Shown: one piece after another, positions 1-23,703 of the stretch
How positions within the stretch are numbered: position 1 is the stretch's first letter
How the letters are laid out: the number at the start of each line of letters is the position of its first letter
Source of the DNA: a virus
Reading direction: 5' to 3' (one strand)
Virus record (IMG/VR): IMGVR_UViG_3300029319_000520
Location: 1-23,703 of that record
Length of the DNA: 23,703 bases
Notes under the pieces: generated by a model
Databases searched by the model: none
Seen by the model: only the letters and a program-made list of their open reading frames with translations
Told to the model about the DNA's origin: nothing
Made by a program: the position numbers and the translations under genes

Positions 1-15
1 ATATTAAATCGCTAA
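1..15 (+). CDS. 3' end of an upstream gene, probably tail tubular protein A (partial)
   Basis: The first fifteen bases read in frame 1 as four codons (ILNR) followed by TAA. The last A of this stop is the first base of the next gene's ATG, giving a TAATG overlap. The same overlap recurs at three later junctions in this operon, which is the only reason to call it a gene end. In T7 the gene before the nozzle protein is gp11 (tail tubular protein A), so that identity is inferred from position alone. Confidence 0.35.
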   Translation: MLNR

Positions 16-2888
16 TGTCTAGAGAACTTTTTAGTCAAATAATAGGTCCGCTTAACAAAGGTGTAAATCAACAAGCGGATAGTTTTGTTTTACCTGGATT
101 TGCAAAGGTATTAGAAAATGGTAATTGTGATTTAGTAGAAGGTTTAAAGAAAAGACTAGGAAGTGTACCGTTAAAACGTATAGATACATTAACTAAAAAT
201 TCAGGTGGTAATACTTTAGTAGGTACTATTAAATGGGATGAAGCTTGGTATTTTGTATATAACAGAAGTACAACAGAAAGATTTATTTTAATAATTGCTG
301 ATGATAGTAGAACTGTTACACGCACAGGTAACACAAGTAATAATTCTGCTGTAATTCAATCAGTAAACAGTATGTCAGATCTTTTTATAGGATCTATTGT
401 TACTGGAAATGGTATACCTGCAAATACGACAATTGTTGATATTGACGTTTCTGGATCACGATTAACTTTAAGTAACAACGCTACAGCTACAGCAAATGGA
501 GTCAGCTTAACTATTGAATCTAACTACACTTTTGCAACTGGAGTATCTAACGTAGAACCTATATCTGGAATATTACCTACAATTGTTCCAGTAGAACAAA
601 CTTTTGCAGGTGTAACAAATACAAATTTAGAATATCTTCGTGGATCAGGTAGAGCAAGAGATAGATTTAGAGCTACTTCATTTCAAGATTTTGTTTTTGT
701 AACTAATATTCAAAAAAATACAACATACGACAGCACAGAAACTTTAACAAGATACAACATTGGATATATTAGTAATGCTTACGTTCCTATAAAAGCTCAA
801 ATATGGGTAAAATTAGTCGATTACAATACCAAATATGCTGCCACTATTGAATTAGATAACGGAGCTACAATATCTGCAAATATAACAACTGCAACTTTAG
901 CTTCTGGAACTGCTGTTAGTACACAAACAATTGCAACAGATTTAAAAAATGCTCTTGATACAGCAGATACGTCTAACCATTTAACATTTACTGTTAATGA
1001 TTCTCAAATATTAATAGGATTATCAAGTGCCTCTAGGTCATTTAAAAGTTTTGTGGTTGCTGACGCTAGAGGTAATACACTTATGTCTGGTTTTTCTAGT
1101 CAAATAACAAGTGTTGTTGAACTACCTAATACATCATATGAAGGTTATCAAGTTATAGTAGCCCCAGATGGAGCTGCTGATCAAAGTTCATATTATTTAA
1201 AATTTAACGCAGAAAATACAACAGTTAACGGTACATATGGTAGAGGCACATGGGAAGAAGTAGGAGGATGGGGAACTCCTGGAAAATTAGATGATGATAC
1301 AATGCCTCATTCTTTTGTGTATTACAGAAATGATACAGGTCTTGTAAGATTTACTTTTCAACCTTTTACTGGCAGTAATTATACAGATGGTAGTACAACG
1401 ATAGCAATACCAGGATGGACGCAAAGATTAGCTGGTGATGCCGATGAATTACCTGGTCCTTCTTTTGTTGGTAAACCAGTTAGTGATATAGTATTTTTTA
1501 AAAATCGTTTTGGAATAATAAGCGGTGAAAATATAATACTTAGTGAAGCTGGTGATTATTATAATTTTTGGCAACAATCAGCTTTACAAGTTTTAGATAC
1601 TGATCCAATAGATTTAACTGCTGTTAGTAATGATGTAACGGTATTAAATTATGCTTTACAGCAACAAGATGAATTAGTCTTATTTTCTAATGAAAACCAA
1701 TTTAGACTTTATTCAGGTGATAACGTAACCTTTTCTCCTGAAACAGCCTCTGTAGGACGTATAAGTTCTATAAGCATGGAAACACAGGTTAAACCTCAAC
1801 AGGTAGGTCCACAGGTTATATTCCCTGTTAAAGAAGGTGATTTTACTGGTATTCATACTTTTATAACTACAGATAGAACGGTTGGTATTAACTTAGGTCA
1901 AACTGCTGTTATTACAGAAACTATACCTAAATACATTCCTAAAAATGTAGACTCGTTAGCTGTTAGTCGTACTGATCAATATTTAGTAATTCTTAGTAAA
2001 GATGATCCAGATGCATTGTATGTGTATCAATTTTTTTGGGAAGCATCAGGAGGTTCTTTAACTAATAGACAAAATGCTTGGTCTAAATGGCAATTTACAA
2101 ATAAAACTATACATTGGTGTGAATTTGTTGAAGGTACATTATATAAAATTGCTAAGTATACAGAGGATGGAACTGTTAAATATTATTTAGAAGGGGTAAA
2201 TGCCTCTAGACCACCACAAGAAGAATCAGAATTATTTTTGTTAGATCGTCAATTAGCTAGTTCTATTACTACTGATTTAGGTGCTGTAACATTTAGTTAT
2301 AATGGTGCTACTAATAAAACTACAGTTAATTTACCTTATTACACAGTTAATCCATCTCAATTTGTAGTTATTAAAAAAGATAGCTCAGATGCTAATGAAG
2401 CTAAGAAAAGATGGATAACAGCAGCTTCAGTACCTGCTGGAGTTAATACTTTTGTGTTAGATAGTTTAGGAGATTTTTCTAATAGTTCTTGGATATTTGG
2501 TGAAAAATTTACTTTTACTTTCCAACCACCACAATTAATGCCTTATAGTAAAACAGCTACTGACAACACGTTTATAGGTAATCGTACTGGAAGATTACAG
2601 TTAAGATACTTAGATGTCTATTATAATGATTCTAGGTATTTTACTGTAGAGGTTACTCCTAAATTTAGATCTAAAGTAATTTATGAATTTGATAGAAGAG
2701 ATCCTCTAAATGCAAACATTGTGTTAAGTCAAGTGTCTGATTTTGAAGAATCAAAATTTCGTTCATACATACAAAGTAAAAATGATCAAGTTGTTGTACA
2801 AATTATCAACGACAGCATAGATCAAGCTAAGTTTGTAGCTTTAGAATGGACAGGGTTATACTTTGATAAAGCGAGGAAATATCAGTAA
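15..2888 (+). CDS. Tail tubular protein B / tail nozzle (T7 gp12-like)
   Basis: This is the nozzle protein that forms the distal end of the short tail and gates DNA exit. It is 957 residues long against 794 for T7 gp12. Family landmarks are visible. The N-terminus has the GPLNKGVNQQAD stretch followed by CDLVEGLKKRLGS, like the gp12 start with its GGISQQ motif. The central region has GKPVSDIVFFKNRFG then SGENIILSEAGDYYNF, a close match to the T7 motif GKPISD..FF.NRLG..SGENVILS. DPIDLTAVSNDV and DELVLFSNENQF follow. The extra length is partly a threonine/asparagine-rich beta segment near residues 103-170. The gene starts in a TAATG overlap with the upstream stop and ends in a TAATG overlap with the next start, so translational coupling is likely. 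The family call is firm. Confidence 0.95.
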   Translation: MSRELFSQIIGPLNKGVNQQADSFVLPGFAKVLENGNCDLVEGLKKRLGSVPLKRIDTLTKNSGGNTLVGTIKWDEAWYFVYNRSTTERFILIIADDSRTVTRTGNTSNNSAVIQSVNSMSDLFIGSIVTGNGIPANTTIVDIDVSGSRLTLSNNATATANGVSLTIESNYTFATGVSNVEPISGILPTIVPVEQTFAGVTNTNLEYLRGSGRARDRFRATSFQDFVFVTNIQKNTTYDSTETLTRYNIGYISNAYVPIKAQIWVKLVDYNTKYAATIELDNGATISANITTATLASGTAVSTQTIATDLKNALDTADTSNHLTFTVNDSQILIGLSSASRSFKSFVVADARGNTLMSGFSSQITSVVELPNTSYEGYQVIVAPDGAADQSSYYLKFNAENTTVNGTYGRGTWEEVGGWGTPGKLDDDTMPHSFVYYRNDTGLVRFTFQPFTGSNYTDGSTTIAIPGWTQRLAGDADELPGPSFVGKPVSDIVFFKNRFGIISGENIILSEAGDYYNFWQQSALQVLDTDPIDLTAVSNDVTVLNYALQQQDELVLFSNENQFRLYSGDNVTFSPETASVGRISSISMETQVKPQQVGPQVIFPVKEGDFTGIHTFITTDRTVGINLGQTAVITETIPKYIPKNVDSLAVSRTDQYLVILSKDDPDALYVYQFFWEASGGSLTNRQNAWSKWQFTNKTIHWCEFVEGTLYKIAKYTEDGTVKYYLEGVNASRPPQEESELFLLDRQLASSITTDLGAVTFSYNGATNKTTVNLPYYTVNPSQFVVIKKDSSDANEAKKRWITAASVPAGVNTFVLDSLGDFSNSSWIFGEKFTFTFQPPQLMPYSKTATDNTFIGNRTGRLQLRYLDVYYNDSRYFTVEVTPKFRSKVIYEFDRRDPLNANIVLSQVSDFEESKFRSYIQSKNDQVVVQIINDSIDQAKFVALEWTGLYFDKARKYQ

Positions 2889-3721
2889 TGCAAGCACTTT
2901 CTAGTTTATTTACACCTGAAGCTGGAGGTATAATAAACTTTGGTATGAATATTATGGGTGCAGCAGCTCGTAAATCAGCTACTGCTATAGAATCTTGGCG
3001 TAAATGGGAAGCTGATTCTATAAGAGCTATTAGACAATCAACTGCTACTAATAAAGCTAATTACAGAGCTTATCAAGTTGATATGACCAATTGGTTATCT
3101 AAATCAAAATATACTGCTGAATTAAGACAATATGAAAATCAATTAGCTACTGATCGTGCAAAGTTAAAAACAGAAACTTCTATAAATGCTATGGAAGCTT
3201 TAGGTAAAAAATATGCAGATTTAGATGCAAGATATTACGAAGAAGAAGCATCTGACACTATAAAATTAGAATCTTTAAGAACTAAAGCTATAGCAGATGG
3301 AGTAAAGGTTATTGCTAGTGGTCAAGCTGGTAGAAGTGTAGAGCGTATATCAAATACATATCATCAACAATGGTTACAAAATGCTAGTAATCGTCAAATA
3401 ACTAGAAACTTTAGAATAGGAGATAAATTATCAGCAATGCGAGCTGCTAATGCTGATGCTATGAATAAAACTAATTCAGTTACTTTATATAATCCAAGAC
3501 CTTACAATGATCCTGTTCAACCTTTAGCACCTATGCCAGCAGAAACTTATCTACCTAAACAACCTAAAGTATCAGGTGGTTTAAGCTTAGTAGATGTAGC
3601 TGGAGCTGCTGTAGGAGCTTACAATACATATATGGAAATGCGTCCTCCAGCTATGGGTGGGGGAGGCGGTAATGAATCCCAAGATGAAAGTGGAGGAGAT
3701 GAAGGAGGTGGTGAAGAATGA
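2888..3721 (+). CDS. Internal virion protein (T7 gp14-like)
   Basis: This 277-residue protein lies between the nozzle gene and the two large internal-protein genes, where T7 encodes gp14, the smallest of the ejected core proteins, which inserts in the host outer membrane. An N-terminal GGIINFGMNIMGAAAR stretch could be membrane-active. A long, charged, probably helical middle follows (about residues 35-200, rich in Ala, Lys, Glu and Gln). The C-terminus is low-complexity: a glycine run and then acidic GDEGGGEE. Size and composition suit the family (T7 gp14 is 196 residues), but no diagnostic motif is visible, so the call rests mostly on gene order. It starts in a TAATG overlap and ends in an ATGA overlap with the next gene. 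Confidence 0.8.
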   Translation: MQALSSLFTPEAGGIINFGMNIMGAAARKSATAIESWRKWEADSIRAIRQSTATNKANYRAYQVDMTNWLSKSKYTAELRQYENQLATDRAKLKTETSINAMEALGKKYADLDARYYEEEASDTIKLESLRTKAIADGVKVIASGQAGRSVERISNTYHQQWLQNASNRQITRNFRIGDKLSAMRAANADAMNKTNSVTLYNPRPYNDPVQPLAPMPAETYLPKQPKVSGGLSLVDVAGAAVGAYNTYMEMRPPAMGGGGGNESQDESGGDEGGGEE

Positions 3722-6495
3722 CAAATAGTTTTGGTATAACACCACAAAGACAGTTAAGGGATACATTTGTAAAACCTGAACAAAAAGATAGAGCACAACC
3801 TGCAACTCCTGAAATGACACCTCAACGTAGAGGTGGACAGTTATTAGATTTTCAAAATTTTGTACCTGATCAAGCTTTAGAACAAAGAGTACAATCTATA
3901 GAAAACTTTGTAAATCAAGCTAATAAATTAACAGGTACTTTAGTAAAACAAGAATCAGAAAAACAAGTAGCAGATGCAGAAAGGTTATTTGATAAAGTAG
4001 CTCAATATCAATTAGATAGTTTAGAAATAGGTGAAGTAGCTAAACAGTTAAGAAAGAAAGGTGAAAATAATTTAGCTGATGAGGTAGTAAGAAGTAATCC
4101 TTGGTTTAGATTTGGTTGGTTACAACAACAAGCTTCTTTTGCAGGTCAAGATACTATTTATAGAACTTATGATTTTGTAAATGCTAATATGGGAACTTTG
4201 TCGCAGATTGAAGATCCGACAGAAGTATCAAGAAAAGTAAATGAATATGCAACTAAATATTATGAGAAAAATTATCCTGGTATTCCGAATCAAATGTATT
4301 CGGCAAATGTTGCACCTATATTATCAAAAGGTTTACCTAGATTACTTGAAGGTATAAGAGATGAACATAGAAAATATCAATTAAATTTTTTAACACAAAA
4401 AGCATTACAAAGTCAATATTCTGCTGTTTCTGAATGGACTAGAAATACAAATGATTATAAAAGTGTAAAAGGTTTATTAGAATCAAGAATACTTTTAAAT
4501 AGTAATAATGATTTATTAGTAAATAAATTATTAGCTGCTAAACGAGATGCTATAAATAGTGGTTTAACTTATGACCAATATCGTAGTAGTGTTGAAATAC
4601 CTTTTTTAAAGAAATTTCCTATTGATTTAAATAACGATGGTATAAGCGATATAGAAGATAAAGGTTTATTAACTGAATTTAAAAGAGCACTTGCAAATGT
4701 AGAATTAGATGGTTTACCTGGTCAAAAATTATTAGATCAAATAGATCCAGAAACAAATCTTACTTTTAGAAGTTTAATTACAAATGCATCTAATCAAGCT
4801 ATACAAAATGAAGTAAGAATGAATACTGCCTTACAGCAATCAATTACTTTAGATAATAAAAGACTTAAAGATGATGGACAATTACATCTAAGAATGATAA
4901 CAGAGGGTTTAGATACTAGTGAAGCTTATTTAGCTAAAAGAGAGTTTCTTGACCAAGTAATAGAAGCTCAGAAATCAGGTGGAACAGTAAAAATGCATAT
5001 ATACAACACAGAAACAGGAGTTGTAGAATTAACAGATGTACCTATACCTAAATACCTTGATATAGAAGATTTTGAATCAAAGGTTATAGATAAACAGTTA
5101 GGAGCAACAGTAGATATAGATACTTACAATGCTGATTTAGCAAGAATAACTACTATAGGAGCACAAAATCCTAATGCAGATTTTTCAGATATTTTATCAA
5201 ACTATGAAAAAGGTGGTAAACAATATAATAAATTAGCTGAAAAAATACAAAAAATTAAAACTAATTTTGCAGCTAAAGATTGGAATCCTAGTTTAAAACA
5301 ATTAGGTACAAAAATGGAAAAAATAGCTAAAACAATAAATGAAGAATCTTTAGAAAATTATTTTAAAGAAAATTCAATTACAAGTAAAAGACAAAGAAAA
5401 GTAATTACAAATAATTTTAAAAATGCTTATAGCAATTATCAAAAATCAGAAGCATATGATTTAGCTATTAAATATGGAAGAAATAGAATAGCCGATGCAA
5501 CAGCAGAAGAACTTCAAGATCCTACTTGGTGGAACTCTGTTGCAGAAGATTTATCTAAACATTTACAATCAGACAGCTATTTTACAGATCCTAATCAATT
5601 TACAGGTGCTAATAATATTGATTCTGAAAAAACTTTAATGGTATATCAAAGAAACGATAATGGTGCAGTAGTAGGAAATGTAGATCGTGTATATACTAAC
5701 GAAGATTTTTTATCTGCAAATTCTAAATTAGTTAAAAGTGAAGCTTTAACAACTATGTTTAAAAGTGAACCAATGATAAATACAAGTACAGTAGAAAATT
5801 TATTATCAGCTTTATATACAGATAAAAATAGTTTTACACCTACAGCAGTTAACGATCTTAATGAAGGATTTAAATTAGCTAAAAGATTAAATGAAGGTTT
5901 AACTTTAGAAAACTTTTTAAAAGGTCAATTTAGTGATGGAGTTTTTCAAGTTGATTCTGGAGATTTAGAATTTAACTCACAAAAATTTAATCAATTAAGA
6001 AATAAATTAATGAATGTTACTGTTAATCGTTCAACAATAATAAAAGATCATGGTGAAACTACTACTGGTGGTAATTCAGGTATAAGTTTTCACATTGAAT
6101 CTAAAACATCTGGAGCTAAAAAACCTTTATCAATAAATATTCCTGTAAAAATGCAGATTACTAATGTAGCTTACGATGAAGGTAATTTAGGTCATTATTC
6201 AGAAGCAGTTGTACTTAATAATGGTAATGGTTTAAAAAAAGGAGATATTATAAGGTTATCTCATGCTCAAAACTTTAAAGTAAAAGTTGGTGAAGTATAT
6301 CAACCAGGACAAGTTTGGGGTACTCAACACTCACAATCTAGTTATTCGCCTAGTATAGATGGAGGTACTGGATTTCATTTATTTCTTGATATAAGAAGAA
6401 AAAATGAATATTTTCCTCAATACCAAGATCCTTTACCACAACACGTTACTAATGAAATTTTTAACAAATTTCTTAAAAATCGCTTATCACCATAA
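3718..6495 (+). CDS. Internal virion protein (T7 gp15-like) with a C-terminal M23/LytM-like domain
   Basis: This 925-residue protein occupies the gp15 position, the core protein that helps build the ejection conduit across the periplasm (T7 gp15 is 747 residues). Most of it looks helical and charged. The last ~140 residues differ, being beta-rich. They contain GDIIRLSHAQNFKVKVGEVY, then PGQVWGTQ, then GGTGFHLFLDI. This follows the order of M23/LytM endopeptidases, in which an LSH motif and a VKVGQ.V..G..IG stretch precede a terminal G.HLHFE motif. His849 and His887 match ligand or catalytic histidines, but the last HxH reads HLF and no clear HxxxD ligand pair is visible near SGISFHIE. I infer a degenerate or structurally repurposed peptidase domain. 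The start overlaps the previous stop (ATGA) and the end overlaps the next start (TAATG). Confidence 0.85.
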   Translation: MTNSFGITPQRQLRDTFVKPEQKDRAQPATPEMTPQRRGGQLLDFQNFVPDQALEQRVQSIENFVNQANKLTGTLVKQESEKQVADAERLFDKVAQYQLDSLEIGEVAKQLRKKGENNLADEVVRSNPWFRFGWLQQQASFAGQDTIYRTYDFVNANMGTLSQIEDPTEVSRKVNEYATKYYEKNYPGIPNQMYSANVAPILSKGLPRLLEGIRDEHRKYQLNFLTQKALQSQYSAVSEWTRNTNDYKSVKGLLESRILLNSNNDLLVNKLLAAKRDAINSGLTYDQYRSSVEIPFLKKFPIDLNNDGISDIEDKGLLTEFKRALANVELDGLPGQKLLDQIDPETNLTFRSLITNASNQAIQNEVRMNTALQQSITLDNKRLKDDGQLHLRMITEGLDTSEAYLAKREFLDQVIEAQKSGGTVKMHIYNTETGVVELTDVPIPKYLDIEDFESKVIDKQLGATVDIDTYNADLARITTIGAQNPNADFSDILSNYEKGGKQYNKLAEKIQKIKTNFAAKDWNPSLKQLGTKMEKIAKTINEESLENYFKENSITSKRQRKVITNNFKNAYSNYQKSEAYDLAIKYGRNRIADATAEELQDPTWWNSVAEDLSKHLQSDSYFTDPNQFTGANNIDSEKTLMVYQRNDNGAVVGNVDRVYTNEDFLSANSKLVKSEALTTMFKSEPMINTSTVENLLSALYTDKNSFTPTAVNDLNEGFKLAKRLNEGLTLENFLKGQFSDGVFQVDSGDLEFNSQKFNQLRNKLMNVTVNRSTIIKDHGETTTGGNSGISFHIESKTSGAKKPLSINIPVKMQITNVAYDEGNLGHYSEAVVLNNGNGLKKGDIIRLSHAQNFKVKVGEVYQPGQVWGTQHSQSSYSPSIDGGTGFHLFLDIRRKNEYFPQYQDPLPQHVTNEIFNKFLKNRLSP

Positions 6496-9400
6496 TGCCT
6501 TATAAAATTTTTCCAGATGGTTCTTATAAATATGGAGATACTCTTGATGAAGCTCAAGAGCCTTTTGAAGGTTCTAATGTACAAATAGAGCAAGAATCAA
6601 CTGTACCAACAGGAGAACAAGAAATTGTAAAAGAAGAAAAAGAAGAAGAGAAAAAACCTAGTTGGGTTAGTGAGACTTTAAAAACTTTAGGATCAATGAT
6701 TACACATATACCAGAAACGGTAACTGTGGCTGGTCAAAAATTAGCACAATCAACTCCTGAGTTTGTATTACAAGGTTTTGCATCTGGAGCTGCTGGAGGT
6801 TATGTTGATCCTAATCTTATGCTTATACAAAAAGCACAAAGAGAAGGTAAGCCAGTAAAAGAAGTTCTTGAAAAACAATTAGAAGAAGCAGAAAAAGGTC
6901 AAATAGCTGCAAGATTTAATATTTCACCTCCTACAGAAAATGGTGAATTTTATAAATTAGGAATATCAAAAGATATACCAGTTTTAGGTGCTTTTTCAGA
7001 TGAAGGTAAAATATACAAAGCATTTGAACCAGAAACAGAAACAGGTGAATTTATATCTGATTTAGGTCAACTTATAGTTTTATCTTCTATTATGCCTCAA
7101 GGTAGTCAAGTCTTTGGCTATGGTACTACTACAAAAACAGCAGCTTTAAAAGCTTTTGCTAAACCTAACAAAAAACATTTATTAGGATTAGGTTTAAAAA
7201 TATTTAAAGGTATAGGAGCTGAACTACCTCAAGATTTTTTAGAAGAACTATATTTATTTGCACCTCCAGATCCTACTGATGATCAAGAAGCTGAAATAAA
7301 TAGAATACTAAATTTAAATGATTCAGAAGTTAAATCAGCAGCTATAGATTTATTACTTTCAGATACAGATGCTGAAGCTGAATATTATGCAAATTATGGT
7401 GAAAACCTTAAAGGAGGTATGGCAGGTGCATTTGCTTTTCGTGGTATATTAGCTTCAGTAAATAATTTATTTAGATTACACAAAGCTAAAAAACTTAAAA
7501 ATTTAAAATTAACAGAAGCTGATGTAGATAAAGCATTAAATAAACCTATTAATGATGTAAAAGTAAAAGTAGAGGAAGCACAAACAAAAGGTTTAGAAGA
7601 ACAAAGAGAAAATGAATTATACGAATATAATTCTACATTTAACGGTATATATCAAGAATCATTACCTAATTTAAATAAAAAGATAACAGGTTTACATCAA
7701 GGTGATTTAGCTATACAAAAAGCATTAGAAGAGGGAGAAACAGCAGCTACTAAAGCTACAGAAATTAGTGATGCAAATGTAAAAGTTACAGATGAATTAA
7801 AACGTATAAATAAACTTTTAAAAGCAAGACAAGGTTCTATAAGAGATATAAATAGAGCAGCTAGAAATAATCCTGAATATTTTAATAGCCTTACTAATAA
7901 AAGACGTTTTAATCGTTATACAAAAGATTTAGATAAATATAAGAAACGTATAGATGAATTAAAAGGTGAATCAGAACAAAGACTTATAGATTTAGAAGAA
8001 CCAACATCACAAGGTCGTATAGCTTCAGCACAGTTTGATTCTTTACAAGCTAGTAGAGCTTTTGCAGTAAATGAATTTATAAATGAATTACAACCTTTAT
8101 TACAAAAATTAGATAGTTTACATACAGCAAGACTTAAAAATGGTGTAAATATATCTACTTTAGATGATGATCCTTTTTATCAATCATATAAAAATGTAAA
8201 ACAACTTTACGATAATTACGTTGCATTAGGTGGTCAAGGTAAAGCTGCTGGAGCAGATTTAGATCCAGGTTTAGAAAATACAAGGCAAGCTTTAGAAGTT
8301 AAATTATTAAACGGTATACAAGATGAATTTCAAAAATTAGAAGAATATGGAACTGTAGGTAATCTTGAAATAGATCCTAAAGCTTTAGAAATGGCTGCTG
8401 AAGAAGTAGGTCAACCTATGCCTAAAGCTAAAACTGATACAAAAGATGCTAAGAAAGGTGATGATAGTAGTGATGATCCTTGGTATAACAATACAGATCA
8501 AATGCCATTAAAACTTGATGAAGATGGCAGAGTAACAATAGATCCTGATGCTACTACTACAACTGGTACTACAACACAAGCACCTTTAAATAAAGAAGCA
8601 AGATTAAGACAAGCTCAAGTACGTTTAGGTTTAGGCGATTCTTATGCTAACTTACAACAGCAAAAAGGTGATGCAATAACAGATCTTGATTTAGATAAGT
8701 CTTTAGATGATTATGCAAAAAAAGAAGCTTTTTATGCTATGCAAGAACAGAAAGCTATACAAAATGGAACTAAAGTTCCTGATTCATGGGATAGGTTATC
8801 TTTAAGATCATTAGAAAGATCTGTAGGTAGATTTCCTGGATACAACCAAAGAAAATTAGCTTTGTTAGATGCTGTTAAAAATTTAAAAGGTCAACCAGAT
8901 GAAGTTACAAGTAGATTTTTAAAAAGATCATATCAATGGGCGGGTAAACTAGCTAACGCAGAAGCTGAGTTTGAAGATTTATATACATTGTTAGAAACAA
9001 GAAGATTAGCTAGAGGTAAAGCTATGGCAGGTGTAGAAGATGCCATGTTTGAAACAGGTGTTTTACCTTTACAGATTGGTGTAACAAGTTCACGTTTATA
9101 TAAAATTATGGGTGCTATTAGAGATCAAGCATCTAATTTAAATGCATCTGAATTACAAACATACAGAGCTTTAGCAGCTCAAGAAGCCTTAATTTTATAT
9201 CAATCAGTTGGTGATTTTATGCAGCTTCGTAACTTAGCTGGTAGTTTCTTAGCTAGTTTAAGAGGCACATTTATGGCAAAGATTGCTAATAGATTTGGTA
9301 AAGCTCAAGCTAAAGTTAGACAAGGTAAAAAGGCTGATGAATTATTTGAAGAGTTTGCAGATAATGCAAATACTTTAACTGTTAAGTTAGCAGAAGATGC

Positions 9401-12233
9401 TAAAGATAAATTACCTACATATATAGGTTTAGATTCTAATGCTAAAAAAGTAGAAGAAATTTTAAATAAATTTACTGATCCTGATTTAACACCTACTGAT
9501 TCTGATTTAAATATATTTAATAAAATTACAAGTCAATTAACAGTAGCTGGTCTTAATCCTGAATCATTAGGTTCTATAGCTATGACAGGCGATAGAATAC
9601 TTTATACACAAATGATTTCTGCTGGTTTATCTAACATATCAACTCAAACAGGATTTTTACCACAAACATTTATCTATAGTGCAGCTTACGATTTAAATCA
9701 ATTACTAACAGGTAAAATAAATGCAATGTGGAATAAAGTTCCTTGGATTGCAGATAAAGAAGCGTTAGCATCAGCAGTTAGAAATGAAAGAATAGCTAAA
9801 CAAATGCTTCGTACTAAAACAGAAGTGTTTGGAGAAGTATTAGGTTATATGTATAAAGCAAGGCAGTTTGATCGTAGTATTATTACTGACGCTGCACAAT
9901 CTATAGAAGATGCAGGTAAATTTAGAAATTCAAGAGTTAAAGATCCTTTTAGAGAACAAGAAAAATTAGATTTATTAGGTGATAAATCAAGAGTACAATT
10001 ACCTGATAATGGTTTAGGTAGAGCTATACAAAAAATAGTTCCTCCTGAAAAATTACAACAAGTTAAAAATAATTTATTTGTAGATTTACTTGAATTACAC
10101 GATAAATTCTTTTTAGGTGATGCTTATCAAGGTTTAGGTAAAAGTAGAGCAGGTAAATTTGCTCAATTTATGTATAAAGCTAGTCCTTCAGGTTTTGTAG
10201 ATTCAGCTTTAGATAAATTAACTGGAGGTAGAATTAGTCCTCGTAAATCTAAATTAACTAGTGGTGAAAGAGTTGGAGGTACATTACCATTATTTGCATC
10301 TGAAACTAGTACAGAATTAATTGGTGGTATTCATGCTTTTGCCTTTGCTAAAGCTAAAGCTCGTATTATGGTTGAAGATATGTTAGATGGTAAAGGAGTA
10401 CCAAAATTTAAAAAAGGAACTCCTGAATTTGAAGCTGAAGTAGAAAGAATATATAGAGATGACATGATGGAACCTATAAGAGTAGGTATAGGTGAAAAAG
10501 CAGAAGATGTTTCATTTGCTATTGCTGATGAAGAAGCTATGAAAGTAGCTTTAAGTTTTGACATGATGATGGAACCAGGAGATGATATTTTTGGTAAAAC
10601 AAGTAAATTTTTACAAGCTGGTGGAAGAGATGAAGATTTACAATTATATAAAGCTGTACTATTTCCTTATGTAAGAGCACCATTTAACGCTTTTCAATTC
10701 CATTTATATCATTCACAATCTTTCTTAGGAACACCTATACCTGCTGGAGCTGTATTTGAAGGTATTGGAGCAGCTACTAATGTTGTTAGACAGTTTCAAA
10801 AAGTTTTAGATGGTAAACCTGGAAGTGTAGATTTAAGTCAAAAAGTTTTAGGATTTGAAAGTAAATTATTTAACAAAGATCCTAAAGTAAGAGCTGATGC
10901 TAGGTCAGCTTTAACACTAGCTACTACATTTAATGCTGGATTATTAGCGTTAATTATAAATGGAGATTTAGAAATTACAGGTGGTCAGCAAACAAACTTT
11001 AGAGAAGCTCAAGCTGCAAATATACCTACATATTCAGTTAAAATTTTAGGTCGTTGGGTTCCTTATAGATTCTTACCATTTATAGGTGAACTACTAGCTT
11101 ATGGAGCAAACTATAGAGATTTTGCTAGGAAAAATACTACATTTATGAATCAAAATGTTGTTGGTACAGCCATTGTTGCTACAGCTCAAACATTTTTAGA
11201 TGCACCAGCTATTGCAGGTTTAGATACTCTTATTTCTGCTATGAAAAAACCAGAAAAAGCTGAACAATTATTATTACAATATTTTGAAAAAATAGGTGGT
11301 ATTAGATACACAGCATTAAGAAGTGGATTATTTAGGCACATAGTACCTTTAGTAACTGATATACCAGCATATGAAGCTCGTCCAGTAGTTAGTGCTCAAC
11401 GACCAGGAATAATAGGTAAACCAAAAGAATTTACTTATGAACAAGTTGTAAATGAAGATTTAACATGGGGAGAAGGATGGGCTGATTTTTTTGATGGTGC
11501 TAAAGGTATAACTGAATTACCACTTAGATTTCTTCAAAATACTGCAAGAAATGTTGGTTTAATGCCTTTAGTAGAAGCTTTAGATGAATTTGAAATTCTT
11601 AGTGATGATGTAAAACAAGGTGATTTTAGGCAAGCACATTGGTATAAAGAAGGTGATATTACTTATGTAAGTCCTGATCAAAAAACATTATTACAAGGTA
11701 TTATTGGTCGTAACTTCCCTGTACCTGATACAGCAGATATAGTTGATCGTGAACTATTTTTACACGGTATAGTTCCTCCTACTCAAGTATTTAGAAAATA
11801 TGGAATCGTTGCTAATGAAACTATGGTTAATAGATTTAGAAGATTTTTAGGTACTGAATACAGAGATGAAGGTAAAAGTGTATATCAAATGTTTGAAGAA
11901 ATCATAACAAACAAAGAACCTATTCCAGGATATACAGGTTTATACTATAAAGATTTAGTAACAACAGATCAAAATAGTTTAACTTTTGGAGGTAATTTAG
12001 CAGATTTAGCAGATAAGAAAGAAATATTTCCTACAGATGAAATAACCAAAAGAACTGTGTTAATGGAATTGAGATCAGATATAATTAGTAGAGCAGCAGA
12101 AATTTATCTGCGTGGTTATTACGAAACTTTGGATGATTCAGGTAATATGGTAAAAGAACCGATTGAATATGCAGCCCCACAAGATGCTAATGAGCAATAC
12201 TTTAAATGGTGGCAAAACAAAATGGAAATTTAA
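6495..12233 (+). CDS. Internal core / ejection protein (T7 gp16-like)
   Basis: This is the largest gene in the window, encoding 1912 residues. It sits between the gp15-like and fibre genes, as T7 gene 16 does. T7 gp16 (1318 residues) is ejected and spans the inner membrane during DNA entry. Here the N-terminus is acidic and low-complexity (EEKEEEKK near residue 50), followed by amphipathic helices and a long coiled-coil-like part around residues 340-650. The C-terminal third has hydrophobic stretches, for example around residues 1470-1590 (TFNAGLLALIING, then RWVPYRFLPFIGELLAYG), which suit a membrane-penetrating ejection protein. I found no soluble lytic transglycosylase motif like the one at the N-terminus of T7 gp16. 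Assignment rests on size, position and the C-terminal character. The next gene begins three bases after the stop. Confidence 0.85.
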   Translation: MPYKIFPDGSYKYGDTLDEAQEPFEGSNVQIEQESTVPTGEQEIVKEEKEEEKKPSWVSETLKTLGSMITHIPETVTVAGQKLAQSTPEFVLQGFASGAAGGYVDPNLMLIQKAQREGKPVKEVLEKQLEEAEKGQIAARFNISPPTENGEFYKLGISKDIPVLGAFSDEGKIYKAFEPETETGEFISDLGQLIVLSSIMPQGSQVFGYGTTTKTAALKAFAKPNKKHLLGLGLKIFKGIGAELPQDFLEELYLFAPPDPTDDQEAEINRILNLNDSEVKSAAIDLLLSDTDAEAEYYANYGENLKGGMAGAFAFRGILASVNNLFRLHKAKKLKNLKLTEADVDKALNKPINDVKVKVEEAQTKGLEEQRENELYEYNSTFNGIYQESLPNLNKKITGLHQGDLAIQKALEEGETAATKATEISDANVKVTDELKRINKLLKARQGSIRDINRAARNNPEYFNSLTNKRRFNRYTKDLDKYKKRIDELKGESEQRLIDLEEPTSQGRIASAQFDSLQASRAFAVNEFINELQPLLQKLDSLHTARLKNGVNISTLDDDPFYQSYKNVKQLYDNYVALGGQGKAAGADLDPGLENTRQALEVKLLNGIQDEFQKLEEYGTVGNLEIDPKALEMAAEEVGQPMPKAKTDTKDAKKGDDSSDDPWYNNTDQMPLKLDEDGRVTIDPDATTTTGTTTQAPLNKEARLRQAQVRLGLGDSYANLQQQKGDAITDLDLDKSLDDYAKKEAFYAMQEQKAIQNGTKVPDSWDRLSLRSLERSVGRFPGYNQRKLALLDAVKNLKGQPDEVTSRFLKRSYQWAGKLANAEAEFEDLYTLLETRRLARGKAMAGVEDAMFETGVLPLQIGVTSSRLYKIMGAIRDQASNLNASELQTYRALAAQEALILYQSVGDFMQLRNLAGSFLASLRGTFMAKIANRFGKAQAKVRQGKKADELFEEFADNANTLTVKLAEDAKDKLPTYIGLDSNAKKVEEILNKFTDPDLTPTDSDLNIFNKITSQLTVAGLNPESLGSIAMTGDRILYTQMISAGLSNISTQTGFLPQTFIYSAAYDLNQLLTGKINAMWNKVPWIADKEALASAVRNERIAKQMLRTKTEVFGEVLGYMYKARQFDRSIITDAAQSIEDAGKFRNSRVKDPFREQEKLDLLGDKSRVQLPDNGLGRAIQKIVPPEKLQQVKNNLFVDLLELHDKFFLGDAYQGLGKSRAGKFAQFMYKASPSGFVDSALDKLTGGRISPRKSKLTSGERVGGTLPLFASETSTELIGGIHAFAFAKAKARIMVEDMLDGKGVPKFKKGTPEFEAEVERIYRDDMMEPIRVGIGEKAEDVSFAIADEEAMKVALSFDMMMEPGDDIFGKTSKFLQAGGRDEDLQLYKAVLFPYVRAPFNAFQFHLYHSQSFLGTPIPAGAVFEGIGAATNVVRQFQKVLDGKPGSVDLSQKVLGFESKLFNKDPKVRADARSALTLATTFNAGLLALIINGDLEITGGQQTNFREAQAANIPTYSVKILGRWVPYRFLPFIGELLAYGANYRDFARKNTTFMNQNVVGTAIVATAQTFLDAPAIAGLDTLISAMKKPEKAEQLLLQYFEKIGGIRYTALRSGLFRHIVPLVTDIPAYEARPVVSAQRPGIIGKPKEFTYEQVVNEDLTWGEGWADFFDGAKGITELPLRFLQNTARNVGLMPLVEALDEFEILSDDVKQGDFRQAHWYKEGDITYVSPDQKTLLQGIIGRNFPVPDTADIVDRELFLHGIVPPTQVFRKYGIVANETMVNRFRRFLGTEYRDEGKSVYQMFEEIITNKEPIPGYTGLYYKDLVTTDQNSLTFGGNLADLADKKEIFPTDEITKRTVLMELRSDIISRAAEIYLRGYYETLDDSGNMVKEPIEYAAPQDANEQYFKWWQNKMEI

Positions 12234-12236
12234 CTA

Positions 12237-15200
12237 ATGGCATTTGCATCAAGAACATATACACCAGGCTCTTCTACAACAACTTTTGCTCTGACAACTT
12301 CAGGTGGAGATCCTATTGGTTATATACGGCAATCAGATATTAGTGTAACTGTTAATGGTAGTGTTCAAGCAGCAAGTTCATATTCTTTTTCAGGAACTAG
12401 TACTGTTGAGCAACCTAATGGTGGCAACATTGTTTTAAATGCAGGTGTAACGGGAACTGTTACGTTAACTAGAGTTACGTCAATTCAAAATGCAACGGTT
12501 ACCTACACAGCAGGTTCTACATTAACTGCTGCTGACCTTAACAATGCAGATAACCAAATTAGATTTGGTCTACAAGAATTTTCTGATACGTTTGCTGCTT
12601 TAAATACTGGTACTGGAGATTTAGAAGCTCTAGGTGGCTTTATAGGTAGTAATGAGGCTTGGGCATCTAATAATACTAAAGCTGCTACTACAGGGGCTAT
12701 TGATGCCAGAGTAGACAGTAAAATTGATACAGCTCTTACTACTGATGTGTCAGGTGGTGATGGAGTAACGATTGTTGATAATAATCCTGGATCTGGTCAA
12801 ATAAGAGTTGATTTAGATGCTGATATAGCCACTCTTAGAAATATGCAATCAGGAGCTGCTAGTGCTCTTGCTGCGTTAACATCAACTGAATTACAAGTAT
12901 TAGATGGAGCAACACTTACAACTACTGAATTAAATTATGTAGATGGTGTTACAAGTGCTATCCAAACTCAATTAGATAATAAACAGCCTATAGATTCTGA
13001 GCTTACTACTTTAGCTACAATGGCTTCAGGAACAGCAAACGCATTAAAAGATCTTACTCAAGCTGAAGTAGAAATATTAGATGGAGCTACTGTAACTACT
13101 GCTGAATTAAATGTTTTAGATGGTATTCCAGCAGGTCTTACAGCAACAGAACTTGGATATGTAGATGGTGTAACTTCTGCAATTCAAACTCAAATTGACG
13201 GTAAACAACCTTTAGATGCTGAGTTAACAGAACTTGCAACAATGTCTAGCGGAACTGCTAGTGCATTAGCTGATTTAACACAAACAGAAGTTCAAATTTT
13301 AGATGGTGTTACTGCTACAACTGCTGAAATTAATTACGTTGATGGAGTTACATCTAATGTACAAACTCAACTTAATGCTAAACAACCTCTTGCTGCACCT
13401 CTAACAACAATGTCCAGTATGCAATCTGGAACTGCATCTGTACTTGCAAGTGGAACAGCTTTAAGTGCCACAACAACTGAGCTAAACCAGCTAGACGGTA
13501 AAACTCTTGGAGAAACTACTTTAACTACTAATAGTAATACAGCAATACCAACTTCTAAAGCTGTAGCTGACCATGTAGCTGGAGCTGTAACAGCAGTTGG
13601 TGGTTTTATAGCAATAGCTAACGAAGTAGCTTTCCCTAACTCTCAACCAGCAGCAAACGTGATAGTAAGTGTTTCTGATGCAGGTGGTTTATCTATTAAT
13701 AGTTCTGGAGTAGTTTCTGGAGCTACTACCGTAGGAGGTACTAGTGTAACAATAACTGGTGTACCTGCTGCGTTGTATGGTGGAGCTGCTGGTAATGCTA
13801 ATCCCAATGTTTTAGCTGCTGGAGAAGGTTTACAGTTAACATCTAGTGGATCAAATCATAGTTATGCATATCATAAAATCTTAGCTACAGAAACAGATGT
13901 AGCTCAACTTTCAGGTCAAATAAATGATTTTAATGAAAGATATAGATATGGAGCACAGAATCCTACAACAGGTTTACACGCTGGAGATTTATTCTTTAAT
14001 ACAGGAACTGGAAAAATGTTGGTATATGATACCACAGGTACTCCAGGATGGGAAGAAGTACAAAGTATAGGTAATTTCTTTATATCTAGTTTTACAGAAT
14101 CTTTTGATGGTAGTCGTATAGATTTTACATTATCTAATGCTCCAAGTAGTGCTCAACAAGTCATATTAAGTATTAATGGTGTAATTCAAAAACCAAACTC
14201 AGGTACTGCTAGACCTTCTGAAGGTTTTTCATTAAACGGTGCTACTGTACAATTACCAACAGGATCTGGACCTGCTAATGGTACTGATTATTTTGTAATC
14301 GTAATGGGTTCTACAGTTAATATTGGAACTCCAAGTAACAACACAGTAACTGAAGCCATACTGCAAAACGGGTCAGTTACTAACGATAAAGTAAGTGCTA
14401 ATGCAGCAATAGCTGGTTCTAAAATATCTCCTAACTTTGGCTCTCAAGCGGTTACTGGTGGTCATAGTACTTTTCAAAACTTAACTGCATTAGGTTTGAC
14501 TTTAAGTCATACAAACGCAGCAATAAATTTTACTGATTCAAATAACAATCCAGATTACTCAGTTATAGTTGACGGAGGTGTTTTTGATCTTAACTCTGTA
14601 ACACCAGCAGCAAATATAATCAAGATTAATACTGATGGACACATTGATGTTTCAACAAATGTAGATTTTGCGGCTGGTATTGATGTAACAGGAGCTACGA
14701 CTCTTACCAGAAGTAATGATAATGCAACAACTCTCGTAGTAACTAATAACGGAACTACTGGTGGACATGGTCTACAAATTAGTTCTGGTGGTACTGGTGG
14801 TGGATCAAGATTACTTGACATAGAATCACATAATCAAGCAACTGCTAAAACTAGATTTCAAGTTACCGCAGATGGTCATGTAATAATACCAACCGACTCA
14901 CCTAGTTCTAACGAGGGTAGATTACAAATTGGTGTTAGTCAAGATTTCCAAGTTTACCATAATGCAACTAATACTTATCTAGACAACAAAACTGGACATT
15001 TATATATAAGAAATCACGAGACTAATAGTAATAGTATCTACGCAACGCTAAAAGAAGGTCAAGAGTTTGGAGTATTTAAAAATGGTACTTCTGAATGGTT
15101 ATTCAAAGGTGCTGCTGGAGGTTCGTTTGAAGCATGGCATGATGGCACTAAGAAATTTGAAACTACAAGTTATGGTGCATTAGTTTCTGGAAATATACAA

Positions 15201-15428
15201 TCAAACACTATTTACCCTAGTGCTAACAATTCTTACGATTTGGGTACATCATCTACACGTTGGGCAAACATTTTCACCAATGACCTTAACTTATCTAACG
15301 AAGGTTCATCTAATGACGTTGACGGAACTTGGGGAAGCTATACTATACAAGAAGGTGCAGAGGATCTATTTTTGATTAACAGACGCAATGGTAAAAAGTA
15401 TAAATTTAATTTAACGGAGGTATCATAA
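12237..15428 (+). CDS. Tail fibre with T7 gp17-type N-terminal anchor
   Basis: This 1063-residue protein has the phage T7 tail-fibre N-terminal domain in residues 1-120 (SRTYTPGSSTTTFALT, VTVNGS, TYTAGSTLTAADLNNADNQ), which docks the fibre to the tail. Residues 203-430 are a tandem repeat with recurring ELNYVDGVTS, IQTQLDNKQP and SGTASAL motifs, typical of a trimeric shaft. Near residues 640-690 comes a beta-rich FILSINGVIQKP-like part. Residues 715-825 hold a module that is repeated in the gene at 16440. The C-terminus (YDLGTSSTRWANIFTNDLNLSNEG) resembles the region ahead of many fibre tips, and no chaperone-type end is obvious. The ATG lies three bases after the previous stop. The end overlaps the next gene by TAATG. 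It probably binds the host surface together with the two genes downstream. Confidence 0.93.
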   Translation: MAFASRTYTPGSSTTTFALTTSGGDPIGYIRQSDISVTVNGSVQAASSYSFSGTSTVEQPNGGNIVLNAGVTGTVTLTRVTSIQNATVTYTAGSTLTAADLNNADNQIRFGLQEFSDTFAALNTGTGDLEALGGFIGSNEAWASNNTKAATTGAIDARVDSKIDTALTTDVSGGDGVTIVDNNPGSGQIRVDLDADIATLRNMQSGAASALAALTSTELQVLDGATLTTTELNYVDGVTSAIQTQLDNKQPIDSELTTLATMASGTANALKDLTQAEVEILDGATVTTAELNVLDGIPAGLTATELGYVDGVTSAIQTQIDGKQPLDAELTELATMSSGTASALADLTQTEVQILDGVTATTAEINYVDGVTSNVQTQLNAKQPLAAPLTTMSSMQSGTASVLASGTALSATTTELNQLDGKTLGETTLTTNSNTAIPTSKAVADHVAGAVTAVGGFIAIANEVAFPNSQPAANVIVSVSDAGGLSINSSGVVSGATTVGGTSVTITGVPAALYGGAAGNANPNVLAAGEGLQLTSSGSNHSYAYHKILATETDVAQLSGQINDFNERYRYGAQNPTTGLHAGDLFFNTGTGKMLVYDTTGTPGWEEVQSIGNFFISSFTESFDGSRIDFTLSNAPSSAQQVILSINGVIQKPNSGTARPSEGFSLNGATVQLPTGSGPANGTDYFVIVMGSTVNIGTPSNNTVTEAILQNGSVTNDKVSANAAIAGSKISPNFGSQAVTGGHSTFQNLTALGLTLSHTNAAINFTDSNNNPDYSVIVDGGVFDLNSVTPAANIIKINTDGHIDVSTNVDFAAGIDVTGATTLTRSNDNATTLVVTNNGTTGGHGLQISSGGTGGGSRLLDIESHNQATAKTRFQVTADGHVIIPTDSPSSNEGRLQIGVSQDFQVYHNATNTYLDNKTGHLYIRNHETNSNSIYATLKEGQEFGVFKNGTSEWLFKGAAGGSFEAWHDGTKKFETTSYGALVSGNIQSNTIYPSANNSYDLGTSSTRWANIFTNDLNLSNEGSSNDVDGTWGSYTIQEGAEDLFLINRRNGKKYKFNLTEVS
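12843..13500 (+). repeat. Tandem repeat array in the fibre shaft
   Basis: Four units begin at methionines at nucleotides 12843, 13020, 13242 and 13419 (MQSGAAS, MASGTAN, MSSGTAS, MQSGTAS; residues 203, 262, 336 and 395). The first three are 59, 74 and 59 residues long, and the fourth is partial. Each complete unit runs from a SGTASAL stretch through E-(V/L)-LDGAT, TTAELNYVDGVTS and QTQLDxKQP. The longer unit carries an extra GLTATELGYVDG copy. The repeats are diverged at the DNA level, so they are old or kept by protein-level selection. Confidence 0.85.
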
Positions 15429-16435
15429 TGGCTCCTATATACATAGGAAATAGAAAAATTTATGGAACTGACACATCTAACCCTGGTTCTGCTACAGAGG
15501 GTGATATTTATTGGCACTCAAATGATAATGTCTTTAAATATTATGATGGTACTTCATGGCAAACAATTGCAAATGAGGCTCTAGGTAAGTCATCAGCTTT
15601 TGCTGCAAGTAATGCTGCTGCAATTTATGCAACTGGAAATAGAACTAACGGATACTATTGGATTAAAGGAGATGGTACAAGAAGTGCTAGATTAATTTAT
15701 TGCATTTTAGACGCTCAATGGGGTGGCGGTGGCGGTTGGATGGTTGTTGCTAATCATGATGGTTCAAAAGAACCTCATGCAGGGCATCAAGCAAGAGTTA
15801 CTGCTAGAACAGATCAAATTGGTAGTGATGATGGATCAGGTAATCCTGGTTCTAGCTCAATGGTTCCAGCAAAAAGTTTTAGTGTAGATATGGTTGGAGT
15901 GAGCTATACAAAATTCCTTCACATGGCATATCCAAGTTCAAGTTTGTCAACAATAAACACATCTAATTGGTTACGAGCAGATGGTCCTGATGCGTACTAT
16001 TGTTGTTCATTTAATAGTAGTCAAACAATACCTACAACTCGTTCCTATACTACTGGCAATTTTAATACTAAAGGAATACTTCTTCAATGGAACGGTACAA
16101 ACCGTAGTCGTAGAGTTGCATACAGTAGTTCTTATGATTGGTGTACTGCTTTTGCAGTTGCAAGTGATGAAAATGGTAGCCCTGATAACACATTTATATT
16201 AAATGGATCTGGTGCTGATACTGCTGATTATCCTGTTTGGATAGCATACGCTACTTTATCAAGTGGTAAAGCAACAAGTACATTCTCATTTAGTGACTCA
16301 ACCTCTTCTACTGGTGCTTCTGCAACAGGTTTTGATGATTTTCAAGACGGATCAGGTATGAGTGATAATTGGTCAGTAGAAACACAAGGAAGTAACGCCT
16401 TTAGAGGTGCACCTTCATTAGTAGCTTTACAGTAA
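15428..16435 (+). CDS. Putative tail fibre / adhesin with a fibrinogen-like domain
   Basis: This 335-residue protein begins MAPIYIGNRKIYGT and has SATEGDIYWHSNDNVFKYYD near residues 21-40, a style common in phage virion adhesins. From about residue 75 it reads GYYWIKGDGT, then LIYC (Cys92), then GGGGGWMVVANHDGS. This matches the start of fibrinogen C-terminal-type domains (G.Y.I...G....VYC....GGGW). The C-terminus has FQDGSGMSDNW near residues 305-315. Such domains bind glycans or acetylated groups, so a receptor-binding role is inferred. It starts in a TAATG overlap with the fibre stop, and the next adhesin starts four bases after its own stop, so the three are probably co-translated. The domain call rests on short motifs and is moderate; virion adhesin is more certain. 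Confidence 0.72.
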   Translation: MAPIYIGNRKIYGTDTSNPGSATEGDIYWHSNDNVFKYYDGTSWQTIANEALGKSSAFAASNAAAIYATGNRTNGYYWIKGDGTRSARLIYCILDAQWGGGGGWMVVANHDGSKEPHAGHQARVTARTDQIGSDDGSGNPGSSSMVPAKSFSVDMVGVSYTKFLHMAYPSSSLSTINTSNWLRADGPDAYYCCSFNSSQTIPTTRSYTTGNFNTKGILLQWNGTNRSRRVAYSSSYDWCTAFAVASDENGSPDNTFILNGSGADTADYPVWIAYATLSSGKATSTFSFSDSTSSTGASATGFDDFQDGSGMSDNWSVETQGSNAFRGAPSLVALQ

Positions 16436-16439
16436 TTTT

Positions 16440-17858
16440 ATGGCATTAACACAAGTATCAACAAAAGGAATTAAAGACGCAACAATCTTAAATGAAGATG
16501 TTAATGCGTCAGCAGCAATAGCTGGTTCAAAAATTTCTCCTGATTTTGGATCTCAAAATATAGTTACAACAGGATCATTAAGTACTGGACAGCATTTAAC
16601 TCTTACAGGGGAAAACCCACGAATAACATTTACAGATACCAATCACAATCCAGATTTTGAAGTATATGGAAGTGCTGGAAAGTGGAATGTTTATGACTCA
16701 ACTAATGGTGTAAACCGATTAATCGTAAATAATGACGGTCACGTTGATATAAATGGCAACTTAGACGTTGGTGCTGGTATTGACGTAACAGGAAACATGG
16801 CTGTAACTGGAAAAGCTGGAATTGGAACAGGTGCAGGTACTGCTCCATTAACTGTACAAGGTAATAGTTCTGTACTTAATGTAGATTCTTATCCAACGCT
16901 AACACTTACAACTGGTTCAACTGATGCAAATGCAAATAAAGGTACTGGAATTATATTTTTAAATTACGATGGTTCTGGTGGTGCATTTGGTGGAAGTATT
17001 CAATGTCTTAAAGAAAATGCAAACAATAATGATCAAGCTAATTTTATGCGTTTTGCTACAAGACCTAATAATGGTGCAGTAACAGAGCGACTTCGCATAA
17101 CATCAAATGGAAAAATTGGTATAGGTTTAGATAATCCATCAGGTAGATTGCATTTATATGAAGCAAGTAATGATCCCTACATATACATTCAAAGAGGAAG
17201 TGGAGATACAGCAGCAACAATAGGCGGAATATTTTGGAAAAACAGCACTAATAATCTTGGATTGATAGATGTTAGAAGTGATGACATAAATGATGGACGT
17301 ATGAGGTTCTATACAATGGGTGCTGGAACTTTAACAGAAAGAGTCCGTTTAGAGTCAGGTGGTAATCTTAAAATTCTTGATGGAGATTTAGTAATAGGAG
17401 CAGCAGGTCATGGTATTGACTTTAGTGATACAAGTGGTCCTACATCTGGTTCAGGTACAAGCGAATTACTTGACGACTATGAAGAAGGTACATTCACACC
17501 TACTGTAAGTTCTGGTACTAGTGCGATTTCATATGCTACACAAGGTGGTCGTTACACAAAAATTGGTGATAGAGTTGATTTTACACTTATTATAAGGATT
17601 AATTCATCTACCCTTACTGCTGATGCTATTAAGTTTGGTGGTTTACCCTATACTTCAGCAAATGATACTGAAAGAGCTGGCGGTGCATTTATTCCTCAGT
17701 CATCTGGTAATTTTGGAACAACAAATACATTTAGGGTTAATGCTAATTCTACTGAAATTCAGGTTATAAGTGCTGCTGGTGATGCTGTTGCTGGAACCGC
17801 AACAAGTTTTAATACAAGTAACAGAATGATAGCTCTCACAGGTTTTTATTTCGTATAA
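16440..17858 (+). CDS. Tail fibre / receptor-binding protein sharing a module with the main fibre
   Basis: This 472-residue beta-rich protein has an N-terminal section (about residues 17-122) that parallels residues 715-825 of the fibre encoded at 12237. Both have AAIAGSKISP-(D/N)-FGSQ, then FTD-(T/S)-N-(H/N)-NPD, then DGH-(V/I)-D and GAGIDVTG or AAGIDVTG. The middle has PLTVQGNSSVLNVD and ERLRITSNGKIGIG motifs, common in long phage fibres. The C-terminal domain begins around residue 330 (LLDDYEEGTFTPTVS) and includes YTKIGDRVDFTLII and a terminal IALTGFYFV, typical of distal receptor-binding domains in marine phages. It lacks the T7-type anchor domain, so it probably attaches to another fibre protein, possibly through the shared module. 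The start is four bases after the previous stop. Confidence 0.85.
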   Translation: MALTQVSTKGIKDATILNEDVNASAAIAGSKISPDFGSQNIVTTGSLSTGQHLTLTGENPRITFTDTNHNPDFEVYGSAGKWNVYDSTNGVNRLIVNNDGHVDINGNLDVGAGIDVTGNMAVTGKAGIGTGAGTAPLTVQGNSSVLNVDSYPTLTLTTGSTDANANKGTGIIFLNYDGSGGAFGGSIQCLKENANNNDQANFMRFATRPNNGAVTERLRITSNGKIGIGLDNPSGRLHLYEASNDPYIYIQRGSGDTAATIGGIFWKNSTNNLGLIDVRSDDINDGRMRFYTMGAGTLTERVRLESGGNLKILDGDLVIGAAGHGIDFSDTSGPTSGSGTSELLDDYEEGTFTPTVSSGTSAISYATQGGRYTKIGDRVDFTLIIRINSSTLTADAIKFGGLPYTSANDTERAGGAFIPQSSGNFGTTNTFRVNANSTEIQVISAAGDAVAGTATSFNTSNRMIALTGFYFV

Positions 17859-17903
17859 AACAGACCGCAGCTACGTCTATAAACTAAGCCTAAACCTGTT
17901 TTA
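17838..17903 (+). terminator. Inverted repeats with a U-run after the fibre genes (possible terminator or processing site)
   Basis: The fibre 3' end and the 62-base gap after it contain one right arm with two possible partners. AAACCTGT (17892-17899) pairs perfectly with ACAGGTTT (17838-17845). Overlapping CTGTTTTA (17896-17903) pairs with TAAAACAG (17856-17863). A short AGAC/GTCT stem (17862-17878) lies inside. The right arm runs into TTTTAA. The loops are long for a textbook terminator, so function is uncertain. An 8-base palindrome GATTAATC follows, just upstream of the next gene. Confidence 0.3.
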
Positions 17904-17920
17904 ATCGGAGATTAATCCTA

Positions 17921-18205
17921 ATGGCATTAAGCGAATCAATAGAATACGACAAGATAGAAGTTGTCGGTCAATATAAAGCGGTACAAGTCCGCAAAGCAAC
18001 AGTCATCAAAAAAGATGACAAAGAACTTACAAGATCTTTTGAAAGATATGTATTGCAAGCTGGCACGTTAGATGATTCTGATAATTTAGTTGATACTGAT
18101 TTGTCAGGCGAACCAGCAGAAGTTGTAGCAATTTGTAACGCTGTGTGGACTACTGATGTCAAAAATGCATATAAAGCTAAACTAGTTGCAGACAAAAAAA
18201 TCTAA
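17921..18205 (+). CDS. Small conserved-looking protein of unknown function, 94 aa
   Basis: The product (MALSESIEYDKIEVVGQYKA start) is soluble, with no membrane segment or signal peptide. It appears to have an N-terminal beta part (IEVVGQYKAVQVRKATVIKK) and a C-terminal helix (EVVAICNAVWTTDVKNAYKA). I recall similar short proteins just after the tail-fibre genes in marine phages, but that is memory and not a search. The location suggests fibre assembly or a minor virion part, which is inference only. A CGGAG sequence about a dozen bases upstream can serve as ribosome binding site. It is the first gene after the structured gap and may begin its own transcript unit with the two small genes after it. 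Confidence 0.8.
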   Translation: MALSESIEYDKIEVVGQYKAVQVRKATVIKKDDKELTRSFERYVLQAGTLDDSDNLVDTDLSGEPAEVVAICNAVWTTDVKNAYKAKLVADKKI

Positions 18206-18208
18206 CAA

Positions 18209-18373
18209 ATGCACAGACCTACAACTGAAGAACTTCAAACTGAACTACAAGAAGTAGTTAAAAAGCACAACGATGCTGTAGAAATTCAAAACCAATGTAA
18301 AACTAGGTTTACTGAAATCCAAGCAATTTTAAAAGACAGAGCTAGTTGTGAGGAAGTAACTAAAGAAGGCTAG
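18209..18373 (+). CDS. Small coiled-coil protein, 54 aa, unknown function
   Basis: ATG at 18209 lies three bases after the previous stop and opens a frame of 54 codons ending TAG at 18371-18373. The product starts MHRPTTEELQTELQEVVKKH and is almost entirely charged helix with heptad-like spacing (ELQ.ELQEVV, then FTEIQAILKDR). It has two cysteines (NQC and ASCEE). The last G of its stop is the first base of the next gene's GTG (TAGTG), so the three genes from 17921 probably form one coupled unit. The function is not recognised. A small helical scaffold or chaperone is conceivable but unsupported. Confidence 0.7.
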   Translation: MHRPTTEELQTELQEVVKKHNDAVEIQNQCKTRFTEIQAILKDRASCEEVTKEG

Positions 18374-18891
18374 TGGAAAAGCCTTTAATTAACATACCTT
18401 CAAGTGGTTCTATATTTATTCCTGGAAAGGTATCTTTTGAATTGCCTTTGGTAACTCCAGCTTCTTACGATCCATTTCTAATTCCTTCAAAGGAACAGAT
18501 GGAGTCAGCCCTTCAGGAAGAGAAGGTGAAAGAGTCCGAAGAATCAAAAGACGATTCAAATTCAACGGAAATAGGACCACAAGTAAAACCACCGTCAATA
18601 CCGACAAACCTGCCGAAACCCAAAGAAAACGTAACATCAGAAGAAGTATTAGCTACATTCACTATACCTTTGTTAGGTATGGAAATGGCAATTCCAACAC
18701 CTGAAGTTATTACAACGAGTGTTGTAGCTGCTGGTACAGCTTCTTTAATTACGGTGGCAGGTGGTATGGCGACTCAAACTGCTGTTAATTATTTAAAGAA
18801 AATATTTAAAAAAATCTTTACTAAGGTGTTGAAGAAGGAAGTGAAAGAGATTCAAAAGACTTCTGATTCTTCTTCACATAACTCGAAATAG
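18373..18891 (+). CDS. Membrane-anchored protein with basic amphipathic C-terminal helix, unknown function
   Basis: The frame opens with GTG at 18373, overlapping the upstream TAG by one base. Nothing upstream in this frame is a better start, and the N-terminus MEKPLINIPSSGSIFIPG looks ordinary. The 172 residues fall in three parts: a proline-rich, acidic and probably disordered stretch (about 20-95), one hydrophobic membrane segment (about 112-134, VITTSVVAAGTASLITVAGG), and a strongly basic amphipathic helix (139-160, NYLKKIFKKIFTKVLKKEV). A single membrane segment with a cationic helix at the T7 holin position could disturb membranes, so a lysis role is possible. That is inference. Its last 71 bases overlap the minus-strand gene converging on it. 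Confidence 0.75.
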   Translation: MEKPLINIPSSGSIFIPGKVSFELPLVTPASYDPFLIPSKEQMESALQEEKVKESEESKDDSNSTEIGPQVKPPSIPTNLPKPKENVTSEEVLATFTIPLLGMEMAIPTPEVITTSVVAAGTASLITVAGGMATQTAVNYLKKIFKKIFTKVLKKEVKEIQKTSDSSSHNSK

Positions 18892-19444
18892 ATATTATGT
18901 CTCCACATAAACCAAACATAGGACTTTTAGGATTTATCATATAACCCTGTGAATATAATTTTGCACATTGGTTAAATCTTATAAGCTCTCTATCGTAGTT
19001 AACTTTTAAATTTTCAGCCTCAGACCGCTTTATATTCCTTTGTACAAGCTCTAAACAGCTTTCATGATACTTTGCACCTAAAGGAACCATCCAACTTATC
19101 TGAAAACCCCATCCTTGACTTATAGAATATGCTTCTGATTGAGAATCATTACCAGTATAAAATGGTGTAAAACTCATACTAGGAGTTGAGCATACAATAT
19201 TACGTCCGTAATAATTTTTGCTTGTTGCTCCCTGGTTTATTTGCATATTTTGATTAATGATGCTGGAATTACCAACAGCATTAGGAGCTGCTATAGATTG
19301 ATTACCTTCTTCTTCTGCTTTTACTGGATTTCCTATTGAGAGAAGACAGATAAGGAAGTAATAGTAGAAGTTGTTGTGATATTTTCTGAAATATCGTGTT
19401 GCTCTACTAATCCAGCAGCTCTGGTTGTAATGTTTAGTGACCAC
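18821..19444 (-). CDS. Exported protein with four cysteines, last gene of the minus-strand operon
   Basis: The open frame gives 207 residues from a GTG at 19444, the only standard start upstream of the signal peptide. The signal sequence is unusual: a long basic N-region (residues 1-25), hydrophobic FYYYFLICLLSI, and likely cleavage after GNPVKA (43/44). The mature part has an Asn/Gln-rich stretch, then YYGRNIVC, MSFTPFY and WGFQISWMVPLG, with Cys85, 130, 160 and 180 available for two disulphides. I remember similar MSFTPFY/WGFQI proteins from cyanophages, as secreted proteins of unknown function. The first 112 bases lie inside the preceding minus gene in another frame. The last 71 overlap the converging plus-strand gene. 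The true start is uncertain; the gene itself is likely. Confidence 0.78.
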   Translation of the reverse strand: MVTKHYNQSCWISRATRYFRKYHNNFYYYFLICLLSIGNPVKAEEEGNQSIAAPNAVGNSSIINQNMQINQGATSKNYYGRNIVCSTPSMSFTPFYTGNDSQSEAYSISQGWGFQISWMVPLGAKYHESCLELVQRNIKRSEAENLKVNYDRELIRFNQCAKLYSQGYMINPKSPMFGLCGDIISISSYVKKNQKSFESLSLPSSTP

Positions 19445-19686
19445 GGTACTGTTGCATCACTTACAGTATAAGTTGTATCGGACGCAGTAATAGATGCACT
19501 AGGAGTTACGTTAGTACCTTCCCATGTGTTCACAGTAGATCCATATACCTGGATTTGGTGAGTACGGGTTATTGTCTGAGTAGTATTTGTAGTTGAGTTA
19601 CTACTACCTGTAGTGAATGCAGGTGTTATTTGGTTAGCTAATACTGCATTAGGTATTAGTAATGCTATTAATAATAATTTTTTCAT
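19333..19686 (-). CDS. Small exported Thr/Ser-rich protein, third gene of the minus-strand operon
   Basis: The 117-residue product has a textbook Sec signal peptide (MKKLLLIALLIPNAVLA, cleavage after residue 17). No lipobox cysteine is present, so it should be released to the periplasm or beyond and not anchored as a lipoprotein. The mature part is very rich in Thr, Ser and Asn (TTGSSNSTTNTTQTITRTH), predicted beta, and has no cysteine. The start ATG overlaps the previous stop (ATGA at 19683-19686). The 3' end runs 112 bases into the next gene. The length and signal recall a protein I remember from marine cyanophages, found beside the larger exported protein. No enzymatic motif is visible. 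Confidence 0.85.
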   Translation of the reverse strand: MKKLLLIALLIPNAVLANQITPAFTTGSSNSTTNTTQTITRTHQIQVYGSTVNTWEGTNVTPSASITASDTTYTVSDATVPWSLNITTRAAGLVEQHDISENITTTSTITSLSVFSQ

Positions 19687-19922
19687 TGTTTAGTTTCCCT
19701 TGGTTTAGAACTGCCACCATTTCTACCGTTACCAATAGACAAGCCTAGACTCGCAGTCGATGCTGAAAATACACTTGCTATAAAAGTCGGGTCAAAATCC
19801 AAAATCTTTTTACCATCAGGCTTTTCGTAGTATGAAACGGTTAATAAAAGTCCAGACCACAATAAAATTGTGATTTTTACTGCATCATGCAGCCACTCTC
19901 TTTTATTTTCTTCTTGTTCCAT
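19683..19922 (-). CDS. Two-membrane-segment small protein (holin-like candidate), second gene of the minus-strand operon
   Basis: This is a 79-residue protein with a charged N-terminus (MEQEENKREWLHDAVK). A first hydrophobic segment lies at about 14-32 (ITILLWSGLLLTVSYY), then a charged linker (EKPDGKKILDFD), then a second, weaker hydrophobic segment at about 46-64 (TFIASVFSASTASLGLSIG). The tail is polar, with a basic residue cluster. Size and two-segment topology suit a small class II-type holin, and the position beside two secreted proteins fits an envelope task. Many small phage membrane proteins look the same, so holin is only a suggestion. The start lies inside the preceding gene's last 20 bases, and the stop overlaps the next ATG. 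Confidence 0.75.
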   Translation of the reverse strand: MEQEENKREWLHDAVKITILLWSGLLLTVSYYEKPDGKKILDFDPTFIASVFSASTASLGLSIGNGRNGGSSKPRETKQ

Positions 19923-20139
19923 TGTTAAATCCTGGATGTTTGATTTCTATAAACCAATCCTTCTCTCCAAATTTACCATTTTCTACGACAATTGGCTGTG
20001 TAGTTTGCTCCAATTCATCCATTTGTTTATGGTAATTTTTAATTTCATTTGTAATATTAGCCTTAGTTTTTATTTCTCTATACCAAGCTATAATTAGATC
20101 TATGTAATATTTAATTAGTTTTTTAAAAAATAATGCCAT
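19903..20139 (-). CDS. Small protein with N-terminal amphipathic or membrane helix, first gene of the minus-strand operon
   Basis: This is a 78-residue product. The N-terminus (MALFFKKLIKYYIDLIIAWY) is a hydrophobic/amphipathic helix that could sit on or in a membrane. A charged helix follows (REIKTKANITNEIKNYHKQM), and the tail is beta-like and ends in basic residues (GTRRK). This layout is reminiscent of inner-membrane spanin-like or membrane-tethered proteins, but no diagnostic feature supports that. No clear Shine-Dalgarno sequence precedes the ATG at 20139. Its first seven bases overlap the first seven of the divergent gene at 20133. As the first gene it should carry the promoter of the minus operon, whose control region would lie inside the divergent coding sequence. 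A weak TTGCAG...TAGCAT pair with 15-base spacing is visible there. Confidence 0.68.
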   Translation of the reverse strand: MALFFKKLIKYYIDLIIAWYREIKTKANITNEIKNYHKQMDELEQTTQPIVVENGKFGEKDWFIEIKHPGFNNGTRRK

Positions 20140-20255
20140 TTGTAAGTGAAAAACAAAAGAAGTATCTCTATGCTAACAAACCTAACGTAGCTGCAAAATT
20201 TGCAAAAGATTCAAAAAATGCAAAAATAAAGAAAGGTTATAAACTAAAACCATGA
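20133..20255 (+). CDS. Tiny basic protein of the SEKQ(R/K)KYL type, 40 aa
   Basis: ATG at 20133 opens a 40-codon frame ending TGA at 20253-20255. The product begins MPFVSEKQKKYLYANKPNVA and ends in a lysine-rich tail (KIKKGYKLKP). The MPFVSEKQRRYL..A..P.VA pattern is, from memory, a very common short phage protein, often near packaging or structural genes, with no established role. The strong pattern makes this tiny gene credible. The start overlaps the divergent minus gene by seven bases and the end overlaps the next ATG (ATGA). No strong ribosome binding site is visible ahead of the start, which lies in A/T-rich sequence. Confidence 0.78.
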   Translation: MPFVSEKQKKYLYANKPNVAAKFAKDSKNAKIKKGYKLKP

Positions 20256-20404
20256 GTGAATTTGAAGACGCAAAAAAGTCAGAAGCTTTTTTCAAAGAAT
20301 ACAAAAGAAAATTGCAATGGCGTATGCAATTAAAAAAGATTAGAGAAGAACAAGAAAAACAAAATAATAGAGGTATAGAACCAGCACCTAAAAAAGGAGG
20401 TTAA
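20252..20404 (+). CDS. Tiny charged helical protein, 50 aa, unknown function
   Basis: ATG at 20252 overlaps the previous stop (ATGA) and opens 50 codons to TAA at 20402-20404. The product starts MSEFEDAKKSEAFFKEYKRK and is almost wholly charged helix (LQWRMQLKKIREEQEKQ), with a short proline/glycine end (EPAPKKGG). There is no membrane segment and no recognised family. The codons for its last residues, AAAAAAGGAGGT, double as a strong Shine-Dalgarno sequence (AAAGGAGG) for the next gene. That supports it as part of a coupled plus-strand mini-operon. Confidence 0.68.
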   Translation: MSEFEDAKKSEAFFKEYKRKLQWRMQLKKIREEQEKQNNRGIEPAPKKGG

Positions 20405-20406
20405 TT

Positions 20407-20583
20407 ATGTTTGGTTATAAGAAAAAGAAAAAAGAGAAAAAAGTAGATGTTACTACAAAACAGAAAAGAGGTAGTCACATAAATCTAATTAATTACTATA
20501 ATAGTTCAGGTGAAATGGGTGCAAAACCCGATCATTGGACGGATAAAGACGTTTCCGATTACATTCAAAACCACGCTAACTAA
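20407..20583 (+). CDS. Tiny lysine-rich protein, 58 aa, unknown function
   Basis: ATG at 20407 follows a near-consensus ribosome binding site (AAAGGAGG, ending at 20400), the best in this part of the window, and opens 58 codons to TAA at 20581-20583. The N-terminus is extremely basic (GYKKKKKEKKVDVTTKQKRG). The second half is a mixed, probably folded part (HINLINYYNSSGEMGAKPDH, then WTDKDVSDYIQNHAN). Nucleic-acid binding through the lysine run is plausible but inferred. The family is not recognised. The next start lies two bases after its stop. Confidence 0.72.
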   Translation: MFGYKKKKKEKKVDVTTKQKRGSHINLINYYNSSGEMGAKPDHWTDKDVSDYIQNHAN

Positions 20584-20585
20584 TC

Positions 20586-20753
20586 ATGCTTGTATTACTC
20601 AAACCAATTTTAATGAAGTTTGCCACTTCAGATTCTGTAAAATCTTTAATTGTGCAACTTCTTAAAAAATTAGCTTCTACCACAGATAATAGTGTGGACG
20701 ACAAAGCTGTAGAATTTATTGAGAAAAGTTTATTCCCAGAAAAAGATGGCTAG
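20586..20753 (+). CDS. Small helical protein preceding the small terminase, 55 aa
   Basis: ATG at 20586 lies two bases after the previous stop and opens 55 codons to TAG at 20751-20753. The product starts MLVLLKPILMKFATSDSVKS, a hydrophobic to amphipathic helix. It continues LIVQLLKKLASTTDNSVDDK and ends AVEFIEKSLFPEKDG. I recall comparable KPILM.FA.SD.V..L..LL..L...TDN..DD proteins beside terminase genes in other phages, without a known function. A membrane-associated or packaging accessory role could be imagined. Its last eight bases overlap the small terminase start at 20746, so the two are probably translated together. Confidence 0.75.
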   Translation: MLVLLKPILMKFATSDSVKSLIVQLLKKLASTTDNSVDDKAVEFIEKSLFPEKDG

Positions 20754-21000
20754 AAGAAAACTACAAGGAATGGCATCTGAGGATGAGCTACAAGCTCTCC
20801 ATAGGTTAGTTGCTACTAAATTAGTAGATCAACTAAATAGAGAGGATGTAAAGGCTTCTGACCTTGCTAACGCTATTAAATTCCTTAAAGATCAAGGTAT
20901 TACCTTAGACAAGAATGGAGATGTTTCAGCAATAACTGAAATGATTTCTTCACTTCCTGATATTGATATGTCTAAAGTAAAGTCCTATATTAATGCATAA
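20746..21000 (+). CDS. Terminase small subunit (T7 gp18 / DNA maturase A-like)
   Basis: This 84-residue protein starts MARRKLQGMASEDELQALHR. I chose ATG at 20746 over a non-ATG start at 20719, because the upstream option lies fully inside the previous gene and adds only nine residues. The body is helical (ATKLVDQLNREDVKASDLAN, then AIKFLKDQGITLDKNGD), typical of short terminase small subunits that recognise concatemer DNA and stimulate the large subunit. T7 gp18 is 89 residues. Gene order (small, then large terminase, with an HNH gene between) supports the call. A strong hairpin terminator follows 32 bases after its stop. Confidence 0.85.
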   Translation: MARRKLQGMASEDELQALHRLVATKLVDQLNREDVKASDLANAIKFLKDQGITLDKNGDVSAITEMISSLPDIDMSKVKSYINA

Positions 21001-21032
21001 GAAGAGTTTTTCTTTTTAATGCAAAAATCATT

Positions 21033-21078
21033 AACCCTGGCATGACACATTCACCTCATGTTGGGGTTTTTGTGTTTT
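21033..21078 (+). terminator. Rho-independent terminator between the small terminase and HNH genes
   Basis: AACCCTGGCATGA (21033-21045) pairs along its whole length with TCATGTTGGGGTT (21056-21068). This gives a 13-pair stem with three central G-T wobbles and a ten-base loop, CACATTCACC. The stem runs directly into TTTTTGTGTTTT. This is the cleanest terminator in the window. The HNH ATG at 21096 lies only 18 bases past it. Downstream terminase expression therefore needs read-through, a phage polymerase that ignores the hairpin, or processing. Confidence 0.8.
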
Positions 21079-21095
21079 CTACGCCAGAGGATATT

Positions 21096-21389
21096 ATGGC
21101 AAATTTACAAGCCCTACAATCACAAGATGCTGTTAAACAATGGAGACAATCAATTAAAGAAGCTTTTAATTTTCAATGTGCTTACTGTGGTACAAAAAGT
21201 TTTAACTTAACACTAGATCATGTACAACCTAAAACTAAAGGAGGAGAAAACTTGTCAACTAATATTGTTCCAGCTTGTATAGCTTGTAATCAAGCAAAAG
21301 GTAGTCATAATTGGAAAGTGTGGTATCGTAAACATACTCGTTATTGTATAGAAAGAGAACAATTTATTAACAACTGGATTAGTGCCTGA
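21096..21389 (+). CDS. HNH endonuclease between the terminase subunits
   Basis: This 97-residue protein has a zinc-knuckle HNH fold: CAYC (Cys28 and Cys31), LDHVQP (Asp41, His42), GGENLSTNIVPAC (Asn56, Cys61) and CNQAKG (Cys64, Asn65). That is the complete DH...N...N pattern, so the enzyme should be active. HNH proteins beside terminases can assist cleavage at genome ends; others are free-standing homing enzymes. Context favours a packaging helper, by inference. I chose ATG at 21096, preceded by AGAGG, over an upstream ATG at 21042, because the latter would put the terminator inside the gene. Its TGA at 21387-21389 overlaps the large terminase GTG start. Confidence 0.88.
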   Translation: MANLQALQSQDAVKQWRQSIKEAFNFQCAYCGTKSFNLTLDHVQPKTKGGENLSTNIVPACIACNQAKGSHNWKVWYRKHTRYCIEREQFINNWISA

Positions 21390-23130
21390 TAAACATCAAC
21401 AGATTATAAAAGAAGCTATAGATAGTTTTCCTGTATTTGCTACTCATTTATGGCATTTTTTAAGGTTACCTAGTCCTACACCTGTTCAGTATCAATTAGC
21501 TGATTACCTGCAAAATGGTCCTAACAGAAGAATCATTATGGCATATAGAGGTTGTGGTAAAAGCTTCTTAACTGCTGGCTATGTGCTCTGGAGGCTGCGT
21601 AAAAACCCAGATACTAAAGTATTGGTCATATCAGCAGCACAAGACCGTGCAGACGCTTTTAGCGTGTTTTGCCATGACTTACTTAGAAACTGGTTTATGG
21701 TTAAGGATTTATTTCCTAGCGACACTCAAAGATTTTCTAAGGTAGCTTTTGATGTTTATGGTTCTAAACCTGATCAAAGTCCTTCAGTACGGTCAAGTGG
21801 TATTTTTGGACAAATAACTGGTTCCAGAGCTGATTTAATCGTAGCTGATGACGTAGAAACACCTCAAAGTTGTGAAACTCAACTTATAAGAGACAAACTT
21901 AGAGAATCTATTAAAGAATTTGACTCAATTATTAAACCTGGAGGTCAAATAGTCTTTCTTGGTACTCCTCACACACAAGACAGTATTTATGGAAAGTTAG
22001 AACTAGCTGGTTATACTCCCAGAATATGGACAGCTTTATACCCAACAGCTAGAAAACGTAAAGACTATTATCAACATCGACTAGCCCCTAAAATAGCTTC
22101 TGATTTAGATAAAGATTCTAGTTTAGCTGGTCATCCTGTAGATCCAGATAGATTTAACTGGGAAGAACTAGAGGCTCGTAAAGAATCAATAGGTAGGTCT
22201 ACTTTTAATCTTCAATTCTTATTAGACATTAGTTTATCTGATGAAGAAAGGTATCCTCTCAAATTAATGGATCTATGTGTATTTCGTTTAAACAGAGAAC
22301 AAGGTCCAGATAAGGTTGTATGGCTTGCTAACGGTGATAAAGCTTTAGATTTACCTTCTGTGGGGCTTCACGGTGATCTCTTTTACAAACCTGCTCAAAT
22401 CGGGTCTGAATTTATTGATTACACGGGGGTTGTACTCGCTGTGGACCCTTCTGGACGAGGCAGCGATGAGCTTGGCTATGCGGTAGTCGCCTACTTGAAT
22501 GGTAACCTCTTTCTCCTTGCTTCTGGAGGTCTTAGGGGCGGTTACAGCGAAGTTAATCTTAAGAAACTCTCCCTCATTGCGAAGGAATACAAGGTTAAAC
22601 AAATATTGGTTGAAAGCAACCTTGGACTCGGTATGTTCAGCGAGCTTTTGAAAAGATATTTGGGTACTATTTACCCATGCTCTATCGAAGAGGTCAGACA
22701 TACAAAACAAAAAGAAACTAGGATTATTGATACTCTTGAACCTGTCATGAACCAACACAGGCTCATGGTCGATACTGACATAATCGCTAAAGATATTGCT
22801 TCCACTCAATGCTATCCAACAGAAACTAGATCTCAATACCAGCTCTTTTGGCAAATGACCAGGATTACCAAAGAGAAAAATTCGATTAGACATGATGACC
22901 GCCTTGATGCTCTTGCAATGGCTGTGCAATTCTTTACAGAGAATATGGCATTAACTGAACAAAAAGCTATAAAAACTAGGGAACGAGAACAATGGGAACT
23001 AGAAAGACAGTTTATACAAGGTGAAGGTGGCTTAAACGTAGGAGTACTAGGTTACGCTAAATCTTTAGAAGATTTACAAAAAGCTTCTTTAGGTGCTTCA
23101 GGTGGTGCTAACTGGTTAGACGGATATTAA
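21382..23130 (+). CDS. Terminase large subunit (T7 gp19 / DNA maturase B-like)
   Basis: This 582-residue packaging motor has an N-terminal ATPase and a C-terminal nuclease. Visible are Walker A RGCGKS (56-61), SAAQDRAD (84-91), SPSVRSSGIFGQITGSRAD (133-151), Walker B LIVADDVE (152-159) and FLGTPHTQ (192-199). The nuclease has VDPSGRGSDELGYAV (354-368), ESNLGLGMF (411-419) and HDDRLDALA (504-512), supplying acidic metal ligands. All match T7 gp19 in order and length. It starts with GTG at 21382, eight bases inside the HNH gene, with an N-terminus of family-like length. Between residues 329 and 511 codon use departs sharply from the rest of the gene (no TTA leucine codons). The call is firm. 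Confidence 0.97.
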   Translation: MPDKHQQIIKEAIDSFPVFATHLWHFLRLPSPTPVQYQLADYLQNGPNRRIIMAYRGCGKSFLTAGYVLWRLRKNPDTKVLVISAAQDRADAFSVFCHDLLRNWFMVKDLFPSDTQRFSKVAFDVYGSKPDQSPSVRSSGIFGQITGSRADLIVADDVETPQSCETQLIRDKLRESIKEFDSIIKPGGQIVFLGTPHTQDSIYGKLELAGYTPRIWTALYPTARKRKDYYQHRLAPKIASDLDKDSSLAGHPVDPDRFNWEELEARKESIGRSTFNLQFLLDISLSDEERYPLKLMDLCVFRLNREQGPDKVVWLANGDKALDLPSVGLHGDLFYKPAQIGSEFIDYTGVVLAVDPSGRGSDELGYAVVAYLNGNLFLLASGGLRGGYSEVNLKKLSLIAKEYKVKQILVESNLGLGMFSELLKRYLGTIYPCSIEEVRHTKQKETRIIDTLEPVMNQHRLMVDTDIIAKDIASTQCYPTETRSQYQLFWQMTRITKEKNSIRHDDRLDALAMAVQFFTENMALTEQKAIKTREREQWELERQFIQGEGGLNVGVLGYAKSLEDLQKASLGASGGANWLDGY

Positions 23131-23219
23131 TGAGAAAGACAAACACTATACTAATAGAACATTTAAATAATAACTGTTATTTAACTACTCCTTTAACTGC
23201 TCAGTTAAATGACATATAA
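23130..23219 (+). CDS. Possible 29-aa peptide coupled to the large terminase
   Basis: The last A of the terminase TAA begins an ATG (TAATG, the junction style used upstream). This opens 29 codons ending TAA at 23217-23219, with a product starting MRKTNTILIEHLNNNCYLTT. The length is minimal, and the 3' part coincides with the inverted repeat and the promoter-like -10 sequence of this gap. It may be chance. The stop/start overlap is the only positive sign. Confidence 0.3.
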   Translation: MRKTNTILIEHLNNNCYLTTPLTAQLNDI

Positions 23220-23220
23220 T
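23192..23220 (+). promoter_or_regulatory. Sigma70-like promoter upstream of the second HNH gene
   Basis: A perfect -10 hexamer TATAAT (23215-23220) is preceded at 16 bases by TTAACT (23193-23198), a modest -35. The -35 lies in a perfect inverted repeat, TTTAACTG / CAGTTAAA with a two-base centre (23192-23209), which could be an operator. Transcription would begin near 23227, leaving a leader of about 18 bases before the ATG at 23245. The A/T-rich background makes chance matches common, so confidence is moderate. Confidence 0.45.
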
Positions 23221-23231
23221 ATATATTATAT
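23214..23231. repeat. 18-base perfect A/T palindrome
   Basis: ATATAATAT is followed directly by its reverse complement ATATTATAT, forming an uninterrupted 18-base palindrome with only A and T. It overlaps the -10 hexamer. A second self-complementary octamer, CTATATAG, lies a few bases on (23237-23244), just before the HNH ATG. Easy melting or a dimeric protein site are both possible. Confidence 0.6.
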
Positions 23232-23244
23232 ACATACTATATAG

Positions 23245-23460
23245 ATGACTAGGAATTATAGAAAGGAATATGATAATTACCAAGGTAAACCTGAACAAAT
23301 TGCTAATAGAAGTAGTAGAAATACCGCTAGACGTAAGCTAAAAAACTCTGGTTATAAGTTAAAAGGTAAAGATGTTGATCATAAAGACGGTAACCCAAAA
23401 AACAACAGTATAGCTAACCTTAGAGTAAGATCAAAAAGTTCTAATAGGTCTAGGAAATAG
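23245..23460 (+). CDS. Small HNH-type nuclease-like protein, 71 aa
   Basis: The product is very basic, starting MTRNYRKEYDNYQGKPEQIA. The second half carries the short HNH signature KDVDHKDGNPKNNSIANLRV: Asp45-His46, Asn50, the NN pair at 53/54 and Asn58. This matches the one-finger HNH motif (DH.D....N....NLR) of phage-borne nucleases and homing enzymes. No CxxC zinc knuckle is present, so it belongs to a different HNH branch from the protein at 21096. I recall proteins with this start and motif near the terminases of marine T7-like phages. There is no Shine-Dalgarno sequence before the ATG, and the leader is all A/T. A packaging or end-processing helper, or a homing element, are the main options. 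Confidence 0.85.
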   Translation: MTRNYRKEYDNYQGKPEQIANRSSRNTARRKLKNSGYKLKGKDVDHKDGNPKNNSIANLRVRSKSSNRSRK

Positions 23461-23467
23461 ATGAATC

Positions 23468-23617
23468 ATGCAAAAATACATCCAAATGTTCCTGAAAAGC
23501 AGGTATTACAAAAATTTTAAGAGGTCTTTACGCTTTAACAGGTGGCATTTACTAAATCCTAAAGAAATGCGGTTAGAACTGTATAAACAATACTTAGATA
23601 GTCTCTATAAAAAGTAG
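23468..23617 (+). CDS. Tiny basic protein, 49 aa, unknown function
   Basis: ATG at 23468, seven bases past the HNH stop, opens 49 codons to TAG at 23615-23617. The product starts MQKYIQMFLKSRYYKNFKRS, is strongly basic and aromatic, and ends with a probable helix (PKEMRLELYKQYLDSLYKK). A competing ATG at 23461 in another frame gives only 19 codons. AGGAAATAG ahead of it could serve weakly as a ribosome binding site. No family is recognised. The ordered C-terminal helix and tight spacing make it more likely real than chance. Confidence 0.55.
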   Translation: MQKYIQMFLKSRYYKNFKRSLRFNRWHLLNPKEMRLELYKQYLDSLYKK

Positions 23618-23673
23618 TGAAATATTTTTGTTGCTAATTTTTGAGCACCTTACGAATATGTTGGCGGCTGACT

Positions 23674-23703
23674 CCCCCCTTGGGGGCTTATGGCTTCCTT
23701 TTA
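23674..23703 (+). terminator. GC-rich hairpin at the window edge, possible terminator
   Basis: Five C and five G (CCCCC, CTT loop, GGGGG; 23674-23686) form a very stable short stem in otherwise A/T-rich sequence. TTATGGCTTCCTTTTTA-like sequence follows to the window end, but the T run lies about ten bases past the stem, so it is not a textbook terminator. The 56 bases before it (23618-23673) hold no gene that I can see. It marks the end of the late transcription unit and may lie near the genome's terminal repeat, which is inference. Confidence 0.4.

Follow-up and report, generated by a model that had tools for sequence, protein, structure and literature searches.

A predicted M23/LytM-like domain with altered zinc motifs at the C-terminus of a putative gp15-position ejection protein in a P-RSP2-type cyanophage

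How short-tailed phages get their ejection tube across the cell wall is broadly established for just one kind of system, the T7-like one, which has a cutting enzyme; in T7 the N-terminus of gp16 is a transglycosylase. The locus described here, part of a 23.7-kb virus record (23,703 nucleotides; hereafter the window, meaning the whole stretch of DNA analysed), raises the question of what a conserved wall-enzyme fold, apparently without its metal site, does on an ejection protein: can binding replace cutting, or is a hydrolase borrowed from the host? In the genes considered here the window is nearest to Prochlorococcus phage P-RSP2 (98.7% in gp15), which belongs to an outlier clade of marine cyanopodoviruses alongside MPP-A, MPP-B and MPP-C (PMC9860041).

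Gene order and the gp15-position protein

The relevant genes of the window are arranged as follows:

15 to 2888, + strand: nozzle (gp12-like tail tube B), the upstream neighbour and synteny anchor (PF25675, E 1.6e-149).
2888 to 3721, + strand: gp14-position protein, 277 aa, assigned by position and size, with a weak spanin-like PHROG match (E 0.0009).
3718 to 6495, + strand: gp15-position internal (ejection) protein, an ORF of 925 aa assigned by order and size.
6495 to 12233, + strand: giant gp16-position protein, 1912 aa, in which a wall-hydrolase domain was not recognised.
12237 to 15428, + strand: T7-type tail fibre, downstream of the gp16-position gene.

The order nozzle, gp14, gp15, gp16, tail fibre agrees with that of annotated relatives, and the gp15 and gp16 labels are provisional assignments based on gene order and size. 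It is known that gp15 proteins diverge fast. Outside its C-terminal domain, homology of the window protein to the gp15-position proteins of related phages was undetected by BLASTP or hhalign, in keeping with a review in which gp15 homologues are mostly recognised through size and synteny (PMC8954989). The search for wider relatives of the window gp15 and gp16 proteins turned up close P-RSP2-group sequences alone, and tblastn of the 1912-aa protein on the phage collection at E 0.1 gave no relatives outside P-RSP2. Elsewhere in the window, an HNH endonuclease gene (21042-21389) immediately precedes that of the terminase large subunit; a DUF6450 gene (E 3e-19) is located on the minus strand at 19683-19922.

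The original prediction, made from the sequence of the window, held that the gp16-like protein seems to lack a transglycosylase. This is consistent with Pfam, PHROG, NCBIfam and custom HMM searches, in which neither a wall hydrolase nor a transglycosylase was recognised in the gp16-position protein; residues 424-555 gave a weak PHROG match (E 6e-4) to a family of unknown function. Across the 23.7 kb window, Pfam, NCBIfam and HMMs of five cyanophage hydrolase types picked out no further wall hydrolase; this search covered part of the genome, and divergent enzymes could escape it.

An M23/LytM-like C-terminal domain and its active site

Searches of Pfam, PHROGs, NCBIfam and the PDB with the full-length gp15-position protein gave no informative match. 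The original prediction had placed the M23 endopeptidase order of motifs in the C-terminal part (6064-6400, corresponding to residues 783-895 of the 925-aa protein), and the strings LSH (847-849), VKVGEVYQPGQVWG and GGTGFHLFLDI are all present. Two features of this region are referred to below:

6064 to 6432, + strand: M23/LytM-like domain, residues about 783-905 (Pfam, PHROG, HMM versus decoys, hhalign, AlphaFold and Foldseek).
6439 to 6486, + strand: predicted C-terminal helix past the domain, residues 908-923 (numbered 138-153 in the second AlphaFold model, whose first residue is 771 of the protein).

When the C-terminal 166 aa were searched against Pfam, Peptidase_M23 ranked first for the window and for two relatives, L002 and L003 (E 0.019-0.031). 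The window match (PF01551; residues about 819-897) has an E value of 0.019 and 15.6 bits, below the curated cut-off of 28.7; the family named by the original prediction is on top at relaxed thresholds. For a 236-aa piece, the sole PHROGs match (E 0.049) was to a metallo-endopeptidase family. The C-terminal 165 aa scored 15.1 and 15.5 bits with two M23 profiles from which the window sequence had been left out, compared with top decoy scores of 8.5 and 11.8 bits, respectively, among 5000 composition shuffles and 1447 phage-ORF pieces; one shuffle reached 11.9 bits in an earlier 5000-shuffle run with the first profile. The likeness of the window C-terminus to M23 exceeds chance. Alignment by hhalign with intact M23 domains of phages and E. 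coli (probability 81.5%, P 1.1e-5) paired RLSHA with RFAHL, then GFHLFLDI with SYHLHWEV. All of the sequence scores for the domain lie below curated thresholds, and a three-sequence profile searched against PDB sequences returned chance-like CBL matches only (E above 1).

The first AlphaFold model was made from three near-identical sequences, with outside M23 sequences absent from the alignment, and has a mean pLDDT of 49, with core blocks at 58-82 and the best blocks at 70-82. M23/LytM structures and the cyanophage A4 pre-ejectosome top its Foldseek PDB list (best E 2.3e-4), and its viral matches include cyanophage internal proteins. The second model, for which 20 divergent phage M23-type sequences were added, reached a pLDDT of 68.3 and a pTM of 0.66, but given the M23 sequences in its input it does not count as independent evidence; its PDB ranking is led by 9k2v_A (cyanophage A4 pre-ejectosome, E 1.0e-4), followed by lysostaphin and the EnvC LytM domain, with the LytM domains of EnvC, AmiB-bound EnvC and DipM among its nearest folds. 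For both models, the head of the PDB list is taken by M23/LytM entries or by the A4 protein with its M23 domain.

We consider it very likely that residues ~783-905 adopt an M23-like fold, with moderate model confidence. It is correspondingly improbable that the region is some other beta-rich domain resembling M23 by chance; such a reading could draw on the sub-threshold single-sequence scores, the uninformative three-sequence search and the low pLDDT of the unaided model, but it sits poorly with the first rank given to M23-type families by both Pfam and PHROGs and by the model made without outside M23 sequences, and with a domain score above those of the 5000 shuffles and 1447 decoys.

The zinc ligands of M23 enzymes are provided by the Hx3D motif and the second His of HxH, whilst the first HxH His, and a His ~30 residues upstream of it, are catalytic and are not zinc ligands (PMC9662197). 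The corresponding positions in the window domain are:

6088 to 6108, + strand: residues 791-797 (FHIESKT), where alignment to intact M23 domains places the Hx3D zinc motif.
6262 to 6264, + strand: His849, matching the non-ligand catalytic His of Y-A-H-L (His260 of LytM; profile alignment RLSHA / RFAHL).
6376 to 6378, + strand: His887, matching the first, catalytic and non-ligand His of HxH (GFHLFLDI versus SYHLHWEV / GPHIHIEH).
6382 to 6384, + strand: Phe889, occupying the place of the second HxH His, so that the third zinc ligand is lost (alignments; Phe also in L002 and L003).

Judged from these alignments, the Hx3D and HxH zinc motifs of Peptidase M23 are both missing in the window domain, in agreement with the proposal that HxH has become HLF and that HxxxD is not evident. 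The HxH position reads H887-L-F889; depending on the register, the Hx3D site, which lies in the least well modelled and worst aligned stretch of the domain, reads F791/S795, H792/K796 or I793/T797, with Asp in none. At most one zinc ligand, His792, could be left. The original prediction placed His849 (nt 6262) and His887 (nt 6376) correctly; the His849 column is invariant in a 23-sequence alignment, and it sits 38 residues ahead of His887, versus the ~30 expected in M23. As aligned, the surviving histidines His849 and His887 are exactly the non-ligand catalytic pair of M23. The motif-site residues are identical across the window, L002 and L003, as are His792, 826, 849, 871 and 887.

Every M23 enzyme is zinc-dependent according to an M23 review (PMC9662197), and since the zinc site appears to be lost, the domain is probably not a working M23 endopeptidase. 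If catalysis has been abandoned, however, one would not expect the two catalytic histidines to persist. The domain could still be an enzyme that relies on different chemistry or on a reorganised metal site, whose ligands might include His792, His849 and His887, with His871 or Asp891 as possible additions. The identity of the five histidines among the three sequences, the retained pair at the catalytic positions and the weakly modelled and aligned Hx3D region, which leaves room for a shifted ligand set (H792 and another His), would all suit such an arrangement, as would the fixed non-canonical residue set of a second altered M23 family (described below; 42 of 42 loci), an example of strong conservation at an altered M23 site. 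However, with Phe at the second HxH His, Asp missing from the Hx3D region and zinc dependence described throughout the family, we regard a rearranged active site as quite unlikely. We know of no M23 enzyme that works with such an altered site.

Selection on the domain and its possible role

The domain was overlooked in annotation on account of a one-base difference in the P-RSP2 reference:

6234 to 6240, + strand: seven consecutive A, where the deposited P-RSP2 genome has six (DNA alignment, annotation).

The annotated P-RSP2 CDS (HQ332139; L001:14001-16774) ends early, inside the domain, because of the six A in place of the seven in the window, and the DNA downstream is near-identical to the window. 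The A6/A7 difference is probably a sequencing error, a frameshift at a hotspot also being possible.

For residues 783-925 dN/dS is 0.171 (13.5 non-synonymous and 18.5 synonymous changes), a value drawn from about 32 changes between two haplotypes in one clade. The zinc-less M23-like domain is under purifying selection, and this ratio, together with the identical motif residues in the relatives, makes it look repurposed rather than decayed. Of the suggestion that the wall activity was 'lost or altered', 'altered' fits, whereas loss in the sense of decay is at odds with the dN/dS of 0.17 and with the identical motif residues. Residues 300-540 of the same protein change fast, with a dN/dS of about 0.8 versus about 0.2-0.3 on the flanks.

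The reading that we favour, and consider reasonably probable, is that of an M23/LytM-fold domain without a zinc site which is not a working endopeptidase and has been kept for non-cutting contact with the wall around the ejection tube. By analogy with T7 and A4, and from the predicted fold, the gp15-position protein would leave the virion alongside the other ejection proteins and bring the M23-like domain into the periplasm, where this domain may touch or orient peptidoglycan around the tube, or some partner in the wall; to judge from its motifs it would do so without cutting, and it would have been retained because its groove and surface are still useful. Zinc-less M23 domains with non-enzymatic roles are found in bacteria, namely EnvC and NlpD (PMC9662197).

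The same bacterial proteins suggest a further possibility, in which the domain is an EnvC/NlpD-like activator that switches on a host or phage wall hydrolase, which in turn breaches the wall so that ejection can proceed. Activation of hydrolases by degenerate M23 domains is known (PMC9662197), the LytM domains of EnvC, AmiB-bound EnvC and DipM are among the nearest folds, and a hydrolase of the phage's own was unrecognised within the window. Yet Foldseek similarity does not tell active and inactive M23 domains apart, and the bacterial version also requires recruitment regions and a cognate amidase; an activator role is, in our view, distinctly unlikely.

Wall-hydrolase modules and a second altered M23 family in related cyanophages

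Hydrolases of several kinds occur on the gp15-position proteins of related cyanophages. SLT_3 is present in P-SCSP1 and S-CBP3, SLT with an altered M23 domain in S-CBP4, a glucosaminidase upstream of an intact C-terminal M23 domain in S-SRP01, and a weak phage lysozyme match in Syn5. The S-CBP1 gp15 (L037:3001-5964) carries a glucosaminidase and a truncated M23 domain, which starts normally (HGID) before the protein stops after FLHGNSV; the missing HxH half was not found in the three forward frames downstream. In S-CBP2, gene 39 has a phage lysozyme and the altered M23 domain is in the following gene. These consecutive lysozyme-ending and altered-M23 genes (L038:7848-13635) are arranged as if the gp15-position function were split. 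Intact M23 domains are found on the gp15-position proteins of A-4L, Pf-WMP4 and PP, and the annotated endopeptidase of TR020 has the same intact motifs; A4L_28, encoded between the gp14-position and gp16-position genes, contains an intact M23 domain (E 1.3e-21), and PDB 9k2v holds ten copies of this internal protein. Pfam recognised no wall-hydrolase modules on the gp15-position proteins of P-SSP7, P-SSP10, P-SCSP2 and the S31-C1 phage. The gp15-position protein of S-SRP02 (L011:14482-17388) is annotated as an amidase and has a C-terminal GAYQF lysozyme-like motif, with no Pfam hydrolase match.

Given these modules, wall activity on gp15 rather than gp16 fits the cyanophage group. The proposal that wall activity had moved to another ejected protein with a different chemistry is supported to the extent that hydrolases of different chemistry sit on related gp15-position proteins, but relocation from gp16 to gp15 is not new, since K1E/K1-5 had already led to the proposal that the two exchange hydrolases (PMC8954989). 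A move followed by a loss is the order we infer. Zinc ligands are intact in A-4L, Pf-WMP4, PP, TR020 and S-SRP01, answering whether they persist elsewhere among related phages; within the P-RSP2 group, a member with an intact zinc site was not found. The novel element is that the domain of the P-RSP2 lineage is zinc-less, the fold, position and exchange idea being known.

The recurrence of hydrolase modules at this position also bears on a purely structural role, in which a leftover fold packs the pre-ejection core or seals the tube with no wall contact. The C-terminal location of the domain on a tube-type protein is compatible with this, as is the great reshaping of the C-terminal part of T7 gp15 upon ejection (PMC8954989), but the modules suggest wall contact and the catalytic histidines have been kept; we think a solely structural role unlikely, if not negligibly so, and continue to favour non-cutting wall contact.

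The second altered family, of S-CBP4/S-CBP2 type, is widespread in cyanophage-type internal proteins; a search of IMG/VR with the S-CBP4 domain found 123 relatives, of which 80 were kept (L041-L120; e.g. L041:5001-5435). Where the normal zinc and HxH motifs stand, its members have GQPGxD, YxHL and QGGTGxVxSxDGTIASIDF, and the pattern Q..D, YxH, TIAS(I/V)DF was present in 42 of 42 sampled loci. All 24 full ORFs examined match Peptidase_M23, and at most 10 of the 24 also have SLT, glucosaminidase or SLT_3. The domain may be a binding module or possess a new active site.

Membership of the window domain in this family, for which a G..G...ESK string and an apparent common Phe at HxH might speak, was rejected: the register is wrong and profile scores favour intact M23. 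At the S-CBP4-type motifs the window reads GNSGIS and DGGTGFHLF, and hhalign gives 8.8%. The M23 site thus seems to have been altered at least twice, on the basis of profile scores rather than a tree. More speculatively, and we would not presume it to be the case, the cyanophage gp15-position protein could be a hot spot at which M23 was converted at least twice independently (in the P-RSP2 lineage and the S-CBP4-type family) to yield a conserved pseudo-enzyme with altered zinc sites, which either leads the ejection tube through peptidoglycan by binding or works by means of a new active site. The zinc-less state is unusual on an ejection protein, and with its description a domain that had stayed hidden in this group of ocean phages gains a testable function.

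Comparison with known systems

In gene order, and in role by position, the window shares the arrangement of T7 gp15/gp16. To our knowledge, no M23 domain has been described on either T7 protein. The closest parallels in gene position and M23-type fold are A4L_28 (the 'internal protein/peptidase' of Anabaena phage A-4L), Pf-WMP4 gp33, PP gp27 and the TR020 endopeptidase, which at 994-1058 aa are near the 925 aa of the window protein. In these four, Hx3D, AHL/AHN and HxH are intact and the domain is mid-protein (about 610-755), whereas in the window it is C-terminal with the zinc motifs apparently missing; homology elsewhere in the protein was undetected. The gp15-position proteins of the cyanopodovirus S-SRP01 (Autographiviridae) and of its relatives (L121-L137) also carry an M23 domain, which in S-SRP01 is C-terminal, as in the window protein; unlike the window domain, theirs has an intact active site (HEGND or HTGID, AHL or GHL, PHxH), and in S-SRP01, but not in the window protein, a glucosaminidase domain precedes it.

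The S-CBP4/S-CBP2-type domain resembles that of the window in being M23-derived, in having lost HxH and in being C-terminal in most sampled ORFs, but it has kept the Asp ligand and has its own fixed motifs (GQPGxD, YxHL, QGGTG, DGTIASIDF), the window domain being nearer to intact M23. Wall activity of another kind is present on a gp15 homologue in K1E/K1-5, in which gp35 has lysozyme activity (PMC8954989). EnvC and NlpD have, like the window domain (for which the fold is seen at model level), an M23 fold without a complete zinc site; along with DipM they are bacterial, cell-exported regulators of hydrolases with defined amidase partners, whereas the window domain is carried by a predicted phage ejection protein.

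Follow-up and report, generated by a model that had tools for sequence, protein, structure and literature searches.

A nested antisense gene as the probable source of a codon-use island in the terminase gene of P-RSP2-related phages

In an IMG/VR virus record of 23,703 nucleotides (the whole stretch analysed, called here the window), the nuclease half of the terminase large subunit gene (terL) shows a codon use of its own, and the opposite strand is open over the same block. The original prediction offered two explanations: replacement of the segment from a higher-GC relative, or a second role of the DNA. Which of them accounts for the codon pattern? Comparison with related TerLs argues for a second role, in the form of a protein-coding gene nested antisense in terL. 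The features concerned are:

21382-23130, + strand: terL coding sequence, T7 gp19-type terminase large subunit, 582 aa, host frame of the overlap
TerL residues 353, 409 and 504, + strand: nuclease motifs AVDPSG, LVESN and HDDRLDA, respectively (motif positions in the sequence)
22351-22893, - strand: putative nested antisense gene, 180 codons, wholly within terL and in phase with terL codons
22891-22893, - strand: antisense start ATG, opposite the His504 codon CAT of motif HDDRLDA
22351-22353, - strand: antisense stop TAA, opposite TerL codon 324

The codon island and its opposite frame

The window TerL is of the T7 gp19 type: it has both the RNase H-like nuclease domain and homology to gp19, and matches PF22530 (E 4.1e-38, above cut-off) and phrog_38 (E 2e-107). 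Solved relatives are 8dgc (E 2e-130) and 4bij, 'DNA maturase B' (E 7e-118). TerL of the Prochlorococcus phage P-RSP2 is 99.3% identical to it, those of all other phage records being <60% identical. Among marine cyanopodoviruses, P-RSP2 has been described as an outlier that accounts for ~3-4% of cyanopodovirus reads (PMC9860041). HNH endonuclease-like genes lie on both sides of terL, HNH/HNH_5 upstream (21042-21389, + strand) and HNH_3 downstream (23245-23460, + strand); they could aid packaging or promote gene-conversion tracts inside terL.

Residues 329-511 of the window TerL are encoded with exactly 23 leucine codons, 10 CTT, 9 CTC and 4 TTG. TTA and CTA do not occur, TCA is also absent, and TTA codons sit at residues 322, 324 and 524. 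GC3 is about 0.41-0.42 inside this island and 0.19-0.20 on both flanks. The leucine counts of the original prediction were thereby reproduced exactly, and its sharp borders confirmed. The in-phase opposite frame of the window is open across residues 325-523. Antisense stops are common elsewhere in the gene (37), and shuffling of Leu and Ser codons within the coding sequence gave no antisense open run of at least 199 codons in 200,000 trials (maximum 178, mean 62).

The 192 open codons announced for the opposite strand correspond to a TTG-start ORF (22351-22929, - strand, 192 aa). Its openness stood, its start did not: in most relatives residue 508, residue 511 or both give an antisense stop, so that translation would not begin at the TTG at 22929. 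The true start is most likely the ATG at 22893, opposite TerL codon 504, for an ORF of 180 codons. Its codons are then the reverse complements of the TerL codons from residue 504 down to 325, and TTA codon 324 provides the stop. Over the island, only the sense frame and the in-phase antisense frame are open; the other four average 7-18 stops. In P-RSP2 the ORF falls at positions 4275-4814 of HQ332139, where the annotation has no feature on the antisense strand.

Conservation of the frame and selection on both strands

A first set of 82 sequences was assembled from 80 TerL relatives in viral contigs, P-RSP2 and the window (nucleotide identity to the window ~0.7-0.99). With each sequence's own codon use outside as expectation, 857 antisense stops were expected over residues 329-511 and 92 observed. 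All 82 sequences had fewer than predicted, and the remaining stops lie mostly upstream of the antisense ATG/GTG, at residues 508 and 511. A nonredundant set of 62, reduced to 61 by leaving out L044, contains no TTA, one CTA and one TCA in residues 330-507, compared with 328, 438 and 238 outside; the sole CTA and the sole TCA both belong to L068. Expressed as inside/outside ratios, use of these three codons is 0.00-0.01, whereas ATA (1.79), CCA (1.40), CAA (1.28) and GGA (1.18) are enriched inside, AGA, AAA and CGA are also as common or commoner there, and GCA (0.40), ACA (0.68) and GAA (0.71) drop mildly. Since TTA, CTA and TCA are avoided while most other A-ending codons are free, the signal is specific to codons whose reverse complement is a stop. 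Narnavirus reverse ORFs have been described with the same avoidance (PMC7010960).

When the set was enlarged to 123 distinct TerLs of the clade that cover the full stretch (80-100% amino acid identity to the window TerL), the frame was open in 119, the exceptions being L044 (8 antisense stops), L273 (7), L186 (4) and L068 (2). A shuffle test on 15 sequences gave a null maximum of 31 open antisense codons (300 shuffles) against the 181 observed. The ends of the frame are kept too. Opposite residue 504, 71 of 89 nonredundant members have ATG and 18 have GTG, and in 89/89 the stop falls at TerL residue 322, 324, 326 or 329. Product length among the first 82 sequences is 178-182 codons, apart from 175 in L069 and the broken frames of L068 and L044. 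As His504 by itself forces an antisense ATG or GTG, its CAT/CAC choice was tested against that of other His codons. GC-rich members (n=48) use CAT, giving ATG, at His504 in 46 cases, compared with 270 CAC and 127 CAT at other His codons (Fisher p 1e-18). AT-richer members (n=41) have 25 CAT and 16 CAC at this position vs 140 CAT and 194 CAC elsewhere, an apparent but weaker leaning.

Thirteen distant TerLs (<=52% identical; T7, P60, P-SCSP, roseophage and pelagiphage examples included) fall only slightly short of the ~118 antisense stops expected in the homologous stretch, with 98. One of them, the TerL of a Limnohabitans phage, has an antisense open run of up to 314 codons and 0 stops in the homologous stretch with 0.4 expected; it is uninformative on avoidance because of its high GC (GC3 ~0.9). 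Little or no avoidance in the 13 outside TerLs indicates that the antisense gene is clade-specific, younger than terL, and arose by overprinting. A tblastn search with the antisense protein matched 588 and 171 phage records, as expected from terL homology alone, and is no evidence either way. Standalone copies were not found: terL was opposite and intact at 160/160 loci fetched, and the gene is present once per record in 11 records and once in P-RSP2. GTDB genome contigs gave zero relatives. A weak scan of P-RSP2 for antisense islands, in which 8 of 28 genes of at least 100 aa (terL + 7) had at least 4 sequences for comparison, found no comparable run in the 7 other genes.

Constraint on terL was then expressed as synonymous change per 15 codons relative to expectation. 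It is 0.44-0.79 over residues 326-505, vs 0.85-1.16 before residue 326 and 0.87-1.24 after 505 (1.24 at 506-520). The reduction is confined to 326-505, so both borders of the footprint coincide with those of the ORF. Conservation of TerL is not the cause of the reduced synonymous change, as nonsynonymous terL changes are almost as frequent per codon inside (1.78) as outside (1.84).

The double-synonym test proposed for narnaviruses (PMC8155312) was applied, in which synonymous terL changes are mapped on trees and classed by their effect in the antisense frame. Dereplication of 112 members at 98.5%, with exclusion of the four alleles that lack an intact frame, gave 89 taxa. Trees for the island (residues 330-504) and the N half (11-318) were built separately, and the ratios below compare island with N half. 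Changes synonymous in both frames are not reduced (transitions 1.08, 0.72-1.47; transversions 1.91, 1.33-3.02), whereas those altering the antisense protein are (transitions 0.67, 0.60-0.76; transversions 0.62, 0.48-0.75), with ratios of ratios of 1.61 (1.09-2.25) for transitions and 3.10 (2.10-4.98) for transversions. Antisense-radical transversions stand at 0.49 (0.34-0.63); neither antisense-conservative transversions (0.88, 0.67-1.18) nor radical transitions (0.78, 0.55-1.06) reach significance by themselves. Changes that create a stop number 0 in 5,042 island opportunities vs 518/13,368 in the N half, which leads to an expectation of ~175. An earlier run on 90 taxa and a single tree agreed with this in outline and contained 3 stop changes. 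Doubly synonymous changes being unreduced and antisense-altering ones reduced, selection acts on the antisense protein itself.

From these sequence comparisons, we give a probability of about 0.9 to the reading of the codon island as the footprint of a second protein-coding gene, nested antisense in terL and under protein-level selection. The second role of the DNA considered in the original prediction is strongly supported in the form of a coding gene kept across the clade. The relation it proposed between codon use and open strand has to be turned round: the opening would not be a side effect of codon use, the antisense gene being the cause of the island.

Could the opposite frame be open by chance? 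GC-rich TerLs can contain long shadow ORFs, as the 314-codon run of the Limnohabitans phage illustrates, and the possibility is negligible here, being refuted by the shuffles of the window and of the 15 sequences (0/200,000; 181 codons vs 31) and by the stop-change test (0 vs 175). Synonymous sites held over ~540 nt would also be compatible with a constraint on the nucleic acid, through RNA structure, an antisense regulatory RNA, a promoter or a packaging signal, and the T7-like phage LUZ100 is reported to have an antisense RNA in its structural region that lacks an obvious coding sequence (PMC10134795). We regard this as very improbable: a signal of this kind would not single out the codons that create stops in one phase, would not spare doubly synonymous changes and would not end at start and stop codons, and an Rfam search of both strands gave nothing at E up to 1. 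Only marginally more credible, and still very unlikely, is a narnavirus-like use, where the antisense frame must be translatable and ribosomes on the transcript matter, the product being irrelevant. A role of translation itself has been proposed for Culex narnavirus 1 (PMC8316113), and stop avoidance in terL (0 vs ~175 expected) far exceeds the amino-acid constraint (a reduction of about one-third). Against this, the double-synonym test favours a functional antisense protein, the frame occupies 180 codons delimited by a start and a stop and does not span the whole gene, and a dsDNA phage has no evident equivalent of the need of an RNA genome to be coated with ribosomes.

Recombination within terL

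The proposed replacement of the segment is a separate matter, for which the following tract is relevant:

22324-22881 (approximate), no strand: recombined tract, TerL residues ~315-500, shared with L017/L018/L042/L037, L009 and L030-type lineages

Its extent is nearly the same as that of the antisense gene. Nucleotide identity between the window and the L017/L009/L030 groups is 0.88-0.90 in the island, 0.79-0.82 in the N half and 0.72-0.80 at the C end. In 40-codon windows, these lineages differ from the window at 0.30-0.64 of synonymous codons before residue 300 and at 0.09-0.33 in windows starting at 321-461, with a rise after 500, while other marine members differ by 0.30-0.64 throughout. 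The island tree places the window with the L017/L009/L030-type lineages (SH-aLRT 97) and the N tree with L007/L010 (97). By AU test, the island data reject the N-half grouping (p 1e-56); the N-half data do not reject the island grouping (p 0.349).

Alleles without the gene have conflicting histories as well. L044 is 0.911 identical to L035 in the N part and 0.872 in the C part, vs 0.788 in the island. L186 and L273 share a gene-less nuclease half (0.895) and their N halves differ; both come from one metagenome (3300046777), as if an allele without the antisense gene were circulating. The conflicting halves of the window, L044 and L186/L273 indicate that homologous exchange transfers the segment between lineages, whether or not it contains the gene.

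Is import then sufficient, with the open antisense strand as a by-product of the codon use of a recombinant block from a higher-GC relative? These conflicts favour it, as does the GC3 contrast of the window (0.42 vs 0.19), larger than that of the donor-like L017 (0.40 vs 0.31). However, avoidance of TTA, CTA and TCA is clade-wide, GC-rich members with whole-terL GC3 of ~0.5-0.6 included, and it targets stop complements and not A-ending codons. In the gene-less alleles L044, L186 and L273, island GC3 is at or below that of the flank (it is slightly above in L068, with its 2 stops). Import as sole cause is refuted by the stop-complement specificity together with the double-synonym test, and we attach very little probability to it. 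The separate phylogenies, set beforehand as a check on the original prediction, turned out mixed: relatives share the codon pattern, which speaks for constraint, yet the histories of the two halves differ, which speaks for recombination. Of the suggested replacement, what stands is that the island has a more recent ancestor in common with L017/L009/L030 than its flanks have; the codon pattern is not explained by it, because all these relatives share that pattern, GC-rich ones included. The strong GC3 contrast of the window probably combines donor composition and constraint.

Contigs L279, L280/L282, L275 and L276 end or gap inside terL at residues 320-448, some of them near the end of the antisense gene, as if assemblies broke at a recombination border.

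Product, expression and relation to known systems

The predicted antisense protein of the window has 180 aa, 20.9 kDa and a pI of 9.8 (4.9 to 10.0 across 89 members), with no transmembrane-like stretch (maximum 19-residue hydropathy 1.1). Profile searches of Pfam, PHROGs, NCBIfam, PADLOC and PDB sequences yielded no credible hit. AlphaFold models reached pLDDT 73.0 and pTM 0.74 for the window protein (59 sequences; the five models of that run span pLDDT 73-40), and pLDDT 76.1 and pTM 0.77 for a second representative, 56% identical (89 sequences), with the same strand order. Foldseek of the model against PDB and BFVD gave nothing at E <=0.001, and the best VIA-align hits are at noise level (Z 3.4, rmsd 3.4, 64 aligned; Z 2.8, rmsd 3.5, 68 aligned). 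The models are beta-rich and of moderate confidence; the product is probably beta-rich, and its fold may be new. The model may instead have been shaped by covariation of the overlapping nuclease and mirror its RNase H fold; the predicted strands E76-84 and E108-120 lie, however, opposite TerL stretches that a reading of the sequence would make helices.

How could such a gene be expressed? An AGG/GGA/GAG core is present in the 16 nt before the start in only 29/89 members, which is uninformative as to a Shine-Dalgarno sequence, and promoter-like sites (8 vs 4.8, sd 2.1, in shuffles) are not clearly above background. Residues 506-520, just upstream of the start, lack synonymous constraint, so a conserved promoter or leader is not seen inside terL. 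Clade members L078, L081, L040, L055, L054, L183 and others have opposite-strand ORFs of ~45-75 codons within ~100 nt of the terL stop; they run in the direction of the antisense gene and vary from member to member. On the window, four minus-strand ORFs (18821-20139; 207, 117, 79 and 78 aa, one matching DUF6450) occupy the interval from the tail genes to terL and run opposite to the late genes; the corresponding strand of P-RSP2 bears features at 7028-8597. These small ORFs near terL make leftward transcription across the gene plausible.

We propose that overprinting created the antisense gene de novo, in the ancestor of the P-RSP2-related clade of T7-like phages or earlier. Selection would since have purged the stop-making TTA, CTA and TCA codons, along with many synonymous terL changes that alter antisense amino acids, and the odd codon use, bordered by the gene's own start and stop, would be the result. 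Translation of a leftward transcript starting downstream of terL would begin at the ATG or GTG opposite His504 and yield a protein of ~21 kDa, soluble and probably beta-rich. Homologous recombination in terL would exchange the segment between lineages and could remove the gene. The four of 123 TerLs without an intact copy, together with this exchangeability, suggest that the gene is not essential, and an accessory host-facing role, in takeover or counter-defence, would be the likeliest; we offer it tentatively, at odds well below even. A regulator of the phage's own terminase is less likely. The sequences themselves show the gene with its borders, the selection on its protein, its restriction to the clade and its exchange, whereas its transcription, translation and function are inferred.

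Antisense overlapping genes are already known as a kind. Ambigrammatic narnaviruses (PMC7010960, PMC8155312, PMC8316113, PMC6884476) offer a close parallel, with a frame that has no homologues, is found in one clade and overlaps a hallmark enzyme. Narnaviruses are RNA viruses with a reverse ORF opposite nearly the whole RdRp, whereas here, in a dsDNA phage, 180 of 582 codons within one domain are concerned, and the double-synonym test that argued against a functional reverse protein there (PMC8155312) argues for one in terL. The olo genes (PMC9927249), laoB (PMC5810103) and ano (PMC5960689) of E. coli O157:H7 are likewise embedded antisense coding ORFs, described as overprinted. Among the lengths compared, oloz0137 has 177 nt and ano 186 bp, vs ~540 nt in terL; those genes rest on expression and phenotype, the terL one on comparison of >100 TerLs. 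Annotated antisense coding overlaps have been counted in 490 dsDNA virus genomes, 21/347 Podoviridae among them (PMC7017920). These are apparently annotation counts without a selection test; the terL antisense ORF is unannotated in P-RSP2. T7 genes 19.2 and 19.3 are also small ORFs nested in gene 19 (gp19/terL), but on its own strand, and the T7 antisense frame is not open in the homologous stretch (2 stops, 5.6 expected). The literature searched, subscription papers lying mostly outside it, describes no antisense gene inside the terminase gene of a phage.

What may be new, at roughly even odds in our judgement, is a protein family, probably with its own beta-rich fold, overprinted opposite the packaging-motor nuclease, kept by protein-level selection in P-RSP2 relatives and passed on as a homologous-recombination cassette with borders matching the gene, presence and absence alleles circulating in one phage population. 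Long, fully nested antisense genes have often been claimed and rarely shown. The terL case offers >100 diverged TerLs, natural gene-less alleles as controls and a test passed that narnavirus reverse ORFs failed. A cultured carrier exists (P-RSP2 on Prochlorococcus MIT9302), which makes direct expression tests feasible. Annotation can miss such a gene even within a hallmark gene, and phylogenies of the TerL nuclease half in this clade carry both the constraint of a second gene and recombination.

Two further observations concern the surroundings of terL in relatives. Many GC-rich ones (e.g. L070, L082, L191) have a repeated GC-rich block, GGGGCCTTxxAGGGGCTTCTAGGGGCCTCTCAGAG, after the terL stop, possibly a terminator or packaging-end signal. 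Contig L474, of 125,842 bases and possibly a misassembly, a provirus or a host contig, is ~3x the size of the P-RSP2 genome, and its TerL carries the antisense gene.
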